From NCBI GenBank assembly GCA_949281375.1, contig CASDLT010000038.1:124001-188000 (forward strand): a stretch of 64,000 nucleotides of DNA, written 5' to 3'. The stretch comes from an uncultured Nitrosomonas sp. (GTDB taxonomy: Bacteria; Pseudomonadota; Gammaproteobacteria; Burkholderiales; Nitrosomonadaceae). Of the stretch, positions 1 through 64,000 are shown piece by piece. How positions within the stretch are numbered: position 1 is the first letter of the stretch; the number at the start of each line of letters is the position of its first letter. The position numbers and the translations under genes were made by a program. The notes under the pieces are model-generated. The model ran no database searches and had not been told where the DNA came from. It saw nothing but the letters and a program-made list of their open reading frames with translations.

Positions 1-145
1 AACATTTACATTTGAGTTACTGGAGTTATTGATAGTGATGCGTCCTTTTGAAGCGCTGGTTCGTGCTTCCATCAAGGATGGGGTTTCCAAAACGGTTCAG
101 AATATCAAACAACTGGCTGAAGCCGAGAAATTGAAGCGCAACTGA
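1..145 (+). CDS. C-terminal end of an unidentified protein (5' end outside window)
   Basis: An open frame enters at base 2 and stops with TGA at 143-145. It gives about 47 residues ending in a charged helix-like tail (…KQLAEAEKLKRN). The first dozen residues are hydrophobic and leucine rich, and the rest looks amphipathic. I do not recognise the family. The coding call rests on codon-like composition and on the methyltransferase gene beginning about 140 bases downstream on the same strand, which suggests possible co-transcription. The function cannot be judged from this fragment. Confidence 0.5.
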   Translation, partial: TFTFELLELLIVMRPFEALVRASIKDGVSKTVQNIKQLAEAEKLKRN

Positions 146-282
146 TATGAGTGGCAGCATAAAGCAATTACACAAACCAGCCGTTCATAAATAAGAAAGA
201 AATCAGTCACGATTGGCTTAAACATATCACTGTGACCAAACAATCGTTTAATTCGCAAAATTTATCCGTAAAAGGTAATCAT

Positions 283-1320
283 ATGGCACAAGACAAATTT
301 TCCGATATTCAGATACCGCAGGTAGACGATCGTCCGGTTTGGGATGTAATTTTTGCGATTTATGGTTATCCTGCGCTGCTTCTAGCGCACCGACTCAAGA
401 TTTTCACCACTCTGGCTCAGAAAAGCTGCACAGTGTTGGAAGTCTGTGAAGCGCTTAATCTTAAACCACGTCCAGTTGAAGCATTATTGACGACGGCGAC
501 CTCACTGGGATTTCTATCTCTCCATGAGGAACGCTACAGTCTAACGCCCGTCACCGAGGTCTATCTACTCGAGAGCAGTCCGAATTACTTTGGATTTTTC
601 TGGGACATGATGACGAATAATCATCAGGTGTCTTCGATTGCTAGCCTAGAACAAGCCATTCTCACGGATAAGCCTCAAGTGTATGGCGGCAATAATCTAT
701 TCAAAACCCATGAGGAACAGATCGAATTACTGCAACGATTCACAGCCGGAATGCACAGCATCAGCATTACTTCTGCGTTGGTGTGGCCGACAATCATGGA
801 TTTTTCCAAACATCGGATTATGCTTGACATTGGCGGTGGCTCTGGCGCGCATTCCATTGGAGCAGCCATTAAACTGCCAAACCTGGAACTTGCTCTAACA
901 ATGGATTTTCCTCAGGTATGCGAAGTGGCCGAAACCTATATTGCTCAGTATAAAATGCAGGATCGCGTTAAAACACATGCCGCGAACATCTGGCAGGACC
1001 ATTGGCCGGCTGCTGACCTCCATTTTTTCTCTAATATGTATCATGACTGGATGCCCGACAAATGTCATTTCCTGACCGTCAAGAGCTTCAATAGCCTAGA
1101 ACCGGGTGGAAGAATTGTCGTTCACGAAATGCTTTACAGCGACGACAAAACCGGTCCGTTTGCGATGGCCGGATTCAGCATGGTCATGATGGGATGGACA
1201 GAAGGAAAAATGTATTCTGGTCGGGAATTGACCAGGATGCTGGATGAAGTTGGATTTGAAGACATCCAAATTCATAAGGCATTTGGCTATCACAGCATTG
1301 TGACTGGTATCAAACCCTAG
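283..1320 (+). CDS. SAM-dependent O-methyltransferase (acetylserotonin O-methyltransferase-like)
   Basis: A 345-residue protein of the class I methyltransferase superfamily, in the small-molecule O-methyltransferase family that transfers methyl from S-adenosylmethionine to a hydroxyl. An N-terminal winged-helix dimerisation region (about residues 20-110) precedes the SAM domain. That domain has the glycine-rich motif I LDIGGGSG near residue 190 and an acidic motif II (MDFP) about 25 residues later. A 'YHDW' segment follows at the usual catalytic region of this family. The frame is open from a GTG at 232. I chose ATG 283 because AAAGGT lies 6 bases upstream of it and homologues start near this point. 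The substrate is unknown. It lies tail to tail with the aromatic-oxidation cluster, so a phenolic substrate is possible but unproven. Confidence 0.8.
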   Translation: MAQDKFSDIQIPQVDDRPVWDVIFAIYGYPALLLAHRLKIFTTLAQKSCTVLEVCEALNLKPRPVEALLTTATSLGFLSLHEERYSLTPVTEVYLLESSPNYFGFFWDMMTNNHQVSSIASLEQAILTDKPQVYGGNNLFKTHEEQIELLQRFTAGMHSISITSALVWPTIMDFSKHRIMLDIGGGSGAHSIGAAIKLPNLELALTMDFPQVCEVAETYIAQYKMQDRVKTHAANIWQDHWPAADLHFFSNMYHDWMPDKCHFLTVKSFNSLEPGGRIVVHEMLYSDDKTGPFAMAGFSMVMMGWTEGKMYSGRELTRMLDEVGFEDIQIHKAFGYHSIVTGIKP

Positions 1321-1367
1321 CCTTTTCTGTTTCTGGTGTACTGAACATCAGTTAACGCTTCTTTCGA

Positions 1368-2870
1368 TTATGGGATGTTGCGGGCATCGAAGGGATAATG
1401 ACGCGGCAAATGCTGAACACTGATCCACTGATCAGTCGTGAAGGCTGCGACAGCCCAAGCGCCATTGAAACGGCCAATGCCGGAATTCTTTTCACCGCCA
1501 AAGGGACTGTAGGGCAAATCGTTGACCGGTTGATCATTGATATGCGCCATGCCCGCTTCGAGTTGTTGCGCGAAGCGCAGGCCACGCTCGATATCTTGCG
1601 TAAACACTGCCGCAGCCAGTCCAAGATCGGTGTCATTGGCGATAGCCAGCGCCTCGGCTTCATTTCGCGCACGCATGATGGGCACGATCGGCCCGAACGA
1701 TTCCGTTTGAGCCAGCGGCATCTGATTCGTCACGCGATCGAATACATGAGGCGGCAGCACCCAGCCACTCGCTTCGCCGCCAACCACCTGCTGCGCGCCG
1801 GATGAAACCGCCTGCTGAATCCGTTGCTGCAAGCCTTTCAATTGACTTTCATTGATAATCGGGCCGACTAAGGTATCGGGGGCATCGGGATCACCCGCTT
1901 TCAATTGCCGCACCCGTTCCGCAAAACGCTGCACGAAATCATCGTGGCGTTGTTCGTCGACGATGATGCGGTTGATGCTCATGCAGGTCTGGCCCTGGTG
2001 CAGAAATTTGCCAAACACCGCCGCCTCTACCGCCCGCTCCAGATCGGCATCATTCAACACCACGAACGGGCTATTGCCACCCAGCTCCAATTCCAGCCGT
2101 TTCAGCATCGGGCCTTCGGCGGCCAGCTTGGCAATATTGCGGCCCACCGGCGTCGAACCGGTAAATGAGATGACACGGGGAACGAGATGGGTGACAAACG
2201 CATCGCCGATCTCGCTGCCTGCCCCGACAATCACGCTGAGTACCCCTGGAGGCAGTCCCGCCTCTTCAAGGATTTTTGCAAACAGCAGCCCGCCTGTCAC
2301 GGGCGTATCACTGGCGGGTTTCACTACCACCGCGTTACCGACCGCGAGTGCGGGCGCGGCGGAACGGGCGGTGAGCTGGAATGGCCAATTCCACGGACTG
2401 ATCACGCCAACCACGCCAACAGGTTTACGATACATGCGGCTTTCCTTGCCGGGAATGTCGGCCGGCAGAATCCGGCCTTCCACCAGATAAGGCAATGTGG
2501 CTGCTTCCAAAAGCACGCCATTGACAGCGTGCCATTCCAGATTGGCTTTGATGCGCGTGCCCCCGGCTTCATGAATGATCCAGGACACGATTTCTTCACG
2601 ACGCGCTTCCATGATTTGCGCGGCTCGGCGCATGACGGCGGCACGCGCACCGGGAATCAACGCCGACCACGCCTGTTGCGCCCGGACAGCGCCGCGATAG
2701 GCTTCGTCCATGTCCTCGCGATTGGCATGAGGAATTTCGACCAGCGTACTGCCATCGTATGGATTCAGATCCCGTAAAACCTTGGCTCCCTTACCGTGCC
2801 GCCATTGACCATTGATCGGCAATCGATCGAAGTTCGAATATACGGGCGGAGCTTCTTTGTTATTTTCCAT
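1368..2870 (-). CDS. NAD(P)-dependent aldehyde dehydrogenase (benzaldehyde/vanillin dehydrogenase-like)
   Basis: A 500-residue, full-length aldehyde dehydrogenase that oxidises an aldehyde to the acid with NAD(P)+. Visible motifs are SPWNWPFQL (158-166), the nucleotide-binding FTGSTPVG (236-243), catalytic Glu262 in LELGGNSP and nucleophilic Cys296 in GQTCMS. The C-terminal [15 protein letters not shown] stretch is also typical. The overall pattern resembles bacterial benzaldehyde, vanillin and salicylaldehyde dehydrogenases, but substrate choice cannot be read from the sequence. It is the last gene of the minus-strand cluster, 69 bases after the zinc alcohol dehydrogenase. That position suggests it makes an aromatic acid from the aldehyde produced upstream. 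In Pseudomonas p-cresol operons the equivalent gene is pchA. Confidence 0.88.
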
Positions 2871-2939
2871 AATCTTTTGTTCCTATTTGGTTTCCCAGAA
2901 ATCCAGTTACCGTTGCCCGGCGCGATGTTGATGAATTTC

Positions 2940-4052
2940 TTACGTCAGCCGGATGATCGGTTTGATCGTGACGCCCTTCTCGCTGTCTTCAGCAGCTTGA
3001 TTGATCTGGTCGAGAGAATAAAATTTCACCAGCCGGTCGAAAGGAAATTTCCCTTGCTGAAAAAGTTGAACCAGCATCGGAATGAAAAGATCCGGCTTGC
3101 TATCGCCCTCGATGATGCCGATGATGCGTTTTCCTGTCGTCATCACGCCGTTCACATCGAAGCTGGCCTCGGTGCCCAACGCTGGTGCGCCGACAATGCC
3201 ACATGTTCCCCGGATCGCCAGCGCATCGATGGCTTGACGCAATACCGCCGGGCGTCCGCTCGATTCCAGCGTAAAATCCGCGCCACCGCCGGTAATTTCA
3301 CGAACCACTTCAACCGGATCGACTTCCCGGCTGTTGATGGTGTGCGTAGCACCGAGTTCCATCGCCAGCGTCAGGCGTGCAGGCACCACATCCGCCGAAA
3401 TGATGGTGGTAGCACCGGCAGCGCGCGCCGCCATCACGGCGCTGAGTCCCACTGCGCCGCCGCCGAAAGCGGCAAAACTGCTGCCAGGGGTGATTTTAAG
3501 CGCGTTCATGACCGCACCCGCGCCCGTCTGAATGCCGCAACCCAGCGGGCCAAGCAATTCCAGGGGTGCATCGTTAGGCACTTTGATGACATTACGCTCG
3601 TGCACCAGCGCAAACGTGCCAAAGGATGACTGTCCAAAAAAATGATCGTGAATCGGTTCTTGCGTACCGTTGTCAGAATGAGTCGCCATGCTGCCATCTT
3701 CACGCGCGCCGCCGAAATTCAACGGGTAAAAATGCTCGCAATAGGTGAAATTCCCCTGCAAGCACGATCTGCAATGCCCGCACCACATGAAAGTCAGCAC
3801 GACATGATCGCCCACCGCGACTTTCTTGACAGCGCTGCCGGTCTGCTCGACCACTCCGGAACCTTCATGCCCCAGCACCACTGGCAGAGGCACATCATAC
3901 AACTGATCGCGCGCCACCATATCGGTATGGCACATTCCCGCGGCGACGATGCGGACACGGACTTCATCAGGGCGGGGATCTTCCAGCAGCAGGTCTTCAA
4001 TTTGAAAAGGCCCGCCTTTTTGACGAATGACGGCTGCTTTGATTTTTACCAT
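2940..4052 (-). CDS. zinc-dependent alcohol dehydrogenase (aryl-alcohol dehydrogenase-like)
   Basis: A 370-residue medium-chain dehydrogenase/reductase that would interconvert an alcohol and an aldehyde with NAD+. Catalytic zinc ligands are Cys41 (GMCHTD), His62-Glu63 (GHEGSG) and a later Cys in GPLGCGIQTG. The structural zinc lobe has four cysteines at 91, 94, 97 and 105. The Rossmann motif FGGGAVGLSA follows. The layout is that of class III-like or aryl-alcohol (benzyl-alcohol) dehydrogenases. It lies between the flavoprotein gene (326-base gap) and the aldehyde dehydrogenase (69-base gap), which fits a 4-hydroxybenzyl-alcohol or similar substrate. A formaldehyde/glutathione-type role is an alternative, since class III enzymes share much of the fold. 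Confidence 0.85.
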   Translation of the reverse strand: MVKIKAAVIRQKGGPFQIEDLLLEDPRPDEVRVRIVAAGMCHTDMVARDQLYDVPLPVVLGHEGSGVVEQTGSAVKKVAVGDHVVLTFMWCGHCRSCLQGNFTYCEHFYPLNFGGAREDGSMATHSDNGTQEPIHDHFFGQSSFGTFALVHERNVIKVPNDAPLELLGPLGCGIQTGAGAVMNALKITPGSSFAAFGGGAVGLSAVMAARAAGATTIISADVVPARLTLAMELGATHTINSREVDPVEVVREITGGGADFTLESSGRPAVLRQAIDALAIRGTCGIVGAPALGTEASFDVNGVMTTGKRIIGIIEGDSKPDLFIPMLVQLFQQGKFPFDRLVKFYSLDQINQAAEDSEKGVTIKPIIRLT

Positions 4053-4378
4053 GTTTACGTCTCCGCATTGAGTATGGCAGTTTTCCGAAATCCAAAAGTC
4101 ACTAAAGAATCTTGAGAATACGCTGAAGAAATGAACAACGCGTCCGGAGCGAATTGAATGCAGGCCTTAAAATCCTGTCATGCCTCTCAACACAGCTTTC
4201 CCGCCTGAAGCCGCCTGCCTCGATCATCGTCAGCGCTCTTTCTCAACGTTTTGCCCAGGACGCACTGATCGATTCAATCTACGGAACGCAGCTCCGAGAC
4301 TTATCAATACGATAGTCAAGGAAGGAGTCCCCCGCAACGAAGCGATCTGCTGGTTCCAGTCGATCAGTCAGCGTTTAC
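4053..4378. other. 326-base gap inside the aromatic cluster; no intact gene
   Basis: This is the only wide gap among the otherwise tightly spaced cluster genes. No intact reading frame with a believable start is present on the minus strand. On the plus strand a stretch at about 4206-4314 translates into a protein-like segment (…SALSQRFAQDALIDS…) that stops at TAG, with no recognisable family. It may be a remnant of a lost gene. A separate promoter for the alcohol and aldehyde dehydrogenases could lie here, but I see no convincing -35/-10 pair. Confidence 0.4.
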
Positions 4379-5923
4379 CTAACGAATGCCTGATTTCCCG
4401 GGCGCGATGATGCCATTGGGATCCAGCGCTTTCTTGAGCGTACTGTGCACCTTCCGCTGCACCGGGCCATAGGTTTCGGCAACTTTGTCCATGAAGGCGG
4501 TATTGACGCGATAAGTGCCATACCCTCGCGCAGAAAATTCCGCCAACAATTCGTCAAAACACTGATAAGCCGCCTTCGTCTGTTCGGGATCGGTCTTATC
4601 GTACAACACGTCGACGATATGATGCATATCGCGCATGCCGACGATGAATTCCCCCGAATAATCCAGTCCGTATTTCGCCAGAATCTGCTTGGTCAGCGCC
4701 ATCTGTTTCAGCGTTTCACTGCCGCGAGCTTGCGAGACCGGCGCAAACCACATCGACCCGCCACCTCCGCGCCAGTTGTACAGTGAAAACTCCGTCAGCG
4801 TCATTTCTCCGCACATGAGCTTGGCGCGATACTCAAAGGCAGGATCATTCGCCGCTTCCTGTTCCGTCAGTATTTTTGCCTTGCCGGATTTGCCGAACGC
4901 CTGTGTCACGATATTCCAGTTCACATCGATCTGTTCCTGCGTGCCGTAGAGCGCCGCATACACATTCCAGATCCCCAGTTTATGGTCTTTCATGATCCGG
5001 TAGACGGCTTCATCCGGGATTGAGCCCGGCCCGGAGACATAATCGCTCCGCTTGGCTTTTACCGGTGCCTCATACAGCGCATGGGCGATGACCACGGCAT
5101 TGGGGATAACCCCGCTGATGCGTAATGGCCGGATCGTTTCAACGATCTCGACGATGTCTTCTTCGTCTTGATATTGAATGACAAACGGCTTGAATGCCGG
5201 CGGTTCGGGCATTAACCAGAACCCGAATTTAGTCACGATGCCATAATTCGATTGCGTGAAAATCCCATCGAGATAAGGGCCATATCCCCATTTGAAGACC
5301 TGCCAGGTGTTGGAATTTGGCATCGACCCCATGCCGGTGCGCAATACCTCGCCATTCGCCAGCACCACTTCCATGCCGCAGGCAAACAAAAAGTGCTCGC
5401 CATAAGGCGTGTAACCCACGCCCCGATCCAGCGTATTGCCCACCGGCCCGGCGATGGCGGATGGCGCGGGCATCGATAACCACAGGCCCAACTTGTGCTC
5501 TTTGATGTAATCGTAGAGTTGCTGATAGGTCACGCCCGGTTCAACCAAAGCAAAGGCCAGATCCTTATCCACTTCCAGGATACGGTTCATGCGCTTGAGA
5601 TCAAGCACCACCTGGCCCCGTTCTGCGGGTGCAGCCGAACCATAGCCCAAATTCTTGCCAGTGGAAATCATCCAGATCGGTACTTTGTACTGATTGCAAA
5701 TCGCCACGATTTTCTGGATTTGCTCGACGGTGGTGGCCAGTAATGCCGCGGATGGCGTATGGTCGCCATCAGGAACCGGCATCATGGTCTTGATGTAAGG
5801 CGCAAGCTGTTCCGCGCTGGTGAGTACGGAAGCATCGCCCAGAACCGTGCGAAAATCACGGATGGCGGTATCGAAATCTTTTTCCAAAACCCCTTTGGGT
5901 AAGGCAATATATTGACTGGTCAT
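4379..5923 (-). CDS. pchF: 4-cresol dehydrogenase / vanillyl-alcohol oxidase-type FAD flavoprotein
   Basis: A 514-residue flavoprotein of the VAO/PCMH family, which oxidises para-substituted phenols (4-cresol, 4-alkylphenols, vanillyl alcohol, eugenol) through a quinone methide. The FAD domain is at about 55-240 with the P-loop-like segment STGKNLGYGSAAP. The substrate-cap domain follows. Tyr471-Arg472 in GTYRVNTAFMD align by eye with the phenolate-binding Tyr-Arg pair of vanillyl-alcohol oxidase and 4-cresol dehydrogenase. The C-terminal LDPNGIIAPGKSGI is typical of the family. The gene for a small cytochrome c is two genes upstream, which argues for a dehydrogenase passing electrons to cytochrome rather than an oxidase. 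The start ATG is 12 bases after the upstream stop. The exact substrate and the FAD-linking residue cannot be fixed by reading. Confidence 0.85.
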   Translation of the reverse strand: MTSQYIALPKGVLEKDFDTAIRDFRTVLGDASVLTSAEQLAPYIKTMMPVPDGDHTPSAALLATTVEQIQKIVAICNQYKVPIWMISTGKNLGYGSAAPAERGQVVLDLKRMNRILEVDKDLAFALVEPGVTYQQLYDYIKEHKLGLWLSMPAPSAIAGPVGNTLDRGVGYTPYGEHFLFACGMEVVLANGEVLRTGMGSMPNSNTWQVFKWGYGPYLDGIFTQSNYGIVTKFGFWLMPEPPAFKPFVIQYQDEEDIVEIVETIRPLRISGVIPNAVVIAHALYEAPVKAKRSDYVSGPGSIPDEAVYRIMKDHKLGIWNVYAALYGTQEQIDVNWNIVTQAFGKSGKAKILTEQEAANDPAFEYRAKLMCGEMTLTEFSLYNWRGGGGSMWFAPVSQARGSETLKQMALTKQILAKYGLDYSGEFIVGMRDMHHIVDVLYDKTDPEQTKAAYQCFDELLAEFSARGYGTYRVNTAFMDKVAETYGPVQRKVHSTLKKALDPNGIIAPGKSGIR

Positions 5924-5935
5924 GCTGTGTTCTCC

Positions 5936-6850
5936 CTACACGTCGATGACAAATGAAACAAATTGTTTTCCCGCCAACCCATCATGATCCCGATTGCGGT
6001 TATCCGGCCGGTGCACAAAAGCGCGCTGCGCACAGGATTCCTGGTGCATTCTCATCCCTAGCGCAGCGGCCACCACCGCGTAACCCGTGGCTTCGATCCA
6101 GTTTCCAAGGGGTGGGGGTTCAGCAAAAGCGGCAACCGATGAAGCAACTAACAAATCCCAGTTTGCTGATGTTTCCCAGCCCGCTAATTGGCTGGCTTCT
6201 GCCGCAGGCATACGAGCGCAATGTAAATGCAAGGTAGGCTGATCAGCCAGCCCGTAGGCAGAAAATTGTGGTAACGCTGCCGCGGTCACGCCCGTGTCAG
6301 GCAGTACCGCCTTCAGAAAATTTTCCACGATCGAGAAGCTGCGGCCAGTCTGAGCCAGCGTGGATGCCAGCAAGCCACCCGCGCCGTATACCGGCGAAGC
6401 GGTCGTCCATCGGTGCCGAAGCGAGAGCACCGCATCCGCATTGGATGCCGACGCATGCGAACCCAAAGCCAGCAAACGTCCATCGGCATCGCGCACCAGT
6501 TCGGTAAAAATTGCGGCATGGGCGTAATCCATGACGGCAACCCAACGCATGTTGTGAGATCGCATCAAAAGATCGGCAATGGATTGAGGACTGATCAGCA
6601 ACTCATTTCCAAGTTTAAATGTGGCCAGCTCGCCTTGACCGGCATAGCCAAAGTGAGCACACGCGGCTCGTGCCCCGGTTGCGAAGGCTTCGTCGATGAC
6701 GGTGCTGCCCAGCAGCAACTGGCAATCGCGCGTATGGCCTGACAGGGCCGAGGCGGTTGAAGCTGCCTGGGTTATGCCCGGAATACCCAGCGCCAGCAAC
6801 GTTCCGCCGGTGAGCATGCCCTTGATGAGGTTACGCCGTGTTTCATCCAT
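5936..6850 (-). CDS. Tat-exported protein of unknown function, positional equivalent of PchX
   Basis: A 304-residue protein with an N-terminal twin-arginine signal (TRRNLIKG, residues 4-11), a hydrophobic stretch and a cleavage-like TQAAS near residue 30. The mature part contains no domain I can name. It is rich in Ala, with segments such as HASASNADAV and YGAGGLLAS. The frame is open upstream to 7087, but ATG 6850 has a strong AAGGAGGA ribosome site and starts 13 bases after the cytochrome stop, so I chose it. It sits exactly between the cytochrome and flavoprotein genes, as the uncharacterised pchX does in Pseudomonas p-cresol operons. Tat export suggests a folded or cofactor-dependent periplasmic partner, perhaps helping assembly of the flavocytochrome. 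That role is inference. Confidence 0.75.
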   Translation of the reverse strand: MDETRRNLIKGMLTGGTLLALGIPGITQAASTASALSGHTRDCQLLLGSTVIDEAFATGARAACAHFGYAGQGELATFKLGNELLISPQSIADLLMRSHNMRWVAVMDYAHAAIFTELVRDADGRLLALGSHASASNADAVLSLRHRWTTASPVYGAGGLLASTLAQTGRSFSIVENFLKAVLPDTGVTAAALPQFSAYGLADQPTLHLHCARMPAAEASQLAGWETSANWDLLVASSVAAFAEPPPLGNWIEATGYAVVAAALGMRMHQESCAQRAFVHRPDNRNRDHDGLAGKQFVSFVIDV

Positions 6851-6863
6851 GACGGGGTCCTCC

Positions 6864-7199
6864 TTAGGGTTGTGTTGAGCGGTGGGAAATGAACTCCGCC
6901 AATTTTGCCAGCGATTCATCATCGATTTCCGAAGGACGGAAGGCCGGCATCGCCCGGTTGCCGTTGCGCACCATGTGCCGGATGTAATCTGGTGACAATT
7001 CCCGATTGCGAATCGGCGGCCCGACTTGGACATCATGGCAATAGGCGCAGATTTTGGCATAGATTTCCGCCCCATCTTTCCACGCATGATTAGGAGATGG
7101 TTTGCCGTCCTGCGCCGCCGATACCCAGCCTGATACGAGGAAAAAAACCATCGACATGACGCCGAATGTGATTAAGGGGGTTATTTTTCTTGCTTTCAT
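6864..7199 (-). CDS. pchC: small periplasmic cytochrome c (4-cresol dehydrogenase cytochrome subunit-like)
   Basis: A 111-residue class I cytochrome c. A Sec signal peptide (about 1-29, ending VSAAQ) is followed by the haem motif CAYCH at 51-55 and a probable distal ligand Met84 in AMPAF. Mature size is about 80 residues, matching the short cytochrome subunit of flavocytochrome 4-cresol dehydrogenase. It would accept electrons from the flavoprotein and pass them to the respiratory chain. It precedes the Tat protein and flavoprotein genes by short gaps, in the order cytochrome, unknown, flavoprotein. A generic electron-carrier cytochrome is possible, but the context makes the subunit role likely. 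Confidence 0.82.
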   Translation of the reverse strand: MKARKITPLITFGVMSMVFFLVSGWVSAAQDGKPSPNHAWKDGAEIYAKICAYCHDVQVGPPIRNRELSPDYIRHMVRNGNRAMPAFRPSEIDDESLAKLAEFISHRSTQP

Positions 7200-7257
7200 A
7201 TTGATCCTCCGAAGAATTTCAGTGATTAATATAGAGGCTGGCTATTCTTTCAAAAAA

Positions 7258-8103
7258 TTACTGCCACAGAAAACTCGTCACTTTTTTTCCCATGATTTCC
7301 GCATTGAACGCGACCTTGGCTTGCGGCGTGTCAGCACAAGCGATGCCGTAGCAGACGAGCAAAGGCATTAAATGTTCTTCTCTGGGATGGCAATAACGCG
7401 CTGCCGGCGCTTGTTGCCATTCGATCAGCCGCTGTTCACGTTCCGTTGCCGATATCTCGTCGCCGGCACAGGTTTCCAGCAACCAGTGATCAAATGCGTC
7501 GTTCTCGGCATCACCATCATTGCCTTGGGTAAAGAATCGTTTCAAATTATGAAAGGACATTCCAGAGCCAATGACGAGAATGTTTTCCTTTCGTAGAGAC
7601 TGCAAGGCTTTCCCGATATCAATATGCTGCTGCGGATTTAAATTCTTCAGCAGGGATAGCTGAACACATGGGATATTCGCCAATGGATACATCAGCATCA
7701 GCGGAATAAACATGCCGTGATCGAACCCACGCTGTCCGTTTTGCTGGGCGGCGATGCCTTGAGAAATGAGCAGTTCGGCGATTTTCTTAGCAAGCTGGGG
7801 CTGGCCGGACGCAGGATATTGAAGATGATACGCCTCAACCGGAAAACCATAGTAATCATAAATCAATTCAGGATGACTGCCGCTCGTGACCATCGCATGA
7901 TCTTCTTCCCAGTGCGCGCTGATGATAAGTATCGCTGCAGGTTGATGCCAATCTTGGACGATCGCTTTTAGGAAAGTGATCATGTTTTCATGAGCTTTAT
8001 CGCCTAGAATGGGCAAAGGACCTCCACCATGCGGTATATATATGACCGGCGCCAATTTATCTGATGATTGATTATCCATGTGCTCATGCTTCTCCGGAAT
8101 CAT
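7258..8103 (-). CDS. ygiD: class III extradiol ring-cleavage dioxygenase (4,5-DOPA dioxygenase/YgiD family)
   Basis: A 281-residue LigB-superfamily protein. Members use a mononuclear metal (Fe2+, or Zn2+ in some YgiD structures) to cleave catechol rings, and plant homologues act on L-DOPA. Metal-ligand candidates are the His in [14 protein letters not shown] and RGFDHGMF, and a late His in [12 protein letters not shown]. The first ATG (8103) overlaps the wrbA stop as ATGA, and a second in-frame ATG lies at 8079. It sits directly ahead of the cytochrome gene (58-base gap). A role in opening catecholic products of the phenol-oxidising enzymes is attractive but not shown, because YgiD proteins often occur alone. 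Confidence 0.8.
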
Positions 8104-8705
8104 TGCTCAGTTAATTTCCTGGCTATGTGGGCAACATGATTGCCCTGAAAGCGAGCGACCTTCAATTCATTTTCTGACGGTTTCCGGCTACCGTCGCCAC
8201 CAGCGAGGGTACTGGCCCCATAGGGAGAACCACCCGTGATTTCGCTCATGTTCATGATTTCCTGGCAAGAATAGGGAACGCCTACGATGATCATGCCGTG
8301 ATGAAGCAAGGTAGTATGAAATGAAGTGATCGTGGTTTCCTGGCCGCCATGTTGAGTGCCGGTCGAAGTAAATACGCTGCCTACCTTGCCGATCAGTCCG
8401 CCGTTCAACCATAACTTTCCGGTCTGATCCAGAAAATTCCGCATTTGCGCGCACATGTTGCCAAAACGGGTTGGTGTTCCGAAAATGATGGCATCGTAAT
8501 TTACCAGTTCATCGATTGACGCAATGGGCGCTGGCTGATCGAGTTTGGCCCCAACTCTCTGCGCCACTTCGTCGGACATGAGCTCGGGAACGCGTTTAAC
8601 GGCAACCTCGGTATTCTCGACGCTCTTGACGCCTTCGGCTACAGCATGGGCCATGATTTCGACATGGCCATACATGCTGTAGTAAAGAACAAGAATTCTG
8701 GTCAT
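8100..8705 (-). CDS. wrbA: NAD(P)H:quinone oxidoreductase, WrbA type
   Basis: A 201-residue flavodoxin-like protein that binds FMN and reduces quinones by two electrons, avoiding semiquinone radicals. The phosphate loop is YYSMYGHVE near residue 9. The isoalloxazine-contacting loops PTRFGNM and [10 protein letters not shown] and the C-terminal [18 protein letters not shown] segment are WrbA hallmarks. The frame is open to an upstream ATG at 8720. I use ATG 8705 because GAGGAGG lies 6 bases before it. It is the first gene of the aromatic cluster, overlaps the dioxygenase start by 4 bases, and has a candidate promoter just upstream. Quinone detoxification fits the neighbours. Confidence 0.9.
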
Positions 8706-8749
8706 GCCGTACCTCCTCATTTATCAACGAAAATGATGTGAGTGCATTT

Positions 8750-8777
8750 TTTATATTGTGACGCCTGACAAGATCAA
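8750..8777 (-). promoter_or_regulatory. candidate promoter for wrbA and the aromatic cluster
   Basis: On the minus strand TTGATC (8777-8772) and TATAAA (8755-8750) are separated by 16 bases, close to the housekeeping consensus. They lie about 45 bases before the wrbA start. The spacing is slightly short and no operator was identified. This is sequence pattern only. Confidence 0.4.
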
Positions 8778-8878
8778 ATTAAGTTTTACACCTCAATTAA
8801 TTTTAGAGCAACCTATTTACAGACCCATCGGACAATTTATGAAAATTCTCAGCAAGAGCTTTTCGAACATAAAGCAAT

Positions 8879-9120
8879 GTGAAAGTTGAAGAATGGCAAC
8901 GCATCAAGACATTCGATGAACTAGACGCTCATGACAGCATCGAAGGCTTATTTGAATCCTGACCGGAGCCAATGATGAAGTCGATGTTGAAAATCTGGGA
9001 ACGCTCACCGCTCCAGTTCATGCTGACGCCATCTGTTGCAGTTGTGCCTGCCCCTCCAAATCTGAAACTGCATTCTGGACATGCTTCAAACGCCAGCTAC
9101 AAAATCCATTCATTGACTAA
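8879..9120 (+). pseudogene. possible frameshifted remnant of a small gene
   Basis: Two adjoining plus-strand frames both look protein-like. The first starts at GTG 8879 (VKVEEWQRIKTF…) and stops at TGA 8960-8962. The second is open through that point in the -1 frame (LTGANDEVDVENLG…) and stops at TAA 9118-9120. Joined by one frameshift they would give about 80 residues, including a small cysteine cluster. I do not recognise the family. The second part overlaps the weak 96-residue frame described next, so both cannot be functional over the shared stretch. Confidence 0.3.
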
Positions 9121-9262
9121 GATTTTTATCATCGCCATCGTTCATTTCAGTTTGACCGGCTGCGCAACGGATCATGTGTACCACCCATCGGAAAACAATG
9201 ACCGCTGTGCCTTGGCTGGGCGAGCATTCATGTACTCCTGCCAACAACGGGGAAAATTCTGA
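8972..9262 (+). CDS. hypothetical small lipoprotein-like ORF
   Basis: The frame starts at ATG 8972 and encodes 96 residues. Only the second half looks convincing. A hydrophobic segment (KIFIIAIVHFS) runs into a lipobox-like LTGC and a short cysteine-containing tail (SENNDRCALAG…). If real, translation may begin near TTG 9113 rather than at 8972, giving a lipoprotein of about 49 residues. No clear ribosome site was seen for either start. The function is unknown, and the frame could be chance. Confidence 0.3.
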   Translation: MMKSMLKIWERSPLQFMLTPSVAVVPAPPNLKLHSGHASNASYKIHSLTKIFIIAIVHFSLTGCATDHVYHPSENNDRCALAGRAFMYSCQQRGKF

Positions 9263-9371
9263 TGAACTGCCTGCTGTGGATAGTATGAAGCAGTCGGGCT
9301 TGACGCGCGGCTTGCGGCTTCTTGCGTAATGAGAAATTGTAGAACGGAACGCAGCAGTTTCTGGAGTTCAT

Positions 9372-11402
9372 TCAAGTGACATCTGTAAAGCCGATCAGCA
9401 GCTTGTTCTTGAGACTTTTCAGTTCATCGCGATATTTTGCAGCTTCTTCAAATTCCAGATTCTTGGCGGCGCTGAGCATTTTTTTCTCGACGCGCTGGAT
9501 TTCCTTGGTCAATTGCGTTTCGCTCATGGCGTCATAGCGTGCCTGAGCCTGTGCCGCTTTGAAATCCTGCTGGGCGGATTCATAATTATAGACGCCATCG
9601 ATCAGATCCTTGATCCGCTTGTGCACCGAACGCGGCGTAATGTGATGCTTCAGATTATGCTGCATTTGCTTGTCGCGCCGCCGATTGGTTTCGTCGATCG
9701 CCACACGCATGGATTTGGTAATGGTATCGGCATACAAAATGGCCGTGCCATGGATATGCCTGGCGGCGCGACCTATCGTCTGAATCAAGGATCGTTCCGA
9801 TCGCAGAAACCCTTCCTTGTCGGCATCGAGGATCGCCACCAGGGAAACTTCCGGAATATCCAATCCTTCACGCAATAAATTGATACCGACCAGCACATCG
9901 AATTGTCCAAGACGCAGATCTCGAATGATCTCCACGCGCTCAACCGTATCGATATCAGAATGCAAATAGCGGACTTTGATGCCATGCTCCGAAAAATAAT
10001 CGGTCAGATCTTCCGCCATGCGTTTCGTCAGTGTGGTAACGAGCACGCGCTCATTCTTGGCGGTGCGGAGATTGACCTCGGACATCAGATCATCCACCTG
10101 GGTGGTCACTGGACGCACCTCGATGACAGGATCGATCAGGCCCGTCGGTCGCACCACCTGTTCCACAACCTGCCCGCTGTGCGTTTTCTCATAATCGGCC
10201 GGCGTGGCCGATACGAACACGGTTTGCGGCATTCTCCTTTCGAATTCTTCAAATTTCAGCGGTCGGTTATCGAGTGCGGATGGCAAGCGAAATCCATAAT
10301 TCACCAGATTTTCCTTGCGCGAGCGATCGCCTTTATACATTCCGCCTATCTGCGACACGGTGACATGACTTTCATCAATGATCATCAGGGCATTATTCGG
10401 CAAATAATCCAGCAAGGTGGGCGGCGACTCGCCGGGTTTCTTGCCTGATAAATGGCGCGAATAATTTTCAATTCCCTTGCAGAACCCCAGTTCATTGAGC
10501 ATTTCCAGATCAAACCGCGTGCGCTGCTCCAAGCGTTGCGCCTCAACCAACCGGTTTTCCTGATAAAAACATTCCAGTCGCTGGCGCAGTTCGGCCTTGA
10601 TGGTTTCCATCGCTCGCAGTGTCGTGCTGCGGGGCGTCACGTAGTGACTGGAAGGATAGACGGTGTAGCGGGATAATTTTTGCAGGATACGGCCGGTCAA
10701 TGGATCAAATAAAGCCATGCTATCCACTTCATCATCGAACAATGACACACGTACGGCTGCTTCGGAGCTTTCCGCCGGAAAGACGTCGATCACATCACCG
10801 CGCACACGAAATACGCCGCGCTTGAATTCAATTTCGTTGCGGTCATATTGCATTTCGGTCAGGCGCTTGATGATGTCGCGCTGCGAGGTTTTTTCGCCCT
10901 GCCGCAGATGCAGAATCATGCCGTGATAATCGACTGGATCACCGATACCGTAAATGCAGGATACCGTCGCAACGATGATGGCATCATCGCGTTCCAGCAG
11001 CGACTTGGTTGCCGATAAGCGCATTTGTTCGATATGCTCATTGATGCTGGAATCCTTTTCAATGAACAGATCTCGCGACGGAACATAGGCTTCGGGCTGA
11101 TAATAATCGTAATAGGACACGAAGTATTCCACGGCATTTTCAGGAAAAAACTCACGCATCTCAGCGTACAACTGGGCTGCCAACGTTTTGTTTGGCGCCA
11201 GCATAATGGCCGGCCGCCCGGTTCGGGCGATCATATTGGCAATCGTATAGGTTTTGCCGGAGCCGGTAACGCCCAGCAATGTCTGAAAGGCAAGGCCATC
11301 GTCGATGCCTTCAACCAATTGGGCAATTGCAGCGGGCTGATCTCCCGCCGGTTCGAATGCTTGATGTAATTTGAACGGACTCTTGGGGAAGGTTATGATC
11401 AC
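9372..11402 (-). CDS. uvrB: UvrABC excision nuclease subunit B
   Basis: A 676-residue, full-length UvrB, the damage-verifying helicase-like subunit of nucleotide excision repair. It receives DNA from UvrA and recruits UvrC. Walker A is GVTGSGKT (44-51). The beta-hairpin region [15 protein letters not shown] follows, as do the DEXX-type [10 protein letters not shown] and the helicase motif VI segment QTIGRAARH. The C-terminal UVR coiled coil (about 635-670, [10 protein letters not shown]…[10 protein letters not shown]) binds UvrC. It is divergent from the aminotransferase gene with only 78 bases between them. Nothing unusual was seen. Confidence 0.97.
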
Positions 11403-11480
11403 GAGTATAATTCCGCGAAAGAATGGCTTTATGATGTCATTCTAACATGCTGATCTACTCATTTTAGTGCGAGGATTTTT

Positions 11481-12674
11481 GTGAAACTTTCAAACCGCGT
11501 TCAAAGCATCAAACCATCCCCTACCCTTGCGGTAACTGCCCGAGCCGCAAAACTGAAGGCGGAAGGAAAAGATATCATTGGCCTGGGCGCCGGCGAGCCC
11601 GACTTTGATACGCCTCAGCACATCAAGGATGCCGCCATCGCCGCGATCAACAAAGGATTGACCAAATACACTGCGGTAGGCGGAACGCCGGGTTTGAAAA
11701 ATGCCATCGTGGCCAAATTCAAACGTGAAAACGACTTTAATTTTGAAGCCAAGCAGATTCTGGTCTCTTGTGGCGGGAAACAGAGTTTCTTCAATCTGGT
11801 GCTGTCGGTCATCAATCCCGGCGATGAAGTGATCATTCCAGCACCCTACTGGGTTTCTTATCCTGACATTGTTCTGATCGCCGAAGGCAAGCCAGTGTTC
11901 ATTCCTACCGGGATCGAACAGAATTTCAAAATTTCCGCCGAACAACTGGAAGCGGCGATTACGCCCAGGACCAAGATGTTCGTCATCAACAGTCCCAGCA
12001 ATCCCTCAGGCGGAGTATACAGTGTGGATGAGCTCAAGGCGCTGGGAGCGGTTCTGCGAAGATATCCGCAGATTTTGATCGCCACCGATGACATGTACGA
12101 ACACATCCTGCTATCGGATCAGAAATTCTGCAACATCGTCAATGCCTGTCCTGATCTCTTTCCGCAAACCGTCGTGCTGAATGGGGTTTCCAAGGCATAT
12201 TCCATGACCGGCTGGCGCATTGGCTATTGCGGTGGTCCGGCTCACATCATCACGGCGATGGAAAACGTGCAGTCTCAGAGCACGTCCAACCCGAGTTCAA
12301 TTTCGCAGGCAGCCGCCGAGGTCGCGCTCAACGCCGATCAGTCCTGCATTACGCCGATGGTTTCTGCCTTCAAGGAACGCAATGTTTACGTGACGGAACA
12401 ATTGAATCAGATCCATGGAATCCGCTGCCTCTCGTCTGATGGTGCTTTTTATGCATTTGCCGACGTGCGTCAGGCGATGGAAGATGTATACAGGAAGAAC
12501 TTGATCGAAGCAGAGAATGACATTGCATTCAGTGAGTACTTACTGGAAAGCGCCGGTGTAGCCGTCGTTCCAGGCTCTGCATTTGGATGTGAAGGTTACA
12601 TGCGCTTGTCGTTCGCAACGTCGATGGACAATCTTCAGCAAGCGTTGGATCGTATCAAGCGTTTACTGAAATAA
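11481..12674 (+). CDS. aspC: aspartate aminotransferase, class I PLP-dependent (Ib type)
   Basis: A 397-residue class I/II aminotransferase that transfers the amino group between aspartate or glutamate and 2-oxo acids. Visible are the N-terminal GLGAGEPDFDTP, the NSPSNPSGG motif, and the Schiff-base lysine in GVSKAYSMTGWRIGY with the phosphate-binding Arg. It resembles subgroup Ib enzymes of Thermus and many proteobacteria, some of which also accept prephenate. Prephenate use is therefore an alternative. The gene begins 78 bases from divergent uvrB. An AGTGCGAGG sequence lies shortly before the GTG/ATG start region. Confidence 0.92.
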   Translation: MKLSNRVQSIKPSPTLAVTARAAKLKAEGKDIIGLGAGEPDFDTPQHIKDAAIAAINKGLTKYTAVGGTPGLKNAIVAKFKRENDFNFEAKQILVSCGGKQSFFNLVLSVINPGDEVIIPAPYWVSYPDIVLIAEGKPVFIPTGIEQNFKISAEQLEAAITPRTKMFVINSPSNPSGGVYSVDELKALGAVLRRYPQILIATDDMYEHILLSDQKFCNIVNACPDLFPQTVVLNGVSKAYSMTGWRIGYCGGPAHIITAMENVQSQSTSNPSSISQAAAEVALNADQSCITPMVSAFKERNVYVTEQLNQIHGIRCLSSDGAFYAFADVRQAMEDVYRKNLIEAENDIAFSEYLLESAGVAVVPGSAFGCEGYMRLSFATSMDNLQQALDRIKRLLK

Positions 12675-12710
12675 CCAGCACTTATTCCTCAGTCGTGTTC
12701 GAACGCGTAT

Positions 12711-13247
12711 TCAATGAAATCCAGCAATCGCGGCTTTCTTGGTTTTCCCTGCGCGTGAAGGAATATTGCATAACCCACAGACATGATTGGAATGAATCTC
12801 CAGCGAGTGCACGATAAAATTCCCGCGACAGCTTACGCAAGGGGCGATGCATAATACGCCGCTGTCGACGAATCGTATCAACGTCCATGCCCGGGTCAGG
12901 CTCAGGACTTTTTCCAGCTGATGCACTTGAATGTGTTCCAGATATAACCGGTAACTCTTGATCAGCGCATCGATGCCGGCGGTTCCGGTGTTTTTGATCA
13001 CAAAATTATAGATATTGATGAACAAGGACGAATGCATGTTGGGTTGCCAGCTCATGAACCAGTCCTCTGAATAAGGCAGCATTCCCTTGGGAGGAGATAC
13101 GCCACGAATTTCCTTGTACAACTTCACCAGTCGCTCACGGCTCAAATCGGTATTCATCTCCAACACTTGCAAACGAGCGCCCAGGCTGATCAACTCGGTT
13201 GCGAGCTGAATTTGTCTGGCTTCGGTTAAAATGCTCCGGTTACGCAT
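12711..13247 (-). CDS. flhC: flagellar transcriptional regulator FlhC
   Basis: A 178-residue protein matching FlhC, which with FlhD forms the D4C2 activator of class II flagellar genes. The zinc site appears as CVSCRG and CGLC in the C-terminal third. The N-terminal RQIQLATELISLGARLQVLE and the GMLPYSEDWF segment are typical. It starts 27 bases after flhD on the same strand. No other flagellar gene is in the window, so the regulator is separated from its targets. The last dozen residues (AGKTKKAAIAGFH) are a basic extension. Confidence 0.93.
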   Translation of the reverse strand: MRNRSILTEARQIQLATELISLGARLQVLEMNTDLSRERLVKLYKEIRGVSPPKGMLPYSEDWFMSWQPNMHSSLFINIYNFVIKNTGTAGIDALIKSYRLYLEHIQVHQLEKVLSLTRAWTLIRFVDSGVLCIAPCVSCRGNFIVHSLEIHSNHVCGLCNIPSRAGKTKKAAIAGFH

Positions 13248-13274
13248 GCTGTTACCCCTTCGTAATCAATTGGA

Positions 13275-13592
13275 TTAGACAATCGCTTCTGCTGGTTTGC
13301 CTGCCATCAAAATGGCCGCGTGGGATTTGGTAACTGATTGCTCGCGGGTATCATTCGATAGCATTTGAGCAATCAAGCGATCATCAAAGCGAAAACGGCA
13401 GAGCAGCATATTAGAAGCCGCCATTTTGACAAGTTGCGCAGAGGTCAGCTTGTCAAGTATTTCGGCGATGTCCTGGTTGATACCCAGACGATACATGGCA
13501 GACACCCGATCGTCCCGCAGCATTTGTTTGGCCAATAACAAATAGGCTAAGTTAATGTCTTTGATTTCATCAAGCAATTGATCTGCTTCCAT
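13275..13592 (-). CDS. flhD: flagellar transcriptional regulator FlhD
   Basis: A 105-residue all-helical FlhD. The signature segments EIKDINLAYLLLAKQML and YRLGINQDIAEIL are visible, as is the DNA-contacting C-terminal helix region. FlhD partners with FlhC to recruit RNA polymerase to flagellar promoters. A strong AAAGGAG site precedes the start ATG at 13592. It is the first gene of the flhDC pair, with a gene-poor upstream region of about 635 bases that would be expected to carry its regulation. Confidence 0.93.
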   Translation of the reverse strand: MEADQLLDEIKDINLAYLLLAKQMLRDDRVSAMYRLGINQDIAEILDKLTSAQLVKMAASNMLLCRFRFDDRLIAQMLSNDTREQSVTKSHAAILMAGKPAEAIV

Positions 13593-14227
13593 TTTCTTAC
13601 TCCTTTAAATTAACAAATCCACCAAAATCGTATGGAGAGATTTTCAATCATGCTGAAGTGGAAGTAAATGGAAGTTAACCTAAACAATGCTAGGTAATCG
13701 TCTCATCAAGGTGTAGGAATTTGCCTTACAGCTCGGACGGGCCGTTCTACCTTATTTTTTAGATGTTCCGAATCAGGCAGGCACTCTGGAAATCCGAAGG
13801 CACATCGCTAGACAACGTAGTAAAGTTTGACTTGCAATTGATGACTGGTGCTAAATATCGGTACACTTTCGGAATTCTTTATAGATATCTTGAGTTTCAT
13901 CAAACCATCTTTTCAAAGATACGCTATTGATACGCTTGCGGGTTGGGTTATTGATCCTCAAACAGTTAGAAAATTTGAGCATGCCCGGAATCTGAAATTA
14001 TGACTGCTGATCATTTATTGGCTGTTTTTTTCGAGGTGCAGCAAAATCCTCAATCTTTCAATGAAAATTCAGCTAACGAAAACAATTTTCCCAATGAAAG
14101 GAAATACCGGATTCGATTCTTCAATGATAAGTATTGGGCGCGTTTTTCAAGGATGGAGAGGCACAGCACAACGAAGTGATTTACTTGTGCAGTCTTCAAT
14201 CAGCATAAAGCATGCACCTTGCGTCAT
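13593..14227. other. 635-base region upstream of flhDC, no confident gene
   Basis: The first about 100 bases are the flhD leader and are AT-rich, with the repeated GGAAGT motif near 13660-13675. No convincing promoter pair was found. From 14000 to 14179 a 59-residue plus-strand frame starting at ATG (MTADHLLAVFFEVQQN…) looks compositionally protein-like, but it lacks a ribosome site and I do not recognise it. A different plus-strand frame at 14061-14261 overlaps it and looks like chance. The region may hold decayed coding sequence. Confidence 0.4.
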
Positions 14228-15214
14228 CTATGTGCGAAACAAGATAAGTATCATGAAATAAATGATGTATGCAGCAACGAATACGACACCTTCGGTGCGT
14301 GACACCATTCGTTCGCTGTTGAACACCGGCAGGCAAACAACAGCAACCATCGCCGCCAATGGCAAATCAATCCATAAAATATCGTTTTCAACATCGATTC
14401 CGCTAGGAGCGACCAGCGTAGTCACACCCAGAATGACCAGAATATTGTAGATACTGCTACCAATCAGGTTACCGATTGCCACGTCCCGGTCATTTTTGTA
14501 AGTTGCTACCAGCGTGGTCACCAGTTCCGGTGCGGATGTTCCTATGGCAACAATTGTCAATCCAATCAACGCATCAGTTACACCGTAAGCCTTGGCAATG
14601 TTCACCGCTCCCGCGACCAGCAGGTTCGCACCTAATATGGTGAGTGCCATACCTGTCAGCAACAGTAATGACTGTATAGCGTATTCCGGATAGCGGTGGG
14701 TTTTGGGAATGAACCCTACCCCGAATTCCTCCGAAAACTCTTTCTTGGTTGCCGCGCTCTCTCCGCGACTTTCCCTAATCAGCACGATCGTATAAAACAC
14801 CGCCGCAAGCACCAATAGCGCCCCTTCGGTTCGAGACAGGACACCATCAAGCGACATCAGAATCAGCATAAAGGCCGAGCCAATCATCACCGGCACATCG
14901 ATTTTGATACTCAGCAGACGAATTGGCAGAGGATGAATGATGGCGCTCAGGCCTAAAATGAACAGAATGTTGAAAATGTTAGTACCAGCGATGTTGCCCA
15001 CGGCCAACGAACCCTTGTCCTCCACCACAGCCATGATGCCGACAGCCAGTTCGGGCGTGCTGGTTCCGATCGAAACGATGGTCAAGCCGATGACGATTGG
15101 ACTGACACCCAGCATTGCCGCCACCTGGGCAGCGCTGCGCAGTAGTATCTCGGCGCCAAAAACCACGACCACCAAACCACCGAGAAAGATGATGCTCGGA
15201 TGTAATTCGATCAT
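14228..15214 (-). CDS. calcium/sodium antiporter of the CaCA family (YrbG-like)
   Basis: A 328-residue membrane protein with two inverted halves of five predicted helices each. Each half carries an alpha-repeat: GTSTPELAV in the first and GTSAPELVT in the second. These hold the ion-binding Glu residues. The accompanying GNIAGTNIFN and GNLIGSSIYN are also family hallmarks. It would exchange Na+ (or H+) for Ca2+ across the inner membrane. It starts 5 bases after the universal stress gene stop, so it is very probably co-transcribed with that gene and the P-type ATPase. The pairing supports a role in cation, perhaps calcium, homeostasis. Confidence 0.92.
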   Translation of the reverse strand: MIELHPSIIFLGGLVVVVFGAEILLRSAAQVAAMLGVSPIVIGLTIVSIGTSTPELAVGIMAVVEDKGSLAVGNIAGTNIFNILFILGLSAIIHPLPIRLLSIKIDVPVMIGSAFMLILMSLDGVLSRTEGALLVLAAVFYTIVLIRESRGESAATKKEFSEEFGVGFIPKTHRYPEYAIQSLLLLTGMALTILGANLLVAGAVNIAKAYGVTDALIGLTIVAIGTSAPELVTTLVATYKNDRDVAIGNLIGSSIYNILVILGVTTLVAPSGIDVENDILWIDLPLAAMVAVVCLPVFNSERMVSRTEGVVFVAAYIIYFMILILFRT

Positions 15215-15219
15215 TCGTT

Positions 15220-17067
15220 CTATGTATTATTTGTTGCGGGAATAACGAGTACATCCGAAGAAATCCATTGCAAAACCTGGCTAAGGGAGTTTCTGAACAG
15301 CGCACTAAACAAGCCGCTATTCTCATTTGAACCCATCACCACCAGATCGACTCCATGTTGGCGAACATAGCGGGTAAGCGAGGTCTCAAGCACTTCGTCA
15401 ACGCATATGATGTTCCTGATTCGCGAGCGAAGAACACCGCTGTCGGTTACGAATCGTTCACACCGCTCATGAGTCGCTGCATCGGCAGGCTTTAACGTTG
15501 CGCTGCCCGGTATGGAACCCAGTGCGTTGGGACCTTTATCTGCGTAAAACACATCCACGACCGATTGCGGAAACCATTGTGTGGCAGTCAGTAGCGCAGT
15601 GCGTGAATTCTGCGATAAATCGCTGGCAACGACAATATTGCGATAAGGCCCACGGACGCGGTTACGAACGATCAACAGTGGTTGCTCCAGGCTCTGCGAT
15701 AATTCCTCGACATTGGATCCTAACAGAAAACGTCCAAGTGGCTCATCCCGAGCTACTCCAGTGATCACTAATCCAGCACAGATTTGTTCAGTCGCGAGAC
15801 GGATCGAATCAGCGGGTTTGTTTGAACGGATCAATCGAATATCGGCATGAGAGCCCATACTCGCAAGATCCTGGCTCAACTGATGACGCGCTTCATGTTG
15901 CAAATCAAGTAATTTTTCGCCCGCAGCCCATGCTAAAACTTGATCTGGCGCGCTGGGCACATCGAATACGTTAAGTGCCGTCAGATGCGACTGCCAGGTC
16001 TTGGCCAGCTGGAGTGACCGCTCGAGCGCACGATCACATCGTGGACTCAGGTCTGTCGCCAGCAGCAGATGTGCGGGCTGCGATGAGGGCGGCGGAGCAT
16101 TTTTTTCTATTCCAGTTTGGCCCGAAATGCTGCCACCGGTCTGGATTCCGTCAACCGCTGCAAGCCAAGGGTATCGTTTATCGACGATCGCCAGCAGATC
16201 CACTTGCGCTTCGTCCAAAACCCGCTTGGTAACGCTCCCCAGCAGTAATTCCTCGGTAATGTGAGTACCATGCTTGCCCATCACGATCAAATCGCAACCT
16301 TGACGTTCAGCCTGATCGAGAATCGCTCGGGTAGCATCTCCGCATTCTATTTGGGCGTCGTACTGATCATGCGCCAGACCGGCTTTCAGGGCCAGCGTGC
16401 GTAGCAAATGCCTCGCTTTCTCACACGCTTCATGCCGATAGTGTTGAATATTGTCCTCGGTGACACCTGCGTGATTCAACATCCCTTCAAACGGCACATC
16501 GAAAGCATGGAACAGTACGATTACGACGTCCGGGGCAATTTCACGGGTTATCCTGATGGCAAGTTCCGAGGCAGGTGAAAAATCGACCGCTACCAAGGCT
16601 TTTCTGTATGAATTGCGAACATCGGATTTCACAATCAATACCGGGCACTGGCTTTTGCGCAGCAGATGCGATGCAGTTGAACCAATCAAAAGCCGGCGCA
16701 ACATACCATCCCCATGAGAACCGACAACCACCAGGTCTGCACATGTAGATGCGGCATGCGCAGGAATGACCGCGCTGGCCAATCCCTCTTCGACAAGAAT
16801 TTCTGCTGCGACACCGCGATTGCGAGAAGTATCCGAAATAATTGAATTCAATTCATTGCGCTGCTTATCGATCAGCTTACTTGTGACGCTATCAGCCTGC
16901 TCCCCAAGGAGATCCTGCAGTGGACCCAATGCATTCAACCCAAGAGCATGCATGACGGTATAGCGGGCCGAAGTTATTCGGGATATATCGAAACCCCGTT
17001 CTACCGCCATCAACGATGCGGATGACAGGTCAGTTGCAGCAATGACATGCTTAATCAGTTTCATCAA
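15220..17067 (-). CDS. four-domain universal stress protein (Usp x4)
   Basis: A 615-residue soluble protein made of four UspA-like domains at about 5-147, 154-295, 332-468 and 474-611. Domain 1 (GSHGDGMLRRLLIGST, 116-131) and domain 2 (GKHGTHITEELLLGSV, 264-279) keep the G-x2-G-x9-G-S/T nucleotide-binding pattern. Domain 3 (VARDEPLGRFLLGSN) and domain 4 (GSNENSGLFSALFRNS) are degenerate. A Pro/Ser linker (about 300-330) splits it into two pairs, as if a tandem-Usp gene had duplicated. Most Usp proteins have one or two domains. It lies 39 bases after the P-type ATPase gene and 5 bases before the antiporter gene. A regulatory role over these transporters is inference. Confidence 0.88.
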   Translation of the reverse strand: MMKLIKHVIAATDLSSASLMAVERGFDISRITSARYTVMHALGLNALGPLQDLLGEQADSVTSKLIDKQRNELNSIISDTSRNRGVAAEILVEEGLASAVIPAHAASTCADLVVVGSHGDGMLRRLLIGSTASHLLRKSQCPVLIVKSDVRNSYRKALVAVDFSPASELAIRITREIAPDVVIVLFHAFDVPFEGMLNHAGVTEDNIQHYRHEACEKARHLLRTLALKAGLAHDQYDAQIECGDATRAILDQAERQGCDLIVMGKHGTHITEELLLGSVTKRVLDEAQVDLLAIVDKRYPWLAAVDGIQTGGSISGQTGIEKNAPPPSSQPAHLLLATDLSPRCDRALERSLQLAKTWQSHLTALNVFDVPSAPDQVLAWAAGEKLLDLQHEARHQLSQDLASMGSHADIRLIRSNKPADSIRLATEQICAGLVITGVARDEPLGRFLLGSNVEELSQSLEQPLLIVRNRVRGPYRNIVVASDLSQNSRTALLTATQWFPQSVVDVFYADKGPNALGSIPGSATLKPADAATHERCERFVTDSGVLRSRIRNIICVDEVLETSLTRYVRQHGVDLVVMGSNENSGLFSALFRNSLSQVLQWISSDVLVIPATNNT

Positions 17068-17106
17068 AAGTTCTCCTTTGCGTATGGAATGTATGCAATC
17101 AGCTCT

Positions 17107-19848
17107 TCACAGTCGGCCGACTCGTGTTATGCGCAGAATGGTTTTTTCCGCCTCGACGCACAGAAACAGCAGAAATCCTAAGCTGAGTATGGCTACCCAA
17201 GAAGGAATATCGAGTGCAGCGCTCTTGAAAATATGATTCATCGGTGCCGTATAAGTGAAAACCAGTTGCAGCAGAATCAGAATGCCGGATACCAGTAAAA
17301 CCACGCGGTTGCCAAGCAGCGTTTCCAATCTGAAGGCATGCCCCGTAAAATGCCGGACATTGAACAGATAGAACAGCTCACACATTACAATCATGTTCAC
17401 GGCGGCAGTGCGCGCATGTTCCAGGCTGCTGCCGCGCTGCAATTCCCAGTTAAAAATCGTGAATGTTGCAGCCACCATCAAAGTGATCACAAATAAAATC
17501 CGCAAGCCGAGCGCACGCGTGATAAGTGCTTCACCGGGCGGACGTGGAGCATGTTCCATCACGCATCGCTCTGCCGGCTCAAATGCCAGTGCCAATGCCA
17601 ACGTGACTGATGTGACAGTGTTCACCCACAAGATCTGACCAGCGGTTACCGGCAGCGGTAAACCGGCAAAAATCGCCAGCAGAATGACGCCAGCCTCTCC
17701 CCCATTCGTGGGAAGCATGTGCATCAACGATTTCTTGATATTGTCGTAAACCACGCGTCCCTCGCGGACGGCAGTGGCTATGGTGGCAAAATTGTCATCC
17801 GTCAGAACCAGATCGGAGGCTTCACGCGCTGCATCGGTGCCTTTCAGTCCCATCGCAACGCCAACGTCGGCTGCTTTCAATGCTGGCGCATCATTGACAC
17901 CGTCGCCGGTCATTGCCACCAGATGGCCTTGAGATTGCAGGGCGGTGATCAGCCGCAGTTTGTGCTCGGGCGTGGTGCGGGCAAAAATGTCGGTAGTGAG
18001 CACCTGCTCACGCAATGCATCATCATTCAGGTTGTCGATAGCATCACCCGTCAGGGTCGTTTTAGCATCCAGGCCAAGTTGACTACCGATCGCTGCTGCC
18101 GTTACCGAATGGTCGCCAGTCACCATCTTGACCCGCACCCCCGCTGATTGGCATTCGGTCACTGCCGCAATGGCTTCCTCCCGCGGTGGATCGATAATAC
18201 CCACCAATCCTAACAGCTCAAAACGGGGGATGACATCACTCACTTCAATATTTTGCCGATTCTCTGCCCATTGTGCCCGTGCAAGCGCCAGCACGCGTTC
18301 GCCGGCCTGAGCAGCCCGAATGACCGCAGCTTCCCAGTAGCCACGATCGAAAACGGCACCCCCCGATTGTGTTTTGCAGAGCGCAAAAACGCGCTCCGGC
18401 GCACCTTTTAGAAATAATACCTGATGTCCGTCATGATCGTGATTCAACGTCACCATATACTGCCGCTCGGACTCGAAGGGAATGGCATCGACGCGAGGCC
18501 ATTGTGATGCCGCAGCCGATGGTACCACGCCGGCTTTATGAGCCAGCGTCATCAGGGCGCCTTCCGTCGGATCGCCCGTCAGTGTCCAGCTACCGGTGGA
18601 ATCATGATGAATTCGGGCGTCATTGCAAAGCAGGCCGCAGCGAGCCAAATCTTCGAAACCGCAAATTGCTGACGGATCCACGCTGGTTCCATCAATGTAA
18701 AAACCGCCGTCCGGCGCGTATCCCGTTCCTGACACGGTTATCTCGTGATCGGCCAGCACCATCCGGACAGCGGTCATCTCATTCCTGGTCAGCGTGCCGG
18801 TTTTATCGGTACAGATGACCGAAACCGAGCCAAGCGTCTCGACAGCTGGCAGACGCCGGACAATGGTTTTCTTGCGCGCCATGATCCGGGTACCGATAGC
18901 CAGCACGATGGTTACAATGGCAGGCATGCCTTCGGGAATTGCAGCGACTGCCAGACCGACAACTGCCAGAAACAGATCGGACAAAGGAAGCCGGGCAATA
19001 TAATAGCCATATAACAACGCTACTGTCGCTACGACCAGGATGAAGACAGTAATTTGCCGGGCAAACTGATCCAGCCGACGCGTCAGCGGTGTTTCCAGGC
19101 TTTTGACATCACTCACCAGCGTGCCGATCCGGCCGATTTCCGTCTGCGCACCGGTAGCAATAACCACTCCCTGACCCTGACCAAAACTCACTAGCGTTCC
19201 GGAATAGCACATATTCACGCGATCTGCGAGATTAGCCTGTTGCGGTACTGCTGCAGTCACTTTCTCCACCGGCGCAGATTCACCGGTCAGTGCAGATTCA
19301 ATAACCTGAAGATTCTTCGCGCGAATCAGGCGCAGATCAGCAGGGATCTTGTCGCCCGATTCAAGCAGCACCAGATCACCGGGAACCAGCTGTGTCGCAT
19401 CAATGTACTTGCGCTCGCCATTGCGCACCACAGCAGCTCGTGCCGCCAGCATGCCACGAACGGCTTCCAGCGCCCGTTCGGCTTTACCTTCCTGGACAAA
19501 ACCAATGATAGCATTAATGATCACAACGCCCATGATCACCACGGCATCGACGAATCCATCCAGCGCGAAAGCGACTGATCCAGCCGCCAGCAAAACATAA
19601 ATCAAGGGATTGTGAAATTGTAGCAGGAACCGCAACCAGGGTGCCTTGCGGGCAGGTTCCTGCAACCGGTTTGCGCCGATATGATGTAATCGCTGAGCAG
19701 CTTCTTGTTCAGTCAAGCCCGTTTGCTGAGCAGTTTTCAACGCAGCAACAACCTCGTCAGGCGGCAACGCATGCCACAACAACGGGTTTAAGTATGTATC
19801 GGCGGATTTTCCGTTATGAATCTGAATGTCATCGTTCATTTTATGCAT
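17107..19848 (-). CDS. P2-type cation-transporting ATPase (Ca2+/Na+ pump-like)
   Basis: A 913-residue P-type ATPase. It has the N-terminal cation ATPase domain, actuator loop TGES (188-191), the helix 4 ion-site motif PEGMP (305-309), phosphorylated Asp348 in DKTGTLT and the hinge MTGDGVNDAPALKAADVGVAMG. Six C-terminal membrane helices end at about residue 905. The PEG(L/M)P motif places it with SERCA-like and related P2 pumps rather than heavy-metal (CPx) pumps. Ca2+ is the likeliest substrate, but Na+/K+-type or Mg2+ transport cannot be excluded. A second ATG at 19839 is an alternative start. It heads an operon with the Usp protein and the CaCA antiporter. Confidence 0.92.
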   Translation of the reverse strand: MHKMNDDIQIHNGKSADTYLNPLLWHALPPDEVVAALKTAQQTGLTEQEAAQRLHHIGANRLQEPARKAPWLRFLLQFHNPLIYVLLAAGSVAFALDGFVDAVVIMGVVIINAIIGFVQEGKAERALEAVRGMLAARAAVVRNGERKYIDATQLVPGDLVLLESGDKIPADLRLIRAKNLQVIESALTGESAPVEKVTAAVPQQANLADRVNMCYSGTLVSFGQGQGVVIATGAQTEIGRIGTLVSDVKSLETPLTRRLDQFARQITVFILVVATVALLYGYYIARLPLSDLFLAVVGLAVAAIPEGMPAIVTIVLAIGTRIMARKKTIVRRLPAVETLGSVSVICTDKTGTLTRNEMTAVRMVLADHEITVSGTGYAPDGGFYIDGTSVDPSAICGFEDLARCGLLCNDARIHHDSTGSWTLTGDPTEGALMTLAHKAGVVPSAAASQWPRVDAIPFESERQYMVTLNHDHDGHQVLFLKGAPERVFALCKTQSGGAVFDRGYWEAAVIRAAQAGERVLALARAQWAENRQNIEVSDVIPRFELLGLVGIIDPPREEAIAAVTECQSAGVRVKMVTGDHSVTAAAIGSQLGLDAKTTLTGDAIDNLNDDALREQVLTTDIFARTTPEHKLRLITALQSQGHLVAMTGDGVNDAPALKAADVGVAMGLKGTDAAREASDLVLTDDNFATIATAVREGRVVYDNIKKSLMHMLPTNGGEAGVILLAIFAGLPLPVTAGQILWVNTVTSVTLALALAFEPAERCVMEHAPRPPGEALITRALGLRILFVITLMVAATFTIFNWELQRGSSLEHARTAAVNMIVMCELFYLFNVRHFTGHAFRLETLLGNRVVLLVSGILILLQLVFTYTAPMNHIFKSAALDIPSWVAILSLGFLLFLCVEAEKTILRITRVGRL

Positions 19849-20230
19849 CGGTTCTCAATGGGAGCATCGATTCCTCTCAGCGCACATCGTTGACCCCTAG
19901 TTCGGTCATCGAACTAGGCAAGTGTGCACGAGCAAGATCGAAAGTAATCTTGCAATCATCAAGCATACGCGTTTTGTCGACATGAATAGTGAGAATACCG
20001 GGCATCAGCTCTCGAATTGATTGCTCGTTGCGGTTGGAGTCTGATCAATCAGGATCATAAACAAACTCGCCTCACTATTTACTTTAATCCCGATTATTGA
20101 ATATTCTACTCTTCTGATATCAGACTATTTCAACACAACGGCGACAATCACTGATGATCCTCGAATGATAGGCCAATTTGTGTAGACTCTCAGATCTCAC
20201 ATCCACCACACTTATTCGAAGGAAAATAGC
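19849..20230. other. 382-base divergent intergenic region with a short minus-strand ORF
   Basis: It separates the P-type ATPase operon from the divergent exported-protein gene. A 42-residue minus-strand frame (ATG 20005, stop 19877; MPGILTIHVDKTRM…) ends 28 bases before the ATPase start and has protein-like composition, but no recognised family. A perfect inverted repeat lies inside it (annotated separately). No clear promoter pair was found for either flanking gene. Confidence 0.35.
19896..19918. repeat. perfect 9-bp inverted repeat upstream of the P-type ATPase gene
   Basis: CCTAGTTCG (19896-19904) and CGAACTAGG (19910-19918) are perfect complements around a 5-base centre. The site lies about 50 bases before the ATPase start. 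It could be a protein-binding operator or an RNA hairpin in the leader. No run of T follows on either side, so it is not a standard terminator. Confidence 0.55.
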
Positions 20231-22024
20231 ATGCGAAAATATTTTCTGGATTTAATGGGATGGTTCCAGAATTACATCAGCATCCTTGTTCTGACTGGAT
20301 TTGCCATATCAATCGCACAGGCTGAGAACATGCCCTGTGCAGACAACGTCGCAGCTTACCTGTGGGTTTCACCACGACAACCCGATGCCAGCGCACCTGT
20401 TCGACTCATGACCGTTTCCACGAGCCATGCGTTATCGGAAATAACTATCTTCGATCGCGAGGGCAACCGTATACCTCTGCAATCCAGCCGCCGCGGCGGC
20501 CCGCCCTGGCGCATCCAGACCGCTTTGGGACAGCTCGAAGCCGGGCGATATCAGGTTGAGATCCACAGCGATGGCAATCGCATTGCCTGTCATACGCTCG
20601 TCATAGGCAAATCCCATACACAGCCGGCAATGAATGAATGGAATCAGGCCACCGAAGCGTTTTATGCGGCCTGGATCGAAGAATTATTTGCTGCGCCATT
20701 TCCTGAAAGCCTGAGTTTTCCTTCGCTCGAACCTCTGCTACGCAATGCCGAACATAACTTTCTGCACAATTACCTGGGGCTCAACGAAGACGCCGCGTTG
20801 CCTTTGACGCCGGATTGCGCTGATTTGCCGTATACCTTGCGTAGCTATTTCGCCTGGAAGATGGGCTTGCCCATTGCTTTCCGTCCCTGTGGACGCGGTT
20901 CGGGAAAAGCACCGCCGCGATGCAGCGCTCCGACGCTGATGACGGAATTTACCCAGCGCATCGGCACGCCCGACAGTTTTACCCGATTCAGCCGGAAGCT
21001 AGCCGATGTAGTGCATTCCGGATCTGCCCGCACCGGCCTGGATGATGAAGCAACCGACCTGTACCCTATTCCCTTGCATCGCGAAACGTTGTGGCCGGGA
21101 ACGGTATTTGCCGATCCGTATGGCCATATTCTGGTGCTCGCCGAATGGGTGCCGCAATCCACCGATCAACCCGGCATGCTATGGGCGGTGGACGCGCAGC
21201 CGGACAACACCATCACCCGCAAACGCGTATGGGAAGGCACGTTACTGTTTACCGATACCCCCAGCGCCGGTCCCGGTTTCAAAGCCTTCCGTCCATTGAT
21301 TGCCAATGGGCCCAACCAATGGAAAGTCCTGACGAATGCTGAATTGACCCATTCCTCGGAATTCATCCCGTTTTCCCTGGAACAGCAGCAAATGACGCCG
21401 GATAACTTTTACGCCACGCTGACCAAGCTCACCAATCCGAACGGCCTTGAACCGAAACAGGCGTATGACTCGATGTTTGCTGCATTGGTCGAGCAGATCG
21501 AAACGCGCATCACGTCGATCGACAACGCTGAAGCCTATTTCCGCAAGAATCCGCGTGGCGTCATTGCCATGCCACGCGGCGCTGCGATATTTCAAACGGT
21601 CGGACCCTGGGAAGATTATTCGACACCATCGCGCGACATGCGCCTCCTCATCGCCATGCATGTGCTCGATGATCTGCCTGCTAAAATCATGCGCCACCCG
21701 GATCTATATCACCTGCACGGCAAGGCTCCACAAGCCGTCAAAACCGAAATTGAACATTATCATGTCCAGCATATCCATCAGCAGGCCATCCGCTACACGC
21801 GCTCCGATGGCAGCGCACAGGTGCTGTCAATCGCCGAGGTAGTGGCGCGGCAATCCGCTTACGAAGTAGCTTACAATCCGAATGATTGCGCCGAAATACG
21901 CTGGGGCGCAAAACCCGGTAGCGAAGAATATTCCACGTGCCGACGCCGCGCACCACCGGAACAACGTGAAAAAATGGCGCAATACCGGCAATGGTTTCAG
22001 CAAATGCGCCGGCCGGTGCCGTAA
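20231..22024 (+). CDS. exported protein with a putative cysteine-hydrolase (NlpC/transglutaminase-like) core
   Basis: A 597-residue protein with a signal peptide (about 1-31, ending AQAEN). Residues 40-130 form a beta-rich region (possibly Ig-like). Around 190-310 the pattern resembles a papain-fold hydrolase. A candidate nucleophile Cys196 heads a helix (DCADLPYTLRSYF), and His299 lies in DPYGHILVLAEW, preceded by an Asp. The His strand is followed by the expected hydrophobic beta segment. The C-terminal 200 residues are helical and polar with no named domain. AAGGA precedes the ATG by 8 bases. Function is unknown. A periplasmic peptidase or amidase is plausible from the Cys/His placement, but this is inference from motif shape only. 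Confidence 0.7.
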   Translation: MRKYFLDLMGWFQNYISILVLTGFAISIAQAENMPCADNVAAYLWVSPRQPDASAPVRLMTVSTSHALSEITIFDREGNRIPLQSSRRGGPPWRIQTALGQLEAGRYQVEIHSDGNRIACHTLVIGKSHTQPAMNEWNQATEAFYAAWIEELFAAPFPESLSFPSLEPLLRNAEHNFLHNYLGLNEDAALPLTPDCADLPYTLRSYFAWKMGLPIAFRPCGRGSGKAPPRCSAPTLMTEFTQRIGTPDSFTRFSRKLADVVHSGSARTGLDDEATDLYPIPLHRETLWPGTVFADPYGHILVLAEWVPQSTDQPGMLWAVDAQPDNTITRKRVWEGTLLFTDTPSAGPGFKAFRPLIANGPNQWKVLTNAELTHSSEFIPFSLEQQQMTPDNFYATLTKLTNPNGLEPKQAYDSMFAALVEQIETRITSIDNAEAYFRKNPRGVIAMPRGAAIFQTVGPWEDYSTPSRDMRLLIAMHVLDDLPAKIMRHPDLYHLHGKAPQAVKTEIEHYHVQHIHQQAIRYTRSDGSAQVLSIAEVVARQSAYEVAYNPNDCAEIRWGAKPGSEEYSTCRRRAPPEQREKMAQYRQWFQQMRRPVP

Positions 22025-22145
22025 CGTTTACAAAATAAATCTACGCTGTGGAATGGATAGGATTAAGATAAAGCATGAATGGCCGGCGCGCATGACTGGC
22101 CATTCGGGAAACTCGATAAACATCAATTTCTAAAGGGTGGTAGCA

Positions 22146-22298
22146 ATGATAAAAATTACGATGCTGAGTTCCTTGGCTTTATCCCTCATTCTGTACGCTG
22201 TCTTCCTCTTCACGGACGAAGGCGCCGTGCTGGCGTTCGTACTGCTGGGACTGTTGGTTTCATTTACCATGGCCATGGTATCCCTCACCGAAAAATAA
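22146..22298 (+). CDS. small two-helix membrane protein
   Basis: A 50-residue frame starting ATG 22146 after an AGGGTGG ribosome site. It has two hydrophobic segments (about 5-22 and 27-45) separated by a short acidic turn (TDEG) and ends in LTEK. The compact two-helix hairpin and good ribosome site favour a real gene. I do not recognise a family. It lies 121 bases after the exported hydrolase-like gene and before the DUF7220 gene, all on the plus strand. Confidence 0.6.
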   Translation: MIKITMLSSLALSLILYAVFLFTDEGAVLAFVLLGLLVSFTMAMVSLTEK

Positions 22299-22419
22299 TT
22301 GATCAATACGGTGTTTGAATCAAAAACTGCCGCGCGCCTCAATGAAGGCACTACATCATAGAATGTAAAGCACGGCAGCATTCGCCGCATTCTCTTTCCC
22401 AACGAACAATCTCTGATCT

Positions 22420-22653
22420 ATGCAAACCAGACTTCAATCGCTGCTCGAAGCATGGATAAACGTCATCATTGGATACTTCGTCGCGCTGGCCGCTCAGATC
22501 ATCGTGTTCCCGTGGTACGGCATCGAAGTCAGCATCAGCCAGAACCTCCAGATCGGCTTGATCTTCACCATCGTATCCATCGCCCGAAGTTATGTAGTAC
22601 GGCGTTTGTTCAACCGCTTGCACAAACTCGAACAAGTAAAACGCCTGCCGTAA
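22420..22653 (+). CDS. DUF7220-like small membrane protein
   Basis: A 77-residue protein with two predicted membrane helices (about 13-33 and 42-58) and the pattern IARSYVVRRLFNRLH at the C-terminus. This pattern recurs in small phage- and mobile-element-associated membrane proteins (DUF7220, often annotated as hypothetical). The N-terminal SLLEAWINVIIGYFVAL is also typical of that group. The biochemical function is unknown. It adjoins the decayed toxin and McrBC locus, which fits an accessory region. Confidence 0.65.
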   Translation: MQTRLQSLLEAWINVIIGYFVALAAQIIVFPWYGIEVSISQNLQIGLIFTIVSIARSYVVRRLFNRLHKLEQVKRLP

Positions 22654-22747
22654 TCGAAAATAAGCACTCTCTCTTTTTACCGATTACGGCAATGCCGATA
22701 ACGGCACAGACCGGTTTCAGGCACCCGTCTCCAATCCGCGTGGTATT

Positions 22748-22947
22748 TCATCGCGGTGATACGCGCAATGCCTGTTTGATTTCGTCGCTCGTCAACGCGT
22801 CATAACCTTTACTGACGGTCATCGGCGACCGGCAATGGCGTGACTCCTAGAGAAGCCAGCTGGAAACAAGATGCGGAGTGCAATGACTGTATCAGTTCCT
22901 CCGCGGAAGGCGTCAGATTGGACAATCATTCCGGGCCATTTACCGAT
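22748..22947 (-). pseudogene. probable remnant of a MazF/PemK-type toxin gene
   Basis: Minus-strand translation of 22947-22858 gives IGKWPGMIVQSDAF followed by TDTVIAL. This resembles the 'K-x-R-P-A-x-I-V-Q-S-D-x-F … VTV' core of MazF-family mRNA interferases. In a different frame, 22822-22748 gives TVSKGYDALTSDEIKQALRV, resembling their C-terminal 'TV-x-K … L-x-x-E-x-x-x-x-x-A-L-R' end. The N-terminus, the middle and a consistent frame are missing, so it cannot encode a working toxin. It overlaps the last bases of mcrC by 8. No antitoxin gene was found. The identification is by eye and tentative. Confidence 0.4.
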
Positions 22948-24307
22948 CAACGGCGACGGGGGTATCAAGTTTCGAAAAAGCAGCATTGGGATCGAACAAC
23001 GCGTCGAGTTTGCCGCAGAAGGGCAACACGAGCGTGCGTTCAAGCAAACAGAACGGCAACACCCAAAGCCGCAAGTTCCCGGGTTTTGGGAACTCAAACA
23101 CCGGTAGCGCCTTCTTAAACTCGTCCGTTCCGGGATAGATCAGCACCATATCTCCTTCACCATTGAGGTACCTCTGACCGTAAGCGTACAGTTGATAGAA
23201 ATCAGCCTGACTCAATCCATATTTGTCGGTGCCATTGGATTTCTGACCATCAATCAACTTCCACTTGGTATCCATTACGAGACAATTAGTACCTGATGAC
23301 AAAACGAGCAAGTCCGGTTTCAGGCGAAACCAATCCTGTTCCTGGTGTCTGACCAGCGAAAAGTTGCGCGCTTGCGTTTTGAGTGCGTAGCCGGAAGCTA
23401 ACTGCCGGGCAATGTTTTTAGCGACAAAAGCTTCAAATACGGCCTCCATCGGAAATAGCAAAGACGGTGCCAGGTGACCGCCCGAACCAGTGAGGGGTGA
23501 TTCTTCTTCCAGAATCAGCCTCGCCCACGCCAAAGCATCGGCGTAATGGGTCATGCCGCGATCCAATTGTACTTTCTGTAAATCCAGCGACGTATGGCTC
23601 GACAGGGGCACATCGGCGAACACGAAACACAGTTCTCGGGCAAGTTGCTGGTTGGCGTTCGCTACCGTCCATGTCAACACGCGCCTGAGCGCCGTATGCA
23701 ACAACCTGTTTTCAGGCCGATCAGTGGAAAATTCATCGAATTCGGTAAAAAATCGATCACGCCGGCACAGGTTCTGCCGCAGATGCGCAGCCATCTGCAA
23801 CTTGCCACGGAGCGTGAACATGTTATCTCGCCTGCTGGCGTAGTCGCCACGTATTCCACGCTTGACCACGTGCTCAACGGCAAGCAGAAATTCGCAGATA
23901 AAAACTTCCAGCAGAGGCATTCGCTTAGCCGCGAGCTTTGCTCGGTCGGTCACAATATGACGAAAACCGCCCAGGCAGCACAACATGTCGATCAGCCGTT
24001 CCCGAGCCTCATTTTTTCGAGCCTCATTCTTATCATCGCTCGATTTACCGATCTTGGGCAACACCTCGATCTGGAAGCCATCCGGTGCCTGGATCACGCC
24101 AACAAAACTGGTGACTTGAATCGCTAGCTGACCGCGCCATTGCGTCAGACGCAACCAAGCGGGTTCACCTGCTTCAGCGGTTTGCCGTATTTGCGACTGC
24201 AACCAGGAGAATACCGGCTCGGGAACGAAAGGCGCTTTGACATCATCTCGCTTGCCCAGCACAGAAGCCACCAGCACATCGAATTCGTAAATTGTAATAC
24301 CGCTCAC
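22940..24307 (-). CDS. mcrC: McrC-like nuclease subunit of a 5-methylcytosine-specific restriction system
   Basis: A 455-residue McrC-family protein, the PD-(D/E)xK nuclease partner of the McrB GTPase in modification-dependent restriction. The nuclease motif is visible as PDLLVL…VMDTKWK in the C-terminal half. The N-terminal ITIYEFDVLVASV and the FTLRGKLQM segment are also typical. The frame is open upstream to 24436. GTG 24307 fits best because GGAG lies 5 bases before it and it starts 22 bases after the mcrB stop. It looks intact, but its partner gene carries an in-frame stop, so the system may be inactive. Confidence 0.85.
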   Translation of the reverse strand: MSGITIYEFDVLVASVLGKRDDVKAPFVPEPVFSWLQSQIRQTAEAGEPAWLRLTQWRGQLAIQVTSFVGVIQAPDGFQIEVLPKIGKSSDDKNEARKNEARERLIDMLCCLGGFRHIVTDRAKLAAKRMPLLEVFICEFLLAVEHVVKRGIRGDYASRRDNMFTLRGKLQMAAHLRQNLCRRDRFFTEFDEFSTDRPENRLLHTALRRVLTWTVANANQQLARELCFVFADVPLSSHTSLDLQKVQLDRGMTHYADALAWARLILEEESPLTGSGGHLAPSLLFPMEAVFEAFVAKNIARQLASGYALKTQARNFSLVRHQEQDWFRLKPDLLVLSSGTNCLVMDTKWKLIDGQKSNGTDKYGLSQADFYQLYAYGQRYLNGEGDMVLIYPGTDEFKKALPVFEFPKPGNLRLWVLPFCLLERTLVLPFCGKLDALFDPNAAFSKLDTPVAVDR

Positions 24308-24329
24308 TGATACTCCGAACTTCAGCTTG

Positions 24330-26009
24330 CTAGGGGTTATAGATACCAATATAGGCCAGAGGCTTGGAAAATGCCTCATCCTGTAGGCTATAACGACGCT
24401 GGGTGGCGTAGCTGTCAAGCCCGTGATTGCTTCCAAACAGAGCAGCTAAGTCTTGTTCGTGCGTATCGCTCTCACTGACGAATTGAATTTTCAGATCTTG
24501 CTTCTGATTGTCGCCCAGCACCAGCCGGATTTTGCCCCAGTCTTCAAAGAAATATTCTTCAAGCAGCGGGAGGATGCGGGTGCGGAATATGGCTTGCAGG
24601 GCTTCGAATCGTGCCGACTCCTCTTTCGTGCCGATGAGCTCGGTCAGATAGGCATGACCGATGCAATGATCCCGGTCTTACAGTACTTCGATACGTTCGT
24701 TGATACGTTGCAACATTCGGCACACATTGATGTCACCCTCGGCAGTAGTCACAAAAAACCCAGCCAACGGCGCTCCTGCTTCATCACGAGTATCGGGCAT
24801 CATCTGCACGAATTCGAATCTACGCCGCAAGGCCGTGTCGAGCAAGGCCAGCGATCGGTCGGCAGTATTCATAGTACCGATGATGTCGATGTTATCTGGT
24901 ACCAAGAAAGGTTTGCGAGAATAAGGGAGTATTAAGGGCACGGCATTCTCTTTTTCCTCGCGCTTGTCGGGTTCGATCAGAGTAATCAATTCGCCAAAAA
25001 TCTCGCTGATATTACCCCGGTTGATTTCGTCGATTACCATAGCAAATCGTTGATTCGGAGATTTTCGTGCTCGATCACACAGCTCTTTGAATACACCCGA
25101 TCTGATCTCGTACTGAACCTCATTTGCATCCCCAGCTTCTATCTCGCCGCCGAGCACTGGCCGAAGCCCCTCGACGAACTCCTCGTAACCGTAGGACTGA
25201 TGGAAAGTCGCAAAGCTGTAACGCTCTTCGTTATCGCTATTTTCCGAGTTCTTTTTCCCATAAAATTTTTTCAGCAATTCATTCAATATGAAAGTCTTAC
25301 CTGTCCCCGGTGGACCGTAGTAAATTCGGTTAAAGCAAGTGGCTGGCAGATTGTCCATTAACGTCGAAGTGGTCGTGAATGCATGCACCGGTGGCGTTTG
25401 GTTGCTCATCACCTTTATTTGTTCCGAGGCTCCCCACACTTGAGGTCCGAACTCAAGGATGCCAAGATCAGCAGGTTTTTTGGCGATTGCTGCACGCTGC
25501 AAATCAGCCATGCTTTGATTATCAGTTCCACCTACATATTTCGCCAGCATTCCGCGGTTGAAAACATTCACAATCGCCGGAGATTTTTGATTCTGATAGT
25601 GGAAAGCAATCTTCCATTTGACTGCCCTACCTAATCTAATAGTTTCGATACCGTCCAAATCACCTTGATCAGCCAGTCTCGCGACCTCCATCACATTGTT
25701 GCGTACCTTTTCGAATGCTTCCTCGACTGTCTCACCTAACGACGTATACCATCCATGAGTTTCTGAGTAGCTGCGTCTAGTGCTGTTTACCCTGCTCTCA
25801 TTATTCCCTCGTGAAAATACACCAAATTTGAACGCCGATCCGCCCCGGATACTGCCCATTTCGTCGAGATGTGATTCTATCCAGTAAGTGAAACTATCCT
25901 TCGAACCTACTTTGGTGTATTCATCCAACTTCATCTTGGCCAACCTCGATATGGGCCATTTATCTAAAAACTTTTTCCATAACTTGTACTGCTGCTGAAA
26001 ATCGCTCAT
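24330..26009 (-). pseudogene. mcrB: McrB-like AAA+ GTPase interrupted by one in-frame stop
   Basis: The N-terminal part (ATG 26009 to TAA 24680-24678, 443 residues) has the MrcB-type N-terminal domain, Walker A GPPGTGKT, Walker B VIDEINRGN and the McrB signature GTMNTADRS. The reading frame continues unchanged beyond the TAA for 115 codons (DRDHCIGHAYLTEL…) to TAG 24332-24330. That segment matches the usual McrB C-terminal lid region. A single base change (Tyr or Leu codon to TAA) would explain it, and no frameshift is needed. The truncated protein would lose the C-terminal subdomain expected to support hexamerisation or McrC contact. The alternatives are sequencing error, read-through or a recent nonsense mutation. 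Confidence 0.85.
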
Positions 26010-26096
26010 CAGGTATTTTCCTTGGGGTATAGGCAAAAAAATTCGGAGCTGTTCAAGACAATGCATGGAGTGCTATAAAAAAACATACCGCCTACC

Positions 26097-27431
26097 TCAA
26101 TGTTTCTTGAAGAACTTGTCATGAATCCGGCGGGTTGCGCGCCAAACGGCCCACAATACCACTGGCACCAGCGCCCCGGTCACCATCTCCGGGTGAATCG
26201 GCAAGCCCGCAGCTTTGCCCGCCTTGGCCACATACAGCAGCAGACTGATGACATAGTAGGAGATGGCCGCGATCGACAATCCTTCCACGGTGCTTTGCAG
26301 GCGTAGTTGCAGTTCTTGCCCGTGCGTGAGTTTTTCGAGCAGTTGCTGATTCTGCGCTTCGGTCTGAATATCGACGCGCGTGCGCAACAACGAGCTGGTC
26401 TGGGCAATTCGGGCTGAAAGATAGCTCATGCGCTGTGCCGTTGCATCCACGGTGGCAATTGCCGGCGTCAGCCGGCGTTGCATGAATTCACCGATCGTCT
26501 GGGTTCCCGGCATGGCTTTTTCCCTGATTTCCCCAATGCGCTGCGTAACCAGCTTGCTATAGGCTTGCGTCGCCGCAAAGCGGTAGGCATGTTCGACCGT
26601 GGCGCGTTCGACCCGCGCCGCCAACGCGATGAGGATATCCAGCAATTCCTGATCGGAGGCGGCCTTGTTTTCAAGCCGTGCGGTGATATCTGCCAACAGT
26701 TGTTCGGCGCTGGTCAGTTCTGGAATCAGCTGTTTGGCAACTGGCAGACCACGCAGCGCCATCAATCGATAAGTCTCGATCTCGAGCAGGCGCTGCGATA
26801 CCCGCCCTGCGCGCGTTTCCGAAGTATCCTCAGGCATGATCACCAGCATGCGTTCAAAACCGCTGTGGCGCAGCATGAAATCGGTCACCGCCAGCGAATA
26901 CGCCTCTCGGCCAATCAGCGACGCAACCACCGGATTTCCGCCAAACCACCGGCGCGCTTGCGCGAGCAAATGCTCGGGTTGCTGGATGTCTCCCGGCACC
27001 ATCGCCAGCTTGATGGCCGCAAATGTGCGTCCTGGAATATCAGCCAGCCAGCTCTGCGGCAAGGTCAGGCTGGACAGCAATTCGGGATCGGTTGCACCTA
27101 ACTGGGCAATTTCCGGTAAATGTTGCACCAGCGAATAGCGCGTGAATTCGGAGTGTCGCTCCCATCTCAGCGTGTAGCCCGGTAACCGCAAACGCAGAAA
27201 ATTATTCTCCAGTTGTTCGAGCATCAATGCCTGCTGCCCCGGCAATTGACGCAAATGCGCACATTCTTTTTCGCGGGTAACGCCGTCATTGATGACCACC
27301 ACGTAAACGATCAACGCCGGCAGCCGAATGCGCGGATTCGGGCGGGCATGCACTTCATTATGCAGCGCCACACGCTGCGGATCATTATCGGGCAATAAAT
27401 CAGTTAAATCGTAAGGAATGTTTGTAAGCAT
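26097..27431 (-). CDS. DUF3422 family membrane protein
   Basis: A 444-residue DUF3422 protein. The conserved N-terminal LHNEVHARP motif is present, and two C-terminal membrane helices (about 375-430) end in a basic tail. The family is widespread in proteobacteria and has no established function. The frame is open to a TTG at 27458, which would overlap the upstream ORF stop as TTGA. ATG 27431 is equally near the family's usual start but has no ribosome site. It lies downstream of the nor operon on the same strand, possibly as a distal member. Confidence 0.85.
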   Translation of the reverse strand: MLTNIPYDLTDLLPDNDPQRVALHNEVHARPNPRIRLPALIVYVVVINDGVTREKECAHLRQLPGQQALMLEQLENNFLRLRLPGYTLRWERHSEFTRYSLVQHLPEIAQLGATDPELLSSLTLPQSWLADIPGRTFAAIKLAMVPGDIQQPEHLLAQARRWFGGNPVVASLIGREAYSLAVTDFMLRHSGFERMLVIMPEDTSETRAGRVSQRLLEIETYRLMALRGLPVAKQLIPELTSAEQLLADITARLENKAASDQELLDILIALAARVERATVEHAYRFAATQAYSKLVTQRIGEIREKAMPGTQTIGEFMQRRLTPAIATVDATAQRMSYLSARIAQTSSLLRTRVDIQTEAQNQQLLEKLTHGQELQLRLQSTVEGLSIAAISYYVISLLLYVAKAGKAAGLPIHPEMVTGALVPVVLWAVWRATRRIHDKFFKKH

Positions 27432-27454
27432 GCGCGTAAACAGAAGATGATTGA

Positions 27455-27676
27455 TCAAGAAATGAAATATAACAAGGATCGGAATTCGGTTAAACGTATC
27501 GGCAGCAACAAATCCATGTCAGTGACGGCCGTCGCTCCGATTTCCAGCTTGGCATCGGAATGCCCCTCGTGAACGACTTTACCTTCTACATTCTCAAGCA
27601 TGAGACTCGCTGCCTGATTAATTCTGCCTGTTAAGAAACGGCTTTTCACTAAATTCGCCCAACCATCCTTCCACAT
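27455..27676 (-). CDS. small hypothetical ORF, doubtful
   Basis: A 73-residue frame lying 30 bases after the nor-associated unknown gene and touching the DUF3422 gene. It has no ribosome site, no signal or membrane segment and no recognised domain. The stretch VVHEGHSDAKLEIG looks protein-like, while the ends look non-coding. It may be chance or a gene remnant. Confidence 0.3.
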   Translation of the reverse strand: MWKDGWANLVKSRFLTGRINQAASLMLENVEGKVVHEGHSDAKLEIGATAVTDMDLLLPIRLTEFRSLLYFIS

Positions 27677-27706
27677 GCTGTAATCGATGCGCGTCCGGCA
27701 TTAAGA

Positions 27707-28339
27707 TTATTTCAACAATCTTTTTAGATTGATAAAGAAAATTACCGCGCCCAGCATTGCAATCATGGGCAAGAATTGAATCATGCCGTCATACCATCGC
27801 ATCCCGACGGTGATCGGGATTTCGAGCGTAAAAACGGCTTGGCGATCATCCTGCCCGGAAAGAGACAACTGGTATTCTCCGGTTTCGCCAATGCTCAGAA
27901 TTTGTGAGATCGTGCCTGCATCGTAAGTTTTTGCAGGAATGGTCAACAATGATTTGCTGGGCTTGCTGCCTTCTATTTTGGTGAGCGTCAGTGCGATCAG
28001 CCATTGACGCGCCGTTTCGGGATACAAAAAGTCAATCGTGATATCCAGCATGCCCGGACTGGCCATTTTGTTGCACAGCGTTGGCACCGGCATCGCCTTC
28101 ATCGCATCGGCTGGAATTTCATAATCTTCTGGAATGAAATATCCCGAATAACCGATCAGCAGCGCGTCAGATTCTATTGTGCACGTGCCGCCACGAAATC
28201 CTTTGGGATACGTCGCCGACATATCACCTTGCGAACTGACATGGAACTGTAAGCCCATCACGACAACAGCCGTCACAGATCCTGTCAGTAGAATGAAACG
28301 CTGCATTACAATCGATAAATTGGCCCAGATTTTGGTCAT
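27707..28339 (-). CDS. membrane-anchored protein of unknown function following norD
   Basis: A 210-residue protein. One membrane helix near the N-terminus (about 12-32) and one at the C-terminus (about 187-205) flank a periplasmic beta-rich domain of about 150 residues with two cysteines (GTCTIES and TLCNKM). These could form a disulfide. I do not recognise a family. It starts 88 bases after norD on the same strand, so it may belong to the nitric oxide reductase operon. The architecture resembles small copper- or assembly-related periplasmic proteins, but no metal motif is evident. A role in NorCB assembly is speculation. Confidence 0.65.
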   Translation of the reverse strand: MTKIWANLSIVMQRFILLTGSVTAVVVMGLQFHVSSQGDMSATYPKGFRGGTCTIESDALLIGYSGYFIPEDYEIPADAMKAMPVPTLCNKMASPGMLDITIDFLYPETARQWLIALTLTKIEGSKPSKSLLTIPAKTYDAGTISQILSIGETGEYQLSLSGQDDRQAVFTLEIPITVGMRWYDGMIQFLPMIAMLGAVIFFINLKRLLK

Positions 28340-28427
28340 GATGGCACCATTAAGGTGATTTTAAGAATTCAAATGATCGACTTCGCAACGTATCGCGCGA
28401 CATTCCCTCGCTTTGGCGCTAATCGCG

Positions 28428-30380
28428 TTAGCGGACCAATTGCTGATAAATACCCGGCAATACCTGTGATAAACGATCCGGGCGGGCGACAATCGCATAA
28501 CCACCCGCGCCGAACAAGTAGGGAAAATAATCCTGCGCGGTTTTATCGATCGTGATTCCGAAGACCGACATGCCCGCTCTCCGCACCTCAACGATGGCCT
28601 GGCGCGTATCTTCGACACCGTAACGGCCTTCGTAATAGTCGAGGTCATTGGGCTTGCCGTCCGTCAGCAATAAAATCAGGCGATGCCGTTCCGGACGGTT
28701 GTTCAATATTTGCTGGACATGTCGAAGCGCCGCTCCCATGCGCGTGTAATAGCCCGGACGCAACGCAGCAATGCAACGCAATGTGTAGGCATTGAACGGT
28801 TCCGCAAAATTCTTTACTTCTGTCACCGGCACATAGGCGTTCTTGCGTGAAGTAAAGGTATAGATGGCGAATGCGTCGCGGCAGGTGGCAAGTCCCGCCG
28901 CCAGCGTGATCAATGCTTCCTTGCCAATATCGATGATGCGGCGGCCATGAACCCAGCTGTCGGTGGACAACGATACATCAACCAGAATCGCCACGGCCAA
29001 ATCGCGCGAATGCTGCCGCACAGTGCAGTACAGTCGATCGGATCCGTTGCCGGTCGCGCGAAAATCGCAGGCAGCACGCACCACTGCGTCGGTATCCAGC
29101 TCGGCGCCATCGGGTTGTTGACGCAGCATCTCTCGTTTCGGTAATAATGCTTCAAATTGCCGTCGAATCTTGCGGAAACGCTTTCTGGCCTCCAGATCCG
29201 GCGTCCAGTGCTGATCATGTTCAGCCGCGCGTTGAAATACCACGCGACATTTCCCCGGATGATAGCGCTTGCGGCGAAAATCCCATTCTGGGTAATCGTA
29301 CTGTGAAATCAGTCTGGCCGGATCGACATCCTCCGGGGAAAGATCGAGATCGAACTTGAGTGCAACCGCAGTGTTTTTTTCATGCCGACTCAGGGTAATT
29401 TCCTCGAGGGCTTGCGCTGCCTCGCTCGCGGATTCCTCATCATCGTCCTGGACTGCGCGATTGACATTGACCATTTCCGCCCAGCTCAGCATTTTTTCAA
29501 AGCGGTTCAATAATAAAGGATCATCGCGCGTGCTCTGATCCTGATCCCGGCGGCGGCTGTTTTTTTTGTGGTGATCTTGCTGATTCTCGCTTCCCTGATG
29601 ACTATCGGGATCCGCTTCAACTGCCGTGGCAGCAGCGCCGGTCGGGTGCGTAAAGTGATCGCCCCATAACGGCACCGGCAAAAAAGTTCGATAATGTTTG
29701 TCAGCCTGCCACGATTGGAAATCGGGTGATGGCTGCGTAATGGCTTGCAGATAGCGACCCGCTAGATCATCCGTGCTGGGTGTTGCTCCCAGCAAGGCCA
29801 GAATTACCGTTTCGATGGCCTGTTCCTGCTTCGTCAATCGCCGTTGCGGCCGCTGCACCACGAGCGCCCGGCAGAGGTGCTGATACTGCCTGGCCAGTCC
29901 TGGATAGCGGCTGCAAACGTCTGTGCTGACCCCATGAACGTGATGAAGGTAGGCGAGATCGACTTGCAACGGATCGCTCCGTTCGCCGTTCACGCTGATA
30001 CGGCGCTGGCACGCTACGGCGAAAAAGGCCGCCAGCCAGAAATAATGCTGCCGGTTTAGCACCGCATCGGGAAAATACCCAAACCGTTCCGGCAACAGCA
30101 TGCGTTCATGATTGCATTCGATGGGCGGCAACGCTTCATCCATCAAGCCCAGGCGCTGGCGCCATCGCAAGCGATGACCCGACGATTGCGGCGTTCCAGT
30201 GACAAAGCTTATGCCAGGCGATCCACCCAAGCCGCGAAAAAATACTCCCAACGCCGCGCGAACGTCCGCCAGCGATACTGCCGCATTCGCATGAAAAGGG
30301 TAACTGCCGGTAGATCCGGCGGCGTGGTGCCAGAAGCGCCCGATGTTTTCTTCAAGTTCAAGGAACGCCAGCCAGTTCAT
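28428..30380 (-). CDS. norD: NorD, von Willebrand factor A-domain protein for NO reductase activation
   Basis: A 650-residue protein whose C-terminal about 200 residues form a VWA domain with the MIDAS motif DVSLS and a downstream TDGKPND. The N-terminal 400 residues are the helical NorD/CoxE-like region. NorD pairs with the NorQ ATPase to mature or insert metal into the NorCB nitric oxide reductase in the cytoplasm. It starts 4 bases after the norQ stop, indicating translational coupling. A charged low-complexity stretch (about 245-285, rich in Asp, Gln, His, Arg and Lys) lies between the two parts. Confidence 0.92.
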   Translation of the reverse strand: MNWLAFLELEENIGRFWHHAAGSTGSYPFHANAAVSLADVRAALGVFFRGLGGSPGISFVTGTPQSSGHRLRWRQRLGLMDEALPPIECNHERMLLPERFGYFPDAVLNRQHYFWLAAFFAVACQRRISVNGERSDPLQVDLAYLHHVHGVSTDVCSRYPGLARQYQHLCRALVVQRPQRRLTKQEQAIETVILALLGATPSTDDLAGRYLQAITQPSPDFQSWQADKHYRTFLPVPLWGDHFTHPTGAAATAVEADPDSHQGSENQQDHHKKNSRRRDQDQSTRDDPLLLNRFEKMLSWAEMVNVNRAVQDDDEESASEAAQALEEITLSRHEKNTAVALKFDLDLSPEDVDPARLISQYDYPEWDFRRKRYHPGKCRVVFQRAAEHDQHWTPDLEARKRFRKIRRQFEALLPKREMLRQQPDGAELDTDAVVRAACDFRATGNGSDRLYCTVRQHSRDLAVAILVDVSLSTDSWVHGRRIIDIGKEALITLAAGLATCRDAFAIYTFTSRKNAYVPVTEVKNFAEPFNAYTLRCIAALRPGYYTRMGAALRHVQQILNNRPERHRLILLLTDGKPNDLDYYEGRYGVEDTRQAIVEVRRAGMSVFGITIDKTAQDYFPYLFGAGGYAIVARPDRLSQVLPGIYQQLVR

Positions 30381-30384
30381 TGCA

Positions 30385-31227
30385 CTAGCCGTAGGTAGCC
30401 TGTATCAAATTCAGCAAGCCTTGCTTGACGTCGGCATCGTCGCAGAGCGGCTCGACCAATGCCGCCTGGGCCGCCTGGTAGGGATCAAAACCACTGTTTA
30501 TCAGCGTGGCGCAATAGATCAGCAAACGCGTTGAGACGACTTCTTCCAGATCGACATCTTTCAGCGCGCGCAATCGTTGCGCCAGACTGATCAATGGAAC
30601 GCAATCGCGTTCCGGTAGACCGCTCTCGGTCGCGACAATGGCAATTTCGGTTTCCGGCGGCGGAAAATCAAAGCTGATCGAAACAAAACGCTGGCGGGTG
30701 CTAGGTTTAAGCGTTTTGAGGATGCTCTGATAACCCGGATTAAACGAAACGACCAGCATGAATTCTTCCGGCGCCGTCAGCACTTCGCCGGTACGTTCCA
30801 AAGGCAGGAAGCGCCGATCATCGGTCAACGGATGCAGCACTACCGTCACATCCTTGCGCGCCTCGACGATTTCATCGAGATAGCAGACGCCGCCTTCACG
30901 TACGGCGCGCGTCAACGGACCATCCATCCACACAGTATCTCCGCCCTTGAGCAAATACCGACCGGTAAGATCGGCCGCAGTCAGATCATCATGACACGAA
31001 ACAGTATGCAATGGCCGCCCCAGCCGGGCAGCCATGTGCGAAATGAAACGCGTCTTGCCGCAGCCGGTCGGGCCTTTGATCAACAACGGCAACCGATGCC
31101 GGTAGGCGGTCTCAAACAGTGCGCATTCATTACCGATTGGCTGATAGTAAGGAATATGCTCGGCAGCAGATGGAGTACCCACCTTGCTGCCAGAGGAAGT
31201 ACCGGGCACAGCGGTGCCATCCATCAT
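30385..31227 (-). CDS. norQ: NorQ, MoxR-type AAA+ ATPase for NO reductase activation
   Basis: A 280-residue CbbQ/NorQ/GpvN-family ATPase. Walker A is GPTGCGKT (52-59). Walker B is VCYLDEI, and the sensor-1 region VVSFNPGYQS is conserved. Members act with a VWA partner (here NorD) to remodel or metallate a target complex. The frame is open far upstream into norB, but the ATG at 31227 overlaps the norB stop as TGATG. That gives the canonical length, so it is used. Family members such as CbbQ serve Rubisco, but the neighbours make NorQ certain enough. Confidence 0.94.
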   Translation of the reverse strand: MMDGTAVPGTSSGSKVGTPSAAEHIPYYQPIGNECALFETAYRHRLPLLIKGPTGCGKTRFISHMAARLGRPLHTVSCHDDLTAADLTGRYLLKGGDTVWMDGPLTRAVREGGVCYLDEIVEARKDVTVVLHPLTDDRRFLPLERTGEVLTAPEEFMLVVSFNPGYQSILKTLKPSTRQRFVSISFDFPPPETEIAIVATESGLPERDCVPLISLAQRLRALKDVDLEEVVSTRLLIYCATLINSGFDPYQAAQAALVEPLCDDADVKQGLLNLIQATYG

Positions 31228-32555
31228 CACCGGGCGGCGGCCGTGGCGCGCTCGGAGATTGGTCCTAGCGCAGCGTAAATGAACATCAATGCGCCGACGA
31301 TGAAAAATCCGCCCGCGCCGAGCCGCAGCCAATAGAACAACTCAATTTGCGACTGCACGTTCATGAAGCCTAATTCCATCACGCGCTGCAAATGAGTCTG
31401 CAGAATACCGGCAAACACCAACGCAAAGGTGATTCCCAGCATGGCCGCATTCATGAGCCAGAAACTCCATGTGTTCAGTGTTTGATTGAACGGCTGGGCT
31501 TGCCGCAATGCCGGCAGTGCATACGTAAAAAAAGCCAGATTCAGCATCACATACGCGCCATAAAAAGCCAGATGGCCATGCGCCGCGGTCAATTGCGTGC
31601 CGTGAGTGTAAAAATTGATCGATGGAAAACTATGCATCATCCCAAGCAAACCGGCGCCGATGAAGGCCATCACTGGACAACCCAGGCTCCACAGAATGGC
31701 GGCCTTGTTCGGGTGATCTCGACCGCTTTTTTTCACCAGATAGAAAGCCCACAGGATCATCGCAAAAAACGGCACGACTTCAAGAAAGGAGAACACGACG
31801 CCGATCCAATGCCAATATTCTGGCGCACCAATCCAATAATAGTGATGACCGGTTCCCAGCAGCCCGCTGAACAGTGAACAACCGACAATGACATAGAGCC
31901 ATTTTTCGATGACCTCACGATCGACGCCTGTCAATTTGATCAGCAGAAAAGCGAGCATCGCGGACATGATCAATTCCCAAACCCCTTCCACCCACACATG
32001 CACGACCCACCACCAATAGAGCTTGTCGATCGCCAGATTATCAGGGTTATAAAAGGCGAACATGAAGAATATCGCCGCTCCCCACAAACCCAACAGCAAG
32101 ACGATTGAAACGACCGTTTTGCGGCCTTTGAGCACCGTCATCGTGACGTTGTAGATGAATATCAAGAATGCGATCACCATCAGGATCTTGATCCAGAAAG
32201 GCTGCTCGAGAAATTCACGCCCTTCGTGAATGCCACCAAGGTAGCCTGCCACTGCCGCCAATGCAGCGAATACAAACAGGCCCAGTTGCAGCCAGGCCAG
32301 TTTGGGACTGTGGATTTCCTGTTCACTTTCTTCCGGAATCAAAAAATAACTGGCGCCAAAATAGCCCAGCAACAGCCACACCAGCAATGCATTGGTGTGA
32401 ATCATGCGCAGAATATGAAAAGGCACCGATTCAGCCAGAAAATTCGGAAATACATAGACCGTGCCGGCGAGCACGCCCGCAACGATCTGAACCAGAAACA
32501 AAGCAAGCGCCGCCACAAAATACGGATAGGCAAGCTGCTGGGTATGATATTTCAT
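31227..32555 (-). CDS. norB: nitric oxide reductase large subunit NorB (cNOR)
   Basis: A 442-residue polytopic membrane protein of the haem-copper oxidase superfamily that reduces 2 NO to N2O at a haem b3/non-haem iron centre. About twelve hydrophobic segments are visible. His-rich helices (ILRMIHTNALLVW, YWWWVVHVWVEGVWE, GTGHHYYWIG and AAHGHLAFYGAY) supply the haem and FeB ligands. The Glu in VEGVWE near the metal site is a NOR hallmark that distinguishes it from oxidases. It receives electrons from NorC, encoded 62 bases upstream. In nitrifiers it limits NO accumulation and produces N2O. Confidence 0.96.
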   Translation of the reverse strand: MKYHTQQLAYPYFVAALALFLVQIVAGVLAGTVYVFPNFLAESVPFHILRMIHTNALLVWLLLGYFGASYFLIPEESEQEIHSPKLAWLQLGLFVFAALAAVAGYLGGIHEGREFLEQPFWIKILMVIAFLIFIYNVTMTVLKGRKTVVSIVLLLGLWGAAIFFMFAFYNPDNLAIDKLYWWWVVHVWVEGVWELIMSAMLAFLLIKLTGVDREVIEKWLYVIVGCSLFSGLLGTGHHYYWIGAPEYWHWIGVVFSFLEVVPFFAMILWAFYLVKKSGRDHPNKAAILWSLGCPVMAFIGAGLLGMMHSFPSINFYTHGTQLTAAHGHLAFYGAYVMLNLAFFTYALPALRQAQPFNQTLNTWSFWLMNAAMLGITFALVFAGILQTHLQRVMELGFMNVQSQIELFYWLRLGAGGFFIVGALMFIYAALGPISERATAAAR

Positions 32556-32617
32556 GACAAGTCTCCATCAAAAGCCATGTTGAACAACAAATATAAGCGC
32601 AAACTGCAAAATAACCG

Positions 32618-33070
32618 TTAACCCGAAATATTGGGCGGCCATCCCAGCGTGTTGATGCGACTGGTCCATTCAAGGAAATCGATCAGATCGTCGAGTTCTT
32701 GTTCAGTAAGATTGAACTGGGGCATTTGCCTGCGTCCTTCAGTCCGCGTCGGCTGAGCCCGCATCCATGCTTTCAGGCCCGCACGTGCGCCTTCAGGGCT
32801 TTGCTTGCCGCCGTAACGAACCCAGACATTACCCAACTCGGGTGCAAAATACGCGCCTTCACCCAGCAAAGAATGGCAGTTGATGCAGGAATGCTTTTCC
32901 CAGACATGCTTCCCGCGCGCAACCGATTCGGTGAGGGTCGATTCATCAGTCGCGACATTCTTCATGTAGTAATGGCTGTGAACCGTCAGAACCGCGAACG
33001 TGATCAGGAAAAAAATGGATCCGCCGTAAAAAATGTTGCGTGCGGCTGACTTCGTAAAATACTCTGCCAT
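32618..33070 (-). CDS. norC: nitric oxide reductase cytochrome c subunit NorC
   Basis: A 150-residue membrane-anchored cytochrome c. One N-terminal helix (about 13-32) is followed by a periplasmic haem domain with CINCH (62-66), the NorC-typical SLLGEGAYFAPELGNV and a Met ligand in RQMPQFNLT. It passes electrons from the periplasm to NorB. It is the first gene of the norCBQD operon. A run of G/A (AAGGGGGAAG) before the ATG at 33070 serves as ribosome site. Confidence 0.96.
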   Translation of the reverse strand: MAEYFTKSAARNIFYGGSIFFLITFAVLTVHSHYYMKNVATDESTLTESVARGKHVWEKHSCINCHSLLGEGAYFAPELGNVWVRYGGKQSPEGARAGLKAWMRAQPTRTEGRRQMPQFNLTEQELDDLIDFLEWTSRINTLGWPPNISG

Positions 33071-33446
33071 AGACTTCCCCCTTATTTACAGGCAATTAGA
33101 AATTACACAATGACCCTATTACCATCACAGATTTTAATTATTATTATCAGATAGATACCTCATTTCCTGCACCTTTGACCCGATTTTAGCCCAGCCAATT
33201 GAGAATTGGAAGTCGAACAAAATAACTTCATGATTTACCGAACATTATGGTTCATAAACATTAGGACAGCGTGATTTGGGAAATTTGATGAGTCATATGC
33301 AGCAAGATATAGATAGCATGTCCTGTCTGCTGGCATTCAGATGTGGAATTGGCGTCAGCCGCTCGGATATGGCAGCTATAGTCTCAAATGAGTGAGATCG
33401 GGATTGTAGATTTTCCCATCAACAGCGGATGTACTGACTGATCGAT
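33071..33446. other. 376-base region upstream of norC; likely regulatory, no motif identified
   Basis: It lies between the norC start and the PhoH-like stop, so any nor promoter must be here. I looked for the FNR/DNR-type inverted repeat (TTGAT-N4-ATCAA) and for an NsrR-like palindrome and found neither in convincing form. No reading frame of note is present. The first 120 bases next to norC are AT-rich. Confidence 0.5.
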
Positions 33447-34781
33447 CTACAACAATTGATTGGCCAGATTGGCGAGGTGGGATCGTTCTCCTTTTTCCAG
33501 ACGTACATGGGCATAGATTTCATGATGCTTGATCTTGTCGATCAAATAGGACAATCCATTGCTCTGGGAATCGAGATACGGCGTGTCGATCTGATAAATA
33601 TCCCCAGTGAAGACAATTTTGGTATTTTCCCCGGCTCGCGTGATGATCGTTTTCACTTCATGTGGCGTCAGGTTCTGCGCTTCATCGACAATGAAAAATA
33701 CATTGGAGATACTGCGCCCGCGGATATACGCCAACGGAGTAATTTTGAGCTTTTCCTGGTCAACCGCATCGGTGATCTGTTTATATTCCTTATCTTTTTC
33801 CATAAACAGGCTTTTGATGAATTTGAGATTATCCCAAAGCGGCTCCATATAGGGATTCAGCTTTGAGATTACGTCGCCGGGCAAAAAACCGATATCCCTG
33901 TTGCTCAATGGCACCACCGGACGTGCCATGTAAATCTGCTTGAAATGCCTTTTCTGATCGAGCGCGCCAGCCAAGGCCAGCAGCGTTTTACCGGTTCCAG
34001 CCACCCCCTGAATGGTCACGAGCTTGATATGCGGATGAGTGATCGCATGCAGCGCGAAGATTTGTTCCGCATTGCGGGGGGTTACCCGGAAAGCGGATTC
34101 CTTTTGGATGCGTTCGATTCTGTGGCTTATCGGATTGTAGAATACCAGCACCGACGCGCGGGCATTCCTCAAAATAAAATAATGATTCGGGATTGGATCG
34201 TTAATTCCGATGTCGGCAGGCAAGCAAAAATTATGGGTACAAATACTCTCGATAGCTTCTTTCGGTACGCCTTCGATCACGGTTTTGCCGGTATATAACG
34301 AATCGAGATCCTTGATCTTGCCGGTTTCAAAATCCTCCGCCGGAATATTGAGCGATTTCGCTTTGAGCCGCAAATTGATATCTTTCGAAACCAGAATGAT
34401 TTTATTGTCGGGATGGTCTTCACTCAAGGAAATGACCGCATTCAGTATCCGGTGATCGGCGTTATTCTCTCCGAATACAATCGTGGCATCCAAGCCGTGG
34501 GTTTTCTCGTGCATGCACACCTTGAAATGACCGTGGTTCGGGCGATCGATGGGAATCCATTTCTGCAGTGAATGATTGGCCGACAGTGCGTCCATGATGC
34601 GTATGAATTCTCTCGCTTCGAAATTCTTTATGTCGTTGCCCTTCTTGAAATGATCCAGTTCTTCCAGCACTGTGATCGGAATAGCCACGTCATTGTCCTC
34701 GAAGCTGTAAATCGCGTTGTGGTTGTATAGGATGACCGATGTATCAAGGACATATATTTTCTTTTTTTGCTTTCTTGGCAT
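33447..34781 (-). CDS. PhoH-family ATPase with N-terminal PIN domain (YlaK/PhoH2-like)
   Basis: A 444-residue protein fusing a PIN ribonuclease-like domain (YVLDTSVILYN at 10-20, through about 150) to a PhoH ATPase domain. That domain has Walker A GVAGTGKT, motif RPVVPLSNRDIGFLPG and Walker B FFIVDEAQN. PhoH2 homologues of this layout unwind and cleave RNA in mycobacteria. The frame runs upstream to 34934. ATG 34781 gives the conserved start MPRKQKKKIYVLD and has GGGAGG 11 bases upstream. That site falls within a short palindrome (34786-34797, GGAGG-AA-CCTCC). Divergent from bioA. Confidence 0.88.
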   Translation of the reverse strand: MPRKQKKKIYVLDTSVILYNHNAIYSFEDNDVAIPITVLEELDHFKKGNDIKNFEAREFIRIMDALSANHSLQKWIPIDRPNHGHFKVCMHEKTHGLDATIVFGENNADHRILNAVISLSEDHPDNKIILVSKDINLRLKAKSLNIPAEDFETGKIKDLDSLYTGKTVIEGVPKEAIESICTHNFCLPADIGINDPIPNHYFILRNARASVLVFYNPISHRIERIQKESAFRVTPRNAEQIFALHAITHPHIKLVTIQGVAGTGKTLLALAGALDQKRHFKQIYMARPVVPLSNRDIGFLPGDVISKLNPYMEPLWDNLKFIKSLFMEKDKEYKQITDAVDQEKLKITPLAYIRGRSISNVFFIVDEAQNLTPHEVKTIITRAGENTKIVFTGDIYQIDTPYLDSQSNGLSYLIDKIKHHEIYAHVRLEKGERSHLANLANQLL

Positions 34782-34995
34782 GAGTGGAGGAACCTCCCGA
34801 AAATACTGATGTTGATCGATTAACCAGAATGGTACTGTTTGGTCATGCAAAATGTACGCTATTCTCAGCAATGGCGCTACTCGTGCATCACGAAAATCAT
34901 TGAGTGAAAATCGAGCTAGAAAATCGCACCTCATGATCTCTGCATAAATCGGTACAATGCCATTCTCATCGCCATCATCAATTCAGAAAAACGAT

Positions 34996-36324
34996 ATGCT
35001 GAACAATGCCACCTTCCCCTCACTGCAACAAAGAAGCCTGCATACGGTCTGGCACCCGTGCACGCAGATGAAGCAGCACGAAACCTACCCGCTGGTTCCG
35101 ATCCATAGCGGCAAAGGCGTCTGGCTGTATGACAAGGAAGGCAGGCGCTACCTGGATGCGATCAGTTCGTGGTGGGTCAATCTTTTCGGACATGCTCATC
35201 CGGACATCAATGCCGCGATCCATGATCAGCTAGAAAACATCGAGCATGTCATGCTCGCAGGTTTCACGCATGAACCGGTGGTGTCACTATCCGAGCGGCT
35301 CGTCCAGTTGTCGCCGGGATCGTTGGGACACTGCTTCTACGCCAGCGATGGCGCATCTGCGGTTGAAATCGCTTTAAAGATGAGCTTTCATTATTGGCAA
35401 TTGTGCGGGCAAACCCAGAAAAGCCATTTCATCAGTCTGCAGAATGATTATCACGGCGAGACGCTTGGGGCGTTATCGGTCACGGACATCGCGATTTTCC
35501 GTGAAACCTATGCACCGCTGCTGCGCCCATGCACGCATGTACCAACCCCCGACTGGCGTTATGCTCGTCCTGGCGATGATCCCGAAACTCACGCGCTGCG
35601 GACTGCCAGCATGCTCGAAGCCCATCTTGCCAAGCATCATGCCCATATCGCAGCGTTGATTTTAGAACCGTTGGTTCAGGGCGCAGCCGGCATGGGCATG
35701 TATCATCCGGTGTATTTACAGCGCGCCCGCGAACTCTGCGATCATTATCACGTACACTTGATTGCCGATGAAATTGCGGTGGGTTTCGGCAGAACCGGAA
35801 CACTATTCGCCTGTAACCAAGCCGATATCACACCCGATTTTCTCTGTCTGGCCAAGGGATTGAGCGGTGGCTACTTGCCCTTATCCGTCGTGATGACGAT
35901 GGAAACTATATTTCAAACGTTTTATCACGACAAGACTGCACACGCCTTTTTGCATTCACATTCACATACCGGCAACGCACTCGCCTGCCGTGCGGCATTG
36001 GCCACGCTGGACATTTTCGAGCGCGACCATGTATTAGAAACCAACACCCGCAAATCAGCGTATTTCAACAGCGCCGCAACATCGTTGCGCGATCATCCAA
36101 AAGTTGAAAATTTCCGCCATTGCGGCATGATCTGGGCGTTTGAAGTCAAAACCTGCGACGCCGAGTTTGCTGCAAACTGTTTTCAGTTAGGATTGCAGCA
36201 TCAGATCGTTCTGCGGCCGTTGGGCAAGACGATTTATTTCATGCCGCCGTATGTCATCAGCGAAACCGAAATCGACCTGTTGATCGATGCCACGCTGGCA
36301 GTACTGGATAGCATTACGCACTGA
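34996..36324 (+). CDS. bioA: adenosylmethionine-8-amino-7-oxononanoate aminotransferase
   Basis: A 442-residue class III PLP aminotransferase making 7,8-diaminopelargonic acid from KAPA in biotin synthesis, with SAM as amino donor. Characteristic segments are VWHPCTQMKQ near the start, YLDAISSWWVNLFGH, the DE of IADEIAVGFGRTG and the PLP lysine in LAKGLSGGYLPLS. The trailing PPYVISETEID is also typical. ATG 34996 fits the family start better than the in-frame ATG 39 bases earlier. Other biotin genes are not in the window. Confidence 0.95.
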   Translation: MLNNATFPSLQQRSLHTVWHPCTQMKQHETYPLVPIHSGKGVWLYDKEGRRYLDAISSWWVNLFGHAHPDINAAIHDQLENIEHVMLAGFTHEPVVSLSERLVQLSPGSLGHCFYASDGASAVEIALKMSFHYWQLCGQTQKSHFISLQNDYHGETLGALSVTDIAIFRETYAPLLRPCTHVPTPDWRYARPGDDPETHALRTASMLEAHLAKHHAHIAALILEPLVQGAAGMGMYHPVYLQRARELCDHYHVHLIADEIAVGFGRTGTLFACNQADITPDFLCLAKGLSGGYLPLSVVMTMETIFQTFYHDKTAHAFLHSHSHTGNALACRAALATLDIFERDHVLETNTRKSAYFNSAATSLRDHPKVENFRHCGMIWAFEVKTCDAEFAANCFQLGLQHQIVLRPLGKTIYFMPPYVISETEIDLLIDATLAVLDSITH

Positions 36325-36338
36325 CAGGACAATAATTC

Positions 36339-37733
36339 ATGCGACTGACTTTTCTTGGAGCAGCCGGCGAAGTCACCGGATCGTGCTACCTGATTGAAAC
36401 TGAAACCGTGCGATTTCTGGTCGATTGCGGCATGTTCCAGGGCGGGCGCGAAGCCGACAAAAAGAACCGCACCGCGTTTACGTTTGATCCCAAGGCCATC
36501 GATTTCGTTTTACTGACACACGCTCATATCGATCATTCCGGATTATTGCCGCGGCTCAGCGCCTGGGGTTTCAGAGGCCCTGTCTACTGCACAACCGCAA
36601 CCGCGGATTTGCTTCAGGTCATGCTCAAGGATAGCGCCTTCATTCAGGAAAAAGAAACGGAATGGCGTAACAAATCGCGTCCCCGCAGCCGCTCCAGTCA
36701 GGATTTGGCGCCCCTATATACAGTCACTCAGGCTGAAACGATGTTAAGACAACTGCATCGCGTTGAATATGATCAAGACGTGAAACCTCACCGGGCGATC
36801 CGTTGCCGCTTCCGCGATGCCGGGCATATCCTGGGTTCTGCGATCATCGAGCTATGGGTCAAAACTCAGGGCGGCGATAAAAAAATCGTCTTTTCCGGCG
36901 ATCTGGGGCAACCCGGCCATCCGATAGTGCGAGATCCCTGCTACATTGAACATGCGGATATCGTGTTGATTGAATCGACATACGGCAACCGCATGCACCG
37001 CAACTTGCAGGAAACCCTCAATGAACTGGTTCATGTCATCACTGAAACGCTGGTTCATCAGCGCGGCAATGTCATCATTCCTGCTTTTACGGTGGGACGC
37101 ACCCAGGATCTGCTGTTCTTGCTGATCGACCTGTATCGTCAGGGCAAATTACCGGTAATGGATATTTATGTCGATTCCCCGATGGCCCGGGCGGCCACTG
37201 AAATCACGCTCAAGCACATTGCATTGCTTGACCGGGAATCATCGGAAGCGCTGCGGTGGATGAATGACACCGCCCAAAAACCGCGCATCCATTTCGTGCA
37301 GGATATCGAGGAATCGAAGCAGCTCAATCATAGGAACGGCATCATCATTATCTCGGCGAGCGGCATGTGCGACGCCGGGCGAGTCAAGCAGCACCTGAAA
37401 TACAATCTCGACCGGCCTGAATGCAGCATCGTGATCACGGGATTTCAGGCTCAAGGCACCTTGGGACGTCGGTTGGTCGATGGCGCCAGGCAGGTACGCA
37501 TCTACGGCGAGGAAATTCGCGTCAGAGCCACCATTCATACCATCGGCGGACTTTCTGCTCACGCCGACCAGGCTGATTTGATCAATTGGTTGAAGCATTT
37601 TCGCGCGATGCCCGAAAAAATCTTCGTTGTGCATGGCGAGCCTGAGAATGCCGCTGCACTCCTGATGGCCATCGAACAGCAATTGAATTGGCACGCCATC
37701 GTACCCGCGCAGCTATCGACCTGCTCTTGCTAA
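36339..37733 (+). CDS. metallo-beta-lactamase / beta-CASP / RMMBL RNase-like hydrolase
   Basis: A 464-residue protein of the CPSF73/YSH1-like bacterial family. The zinc-binding motif THAHIDHSG lies near residue 65. The beta-CASP domain is at about 200-350. The RMMBL end carries IHTIGGLSAHADQ and FVVHGEPENA, whose His residues complete the metal site. Eukaryotic and archaeal relatives cut RNA, and bacterial members are annotated as RNA-metabolising or exonuclease-like with little direct evidence. It starts 14 bases after bioA and is likely co-transcribed. Its stop abuts the inverted-repeat element at 37734. Confidence 0.87.
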   Translation: MRLTFLGAAGEVTGSCYLIETETVRFLVDCGMFQGGREADKKNRTAFTFDPKAIDFVLLTHAHIDHSGLLPRLSAWGFRGPVYCTTATADLLQVMLKDSAFIQEKETEWRNKSRPRSRSSQDLAPLYTVTQAETMLRQLHRVEYDQDVKPHRAIRCRFRDAGHILGSAIIELWVKTQGGDKKIVFSGDLGQPGHPIVRDPCYIEHADIVLIESTYGNRMHRNLQETLNELVHVITETLVHQRGNVIIPAFTVGRTQDLLFLLIDLYRQGKLPVMDIYVDSPMARAATEITLKHIALLDRESSEALRWMNDTAQKPRIHFVQDIEESKQLNHRNGIIIISASGMCDAGRVKQHLKYNLDRPECSIVITGFQAQGTLGRRLVDGARQVRIYGEEIRVRATIHTIGGLSAHADQADLINWLKHFRAMPEKIFVVHGEPENAAALLMAIEQQLNWHAIVPAQLSTCSC

Positions 37734-37855
37734 GGAAATGCTGATTGATTCGGCGAACGAGATGAAGCGCAAGGCGCACGAAATGTAGCAACTGAGACAT
37801 ATCAACATCATAGAAGAGAGAGTGAGTACCACGCAGCAAATCAATCAGCATTTCC
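37734..37855. mobile_element. 122-bp MITE-like element with perfect 17-bp terminal inverted repeats
   Basis: GGAAATGCTGATTGATT (37734-37750) is the exact reverse complement of the segment at 37839-37855. The 88-base interior has no intact gene. On the minus strand the element can be read as an open frame (MLIDLLRGTHSLFYDV…) whose meaning is unknown. The interior has a diverged relative at 47189-47288. It begins directly after the TAA of the beta-CASP gene, between two convergent genes. No clear target-site duplication was seen. A very long-stemmed transcriptional terminator is an alternative, but there is no U-tract. Confidence 0.55.
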
Positions 37856-37893
37856 CAAACGAACAGGAAAGTTCACTGGTACTGTTTCATAGT

Positions 37894-39105
37894 TCATGAA
37901 CCGTTATATTTGCTCAGATCCAAGCGCCATTTGACGGGATCTTCAATATTCTCAATGCTATCCGTGCTTTTCGATAAATCGACGATTTCTATCGGTATAT
38001 GCGCATTGGCGCGTGTCGAGAAAAAAACCTGGATGATCGGCGTAATCAGGTTTTTTCTGGATTGTTCGATCACGACGCCGAGCCGTCCCGATTTCAGCTT
38101 CAGCAAGCTCCCATTTGGATAAATCCCGATGGTCTTCACAAAGGCATGAAAAACGGTTTCGTCAAAATGACCAGCCTGCCACGACGCCATTTTGTGAATC
38201 GATTCGGCCGGCCCCCAGGCTTTTTTATAGCAACGATCAGAACTGATGGCGTCGTAAACATCGCACACTGCACCCATGCGCGCAAACAACGTCAATGCTT
38301 CCCCCGATATTTTGTCCGGATAACCCCGACCATCGATGCGCTCGTGGTGATGCAGGCACACATCCAGTGCGATGTCGCTGACCTGATAACAGGATTTGAG
38401 GATTTCCCAGCCACATTGCGGATGTTGTTTGATGACGTTGAATTCATCATCCGTCAGTTTGTCGACTTTATTCAGCACACCACTGGGAATTGCCATTTTC
38501 CCGACATCGTGCAGTAACCCTGCAAGACCTGCTTGCCGGATCTGATCTTCACTTAAATGCAGTTGTTTTGCCAATGCCACCATCAACATGCACACCGCTA
38601 CCGAGTGCAGATAGGTGTATTCGTCGGCATTCTTCAAACGCACCAGGCTCAGCAGCGCATTCGGATTGCGTTCTATCGACTGATTGACTTCTTCCACCAG
38701 CGCGGTAGCTTCTTCGATTTCAAACGCATTGCCCATACGAACGTCGTTGAACATCGTCTTGACGATTGTCTTGGCGGAAGTATGAATTTTTTTGGCAGAA
38801 TCCAATTCTTCTGCGAGGGAAACCGGAACAACTTTTTTCTTGACTGGCCGGGGAGCTTCTTCGGCGATAGGGGTAACAGGAGGGTTTGTTGGAGAATCGA
38901 TGGTTTCCACGGCCCCTAAAATATCCAGACCTTTGCTGGTATCGATCCAAATCTCTTCACAACGGCAAGTCAGCAGCTTGTCCAGGTCCTTCTCATTATC
39001 GAGCTTGAACGAGGTTCTCCAGAATGGAAGTTCCAGCCAGTTTCCGTTTATCTCATGGATATACATTCCTAACCGGACTTGTTCTGCTTGAATCTTTTTA
39101 ATCAT
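37894..39105 (-). CDS. HD-GYP cyclic-di-GMP phosphodiesterase with DUF3391 N-terminus
   Basis: A 403-residue soluble protein. The N-terminal DUF3391 domain (about 1-120, with KIQAEQVRLGMYI) is followed by an HD-GYP domain with the metal-binding HD in LLHDVGK (199-200) and HHHERIDGRGYP (252-263). HD-GYP enzymes hydrolyse cyclic di-GMP to pGpG or GMP, using two or three irons. All key residues are present, so it should be active. The frame is open to a TTG at 39162. ATG 39105 gives the usual family start. It is monocistronic, downstream of valS on the same strand and convergent with the beta-CASP gene. Confidence 0.9.
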   Translation of the reverse strand: MIKKIQAEQVRLGMYIHEINGNWLELPFWRTSFKLDNEKDLDKLLTCRCEEIWIDTSKGLDILGAVETIDSPTNPPVTPIAEEAPRPVKKKVVPVSLAEELDSAKKIHTSAKTIVKTMFNDVRMGNAFEIEEATALVEEVNQSIERNPNALLSLVRLKNADEYTYLHSVAVCMLMVALAKQLHLSEDQIRQAGLAGLLHDVGKMAIPSGVLNKVDKLTDDEFNVIKQHPQCGWEILKSCYQVSDIALDVCLHHHERIDGRGYPDKISGEALTLFARMGAVCDVYDAISSDRCYKKAWGPAESIHKMASWQAGHFDETVFHAFVKTIGIYPNGSLLKLKSGRLGVVIEQSRKNLITPIIQVFFSTRANAHIPIEIVDLSKSTDSIENIEDPVKWRLDLSKYNGS

Positions 39106-39211
39106 AGTGGGCAATCGTAGTAAATAACTGCGTATCTGGCTCTCGGAATATTCGAGCTGCAAATTAATTCAACGACATACGACTACAGTGACGGAGTAAT
39201 TATCTCATGAT

Positions 39212-41974
39212 CTAACCCAGCTTGTTGTACTGCTCTTTTAATTTATCCAACAGTGCAGTAAAAGCAGCCAATCGTTCCCGCTCCTGCACAACCACCGCCT
39301 GCGGCGCACGTTCGACAAAACTCGGATTGGCGAGCTTAGTGGTGGCTTTGGCAACTTCTGCTCCGATGCGGTCGATCTCTTTGACCAAGCGTTCGCGCTC
39401 TACCGCGATGTCGACTTCCACTTTCAGCATCAATCTGAATTCCCCGACGATGGACACCGGCGCATCCACATCAGGCAGTTCCAGCTGACTGGCATCGACT
39501 TGCGATAATTTGGCCAACGCTAGCAGATAGGGCGAGCATTCCGCCAGCACCGCCGCATTGCCGGTCGCCAGCAATGGTACCCGCTGCGCCGGTGATAAAT
39601 TCATGTCGCTACGCAAGGTACGGCAGGCATTGACCATATCCTTGAGCTGATGAATGGCTCGCTCCGCCTCTTCATCCAGTTTGGCCGGATCGGCCTGAGG
39701 ATAGGGCTGGCACATGATGCTCTCACCCCTCTTTCCCGCCAAGGGCGCTACTTTCTGCCATAGTTCTTCAGTAATGAACGGAATGATCGGATGCGCAAGC
39801 CGCAGCATCGCTTCCAGCACTCTGACCAACGTTCGGCGTGTCGCCCGCTGTATCGCCGCCTGATCATGATTCAACTGTACCTTGGCAAATTCGACATACC
39901 AGTCGCAATATTCATCCCATACCAGCTCGTAGATCTCGCGCGCAGCCAGATCGAAGCGATAATTGGCAAACGCCTGCTCAATCGCCTGCTCTGCCTGCTG
40001 CAACCGGCTGATCATCCATTTGTCCGCAGCGGTATAGGTCAGGGGCAGCGTTTCATCCAATCCGGTATCCTTGCCTTCGCAATTCATCAGGACATACCGC
40101 GTGGCATTCCACAGCTTGTTGCAAAAATTCCGGTAGCCTTCGCAGCGCTGCATATCGAATTTGATATCCCGTCCATGCGAAGCGAGACTGGCAAACGTAA
40201 ACCGCAGAGCGTCCGTTCCAAATGCCGGAATGCCATCCGGGAAATGCTTGCGGGTAGTCTTCTCGATCGATTCAGCCTGTCTCGGATTCATCAAACCGGT
40301 CGTACGCTTGGCGATCAAAGCCGGCAATGCGATACCGTCGATCAGATCCAGCGGATCGAGCACATTCCCCTTGGATTTGCTCATTTTCTGGCCTTCGGCA
40401 TCACGGATCAGGCCGGTAATGTAGACTTCTTTGAAAGGCACTCTGCCGGTGAAATGCAATGACATCATTACCATGCGCGCCACCCAGAAGAAAATGATGT
40501 CAAAACCAGTGATCAGCACCGAAGTCGGCAGAAATGTCCTAAGTTCCGGCGTTTCCTCTGGCCAGCCCAATGTGGAAAAAGGCCACAGTGCCGAGGAAAA
40601 CCAGGTATCCAGCACATCGTCATCCTGCTGCAAGTGAGTTTTACCCGACAGCCGCTGCGCTTCGTCCAGATCATGTGCAACAGTGACATTGCCATCCTCG
40701 TCATACCACGCGGGAATACGATGTCCCCACCAGAGCTGGCGGGAAATGCACCAATCCTGAATATTTTCCAGCCATTGGTTGTAAACGTGCGTCCAGTTTT
40801 CCGGCGTGAATTTAACCTGACCTTGTGTGACCACGTCCAGCCCGCGCTTGGCCAAGCCTTCCATGGCGACATACCATTGATCGGTCAGCATCGGTTCGAT
40901 GATGGTGTTGGTTCGGTCGCCACGCGGCGCCATCAATGTATGCGGCTTGGTCTCTATCAGGAATCCCTGGGCTTCGAGATCGGCAACGATTTTTTTCCGG
41001 GCATCGAATCGATCCATACCTTGGTAATCCGTGGGCGCAAGATCATTGATTTTGCCATCCAATGTGAAAATATTGATTGGCGCCAGCTGATGGCGCTGCC
41101 CTACCTGGTAATCGTTGAAATCATGCGCCGGCGTGATTTTTACGCAGCCAGTGCCGAATTCCAGGTCGACATAGGTGTCGGCAATGATCGGAATCGTACG
41201 TTTACATAGCGGCAACCGGACATGCCGGCCGATAAAACGCTGATAACGGGGATCGTCCGGATGCACGGCCACCGCGACATCGCCCAGCATGGTTTCAGGT
41301 CGCGTGGTCGCTACAATCAGTGATTCTTCAGGATCGGCTTGGACACCGTCCCTTGACTCGATGGGGTAGCGAATATGCCACATGAAGCCGTTTTCTTCAG
41401 TCGACACGACTTCCAAGTCTGATACTGCGGTTTGCAGGACCGGATCCCAATTGACTAGGCGCTTGCCGCGATAAATCAACCCTTCGCGATATAGCCGCAC
41501 GAACACTTCTGTGACGGCTCTGGACAACGCCGCATCCATCGTGAATCGCTCGCGCGTCCAGTCGCATGACGTTCCCAACCGGCGCATCTGTCGCGTGATG
41601 GTGGAGCCGGACTCTTCCTTCCATTGCCAGACGCGCTGCAAAAATGCGTCGCGGCCCATATCGCGGCGGTCCAGATTTTGCTGATCCAACTGGCGTTCAA
41701 CTACAATCTGGGTCGCAATGCCAGCGTGATCCGTACCGGGCTGCCATAAGGTATTTTCTCCGAGCATGCGATGATAGCGTGTCAATGCATCCATCAGCGT
41801 ATGCTGGAATGCATGTCCCATATGCAACGTGCCGGTGACATTTGGAGGCGGCAGCATGATGCAGTAAGCTTGCTTGCCGGCTACGGTTTCTGCTTTAAAA
41901 TAACCGCGCGATTCCCAGAGTGCATACCACTGATCTTCAATGCGCTTGGGGTCAAAACTTTTTTCGAGTTCCAT
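39212..41974 (-). CDS. valS: valyl-tRNA synthetase
   Basis: A 920-residue class I aminoacyl-tRNA synthetase. The HIGH-type motif is LHMGHA near residue 52 and KMSKSKGN occurs near 525. The editing domain lies between, with [10 protein letters not shown]. The C-terminal coiled coil (about 860-915, [14 protein letters not shown]…) contacts tRNA. Length and motifs are normal. It is the last gene of the pepA-holC-hypothetical-valS run on the minus strand, an order common in betaproteobacteria. Confidence 0.98.
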
Positions 41975-42086
41975 GGAATGTAAAGAATGTCTGGCTGATG
42001 AAAAACAAGTCCGCCATTATAGCGGATGTGCCATTGAACTTATTTGAAGAAAATCCCCCGCGCCGTGAGGTCGGCTTTAACAGGCA

Positions 42087-42449
42087 TTATTTGGAGGGAT
42101 CACTCAACCGCGCATCCAGCGCACTAGCCAGAATCTTTTTTTCTGCAGTATCCAGGCTGATGTGTGCATCGTTCAATGCAGCGTTCAGGATATGCTCAAT
42201 CGTCTCTGCATGCGGAGGCTGAGGCGGAATGTTCGAAGACGGCAGAGACACGATTTCAGTTAGGATGGGAATTGAATCTGAGTCAGTTGCTGGCGAACAA
42301 TCGTTGACTTCGACCATTGGCGCAGTGCCAGGAGTCAGCGTATTGACCGCATTCATTCTGCCCTGATTCTGGTATTTATTCAGTAGGCTGTTGAATTTAG
42401 CCAGTATTTTGGCATCATCAACATCATCGATTGAATTATTGTCATGCAT
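42087..42449 (-). CDS. hypothetical protein between holC and valS
   Basis: A 120-residue acidic, probably partly disordered protein. An N-terminal helix (DDAKILAKFNSLLNKYQNQG) is followed by a Pro/Ser/Thr-rich middle and a C-terminal helical part (HAETIEHILNAALN…). There is no signal peptide or membrane segment. Small, poorly conserved genes are often found here in betaproteobacterial holC-valS neighbourhoods. I do not recognise a functional family. The start is 48 bases after the holC stop. Confidence 0.65.
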   Translation of the reverse strand: MHDNNSIDDVDDAKILAKFNSLLNKYQNQGRMNAVNTLTPGTAPMVEVNDCSPATDSDSIPILTEIVSLPSSNIPPQPPHAETIEHILNAALNDAHISLDTAEKKILASALDARLSDPSK

Positions 42450-42497
42450 GATTTTAGATAAGGATGAAACTCATCCGTTAATGTTCAAGACGAAGGA

Positions 42498-42917
42498 TCA
42501 AAGTTTAAAGTGCTGGATCTCAAAACCGGCATCCTTGTAAAAACGATAACGTTCCCGCGCTGTCAGCTTATCGGCTTCGGAATTATCCGCAATTTCGATG
42601 ATTCTTCCAAACTTGTCGAACTGCGGCGGAGTTTGATGAGCCAGATTGAGCAATACATCAAAATGATCATTCGAAGGAATCTGATTGCTCAGAACCACCG
42701 GTGTCATTGCCATGACTTTGTCGTCGTCACTGAGGCGGCAATGCGGAATGAAACTGACTGCAGAAAACGTCCACAGCAATCCATCCAATTGATCGATCAA
42801 TGTTTCATCAGGAGAATAAATCATCACTTTCATGTCCTGTTGCAGCGCTTTCGCACACAGCCGGCAAGCCGTCTCCAGTTTATCATCCGATCCCGAGTAG
42901 AAAAACACTTCAGTCAT
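42498..42917 (-). CDS. holC: DNA polymerase III chi subunit
   Basis: A 139-residue HolC-like protein. Chi links the clamp loader (via psi) to single-stranded DNA-binding protein. The family pattern is seen in VFFYSGSDDKLETACRL…MIYSPDETLIDQLDGLLWTF, the FIPH(C) strand and a final FYKDAGFEIQHFKL. The frame extends upstream to 42947. ATG 42917 matches the canonical start (MTEVFFYSG). It sits between pepA and valS, the classic place for holC. Confidence 0.9.
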   Translation of the reverse strand: MTEVFFYSGSDDKLETACRLCAKALQQDMKVMIYSPDETLIDQLDGLLWTFSAVSFIPHCRLSDDDKVMAMTPVVLSNQIPSNDHFDVLLNLAHQTPPQFDKFGRIIEIADNSEADKLTARERYRFYKDAGFEIQHFKL

Positions 42918-43036
42918 GATCATCATCACGTTGAAAACATTCATCAATCAGCAAGAGCGACGCAATTTCTGCTTATATAATGACTGTCAGTCCAGTAGCA
43001 CCCTGGTTTATACGCTTTTGGGCAGTGCTGAGTAAA

Positions 43037-44533
43037 TTACCGATTTTCACCGGCCTGAGTTATTAGAAACTGTGTCAGCAAGGGCACCGGGCGACCGGTT
43101 GAGCCTTTATCTTTGCCAGATTTCCAAGCGGTACCAGCAATATCAAGATGGGCCCAGCGGTATTGTTTTGTAAATCGCGACAAGAAACAGGCAGCAGTAA
43201 TCGTTCCGGCAGCACGGCCGCCAATATTGGCGACGTCTGCAAAATTGCTCTTCAATAAATCCTGATATTCATCCCAGAGTGGTAATTGCCAAGCACGATC
43301 GCCCGACTGCTCGCCAGCACTCAGCAGTTCCTGCGCTAAGGTATCATCATTCGCCATCAGACCAGAAGTGGAATTCCCCAACGCGATCACACAGGCACCC
43401 GTCAACGTTGCAATATCGATGACCGCTTTCGGATTGTAGCGCTCGGCATAGGTCAGCGCATCACATAATATCAAGCGCCCTTCTGCATCGGTATTTAAGA
43501 TTTCGATAGTTTGACCGGACATGCTGGTGACAACGTCGCCCGGCTTGACCGCGCGCCCGCTGGGCATATTTTCGGTTGCCGGAATGATGCCGACGACATG
43601 AATGGGCAATTTCATTTCAGCAATCGCCAGTAATGTTCCAAGTACGCTTGCCGCGCCGCTCATATCGAACTTCATTTCGTCCATTTCCGCGGCAGGTTTG
43701 AGCGATATACCGCCGGTATCGAATGTCACGCCTTTGCCGACCAGCACGATAGGCTTGTCCTTTTTCCCTGATCCCGGATATTCAAGCACGATCAGTTTGG
43801 CAGGCTCCTCGGTTCCACGAGCAACCGCTAATAGCGATCCCATTCCCAATTTTTCCATGTCCTTCTCTTCCAGCACCGTAACCTTGAGCTTATGGGTCTT
43901 AGCCAGATCTTTGGCTTGCTTGGCCAGATAGGTTGGAGTACAAGTGTTCGACGCCATATTGCCCAGGTTCTTTGTAAAATCCATTCCGTGCGCAATCGCC
44001 AAACCTTGTTGCAGCGCTGTTTCACATGCCGCCAGCTCAGATCGGTCACTAATGCACAAGGTCATTTTGCGCAAAGTGCTTTGTTCATTCTCTGGTTTGC
44101 TTTTTAGTTGATCGAAGCGGTAACTTCCGTTGCAAGTCTGAATCACGAGCTGAGAAACCTTCCAGGCAGCGTCCCGATCCTTAAGAGGAAAATCTGCAAG
44201 GAACAATGTCACATCAGTTACAGCCGTTTTTTGCAGAGCAAACAGGATTGTACTCACCGTTGACTGCAAATTTTTTTCTTTGAATTCCTGTTCATTGCCC
44301 AACCCTATCAGCAATACCCTCTTGAATAGTGTATCTGGAACATGGTGCAGTAGTAGCGAAGTATTGGCCTTCCCATTCATGTCGCCCAGCGCCAATATCT
44401 TTTTGATATATCCTTGAGTAATCTTATCGAGAGTTTTCGCAGATTCCGATAATTTTCTCGACTCAAAAATACCAACCACAACACAGGCACCGCGTTGTTT
44501 TTCTGGAGTGCCTATTTTTATTCCAAATTCCAC
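43037..44533 (-). CDS. pepA: leucyl aminopeptidase (M17)
   Basis: A 498-residue cytosolic aminopeptidase with two metal ions. The signature NTDAEGRL is present, as are metal ligands in VGKGVTFDTGGISLK and MKFDMSGAASVLG. The N-terminal macro-like domain covers about 1-170. PepA hexamers release N-terminal amino acids. In enterobacteria PepA also binds DNA in plasmid recombination and carAB control. The gene heads the pepA-holC-valS cluster. In many betaproteobacteria lptF lies divergent to pepA, but here a cyclic-di-GMP gene takes that place. Confidence 0.96.
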   Translation of the reverse strand: MEFGIKIGTPEKQRGACVVVGIFESRKLSESAKTLDKITQGYIKKILALGDMNGKANTSLLLHHVPDTLFKRVLLIGLGNEQEFKEKNLQSTVSTILFALQKTAVTDVTLFLADFPLKDRDAAWKVSQLVIQTCNGSYRFDQLKSKPENEQSTLRKMTLCISDRSELAACETALQQGLAIAHGMDFTKNLGNMASNTCTPTYLAKQAKDLAKTHKLKVTVLEEKDMEKLGMGSLLAVARGTEEPAKLIVLEYPGSGKKDKPIVLVGKGVTFDTGGISLKPAAEMDEMKFDMSGAASVLGTLLAIAEMKLPIHVVGIIPATENMPSGRAVKPGDVVTSMSGQTIEILNTDAEGRLILCDALTYAERYNPKAVIDIATLTGACVIALGNSTSGLMANDDTLAQELLSAGEQSGDRAWQLPLWDEYQDLLKSNFADVANIGGRAAGTITAACFLSRFTKQYRWAHLDIAGTAWKSGKDKGSTGRPVPLLTQFLITQAGENR

Positions 44534-44836
44534 ATCTGACTCCTTTATTAAAATTTTTTCCTATCTGCCGACTGCTTAGCTGCTTAGCTGCTTATCTTAT
44601 AACCGCTTTATCTAATTTAATCAAAATAATTTCATGAAAAAAAACGCCTATCTTCTATTTTTGAACTGTTCAATTACCGCATCTATCAACCCTTTGTGAT
44701 ACAAAACAACAAAAAAATGCATAATTCCTACGATAATTCCCGCAAAGACAAGTACAATGGGCTCTTTATACTATAATAGGCAATAATTATTCAATTATTC
44801 AATACGCTATGAATAGTATCCTAAAAAGGTAATAAT
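44534..44836. other. 303-base divergent intergenic region between pepA and the HDOD-GGDEF gene
   Basis: Strongly AT-rich, with an A-tract (44635-44645) and a TATAAT at 44772-44777 about 60 bases before the GGDEF start. No good -35 partner was found at the right distance. It includes three octamer repeats next to pepA (annotated separately). No gene was found. Confidence 0.45.
44572..44595. repeat. three tandem 8-bp repeats (CTGCTTAG)
   Basis: CTGCTTAG occurs at 44572-44579 and 44580-44587, and as CTGCTTAT at 44588-44595. It lies 39 bases upstream of the pepA start. It may be a slippage-prone tract in the pepA leader. No function can be assigned. Confidence 0.7.
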
Positions 44837-46294
44837 GTGCTTGATGATAAACTGAAATCACGACTCAATTACTGCACGACTCTCCCAAGCTTACCCGCAG
44901 TCGCCATCAAAATCATCGAGCTTGCCAATAATCCCGAGGCGGATATCGGAGAAACTTGTCAATACATTTCGTTGGATCCAGTTTTATCAGCCAAATTACT
45001 CAAAACCGCCAACGCGCCGCTGTATAAATCCCGTCGAGTGGCCACCAACATTCGGCAGGCCGTGAGCATTCTCGGCACCCACTCCGTAATCGTCATCGCG
45101 CTATCGTTCACATTGGCGAATTCGTTGATGAAAAAATCGCCGTCGAGTCCACTCGCCTTTGATCATGATATTTTCTGGCGCCGCTCGGTTGCGTCTGCGC
45201 TTGCAAGCCGGGCATTAGGCGAAAAACTGAACCTGGGTTTCCTTGATGATTTATTTCTGGCGGGGCTCGTGCAAGAAATAGGAATTCTTGCATTTTTGAC
45301 GATAATGCCGGAAGAATATGGCGACATTTTCTCTGCAGTCACAGATCACGATCAGTTGTTACAGATTGAACGGCAAACATTTGGAGCAGGACATGATGAA
45401 TTAGGCTGTGCTTTGTTGCAAAAATGGCACATACCGGATTACATCGCTCTGGCCTGCCTCGCCAGTCACAGTCAACCAGAACCCAAAAGTCTGGATCCCA
45501 CTTTGCAAGCCTGTGTCGCAGTTTCACGCTACCTGGCGGATTATTTCCTCAATCCTCAGGATGCACGAAAAATGGCCACATTGACGCAAACTGCTCGAGC
45601 CTGGCTCGATCTGGACGATACTGCCCTGATTGATGTCCTTCAGTTGATGGAAAACGGCTTGAAGCCCATTGAAGAGCTGTTTGATATCAAAATTCACCAT
45701 TCGTCCGAAGCCGCCGCGATCATGGCGGAAGCCAAAGAACTTCTGATGATACATAGTCTGTCAAGAGCCAAGGAACTGGAAGAAAAATCCCAGCGCGATG
45801 GTTTGACAGGAGCGCACAACCGTATTTATTTTGATGAAACATTACGTCGCGAATTTCATTTATCTGCTCAGTATCAATTGCCATTGACCATCGCAATCAT
45901 CGATCTCGATCATTTCAAGCAGGTCAATGATACGCATGGCCATCTGGCAGGTGATTCATTGCTGGTCACGGTGGTCAGCACCATTTATGAGCAAATCCGT
46001 CAAGATGACACGCTGAGCCGGTATGGTGGGGAAGAATTCGCGTTGATTTTACCCGGCACCACCCTTGCTGCTTCCAGAAATCTCATCACGCGTCTCAAGG
46101 ACGCCATTGCCGCCATCAATTATAAGCTGGATGGCCATTTTGTCATTCGTATCACCGCATCGATTGGAGTCGCCTCGAATGAGCCAGGCGTGGCGCACTT
46201 CAATGAGCCTCTGGATATGATCAAGGCAGCGGATTCCGCGCTATATGCCGCAAAACACGCCGGACGCAATCAGATCATCGAATGGAAACCATAA
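44837..46294 (+). CDS. HDOD-domain diguanylate cyclase
   Basis: A 485-residue soluble protein. The N-terminal HDOD domain (about 15-215, LPSLPAVAIKIIELANNP) lacks the catalytic HD pair and is a signalling module. A linker helix leads to a GGDEF domain with intact active site GGEEF (397-401) and inhibitory I-site RQDD (388-391) at the correct five-residue spacing. It should make cyclic di-GMP from GTP with product inhibition. The input sensed by HDOD is unknown. The start is GTG 44837 after AAAAAGGTAA. It is followed by serB 46 bases later, which may be co-transcribed. Confidence 0.9.
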   Translation: MLDDKLKSRLNYCTTLPSLPAVAIKIIELANNPEADIGETCQYISLDPVLSAKLLKTANAPLYKSRRVATNIRQAVSILGTHSVIVIALSFTLANSLMKKSPSSPLAFDHDIFWRRSVASALASRALGEKLNLGFLDDLFLAGLVQEIGILAFLTIMPEEYGDIFSAVTDHDQLLQIERQTFGAGHDELGCALLQKWHIPDYIALACLASHSQPEPKSLDPTLQACVAVSRYLADYFLNPQDARKMATLTQTARAWLDLDDTALIDVLQLMENGLKPIEELFDIKIHHSSEAAAIMAEAKELLMIHSLSRAKELEEKSQRDGLTGAHNRIYFDETLRREFHLSAQYQLPLTIAIIDLDHFKQVNDTHGHLAGDSLLVTVVSTIYEQIRQDDTLSRYGGEEFALILPGTTLAASRNLITRLKDAIAAINYKLDGHFVIRITASIGVASNEPGVAHFNEPLDMIKAADSALYAAKHAGRNQIIEWKP

Positions 46295-46340
46295 CAAAAC
46301 TAATCACCTTTCGCCTTTTTTATCAATAAGAATTTTTCCC

Positions 46341-47171
46341 ATGAATCTCGTTATCCAAGGATTAGAAATCAATAACAGCGATTTGCGCGAACTGGCCAAG
46401 CTATCCCGGGCCAATGGTATCGAGCGTATCACAGGTCAGGCATTTCGGTTGACCGAAGCCCAATACACGGATGAGATCGCCAGTTACTGTGCTGAAATTG
46501 AGCTGGACTATGCTTTTGTCAATCCACAGCTTAAATTCTCGGATTTCAGATTAATCGCCATGGATATGGACTCAACGTTACTCGCGATTGAATCCATCGA
46601 TGAAATTGCTGATATGCACGATATCAAACCGCAAGTGGCAGCCATCACACAGCAAACCATGCGGGGAGAAATCAGTTTTGAAGAAAGCCTCACCCGCCGC
46701 ACCCAATTACTGCAAGGTTTGCATGAAGATGCGCTGCAAAAAGTTTATGACGAGAGAGTCAGATTAAGCCCCGGCGCTGAAAGAATGTTGCAGCAAGCCA
46801 AGCAGGCAGGTATCAAGACCATGGTGATTTCTGGTGGCTTCACATTCTTTACCGAACGCATCAAGACTCGACTGGGGCTGGATTATGCTGCTGCAAACAT
46901 ATTGCAAATCGAAGAAAACCGATTAACAGGAAAAGTACTCGGAACGATCATCGGCCGCGAAGGAAAGGCAGAGGTACTAAACCGTGTTCGTGACGAAATG
47001 GGAATTAAGCCTGAACAGATCATCGCAATGGGCGATGGCGCCAACGATCTCGATATGATGACTGCAGCCGGCGTCAGCATTGCCTATCACGCCAAGCCGA
47101 TTGTCAGGAATCACGCTACTTATTCGCTCAATTACGTCGGTCTCGATGGCGTGGTCAACCTGTTCACTTAG
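46341..47171 (+). CDS. serB: phosphoserine phosphatase
   Basis: A 276-residue HAD-superfamily phosphatase completing serine biosynthesis. The catalytic DMDST motif has the nucleophile Asp. Motif II lies in MVISGGFTFF and the metal-binding GDGANDLDM is conserved. The N-terminal about 70 residues are the short regulatory extension seen in proteobacterial SerB. The frame opens upstream inside the GGDEF gene (46245), but ATG 46341 gives the canonical start MNLVIQG. It follows the HDOD-GGDEF gene closely. Confidence 0.95.
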   Translation: MNLVIQGLEINNSDLRELAKLSRANGIERITGQAFRLTEAQYTDEIASYCAEIELDYAFVNPQLKFSDFRLIAMDMDSTLLAIESIDEIADMHDIKPQVAAITQQTMRGEISFEESLTRRTQLLQGLHEDALQKVYDERVRLSPGAERMLQQAKQAGIKTMVISGGFTFFTERIKTRLGLDYAAANILQIEENRLTGKVLGTIIGREGKAEVLNRVRDEMGIKPEQIIAMGDGANDLDMMTAAGVSIAYHAKPIVRNHATYSLNYVGLDGVVNLFT

Positions 47172-47188
47172 GGAACCAAACCATAACC

Positions 47189-47288
47189 GCACGAAATGCT
47201 GCAACCGAGGCATATTGTATGATATGCAATAGACGAGAAAATGAGAATCGTCCGACCGAGCGATCGACTCGTGCAGTCAATCAATCAG
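47189..47288. repeat. diverged copy of the interior of the 122-bp element
   Basis: The CGCACGAAATG box (here at the start), then GCAAC-GAG-CATAT, AGA-GAG-AATGAG and GTGCAG-CAATCAATCAG, follow in the same order as in 37775-37848, with substitutions and a longer middle. The perfect terminal inverted repeats of the first copy are not conserved. This copy contains its own small hairpin, GCATAT (47210-47215) with ATATGC (47222-47227). It lies just after serB, between convergent genes, like the other copy. Confidence 0.5.
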
Positions 47289-47431
47289 TTTGCTGAGAAA
47301 CCCCGGAAAAACGAGGCAGCGACTGGACAAGAATGCGAAATCACATCAATAATCCCTGCCTGAGTGATCGATGAGCATACTGGTTCTGGCGTGTTTACAA
47401 TGTGAACAGTACAGCCGTTTTCAGAATTTGT

Positions 47432-49042
47432 TTAATAACCGGGATCATACATTAGTAGTCGAACAAATTCCTCTACATCCACTGGCAATTCGGCGTCTGT
47501 CAGCCCTTCTTGCCACGCAATCTTGCACACCGTAACAGCAATTGCGTGAGATACCTGTCGAACCCGCGTCAGCTTCGGATAAATCGATCCATCCCGAATT
47601 TCGGAGTCTGTGACGCTATCAGCCAATACCCGAGCAGCAAGTAGAAACATTTTTTGCGTTACCAGCCGGGCTGCGCTGGCATGAATACCTAAACCAATAC
47701 CCGGGAAAATATAGGCATTATTGCCCTGAGCAGGTTTAAACACCTGGTTGTCGTACCGCACTGGATCAAATGGACTGCCACTGGCAAAAATGGCCCGTCC
47801 GTCACTCCATTGATAAGCTTGTTCTGCAGTGCATTCGGTATGAGTAGTCGGATTGGATAACGCAATAATGACGGGCCGCTCATTGATCGTGGCCATTTTA
47901 CGTATTACTGCTTCTGTAAAAGTCCCGGCGACACCGGTAGCGCCAATCAGCACGTCCGGTCGGATTCTTCCGATCGCTTCGACAAATCCACATGACGGAA
48001 GGTCATGGATGAAAGGTCGAATACGTGGCTTGATTTTTTCCGTACTCAAAGTCACCAGTCCATTCCTGCCAATGAACCAAAGCCGTTGGTGCGCTTCTGA
48101 TTGACTCAATCCTGCGTCGCACAGGGCATCAATCAGTAATTCCGCCGTACCGCTGGCTGCCGAGCCGGTGCCCAGAAACATGATATTCAAATCCGAAAAT
48201 TGCTTGCCTGTGATTCGGCACGAGGAATAAATGCCCGCCAACGTAACCGCGGCAGTGCCCTGGATATCGTCGTTGAAACAACGAACTTGTTTTCCATATC
48301 GATCGAGAAATTCAAAGGCATGCGGCGTCAGAAAATCTTCGAACTGAATCAGCGCTTTTGGAAAACACTGTTGAACCGCGTGGATAAACTCATCGACCAG
48401 TGAGCGGTAAGCGTCTCCACTAATCCTGGGATGTGGATAGCCCAAATAAAGCGGATCTGTTCGCAATGTCATGTTATTGGTTCCGACATCCAGCATGATC
48501 GGCATGCAATGTGCCGGATGAATTCCAGCACAAGCAACGTATAGTGCAATCTTTCCGATCGAGATCCCCATGCCGTTGGCGCCGAGATCTCCCAGACCCA
48601 ATATCCGTTCTCCGTCAGTGACGACGATCACGCGGATATCATCTTCTGGCCAGTTCTTCAAAATTCTGGCGATGTCTCCGCGATCCTCAGGCGTAATATA
48701 AAAACCTTGAGGCTTCCTGAAAATATGGGCAAATTCCTTGCACGCGTCTCCCACAGTAGGGGTATAGACCAAAGGCATGATTTCTTCCATGTGGTCGATC
48801 ATGGTGCGGAAAAATAATCGCTGGTTGCGTTCCAACAATGCATTCAGAAAAATATATTTCTCTATCGCGGTATTTTTGCTGCGCATGCTCCCTAGAACAC
48901 GTTCGATTTGGTTATTAATGCCAGCTACGTCATAGGGAAGTAAACCTCGCAGACCAAATCTCTCGCGTTCTTCACGGTTAAAAGCTGTAGATTTAGTCTG
49001 CGCAGGATCGAGCAGTAACGCCTTTCCAGTTAAATTTTTCAT
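47432..49042 (-). CDS. maeA: NAD-dependent malic enzyme
   Basis: A 536-residue malic enzyme that decarboxylates malate to pyruvate with reduction of NAD(P)+. Motifs are YTPTVGDACKEF, GLGDLGANGMGI, a metal-binding FNDDIQGTAAVTLAG and the Rossmann MFLGTGSAASGTAE. The large (about 540-residue) form resembles E. coli MaeA and eukaryotic enzymes. The frame begins upstream at 49105, but ATG 49042 gives the usual start with GGATGG ahead. It is divergent from the truncated globin gene. Cofactor preference cannot be settled by eye. Confidence 0.92.
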   Translation of the reverse strand: MKNLTGKALLLDPAQTKSTAFNREERERFGLRGLLPYDVAGINNQIERVLGSMRSKNTAIEKYIFLNALLERNQRLFFRTMIDHMEEIMPLVYTPTVGDACKEFAHIFRKPQGFYITPEDRGDIARILKNWPEDDIRVIVVTDGERILGLGDLGANGMGISIGKIALYVACAGIHPAHCMPIMLDVGTNNMTLRTDPLYLGYPHPRISGDAYRSLVDEFIHAVQQCFPKALIQFEDFLTPHAFEFLDRYGKQVRCFNDDIQGTAAVTLAGIYSSCRITGKQFSDLNIMFLGTGSAASGTAELLIDALCDAGLSQSEAHQRLWFIGRNGLVTLSTEKIKPRIRPFIHDLPSCGFVEAIGRIRPDVLIGATGVAGTFTEAVIRKMATINERPVIIALSNPTTHTECTAEQAYQWSDGRAIFASGSPFDPVRYDNQVFKPAQGNNAYIFPGIGLGIHASAARLVTQKMFLLAARVLADSVTDSEIRDGSIYPKLTRVRQVSHAIAVTVCKIAWQEGLTDAELPVDVEEFVRLLMYDPGY

Positions 49043-49225
49043 GAGTGTCCATCCAAATTTCCGGGCAAAAAAATTCCTGCAATTTCCTTTATCACTATAA
49101 CGCACGCGTCATGACAATTGGACAATTCGAAGAACGAAAGATAAACTCCCCGGTCTATATGAAATTGCAATTATTAATTCTGTTGGCATTTTTTACTTAA
49201 AAACTATTTGAAATATAAAGAAATC

Positions 49226-49651
49226 ATGAGTCACTCCCCATTTCCAACACCTAACCCTGATCGTTACACTGAAGAAGAAGTATCACAACTGGTGCATGCT
49301 TTCTACGCCAAGGCCAGAAAAGATCCATCCTTAGGTCCTATTTTTGAAGCACACGTGATAGACTGGGATGCCCATTTCATACAAATGACCAATTTCTGGT
49401 CGGCTCAACTGCGCGGAACCAGTAGGTTTCGAGGCGCTCCCATGCCGAAACATATAGCCTTACCCGAACTCACGGCAGAGCTGTTCGAACGCTGGTTGCA
49501 GCTTTTCAAACAAACCACCGAAGAACTCGGAAATCCTGACCTGCAGCATCACGCTGATGCAGTGGCCTCATTTATTGCAACCCGGTTATGGCAAGGATAC
49601 CAAATGAATAATTACCCCGGTCGACAATTAGTAGGACTTCGTACTGCATAG
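49226..49651 (+). CDS. group III truncated haemoglobin
   Basis: A 141-residue globin of the 2-on-2 class. Segments that match group III are YTEEEVSQLVHAFYAKARKD, GPIFEAHVIDWDAHF, MTNFWSAQLRG (E helix) and a proximal His region in MPKHIALPEL. Members bind O2 and NO, and a few are tied to NO or nitrosative stress, though roles vary. The frame begins at a TTG at 49208. ATG 49226 (MSHSPFP) is a more natural start. The nor operon elsewhere in the window is compatible with NO handling. Confidence 0.88.
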   Translation: MSHSPFPTPNPDRYTEEEVSQLVHAFYAKARKDPSLGPIFEAHVIDWDAHFIQMTNFWSAQLRGTSRFRGAPMPKHIALPELTAELFERWLQLFKQTTEELGNPDLQHHADAVASFIATRLWQGYQMNNYPGRQLVGLRTA

Positions 49652-49800
49652 CCATATTAGAATCTTCTATTTCTTGTTAAATAGTTATAACCGATATCTA
49701 TCCGATTAAAAAATCAAATAGAGACAGTAAAGTATCCTTATTCAACTATATTCTTATCTTGGCTACACTGTAAAATTCCTTCGTTATAAGGATATTTGCA

Positions 49801-51456
49801 TTGAAAAGTATTAAAAGCAAAATCATCGTTTTTTCTATATTAGCCACTTTAATCCCTTCACTCGGGCTGGGAATCCTTGCGTTTCAGCAAAATGAAACGA
49901 TGATCAGTGAAAATGTTACGCGCGAATTGCGCGCGCTGGCCAATCATGCCAGTCGTGAACTGGACTTGTGGACCAAGGATCAAGTCTACATAGCACGTGA
50001 GTTGTCGACGTCCAAAATCTTGATCGAAGGGCTTTCCCAGATCAATCAGCCCGACAACATCTTATTGACACAACAAATATTATTAGAACATTATTTGAAA
50101 TCCGTACACAACAAGCTTGAAACTGTATTAGAGCTGACAGTCATCGATACGGAAGGCAAAGTCATTGCAAGCAACATTTCGACACCCGTCATTGAGTCAC
50201 TTCCAGTCAACTGGCCTGAAAGTGCCTCGATTCAAGGCAATGTCGTCATTCCTCCGCACTGGGATAACTTTTATTCGACTGCGACGCTCAGCATCTCGGT
50301 GCCAGTACTATCCATCGATGATTATATTTTGGGTGCGCTCATCGTAACGTTTGACTTACGATTTGTTCAATCCAGCCTTAAAGATTCATTAAAATCGCCT
50401 CCCGGGGATGTGCTGTTATTGGACAAAAGTGGCAACATCATGCTGGCAAGCCATACCTTAGCCCATGACGAAACGAATACTTCATTATCGCTGGCTCCTG
50501 AAGTATTGCATCGCTTGCAGGATAATCCTGGTGAATTTGAGATGTTTCAGGGTTTGCATCAAGAAAAGGCCATCGGTTTGGCCTATATGTCGGAACAACC
50601 GCCTATAACCATTATCGCCAGCAGAAGTCACGATTCCATATATGCTACCTGGATACAGCAGCGTAATCTCTTCATTGGCTTTATCAGCGCCATTTTACTA
50701 GTTGTCACCGCTATCGCCTTTAGAATGGGCCATGCAATTGTCGTGCCCTTACAGCGGCTAATCTGTGCAACTGAGAGAATCGTTAAAGGAGATCTCAACG
50801 TTGAATTAAACCCCACTCAACGAAATGAAATGGGACAACTCACGCAGATGTTCAATCAAATGACGGATAAATTGCGTCAGAATCAAGCCGAAATCAATGC
50901 TGCAAGTACTGCCATGCAGTTAAAGAATCAATTGTTGGAAACCCTGTCGATCACCGACAGCCTTACCGGACTCTATAACCGCAATAAGCTAAACTTGATC
51001 ATCAATGACCAGCTTGCCCGTTATGCACGTAATAAGCGACCTTTTGCAGTATTAATGATTGATGTGGATTACTTTAAGACGCTCAACGATAGTCTTGGGC
51101 ATGTCGCTGGCGATGAAATTCTAACGTCGGTAGCCAAAAAAATTTTTCATTGCATTCGCAGCGTCGATTATGCTGCGCGGTATGGTGGGGATGAATTCAT
51201 ACTGATACTGACTGAAACCACCGTCGATGAAGCGATGAAAACCGCTGAGCGGATACGTTCGCATGTCGCCAATATTTATTGCAATGCCATCAACAACAGC
51301 GTGCAAGTGACATTAAGCATCGGTATCATCCAAAGTGAACCTGAAGATACTTCGTTGACCATTCTATTGTCACGTGTTGATAGTGCTCTGTACGAAGCAA
51401 AACATGCCGGGCGCAATCAAGCCTACTGCATGCAACCCAAACCAAGCGCCGCCTGA
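49801..51456 (+). CDS. membrane diguanylate cyclase with dCache-like sensor, HAMP and GGDEF
   Basis: A 551-residue inner-membrane protein. TM1 lies at about 8-27, followed by a periplasmic dCache-like ligand-binding region (about 30-280), TM2 (about 287-308), HAMP (about 309-365) and a GGDEF domain. The active site is GGDEF (462-466) and the I-site RSVD (453-456) has correct spacing, so it should make cyclic di-GMP under feedback. The start is an unusual TTG at 49801, supported by AAGGA about 9 bases upstream. No in-frame ATG nearby gives the signal-anchor. The ligand is unknown. Confidence 0.9.
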   Translation: MKSIKSKIIVFSILATLIPSLGLGILAFQQNETMISENVTRELRALANHASRELDLWTKDQVYIARELSTSKILIEGLSQINQPDNILLTQQILLEHYLKSVHNKLETVLELTVIDTEGKVIASNISTPVIESLPVNWPESASIQGNVVIPPHWDNFYSTATLSISVPVLSIDDYILGALIVTFDLRFVQSSLKDSLKSPPGDVLLLDKSGNIMLASHTLAHDETNTSLSLAPEVLHRLQDNPGEFEMFQGLHQEKAIGLAYMSEQPPITIIASRSHDSIYATWIQQRNLFIGFISAILLVVTAIAFRMGHAIVVPLQRLICATERIVKGDLNVELNPTQRNEMGQLTQMFNQMTDKLRQNQAEINAASTAMQLKNQLLETLSITDSLTGLYNRNKLNLIINDQLARYARNKRPFAVLMIDVDYFKTLNDSLGHVAGDEILTSVAKKIFHCIRSVDYAARYGGDEFILILTETTVDEAMKTAERIRSHVANIYCNAINNSVQVTLSIGIIQSEPEDTSLTILLSRVDSALYEAKHAGRNQAYCMQPKPSAA

Positions 51457-51599
51457 AACTCTGCACTGCACTATCTCCTTGACGAACTGCCAAGCTTGGT
51501 TCTGCTGCGCGATCGACTCAAGATCTTCATTGATCATTAATGGATGCTATTTCTGCTCCCCTTCGTCTGATGGCCATACTCGACCACCTTTTCAGACTC

Positions 51600-52391
51600 C
51601 TAGGGAGTACGGTCTTCTTCTCGCTCCAGCATCGTATGAAGTACCCAGCCCTGAGTTTTGTTTGCTTGGATTCGCACCCATGGCCCCTGATTGGCATTGG
51701 CAATCAAAGGAGTATCTTTCTTAAGCGTGGTCAATACATGCGCATGACCATTCGGTTCTCTGCGTAAATTCACATTCTTTGTGGTTCGTAATTTGACCGG
51801 AACGTGGAATTCAAGCAATAAGGGATCGACATGGGTTATTTTTTTGCGCTTCTCATCTTGAATCAGCCCAATGAAAGTATTGGCCTGAGCCACATGATTC
51901 ATGGCTGCTGCATATTGATCTTTTGAATAAAACGATGTGGCAGTGTCTAACAACCGTTGTGCCTGCATTTGCAGGATCTGATCAAATGAAGAGAGCTTGG
52001 TTTGTTTTAAGTGCTCCAGTGAAGCTTCGACCTCTGCAATTGCTGAGGCGGTACTCGGTTTTGTTGCCAGCCGATGAACTTTGACCTGAGCGCGAGCAGC
52101 TTCTTTATTGGTTTCTTTCAACACGTGAGCTTGACTCTGCTGACGCAGCTTCTGGTTTTTAATGACCTCATCTTTTTCTGCAATTATTTTTTCAAGCCGG
52201 GCAATTTCGTTCTTCAGCTCTTCATATTGCGGCGCAGGTGCTGGAACAGGCTCAACTACAGAAATCACGACAGGTTCTTTTGTAGCGCATCCTGCCAAAG
52301 TTAAAGCCGGCAATAAAAAAATGAAGAGACAATTGCAACGATTAGATCTGCATAACGAAAACAGCGTTAGCGGTGGCAAGAATCCTATCAT
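51600..52391 (-). CDS. SH3-domain lipoprotein with coiled coil
   Basis: A 263-residue protein. The signal peptide ends in a lipobox LAGC (Cys about 34). A coiled-coil-like region follows (about 55-110, YEELKNEIARLEKIIAEKDEV…), then a helical DUF4398-like segment (FYSKDQYAAAMNHVAQAN). It ends in a bacterial SH3 domain (about 200-255, NLRREPNGHAHVLTTL…GPWVRIQANKTQGWVL). Likely periplasmic, anchored to the outer membrane, possibly binding peptidoglycan. GGAG precedes the start by 8 bases. The specific function is unknown. Confidence 0.78.
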   Translation of the reverse strand: MIGFLPPLTLFSLCRSNRCNCLFIFLLPALTLAGCATKEPVVISVVEPVPAPAPQYEELKNEIARLEKIIAEKDEVIKNQKLRQQSQAHVLKETNKEAARAQVKVHRLATKPSTASAIAEVEASLEHLKQTKLSSFDQILQMQAQRLLDTATSFYSKDQYAAAMNHVAQANTFIGLIQDEKRKKITHVDPLLLEFHVPVKLRTTKNVNLRREPNGHAHVLTTLKKDTPLIANANQGPWVRIQANKTQGWVLHTMLEREEDRTP

Positions 52392-52586
52392 CCAATTTCT
52401 CCATCATTCATGACGATTGATCAAATAATTTCTTCAATTATTTTCTTTAGCGGCATATGTGAATTTAATCACCATTTTTTGCCTGAGCTCTAAAGGCTCA
52501 TGATGTCAAGCCAAAGGAAATAATTAACCTTTACTGGCCCTGCACAGTTTTTACCTTGCCTGATTCTTGGTTTTTTCAGAGCTTTC

Positions 52587-53432
52587 TTAACGATTCAGAA
52601 CAATTTCAAGTACAAATTTACTGCCGATATACGCCAACAGCAATGTCACGAAACCTGTGAGCGTCCATCTGATAGCAATTCTTCCCCGCCATCCGTATAG
52701 TTGCCTCCCTGTCAACAAGGCCGCAAAAACACCCCAGGAAATGAATGCAAACAACGTCTTATGAGAAAAAGTAAGTGGTTGACCAAATACCTCTTTAGAA
52801 AACACGACACCACTGAGCAACGTCAGGGTCAGCAGAATGAATCCCGCCCAGATGATGCGGAACAACAATTTTTCCATCACCAGTAATGGCGGCAGATTGG
52901 TTAAGACAGAGTGCGCGGCGGGGTGATGCAAATGACGCTCCACAACGATCATCAGCATAGCATGCAAGGCCGCAATGGTCAGTAAGCTGTACGCCATCAT
53001 GGCGATCAGCATATGTGCTCTAAAAGCGGGTAATTCAGTATTCTCCAGCGGACGCACCGATGGCAGGATCAAGGGCAGCACCATAGCAATCGCGGCCGCT
53101 GCGGCAATCGGAGCCACCAGCGTTTGCAACCCTTGCAAGCGACTGAAAAAGCCCGAAAACCAATAGATGAATGCGGTTAACCAGACAATAGCTGAAATCG
53201 CGCTGCCCAAACCAAAGCTCAGTCCAGCGCCGACAAACATGGACTGATACAGTGTGATTGCATGCAGCGTTAACGGTGCAAGCATCATATAGTGCATCCA
53301 GTTCAATGTAGCACATTCCCGATCGTCGCCAGACTGCTGTAAATTCCAAGTATTTCTCCAAAAATACCAACCAATCAGTATATAAAGCAAAATAGCTGCA
53401 AGATAAGTTAAAATGCTGGTCATCGATATCAC
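52587..53432 (-). CDS. ypjD: YpjD/CcsA-type inner-membrane protein (cytochrome c assembly family)
   Basis: A 281-residue protein with about eight membrane helices in the ResC/CcsA/HemX-like fold. Conserved His and Trp in HAITLYQSMF, ALHAMLMIVVERHLHH and SHKTLFAFISWGVFAALLTGRQLYGWRG match this group. Relatives handle haem for c-type cytochrome maturation. YpjD itself is less defined. It is divergent from ffh, the same neighbour as in E. coli, which supports orthology. Confidence 0.85.
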   Translation of the reverse strand: MISMTSILTYLAAILLYILIGWYFWRNTWNLQQSGDDRECATLNWMHYMMLAPLTLHAITLYQSMFVGAGLSFGLGSAISAIVWLTAFIYWFSGFFSRLQGLQTLVAPIAAAAAIAMVLPLILPSVRPLENTELPAFRAHMLIAMMAYSLLTIAALHAMLMIVVERHLHHPAAHSVLTNLPPLLVMEKLLFRIIWAGFILLTLTLLSGVVFSKEVFGQPLTFSHKTLFAFISWGVFAALLTGRQLYGWRGRIAIRWTLTGFVTLLLAYIGSKFVLEIVLNR

Positions 53433-53569
53433 AAGTAGCTTAAATAGCGGAAGAAATAACTGTTTAGTCTACAGGTCACTTTGATAAATTCAAAGTACTA
53501 ATCTGGATAATTATTTAATTTCATCATCACATTGTTTCGCATCCATTATTTTCTCTTGGAGTTTACAGT

Positions 53570-54919
53570 ATGTTTGAAAATCTGACGGGGCGGCTTGCCG
53601 GTGTCATCAAAACGTTACGCGGTGAAGCCAGGCTCACTGAAAACAATATTCAGCAAGCATTACGCGAAATTCGCTTGGCATTGCTGGAAGCTGACGTAGC
53701 ACTGCCGGTAGTAAAGGATTTCATAGCCAGCATCAAAGAAAAAGCCGTAGGTCATGAAGTCATGACAAGCCTGACGCCAGGTCAAGCACTCGTAGGGATA
53801 GTTCATCAGGAACTCATTTCCATCATGGGGGGCATCAAGGCTGATCTTAATCTCAGCACTGCGCCCCCAGCAGTCATTCTGATGGCAGGATTGCAGGGGG
53901 CCGGTAAAACCACCAGTAGTGGAAAACTGGCTAAATGGTTAATTGATCAGAAGAAAAAGAAAGTGTTACTGGTATCCTGCGATATCTATCGGCCGGCTGC
54001 AATTCAACAGCTTGAACTCCTCGCACAACAAACCAACGCTGATTTCTTCCCTGTTCAAGAAGGACAACGGCCGGGAGAAATTGGCGCATCGGCATTGGAT
54101 TATGCCCGCCGCCATCATCATGATGTTGTCATCGTCGATACGGCCGGCCGATTAGGCATCGACGAAGCCATGATGCGTGAAATCAGTGAACTGGAAGCAT
54201 TGTTAAAGCCGATTGAAACACTATTCGTCGTGGATGCGATGCAAGGGCAGGACGCTGTCAACACAGCCAAGGCTTTTTCCGATGCATTACCCCTGACCGG
54301 CGTGATTCTCACCAAACTGGATGGGGATTCGCGAGGCGGCGCAGCTTTATCGGTCAAGCAAGTCACGGGTAAACCAATCAAGTTTGTCGGGGTTGCGGAA
54401 AAATTAACGGGGCTGGAAGCCTTCCATCCTGACCGAATGGCTTCCCGAATTCTTGGAATGGGTGACGTGCTTGGTCTGATTGAAGAGGCGCAGCGAAGCG
54501 CAGATCAGCAAGAAGCTGAAAAGCTCATGAAGAAAATGAAATCCGGCAAGGCATTTGACTTGGATGATTTCAAAGCGCAATTTCAACAGATGAGGAACAT
54601 GGGCGGCATGAGTGCGTTAATGGACAAATTACCCGCACAGATCAGCCAGGCAGCACAAAATGTAAAGGTGGATGACAAGATCATCAATCGAACTGAAGGA
54701 ATCATCAATTCAATGACGCCACAGGAACGTGCCAAGCCGGACATTCTGAAAGCTTCGCGCAAACGGCGCATTGCGGCTGGTGCGGGAGTTTCAGTACAAG
54801 AAGTGAATCGGCTGCTGGCACAATTCGAACAAGCCAGAAAAATGATGAAAATGATGAACAAGGGTGGACTATCAAAAATGATGAGAGGATTGAAAGGCAT
54901 CCTTCCACGTTTTCAGTGA
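53570..54919 (+). CDS. ffh: signal recognition particle protein Ffh (SRP54)
   Basis: A 449-residue GTPase that binds 4.5S RNA and signal sequences of nascent membrane proteins. The N domain covers 1-85. The G domain has GLQGAGKT (107-114), DTAGR, TKLDGDSRGGAA and the closing GVAEKLTGLEAFHPDRMASRILGMGDV. The methionine-rich M domain covers about 300-445 with KMMKMMNKGGLSKMMRG. A TTGGAG ribosome site precedes ATG 53570. Typical in every respect. Confidence 0.97.
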   Translation: MFENLTGRLAGVIKTLRGEARLTENNIQQALREIRLALLEADVALPVVKDFIASIKEKAVGHEVMTSLTPGQALVGIVHQELISIMGGIKADLNLSTAPPAVILMAGLQGAGKTTSSGKLAKWLIDQKKKKVLLVSCDIYRPAAIQQLELLAQQTNADFFPVQEGQRPGEIGASALDYARRHHHDVVIVDTAGRLGIDEAMMREISELEALLKPIETLFVVDAMQGQDAVNTAKAFSDALPLTGVILTKLDGDSRGGAALSVKQVTGKPIKFVGVAEKLTGLEAFHPDRMASRILGMGDVLGLIEEAQRSADQQEAEKLMKKMKSGKAFDLDDFKAQFQQMRNMGGMSALMDKLPAQISQAAQNVKVDDKIINRTEGIINSMTPQERAKPDILKASRKRRIAAGAGVSVQEVNRLLAQFEQARKMMKMMNKGGLSKMMRGLKGILPRFQ

Positions 54920-54938
54920 AACATCTTGCATAACTGCT

Positions 54939-55382
54939 TCACTCAGCCGCAGGCGCCTTGTCCAGTCCGATCACCCGGGCGCCTGCCGAAATTTTTCTAA
55001 CCGCAAACCATCCTTTATTCATCTCAAGCGCGTACTTCGCCATCCCTTCCGAATCATGCGCCGTTCGGGTTTCGGGTTGCATGTCTTCGATGTTCAGGAT
55101 GACGCCATGCTCATCGATAAACGCGACACTCAGCGGAATGAAGGTATCCTTCATCCACATACTGTAGTAGCTCGCCTCAGCAAAAACAAACAACATGCCA
55201 CTGTTTTCTGCCAGTGTCTCGCGATACATCAGCCCCTGCGAGCGGGACAATTGGGTATGGGCAACTTCCGCTGACAATGCATGTCCGGAAATTTCCAGCG
55301 CAATCCGGGGACTATCGGATGCACTGGCCTTTCCGTTCAACACTCCGGCAAGAACCAGGATCAGGAGGATACGTCGCATCAA
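54939..55382 (-). CDS. DUF192 family exported protein
   Basis: A 147-residue protein with a signal peptide (about 1-22) and a DUF192 domain with the conserved [22 protein letters not shown] and [17 protein letters not shown]. The family is small, compact and widespread, and its role remains undefined. Its ATG overlaps the dut stop by 4 bases (ATGA), so it is probably translated together with dut. Convergent with ffh (19-base gap). Confidence 0.88.
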
Positions 55383-55828
55383 TGTTTACCTGTGCTGCCA
55401 AAGCCATCTTCACCGCGATGGCTTAAATCAAAATTTTCAACAATATTGAATTTCACCTGGATGATGGGAACTATCACAAGCTGCGCGATACGCTCCAATG
55501 GATTCAATTCAAAGGTGGTTTGGCCTCGATTCCAGCAGGATACCAGAATCTGGCCCTGATAATCCGAGTCAATCAAACCCACCAGGTTACCTAACACGAT
55601 GCCATGCTTATGTCCCAGACCCGATCGCGGCAGAACCAATGCAGCCAAGCCAGGGTCGGCGAGATGAACGGCGATTCCTGCCGGAATCAGACAAGTATCA
55701 CCTGGCTTGACCGTCATCGATTGATCAATGCATGCGCGCAAATCCATTCCTGCCGACCCTGGTGTGGCATAAGCGGGTAATTGGTCCTTCAATCGCGTAT
55801 CCAGTATCTTGATATCAATTTTTTTCAT
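55379..55828 (-). CDS. dut: deoxyuridine 5'-triphosphate nucleotidohydrolase
   Basis: A 149-residue trimeric dUTPase that hydrolyses dUTP to dUMP and PPi, limiting uracil in DNA and feeding dTMP synthesis. The five motifs are visible: [46 protein letters not shown] and the C-terminal glycine-rich [10 protein letters not shown]. It starts 13 bases after coaBC, the standard coaBC-dut order. Confidence 0.97.
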
Positions 55829-55841
55829 AACTATTTAACTA

Positions 55842-57059
55842 TCATTTCTTCAATCTTGATTCATACAGCGAAGTGATATGTTTGATCAAACGCCGCGCCT
55901 GCTCAATTTTAGGTGCTTTAGCAAGCATGTGCTTACCATGATCATCCAATAGCATTAACTCACTCTCGTCTGAGCCTATCGCATCCTGTGCCAAATTGCC
56001 TACCAGTAATGGTAGTTTCTTGAGGCGGCGTTTCAGCATGGCATTTTTATCAAGCTGATCCGTTTCCGCTGCAAAACCGACGCAGAATGGCGGAGAAGGC
56101 AAATGGGATATGGTTGATAAAATGTCAGGATTGGGAATTAACTCCAACGTCATCTTTTTATCAGATTTTTTTATCTTTTGCTGATTTATGGTAGCTGCCC
56201 GATAATCTGCTACTGCGGCCACACTGATGAAAATATCAACCTGAGATATTTCTGCTTCAACCGCATGCAGCATCTGCTGTGCGCTCACAATCTCAATTAA
56301 TTTATGAACAGCCGGCGGTGTCAAACACGTCGGGCCAGAAACGAGCGTCACGTCCGCACCCGCTTCAGTGGCCGCCTGGGCAAGCGCATAGCCCATTTTC
56401 CCAGAACTTTTGTTGGTGAGGCCCCGGACGGCATCAATTGCTTCAAATGTGGGCCCGGCAGTCACTAATACTTTTTTGTTCTTTAATAGTAACGCATCTA
56501 CTCGAAAGGCACGTTGAACAGCTTCTTCCAACTCACCGGCCTCGAGCATCCGCCCCATTCCTGTTTCTCCGCATGCCTGTTGGCCCGAGGCAGGACCAAG
56601 TATTATCACCCCATCGCGCCGCAATAACGAAACATTCCGTTGCGTTGCAGGATTACTCCACATCTGGCGATTCATCGCAGGCGCTATCATCAGCGCACAG
56701 TCACGCGCCAGACAGATTGTCGTCAATAAATCATCCGCCAGGCCATTTGCAATCTTGGCGATAAAATCAGCACTTGCTGGTGCAACCAGGATCATGTCAG
56801 CCTGCCGGGACAGATTGATATGCGCCATATTATTCACAGCATTCGTATCCCACAAATGGGTATATACCGTATTGCCGGTCAGTGACTGCAGCGTCATAGG
56901 GCCTATGAAACGGCACGCAGCCTCTGTCATAACCGCCTGCACTGTGATGCCATCTTGCACCAGCTTACGCGCCAGCTCAGCCGTTTTATAAGCAGCCACG
57001 CCCCCAGTGATGCCTAGCAACAAATGTTTGCTGGGAGTGAATAAATGTTGCGCTGTCAT
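55842..57059 (-). CDS. coaBC: bifunctional phosphopantothenoylcysteine decarboxylase / phosphopantothenate-cysteine ligase
   Basis: A 405-residue CoaBC, performing two consecutive steps of coenzyme A synthesis. The N-terminal FMN-binding CoaC domain (about 1-185) shows GITGGVAAYK, the APAMNRQMW motif and the active-site Cys in SGQQACGETGMGRM. The CoaB half shows TAGPTFEAIDAVRGLTN and SSGKMGYALA. A GTG 6 bases earlier (57065) is an alternative start. Divergent from radC. Confidence 0.96.
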   Translation of the reverse strand: MTAQHLFTPSKHLLLGITGGVAAYKTAELARKLVQDGITVQAVMTEAACRFIGPMTLQSLTGNTVYTHLWDTNAVNNMAHINLSRQADMILVAPASADFIAKIANGLADDLLTTICLARDCALMIAPAMNRQMWSNPATQRNVSLLRRDGVIILGPASGQQACGETGMGRMLEAGELEEAVQRAFRVDALLLKNKKVLVTAGPTFEAIDAVRGLTNKSSGKMGYALAQAATEAGADVTLVSGPTCLTPPAVHKLIEIVSAQQMLHAVEAEISQVDIFISVAAVADYRAATINQQKIKKSDKKMTLELIPNPDILSTISHLPSPPFCVGFAAETDQLDKNAMLKRRLKKLPLLVGNLAQDAIGSDESELMLLDDHGKHMLAKAPKIEQARRLIKHITSLYESRLKK

Positions 57060-57240
57060 ATTCACATACTATTGCAAATAAATGGGACCATCAAAACATC
57101 CTGAATTAATTATGAAATTACCTAAGCGAATGTCTTTTATAACTCAATATTACCTTGATCGTTGCCGTAATGAATAAGAATTTCAGAAGCCTGAGTTTTG
57201 AAGGATCTTTATTTTACATCATTAACGGCGACAATAAATT

Positions 57241-57915
57241 ATGGCGATTTCAGATTGGCCAATATCCGAACGACCTCGTGAGAAGCTGTTACAGAAAGGT
57301 GCTTCCTATCTTACCGATGCCGAATTGCTGGCCATATTCTTGCGGACCGGCATTACCGGAAAAAGCGCTATTGATCTAGCACGAGAACTGCTTCAACATT
57401 TTGGCGGGTTGACGAATATCTTTACCGCGAGTCACACCAGTTTCTGTCAATTACCAGGCATGGGAAGCGCAAAATATGCTCAGCTTCAAGCGGTGCTAGA
57501 AATGGCGCGCCGCGCTCTAGGGGAAGAACTTAAAAACGGCAGCGCCATGAATTCTCCTGACTTAGTCAGAAATTATTTACGTCTTAGCTTCGCGAACAAA
57601 CACCATGAAGTGTTCGTCGGCATTTTTCTGGATGCCAAGCATTACCTCATCGCCACTGAAGAATTATTTAGCGGAACCCTTACACAAACCAGCGTTTATC
57701 CACGCGAAGTGATCAAGCGTACGCTGTACCATAACGCCGCTGCTTTGATTTTCGCCCATAATCATCCTTCCGGGATTGCCGAGCCGAGTCAGGCCGACAA
57801 AATCCTGACTCAAGATCTAAAACAGGTACTTGCAATGATCGACGTCAAGGTTCTCGATCATTTTATTATCGCCGACGGCACCGCACTGTCGTTTGCAGAG
57901 CATGGCCTCATGTAA
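57241..57915 (+). CDS. radC: RadC-family JAMM/MPN+ protein
   Basis: A 224-residue protein. An N-terminal helix-hairpin-helix-like part ([21 protein letters not shown]) is followed by the JAMM metal site HNHPSG with downstream Asp. RadC was named for DNA repair, but that role has been questioned and its activity is unsettled. The position divergent to coaBC and before rpmB-rpmG is conserved in many proteobacteria. Confidence 0.94.
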
Positions 57916-58162
57916 TACGACTAGATATTTTTGTGTTCACACTGACAAGGCTGCAGTTCACATATCATCCGCTTAAATGTTACCCTCATGTAAGCTTAAC
58001 AAGGAATTTAATTTTTTTGAGCAGCGTTTACTATCTCTACAATTTATTGTAGCAACCTCAATGGCTCCGCGAATACTTGCAATTTACTCAGATGCTCAGC
58101 TCAAAAGGACAACCCGCAAGAAAATTTACATTCATCTGCCAGCATTTAAGTGCCACATCCAT

Positions 58163-58192
58163 TTGAACAAAGCCACATATTCAGGATATAAT
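58163..58192 (+). promoter_or_regulatory. strong housekeeping promoter for rpmB-rpmG
   Basis: TTGAAC (58163-58168) and TATAAT (58187-58192) are 18 bases apart, about 30 bases before the L28 start. This is close to the sigma-70 consensus. The 308-base gap between radC and rpmB holds no other convincing gene. A 75-residue frame (57977-58204) overlaps the promoter and looks like chance. Confidence 0.7.
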
Positions 58193-58223
58193 GCGCCCTT
58201 TTAGATTTCTGGAGTGCACTCAC

Positions 58224-58460
58224 ATGGCGCGAGTATGTCAAATCACCGGTAAAAAACCGATGTCAGGCCATAATGTTTCTCATGCAAACAATAAAACCAA
58301 ACGGCGCTTTCTACCTAATTTGCAACAACGTAAATTTTGGATCGAGAGTGAGAATCGATGGATAAATCTACGGTTATCGAATGCGGCATTGCGAACAATC
58401 GACAAAAATGGCATTGACGCTGTTCTTGCTAAATTGCGTTTGCAGGGTCAAAAAATTTGA
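58224..58460 (+). CDS. rpmB: 50S ribosomal protein L28
   Basis: A 78-residue L28 starting [23 protein letters not shown], the typical start, with [13 protein letters not shown] following. CTGGAG lies about 13 bases ahead of ATG 58224. An in-frame upstream ATG (58191) overlaps the promoter and is not used. It is followed by rpmG 34 bases later. Confidence 0.97.
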
Positions 58461-58494
58461 TGAATCTGATCCAATCAAATAAGGAATCGCCATT

Positions 58495-58650
58495 ATGCGT
58501 GAAAAAGTAAAACTTGAATCTACAGCAGGAACCGGACATTTTTATACTACCACGAAGAATAAGCGTGCTAAGCCCGAAAAAATGGAGTTAAAGAAATTTG
58601 ATCCGGTGGTTCGAAAGCATGTCATGTACAAAGAAACCAAATTGAAATAG
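58495..58650 (+). CDS. rpmG: 50S ribosomal protein L33
   Basis: A 51-residue L33 ([20 protein letters not shown]…) without the zinc-binding cysteines, so the C-minus form. A TAAGGA site lies 8-10 bases upstream of ATG 58495. It is too short for the usual length cut-off, but the family match is clear. It is the second gene after rpmB and ends before a terminator. Confidence 0.97.
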
Positions 58651-58683
58651 CAGAGAAACAGTATTCCCTTTTCTCAAGAATAA

Positions 58684-58711
58684 AAAAACCCGCTTGAAAG
58701 CGGGTTTTTTT
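58684..58711. terminator. intrinsic terminator after rpmG, probably bidirectional
   Basis: A stem of ACCCGC with GCGGGT around TTGAAA, extended by A and T pairs, followed by a T run on the plus strand and a T run (A run on plus) on the minus strand. It lies between convergent rpmG and the desaturase gene, so it can serve both. Confidence 0.85.
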
Positions 58712-58747
58712 AGCATTCAACAGTGTGTATTCACTGCCACACTGCCA

Positions 58748-59938
58748 CTAAGCATAACAACGCAATCGTTGTGAGAAATTCCTTAATACTTCAATGCCAC
58801 TTTCTTCTGCTCGGCGGCACCAATCCTCTAATTGTTTTACGAGCTCATCTGTCGATGCAGTAGAACGTTGCCAGATTTCAGCCAACTCGTTACGCATGGT
58901 ATAGACTTTGTCCAGCGTTTTTGCGTTGCTTAAGACTTGGCTGAGCTTTTCACGCTCGTGTTCTTGTAAGGTTTTCGAATCGGCCAGAATCCAGCGTCTC
59001 AAGGTAGGCTTATCGACGTTGTATTGAACGGCGGCTTCTTTCAAGTGCACCATTTCTTTAGCAAAGGTTTCTTTAAGTGATGTAGTGTATTTAGCCAGCA
59101 CTTCATAACGATGAGAAATTACGGCCTGCAATGTATCCAAATCACATTGCGTTTTACCTTTCTCAATGCGCAACTTCGGTGCAGTCTTCTTGACCGTCGC
59201 CAGTCCCATCATTTCCAAAATACGAATATATAACCAGCCAATATCAAATTCGTACCATTTGTTCGACAGCCGGGCTGAAGTAGCATAAGCATGGTGATTA
59301 TTGTGGAGCTCTTCGCCACCGATCAAAATTCCCCACGGCAGAACGTTGCGACTAGCGTCTTCCGCTTGAAAGTTACGGTAACCCCAATAGTGTCCAACGC
59401 CATTGATAATACCCGCAGCGAAAATCGGCGCCCACATCATTTGTACCGCCCATATCGTAATTCCGATCGGTCCAAACAAAATGACGTTAATGATCAGCAT
59501 CAGAGCTACCCCTTTGGCGCTATGTTTGCTATACACATTACGTTCCATCCAATCATCCGGTGTTCCATAACCATATCTCTTCAAGGTTTCTGGGTTTTTT
59601 GCTTCTTTCCGATAAAGCTCCGAGCCTTCAAGAAGTACTTTCTTGATGCCAAAAGTAACCGGACTGTGTGGATCATCGCCGGTTTCACACTTTGCATGAT
59701 GTTTACGATGAACCGCAGTCCATTGTTTCGTCACCATACCAGTTGTCAGCCACAGCCAGAACCGAAAAAAATGGCTGGGTATGGGATGCAACTCCAGTGC
59801 TCTATGCGCAGAATGGCGATGAAGATAAATGGTAATAGACGCAATTGTGATATGCGTCAAAATCAATGTAGTAACGACATATCCCCACCACGGCATGTCA
59901 ATTACACCAGAGATCAAATTTAATAAATCAAGAATCAT
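58748..59938 (-). CDS. membrane fatty acid desaturase (acyl-CoA delta-9 type) with an extra C-terminal helical domain
   Basis: A 396-residue protein. The desaturase core (about 1-265) has the three histidine boxes HRHSAH (40-45), HRKHH (77-81) and HNNHH (212-216) that bind the di-iron centre, plus four predicted membrane helices. It would introduce a double bond into a fatty acyl chain, adjusting membrane fluidity. The last about 125 residues (from 'QCDLDTLQAV') are soluble and helical, with segments such as TMRNELAEIWQRS and LEDWCRRAEESGI. By eye these resemble a C-terminal segment of ISL3-type transposases. Similar tails occur on desaturases of other betaproteobacteria. The tail's function is unknown. 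Confidence 0.88.
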   Translation of the reverse strand: MILDLLNLISGVIDMPWWGYVVTTLILTHITIASITIYLHRHSAHRALELHPIPSHFFRFWLWLTTGMVTKQWTAVHRKHHAKCETGDDPHSPVTFGIKKVLLEGSELYRKEAKNPETLKRYGYGTPDDWMERNVYSKHSAKGVALMLIINVILFGPIGITIWAVQMMWAPIFAAGIINGVGHYWGYRNFQAEDASRNVLPWGILIGGEELHNNHHAYATSARLSNKWYEFDIGWLYIRILEMMGLATVKKTAPKLRIEKGKTQCDLDTLQAVISHRYEVLAKYTTSLKETFAKEMVHLKEAAVQYNVDKPTLRRWILADSKTLQEHEREKLSQVLSNAKTLDKVYTMRNELAEIWQRSTASTDELVKQLEDWCRRAEESGIEVLRNFSQRLRCYA

Positions 59939-60155
59939 TTAATTTACGTTCCTTTTAAAAATCTACTCAATGTAGGTTATTTAGATAAAAAACCGACAAA
60001 CTTCCCACTCCTTACTGCTCAACTTTACCGCTGTGGACTTACAGCTCATAAAACAGGCATTTGTACTTCTTCTTAAGATCTAATTTAATTTTTTTAATTC
60101 TATGATAATGCCTTCCAAAATGGAATATAAAAAAAATAAAACATTCTTATCGCAT

Positions 60156-60740
60156 TTATCTAGCCGATCTTTTTTTTACCTCGACCTTGTCCAGAGATGG
60201 CTCATCCACAAAATTCCATCCCCCAGGAGAAATCCCTTCGATGGTGTAAGGGCCAATCCCGTAGCGAATCAAACGCAAAGTAGGAAACATGACGGCGGCC
60301 GTCATGCGTCTTATTTGCCGGTTCTTACCTTCTCTCAGAATCATACAAATCCAAGAAGTAGGAATGTTTTTACGATAACGGACTGGTGGATTCCGTGGCC
60401 ATAAATGATAGGGTTCATCGATTTGATCAATGAGGGCAGGAAGAGTTCGATAGTCTTTAATTTTCACGCCCTGCCGCAATGTATCCAGCGCAACTTCGTC
60501 CGGTATGCCTTCAACCTGTACCCAATACGTCTTGGGCAACTTGAATTCCGGGTCGCTAATTTTATTTTGCAATTTGCCATCATCAGTCAATAACACCAAA
60601 CCTTCGCTATCGGCATCCAATCTACCTGCCGGATAAAAACCGCGCAGGGAAATAAAATCCTTCAATGATTGGCGACCTTCTTCCCGAGTAAATTGACACA
60701 TGACGCCATAAGGTTTGTTGAACAAGATTAATCGAGACAT
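60156..60740 (-). CDS. rluE: 23S rRNA pseudouridine synthase RluE-like
   Basis: A 194-residue RsuA/RluE-family pseudouridine synthase. The catalytic Asp is in AGRLDADSEGL, with LNKPYGV-type (FNKPYGVMCQF) start and GKNRQIRRM near the end. It has no S4 domain, which fits RluE (target U2457 in E. coli 23S rRNA). It starts just before sixA and is probably co-transcribed. Confidence 0.9.
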   Translation of the reverse strand: MSRLILFNKPYGVMCQFTREEGRQSLKDFISLRGFYPAGRLDADSEGLVLLTDDGKLQNKISDPEFKLPKTYWVQVEGIPDEVALDTLRQGVKIKDYRTLPALIDQIDEPYHLWPRNPPVRYRKNIPTSWICMILREGKNRQIRRMTAAVMFPTLRLIRYGIGPYTIEGISPGGWNFVDEPSLDKVEVKKRSAR

Positions 60741-60784
60741 ATCAATCTATCACAGGATCTACCCTAGAAAATGGATCGATCGAT

Positions 60785-61231
60785 TTACACCATGGAGGGG
60801 TATTTAACGACATGCAGAACGGGCTCAGCAGAGTTTCCTCGGCTTTTTATCCACCATACGGACCCCTTCTTCACATGTAACCCTGCTGGAATGACTGGAA
60901 TCAATTTTTTCACAACCTCGCCCAGCGTCGGTTGATGACCCACGACAATGACGATCCCTGAAGCATGCGGCCAGTCGGCTGCGTCGAGAACATTTTTAAC
61001 GCTGGCGCCTGGCCTTATTTCGTCTTTGGTTACAAAATCCTTTTTCAAAGCCATGGCAGTCTGCTGGGTTCTTTGCGTAGGGCTGACGATCATCAGTGCA
61101 TCGTCAGATAATTCAGACCTAAGCCATTCAGCCATGCGTCTTGCTTGATCAATGCCCTTTGCTGTGAGATTGCGGGCAGAATCGGGATAACCATCTTCGG
61201 CTTCCGCGTGGCGCCACAATATTAATTCCAT
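60785..61231 (-). CDS. sixA: phosphohistidine phosphatase SixA-like
   Basis: A 148-residue histidine-phosphatase-superfamily protein. The N-terminal LILWRHAEAEDG carries the catalytic RHA motif. SPTQRTQQTA and VVGHQPTLGEV hold the second catalytic His. SixA removes phosphate from phosphohistidine in HPt domains (ArcB) or in PTS proteins. The true target here is unknown. Confidence 0.88.
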   Translation of the reverse strand: MELILWRHAEAEDGYPDSARNLTAKGIDQARRMAEWLRSELSDDALMIVSPTQRTQQTAMALKKDFVTKDEIRPGASVKNVLDAADWPHASGIVIVVGHQPTLGEVVKKLIPVIPAGLHVKKGSVWWIKSRGNSAEPVLHVVKYPSMV

Positions 61232-61271
61232 CGTACCTATCCTACTGAAAATTTGAAACGAACCAATCCTA

Positions 61272-61559
61272 TCAAACCTTAAACAATATATTAGGATCTA
61301 AATTCGCTTGATGAATAATGATGATTTTATCTCTGGATTTATCCCCGCGTTTAATGGCAATCCGGCTAACCGGCACCGCAAATTGCTGAGCCAGAAATTT
61401 CAGCAGCATGGTATTGGCTCTGCCATTGACAGGCATCGCAGCCAGGCGTATTTTCAGCGCATTGCCATGTAAACCATCGATTACCGTGTGTTTTGCCCCC
61501 GTTTGAATATGCACATGCATTACGAGATGGCTGACTTCATCATAACGATACCAGTTCAT
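61272..61559 (-). CDS. DUF167/YggU family protein
   Basis: A 95-residue protein with the family pattern VHIQTGAKHTVIDG…ALKIRLAAMPVNGRANTMLLKFLAQ and ISRIAIKRGDKSRDKII. The family is ancient, small and uncharacterised. It lies 18 bases after yggT on the same strand, the usual arrangement proC-yggT-yggU. Confidence 0.9.
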   Translation of the reverse strand: MNWYRYDEVSHLVMHVHIQTGAKHTVIDGLHGNALKIRLAAMPVNGRANTMLLKFLAQQFAVPVSRIAIKRGDKSRDKIIIIHQANLDPNILFKV

Positions 61560-61577
61560 AGCACAGGTAACTAATGA

Positions 61578-62153
61578 TTAGCGAAGTATCGCAGTAATTT
61601 CCGAATTTACCCCGGTCACTACCATCAGTAATAACTGAATAATGATCAGCACGAATAAAGGAGATAGATCGACATTGGCAATGGGAGGTATACGCTTACG
61701 AAAAATATCCAAAAAAGGACGGGTAAAATTATCAAGCAAGGGCGTCATCGGGCTATGAGGATTCACCCAGGATAAAATAGCCTGCAAGATGATCGTGACC
61801 AGAATGATATAGAGCGTTGTCTTAATAATCTCAATAATTCCCAATAAACCCATCACGCCCATCGCAGCGATTATGTTGGATTCAAAGTCATATCCCTGAA
61901 CCAAATAAACGCTGATCACAATCACAGATTCCAGTAACCACGCCAAGATCAACGTCGAGAGATCAATTCCTCCCAAGCCGGGAATGAAACGCCGGGTTGG
62001 ACGCACGATGAAATCGGTGACTGCAATCAAAAACTGTGACACCGGATTGTAAAAAGGTATGCGCAGCAATTGAAAATAGAAACGCAATAACAAGGCCAGA
62101 GAAAACAAGCCTAACAAGGTGTCAAGTAGAAAAATCAGAATTTGATTGGACAT
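61578..62153 (-). CDS. yggT: YggT family membrane protein
   Basis: A 191-residue inner-membrane protein with two YGGT repeats, each with PxNPxSQFLIAVTDFIVRPTRRFIPG-like and NPHSPMTPLLDNFTRPFLDIF sequences, and four to five helices. Family members are linked to cell envelope or osmotic functions, but the role is unproven. Downstream of proC (52 bases). Confidence 0.9.
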   Translation of the reverse strand: MSNQILIFLLDTLLGLFSLALLLRFYFQLLRIPFYNPVSQFLIAVTDFIVRPTRRFIPGLGGIDLSTLILAWLLESVIVISVYLVQGYDFESNIIAAMGVMGLLGIIEIIKTTLYIILVTIILQAILSWVNPHSPMTPLLDNFTRPFLDIFRKRIPPIANVDLSPLFVLIIIQLLLMVVTGVNSEITAILR

Positions 62154-62205
62154 AGCTAATTTCCTGAAAACGAAGGTATATAAATGAATCGCTCACTGAT
62201 TTTTT

Positions 62206-63024
62206 CTAGATCTGTATCTTACTATATTCATTGCTCATTTCGCGCGAGCGTTGATTTGCGGCATGAATGGCCAATATGATCTTGGCTTTAACATCATTTT
62301 TGTCCATCGCCAGAATCGCTTGTTCAGTGGTGCCCCCTTTCGAGGTAACTCGATTGCGCAAAATTGCCACTTCTTCCTCACTGAGACTGGCCAATTTACT
62401 CGCTCCCATGAATGTCAACACACTAAGTTGCTGAGCTTGATCCACAGAAAGCCCTAATTCTATCCCCGCCTGTTGCATTGATTCAATGAAATAAAACACA
62501 TAGGCAGGGCCACTGCCGGAAATGGCTGTCACCGCATGCAGCATATCCTCCTCATCCACCCACAGTATCGCCCCTACCGCAGAAAGAATGGATTCAGCGT
62601 TCTGCTTGTCAGTCTCGCTGACTTCGGGCATGGCATACAATCCTGTGACCCCCGAGCGTACCAAAGAAGGCGTATTCGGCATCGCACGGATGACGCGTCG
62701 ATAGCCGTTCAACCAGCGCGCGATATCCGCAGCGCAGATGCCTGCCGCAATCGATAGTATTAACTGACCATCCAACAGCGGCGCTAGCTTCCTGGATAAC
62801 TCGAATAGCTGCTGTGGTTTTACCGCCAGTACGATGACACTGCTTTCCTTGATTCCCTCTCCAACATCACACACGGCAGTAACACCCAGTGTTTGTCTGA
62901 GTCTCTCACATTGTTTTTCATCAATCTCAACCACGCGAAATTGCTCTGCTGCATACCCCTGTTGCAGCATTCCGCTGATCATCGCTGTGGCCATGTTGCC
63001 ACCCCCAATAAATACAATATTCAT
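62206..63024 (-). CDS. proC: pyrroline-5-carboxylate reductase
   Basis: A 272-residue enzyme reducing P5C to proline with NAD(P)H. The Rossmann GGGNMATAMISG is at the start. VLAVKPQQ, RAMPNTPSLVRSGVTGLYA and the final TGSGPAYVFYFIE-like AISGSGPAYVFYF are typical. The frame continues upstream to 63066, but ATG 63024 gives the canonical MNIVFIGGGNM start. Confidence 0.95.
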   Translation of the reverse strand: MNIVFIGGGNMATAMISGMLQQGYAAEQFRVVEIDEKQCERLRQTLGVTAVCDVGEGIKESSVIVLAVKPQQLFELSRKLAPLLDGQLILSIAAGICAADIARWLNGYRRVIRAMPNTPSLVRSGVTGLYAMPEVSETDKQNAESILSAVGAILWVDEEDMLHAVTAISGSGPAYVFYFIESMQQAGIELGLSVDQAQQLSVLTFMGASKLASLSEEEVAILRNRVTSKGGTTEQAILAMDKNDVKAKIILAIHAANQRSREMSNEYSKIQI

Positions 63025-63137
63025 CTTACTCTGACTCACCGCTGATAGATTGTTAAAACATTTCATTCTAGTCCCATCGCCTAGCCTGAATACGCCTGTT
63101 CTGACAGGGAAAAGCCCCTTATTTAACCGACACTACT

Positions 63138-63968
63138 CTAATGCTGGCAACGAGGGCAATAAAAACTTGATCGTTGATTCTGCCGGATATGCTGGATGAC
63201 AGCACGGCATTGTCTGCAAGTGTCACCTCCTCGCCCATACACAGCATAGTGCTGCTGAAAATATCCCGGATTGCCTTCACAATTCACAAAATCACGCAAG
63301 CTGCTTCCTCCGGTTTCGATGGCTTTCTGCAAAATTGACTTCACTGCTGGAACCAACGCTTTAAAACGCGTCAGGCCGATCTTTCCGGCTGCGATCGTTG
63401 GAGTAATCTTCGCATGAAACAATGCTTCATTGGCATAGATATTACCAATTCCCACAACCATCCGATTATTCATCAATGTTTGCTTGATACTGACTCGACT
63501 TCCCCTGGTTTTGTCATAAAGCTGCTGCGCACTGAAATCACTTGTCAGCGGCTCAGGTCCCAAATGTGAAAACAACGGATGCTGAGCAATATCTCCATAG
63601 TGCCACAGCACGGCGCCAAAACGGCGCGGATCACGGAATCTGACTATGGTTTGTTGGTTGATGATCAAATCGACATGATCATGTTTATGGGGCAATGGTG
63701 GAGAAATCCCAGGTTCTGGTTTGAGCATGCGCAAACTGCCCGACATTCCGAGATGAATGATCAATGTGCCGGCCTCACAATCGAGCAGCAGATATTTCGC
63801 CCGTCGCGCCACTGCCTTGATCGTCAATCCTGGCAATAGTTGCGGCAAATCATTGGTAATTGGCCAGCGTAGATTGGGATTGCGAATGATGACTTGCGTG
63901 ATGGTTTGATCAACCAAATGCGGCGCAATACCCGATCGGATAGTTTCTACTTCAGGCAATTCTGGCAT
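63138..63968 (-). CDS. mutM: formamidopyrimidine-DNA glycosylase
   Basis: A 276-residue Fpg that excises 8-oxoguanine and FapyG. The N-terminal PELPEVET supplies catalytic Pro2 and Glu3. [14 protein letters not shown] (helix-two-turn-helix) is present, and the zinc finger C-x2-C-x16-C-x2-C is at the end (CRQCRAV…YCPRCQ). All catalytic residues are present. Confidence 0.97.
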
Positions 63969-64000
63969 AAAGATACCCAGTTGACGTGCATGATCACTGA

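Follow-up and report, generated by a model that had tools for sequence, protein, structure and literature searches.

The seven-gene cluster described here is, with a probability of roughly 0.72, a p-cresol methylhydroxylase (PCMH) operon of an ammonia-oxidizing Nitrosomonas, lying within a PCMH clade that nitrifiers share, with a detoxifying role and with export of its flavoprotein carried by the twin-arginine (Tat) leader protein PchX. It is found in a 64,000-nucleotide window, which is the whole stretch of DNA examined, from an uncultured Nitrosomonas sp. (GCA_949281375.1, contig CASDLT010000038.1, positions 124,001-188,000, forward strand). Judged from the encoded proteins, the operon likely oxidizes p-cresol-like phenols in the periplasm, with 4-hydroxybenzoate as the end product, and serves detoxification over growth. 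An earlier interpretation of the same DNA, hereafter the sequence-only reading, had proposed that a para-substituted phenol is taken to the acid while electrons enter a c-type cytochrome, and the enzyme families of PchF, PchC, the alcohol dehydrogenase (ADH) and the aldehyde dehydrogenase (ALDH) argue for this route. What goes beyond that interpretation is that the PchF clade, as defined by sequence, is common to unrelated nitrifiers, and that the X protein probably serves in exporting PchF.

Nitrifiers are usually viewed as specialists for which aromatics are no more than chance substrates of ammonia monooxygenase. In a metabolic model of N. europaea ATCC 19718 published in 2022, the products are stated to be excreted because enzymes to mineralize them are absent (PMC8853641). 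If both halves of nitrification do possess a dedicated, selected and horizontally shared phenol oxidation, this would give a new account of phenol inhibition in wastewater and soil, for which pchF is the gene to test, and PchX would offer a testable answer to how a leaderless PCMH arrives in the periplasm.

Organization of the operon

All seven open frames lie on the minus strand within 1368..8705 (Table 1), and their coordinates, their common direction and the mostly short gaps agree with the sequence-only reading. The wrbA and dioxygenase frames overlap by 4 bases if the latter starts at 8103, and the following gaps, from the coordinates, are 58, 13, 12, 326 and 69 bases. The longest, between pchF and the ADH gene, exceeds that of all 24 further loci in Nitrosomonas or Nitrotoga where this ADH adjoins pchF (24-104 bases); it is 82-220 bases in Nitrospira and Nitrosospira/Nitrosovibrio loci, and 905 and 959 bases in two Nitrosospira.

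Table 1. Genes of the operon in order of transcription, with the evidence for each assignment
Feature	Position	Strand	Basis
wrbA, NAD(P)H:quinone oxidoreductase type IV	8100..8705	-	TIGR01755
LigB-superfamily extradiol dioxygenase, DODA/YgiD type	7258..8103 (start 8103 or 8079)	-	PF02900
pchC, c-type cytochrome subunit	6864..7199	-	1dii_C match, CAYCH
pchX, Tat-leader protein, 304 aa	5936..6850	-	leader; homologues at other PCMH loci
pchF, p-cresol methylhydroxylase-type flavoprotein, 514 aa	4379..5923	-	1dii match, catalytic residues, nitrifier clade
benzyl-alcohol-dehydrogenase-type zinc ADH	2940..4052	-	5tnx, 1f8f matches
4-hydroxybenzaldehyde dehydrogenase-type ALDH (PchA-like)	1368..2870	-	9jw2 match

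The comparison of synteny that had been proposed found the identical seven-gene order again in other Nitrosomonas, which argues that the order is not due to chance, and showed the core to be largely kept across the other 41 nitrifier loci, with PchC at 39 of them, X at 40 and the same ADH, at about 79% identity or more, at 39. Promoter-like and terminator-like sites at the operon were no more frequent than in shuffled sequence, and we therefore only infer that the seven genes form a single transcript. The host had been taken for a chemolithotroph, in line with ammonia monooxygenase in 34 of 61 genomes of the genus, but the window's own draft assembly gave no match to it.

The flavoprotein and its redox partners

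By sequence, the flavoprotein is of the PCMH type. Its best solved relative is the P. putida PCMH (1dii/1wve, 777 bits), followed by an enzyme at 574 bits, compared with 456 bits for eugenol oxidase and about 390 bits for vanillyl-alcohol oxidase (VAO). The alignment shows that PchF keeps the FAD-linking Tyr382 as well as Tyr94, Tyr471, Arg472, Glu378, Glu425, His434, Asp438 and Ala153-Pro154, and thereby the tyrosine-linked FAD, the phenolate-binding Tyr/Tyr/Arg set and the Ala-Pro pair at flavin N5. At eleven catalytic positions the residue is shared by 40-42 of the 42 nitrifier rows and by all 39 others, apart from Ala153 and Pro154, which 38 of those 39 have. The reference residues Y384, A154 and P155 are given for PCMH in PMC7617285, whose Table 1 lists Ala-Pro as the PCMH pair at N5. 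The tree groups PchF with PCMH-type loci, so that the assignment to the VAO/PCMH family, for which a position outside it had been named as the refuting outcome, stands. Two other members of the family were considered and rejected. Eugenol hydroxylase is likewise a VAO/PCMH dehydrogenase with tyrosine-linked FAD, but has Thr-Ile at the N5 site where PchF has Ala153-Pro154 (Table 1 of PMC7617285). Vanillyl-alcohol oxidase and eugenol oxidase share the family and the first reaction step, whereas their histidine-linked FAD and Asp/Glu-Leu pair (PMC7617285) are replaced in PchF by Tyr382 and Ala-Pro.

The electron partner had been proposed to be a c-type cytochrome, and PchC indeed finds its best solved match in the PCMH cytochrome subunit (1dii_C, E 4.2e-17), with a single CXXCH motif (CAYCH) beginning at residue 51 and a leader that by eye is of the Sec type. 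The zinc ADH reached no NCBIfam model at or above its cut-off; its solved relatives are 5tnx (526 bits, a generic name), benzyl alcohol dehydrogenase 1f8f (470 bits, the nearest specifically named one) and then a protein at 226 bits. The ALDH is, by its relatives, a 4-hydroxybenzaldehyde dehydrogenase, as in the pchACXF operon: the best solved match is 9jw2 (672.7 bits), five of the top six carry this name (660-673 bits) and one is generic (659), and benzaldehyde dehydrogenase comes next at 575 bits. The proposed search against characterized families thus recovered PCMH, its cytochrome, and benzyl alcohol and 4-hydroxybenzaldehyde dehydrogenase types, and both dehydrogenases fit the oxidation route in which they had been placed.

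The p-cresol operon of P. putida has the layout pchACXF. The window shares with it the order of cytochrome, X protein and flavoprotein recognized in the sequence-only reading, the 4-hydroxybenzaldehyde dehydrogenase, and the FAD-linking tyrosine and dehydrogenase pair of PchF. It differs in the benzyl-alcohol-type ADH downstream of pchF, in wrbA and the DODA-type dioxygenase upstream, and in the lack of a 4-hydroxybenzoate hydroxylase above cut-off in the Nitrosomonas genus sample. In toluene-type pathways benzyl alcohol dehydrogenase acts after a monooxygenase, whereas the ADH of the window, although of the same family as 1f8f, would come after PCMH.

PchX and the proposed route

The window's PchX, which begins MDETRRNLIKG, matched no family in Pfam, NCBIfam or PDB searches, and its predicted fold (mean pLDDT 81) gave no confident match in structure searches and no functional hint. 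It is homologous to the X proteins at other PCMH loci; of 37 members aligned, 10 match the TAT_signal family PF10518, the best at E 0.00031, and the Sulfuricurvum X protein is annotated as a twin-arginine protein. The Tat protein noted earlier in the operon thus has its twin-arginine leader and can be identified as PchX. PchF shows no leader of its own by eye, and since a Tat-leader protein lies directly upstream of leaderless PchF at 75 of the 77 PCMH loci that could be assessed, at 11-35 bases in nitrifiers, PchX is probably the Tat carrier of PchF, as in a Tat hitchhiker system. At one locus, L125, the first of two PCMH copies is without its own X.

In the proposed route, PchF would fold in the cytoplasm with FAD and cross the membrane folded, together with PchX, whose leader supplies what PchF lacks; PchC would leave by the Sec route, receive its haem and join PchF in the periplasm. 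Hydride abstraction, quinone methide hydration and transfer to a cytochrome are the known chemistry of the PCMH enzyme family, and PCMH itself is an alpha2beta2 complex. The conserved residues suggest that PchF abstracts hydride at the benzylic carbon of a 4-alkylphenol, p-cresol or one like it, that the quinone methide adds water and a second round yields 4-hydroxybenzaldehyde, and that electrons reach the soluble pool of cytochrome c by way of PchC; the ADH and ALDH, from their families, could complete the oxidation to 4-hydroxybenzoate. The operon would disarm toxic phenols and yield few electrons instead of feeding growth, because no 4-hydroxybenzoate 3-hydroxylase (pobA) reached the model cut-off in 61 genomes of the genus. 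Weak matches below the cut-off occur in 37 of the 61, and the genus may yet hold an unusual 4-hydroxybenzoate hydroxylase. The product could enter ubiquinone supply, a role that is not needed since UbiC is found in 55 of the 61. The genus to which N. defluvii belongs yielded AmoA in none of 29 genomes, and a by-product of ammonia monooxygenase is thus not the substrate in every host.

A clade shared by nitrifiers

In the tree, PchF falls in a clade of 44 rows with support 100/100, comprising the ammonia oxidizers Nitrosomonas, Nitrosospira and Nitrosovibrio and the nitrite oxidizers Nitrotoga and Nitrospira, the last from another phylum; on present sequences this branch is almost confined to nitrifying bacteria of two phyla. 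The operon is present in 27 of 85 Nitrosomonas, 17 of 23 members of a Nitrosospira genus and 14 of 175 Nitrospiraceae, a patchy distribution which shows that it is not essential, and some copies are broken. Within Nitrosomonas pchX evolves fastest of the seven genes, and median dN is 0.31 for PchX, 0.23 for PchC and 0.02 for PchF; the last value, beside a pS of 0.53, points to strong purifying selection. N. defluvii is 87% identical to the window in PchF and 58% in UvrB, which suggests that nitrifiers have handed the phenol-oxidizing system to one another. More tentatively, PchC-PchX-PchF and the benzyl-alcohol dehydrogenase may form a guild module exchanged among ammonia and nitrite oxidizers of two phyla because it shields nitrification from para-alkylphenols, either p-cresol from decaying protein or plant phenolic nitrification inhibitors, with PchX as the dedicated Tat carrier.

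Alternative explanations

It is very improbable that the likeness of Nitrospira and Nitrosomonas PchF reflects slow evolution and vertical descent alone. PchF does evolve slowly, and the Nitrospira copies form a sister group outside Nitrosomonas, some being only 78-81% identical. Against descent alone stand the UvrB value of N. defluvii, the UvrB/PchF identities of the non-nitrifiers G116 (80/75%) and G117 (60/69%) to the window, the exclusion of non-nitrifying Pseudomonadota from the fully supported clade, and the position of Nitrotoga inside Nitrosomonas, albeit with modest support (82-89). For PchX, a separate periplasmic function, as a covalent-FAD assembly factor or a phenol-binding protein, is rather unlikely: X proteins span 126-346 residues in total length, evolve fastest of the operon's products in Nitrosomonas and keep a near-universal leader, beside a PchF that by eye has none.

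That the substrate of PchF is p-cresol-like is itself inferred from sequence, and nine positions, including Y284, S380 and M430, separate the nitrifier clade from other PCMHs (each state in at most 10% of 39 other rows), which leaves room for a substrate other than p-cresol. Perhaps, though doubtfully, the clade acts on another para-substituted phenol, such as 4-ethylphenol, a lignin monomer or a plant nitrification inhibitor like methyl 3-(4-hydroxyphenyl)propionate, with p-cresol a side substrate at best. The most frequent carrier, the Nitrosospira genus, would suit this, Nitrosospira being soil bacteria. So would the variation of substrate range in VAO/PCMH enzymes through first-shell residues (PMC11148156). 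Against it, PchF has the phenolate-binding and catalytic positions of PCMH, and its neighbouring ALDH resembles 4-hydroxybenzaldehyde dehydrogenases. A main function as an energy route, with phenols as an auxiliary source of electrons for cytochrome c when cells are starved of ammonia or nitrite, would accord with the cytochrome subunit and the signature of a dehydrogenase, not an oxidase, but is improbable given the few electrons per phenol, an acid without a known route onwards, and quinone-handling neighbours that point to toxicity.

Putative accessory quinone and catechol enzymes

WrbA scores 328.7 bits against TIGR01755 (cut-off 132.5). The proposed extradiol dioxygenase (PF02900, 116.2 bits; best solved relative 8in2, a 4,5-DOPA dioxygenase) belongs by sequence to the wider LigB superfamily, DODA/YgiD type, but stays below the cut-off of the 4,5-DOPA extradiol dioxygenase equivalog NF007914 (146.8 against 233 bits), so that the YgiD comparison bears out the superfamily and not the equivalog. 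The two enzymes may clear quinones and catechols that arise as by-products. An upstream wrbA occurs in 11 of the 41 other nitrifier loci, all in Nitrosomonas or a metagenome-assembled genome placed with it, and wrbA together with the dioxygenase only in some Nitrosomonas copies. Quinone-handling neighbours lie within 8 kb at a minority of loci, and their kinds vary between lineages.

Identity of the gene products and operon layout

The operon belongs to a known type. The seven reading frames proposed by the sequence-only reading are present, each at its place and on its strand, and the proposed short gaps hold between most genes. The exception is the pchF-adh spacer, 326 bases long where 24 further Nitrosomonas and Nitrotoga loci have 24-104; when 110 loci covering PchF and related regions were searched with it by blastn, the window's own genome was the only match. 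The operon is faced by a gene of the Methyltransf_2 family, which is found near pch genes in 4 of the 41 clustered loci (the window, L072, L079 and L101) and in the latter three is accompanied by a second conserved small protein, SRPBCC-like by eye.

Positions of the features discussed in the text
Feature	Location	Strand	Remark
Seven-gene operon	window 1368-8705	-	
pchF-adh spacer	window 4053-4378		
O-methyltransferase	window 232-1320	+	
Intradiol dioxygenase (PF00775)	L096:10743-11486		Nitrosospira sp. Nsp2; directly after ADH; Tat leader by eye
Lone intradiol dioxygenase	L177:6401-7060		window's genome

In family scans of the seven products, WrbA scored over its curated cut-off, PchX hit no family, and the others were classed as a LigB-superfamily dioxygenase, a short c-type cytochrome, an FAD-binding protein, a zinc-dependent ADH and an ALDH. 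Among solved sequences, residues 6-513 of the flavoprotein match P. putida p-cresol methylhydroxylase (PCMH) with 777 bits, followed by the next distinct enzyme (574 bits), eugenol oxidase (about 456) and VAO (about 390), and the PCMH cytochrome subunit is the sole strong solved relative of the window cytochrome. Five of the six best solved sequences for the ALDH are named 4-hydroxybenzaldehyde dehydrogenase (660-673 bits); the remaining one is 8zcx, with a generic name (659 bits), and benzaldehyde dehydrogenase 3r64 follows (575 bits). The ADH is closest to 5tnx (generic name, 526 bits) and the benzyl alcohol dehydrogenase 1f8f (470 bits), with other ADHs at no more than 226 bits.

Eleven PchF positions, aligned across 42 rows from nitrifiers and 39 others, are conserved with few exceptions: one partial nitrifier row is gapped, another departs at both Y471 and R472 and is likely a frameshifted copy, and A153 and P154 each differ in one row of the other 39. 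Their P. putida counterparts include Y384, A154 and P155. According to Table 1 of PMC7617285, the corresponding pair is Asp/Glu-Leu in oxidases, Thr-Ile in eugenol hydroxylase and Ala-Pro in PCMH; by that table Ala153-Pro154 of the window is the PCMH pair, unlike that of either the oxidases or eugenol hydroxylase. The earlier reading, a cluster for oxidising a para-substituted phenol with a VAO/PCMH flavoprotein, a cytochrome c, an ADH and an ALDH, is supported. The proposed extradiol dioxygenase stands as a LigB-superfamily member with 4,5-DOPA dioxygenases as its closest solved relatives, and falls short of the NCBIfam equivalog, scoring under its cut-off.

A PchF clade shared by nitrifiers

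PchF occurs at at least 90% identity in 27 of 85 genus genomes, while a 65-66% copy is found in four and, at the threshold used, a distant homologue only in two. Several Nitrosomonas also hold distant VAO/PCMH homologues of about 27-35% (loci L044 (G020:C1), L045, L046 and L047), one of which carries an in-frame TAG and is directly followed by a PchC-like gene, and one of which adjoins a methyltransferase. The Nitrosomonas MAG locus L041 (G016) has several pchF frameshifts, which may be sequencing error.

GTDB r220 species were scanned with two peptide patterns. Among the best 80 of 351 relatives kept, 41 loci with 83-97% PchF identity either bear the names Nitrosomonas, Nitrosospira, Nitrosovibrio, Candidatus Nitrotoga or Nitrospira, or are the loosely named MAGs L072, L088, L091 and L100, which group with named nitrifiers (the nitrifier origin of the first three is taken from tree position). 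The best locus outside the 41, again among these 80, has 75% identity and comes from a groundwater betaproteobacterium. In a careful tree of 86 PchF rows, a branch with support 100/100 parts 44 nitrifier rows from 42 others. In a quick tree of 81 rows, Nitrospira and the betaproteobacterial rows are sister groups (98 and 97), and Nitrotoga falls within Nitrosomonas with modest support (82-89). The clade takes its name from its members, and not every nitrifier PCMH falls inside it: the Nitrosomonas loci L129 and L140 (66% PchF), listed with genomes G001, G012, G080 and G087 as carriers of the 65-66% version, sit in the quick tree among the other rows with Polaromonas and Azohydromonas, which points to a second, separate acquisition by ammonia oxidisers. 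Non-nitrifier members may be missed by the two-pattern scan, among whose matches none of the 78-81% Nitrospira copies from the genus and family searches appeared, these being either missed or outside the collection.

Clade PchF is present in 17 of 23 genomes of a Nitrosospira genus, in 9 of 29 of the N. defluvii genus (one with two internal stops, plus one remnant) and in 14 of 175 of the N. defluvii family (one in two pieces). The Nitrospira copies L165 (G137) and G139:C29 are decaying, one being a C-terminal pchF remnant and the other interrupted by internal stops. Locus L103, from a record titled uncultured Nitrosospira, belongs to the N. defluvii genus by genome grouping, and its PchF groups there too.

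Nitrospira is of a different phylum from Nitrosomonas. Identity to the window for the housekeeping protein UvrB and for PchF is 58% and 87% in N. defluvii, 77-78% and 90-92% in Nitrotoga, and 82-83% and 87-89% in Nitrosospira, compared with 80% and 75%, and 60% and 69%, in the non-nitrifiers G116 and G117. The ADH travels with pchF: of 39 ADHs encoded next to nitrifier pchF (window included), 38 share 86% identity or more with another nitrifier ADH, the exception being Nitrotoga fabula (L092), and none of the 39 exceeds 67.4% identity to 15 ADHs near other pchF genes. Contamination of MAGs does not account for the shared PchF, since named strains and the complete N. defluvii chromosome carry it. 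Judging by the matches listed in searches of open-access papers, a nitrifier-shared clade with transfer between phyla is new.

Within Nitrosomonas, UvrB is less conserved than PchF in all four same-clade genomes compared (PchF/UvrB identity to the window: G033 97/91, G007 95/90, G035 93/81, G020 92/82%). For the window together with five of the ten Nitrosomonas to which it was compared (five genomes for WrbA and ALDH), median non-synonymous distances are 0.0205 for PchF, 0.05 for WrbA, 0.07-0.08 for ADH and ALDH, 0.15 for LigB, 0.23 for PchC and 0.31 for PchX, so PchF is tightly held, whereas its cytochrome and X partners drift. Synonymous differences across the operon genes amount to 0.53-0.72 per site; together with the distances above, this indicates an old operon in these species.

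PchX as a candidate Tat partner

Three of 80 surveyed loci (L108, L110, L134) have too little upstream DNA, which leaves 77. A script named an X candidate in 76, of which L081, L137 and L139 were false as called, so that 73 of 77 have a clear twin-arginine leader protein; L137 (frameshifted) and L139 also show such a leader by eye, bringing the count to 75. In L081 the mature X part is present and the leader absent in its assembly, and in L125 the first pchF copy lacks X while the second has it. Plasmid loci show the same picture: an annotated twin-arginine protein lies between cytochrome and flavoprotein in Sulfuricurvum, a leader protein is labelled hypothetical in Massilia, and the leader protein precedes the cytochrome in Novosphingobium. 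The mature X domain forms one fast-evolving family across nitrifier and mixed other loci (99.5% probability), with a weaker match to the Halomonas type (31%). Fold prediction for PchX reached fair confidence (mean pLDDT 81), but the fold has no convincing relative among solved structures.

No leader was seen by eye in PchF in 13 aligned rows. The P. putida enzyme works in the periplasm, and covalent attachment of FAD to it has to wait for the cytochrome subunit. A folded flavoprotein that has no leader, is needed outside and is nearly always encoded next to a leader protein fits a Tat hitchhiker route. Some Tat substrates are described in PMC10924467 as heterodimers exported with the signal on one partner. 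PchX would thus be a Tat carrier, a case that is new judging by the matches listed in searches of open-access papers.

Accessory genes and physiological role

The core shared with other nitrifiers consists of PchC (39 of 41 other loci), X (40) and the same ADH (39, at about 79% identity or more). LigB lies beside pchC in 16 of the 41 and WrbA is present in 11; these loci all come from Nitrosomonas or from MAGs that group with that genus. Within 8 kb, the 41 clustered loci also hold FMN reductases of two kinds (8 and 4), pirin (6) and LysR regulators (6); the Pfam assignment of each was confirmed on one or two members. These neighbours, along with the L096 intradiol dioxygenase, have quinone or catechol handling as a common theme, but each occurs in a minority of the loci, and several kilobases separate some of them from the pch genes.

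No pobA scored over cut-off in 61 Nitrosomonas genomes (weaker, sub-cut-off matches occur in 37), which makes the usual route to protocatechuate unlikely. No ThiH, which could supply p-cresol from within the cell, turned up in 85 genus genomes; UbiC is present in Nitrosomonas genomes. AmoA had no match in the N. defluvii genus, using a model that did match in Nitrosomonas. These results and the quinone-handling neighbours favour detoxification of phenols from outside as the putative role. 4-Hydroxybenzaldehyde and 4-hydroxybenzoate are reportedly intermediates in sludge. AmoA also had no match in the window's own genome, a nearly complete draft, likewise in 26 others of 61 genus genomes. This is probably due to collapsed repeat copies, since the gene is present three times in six of the eight one-contig genus genomes, once in another and not at all in the last.
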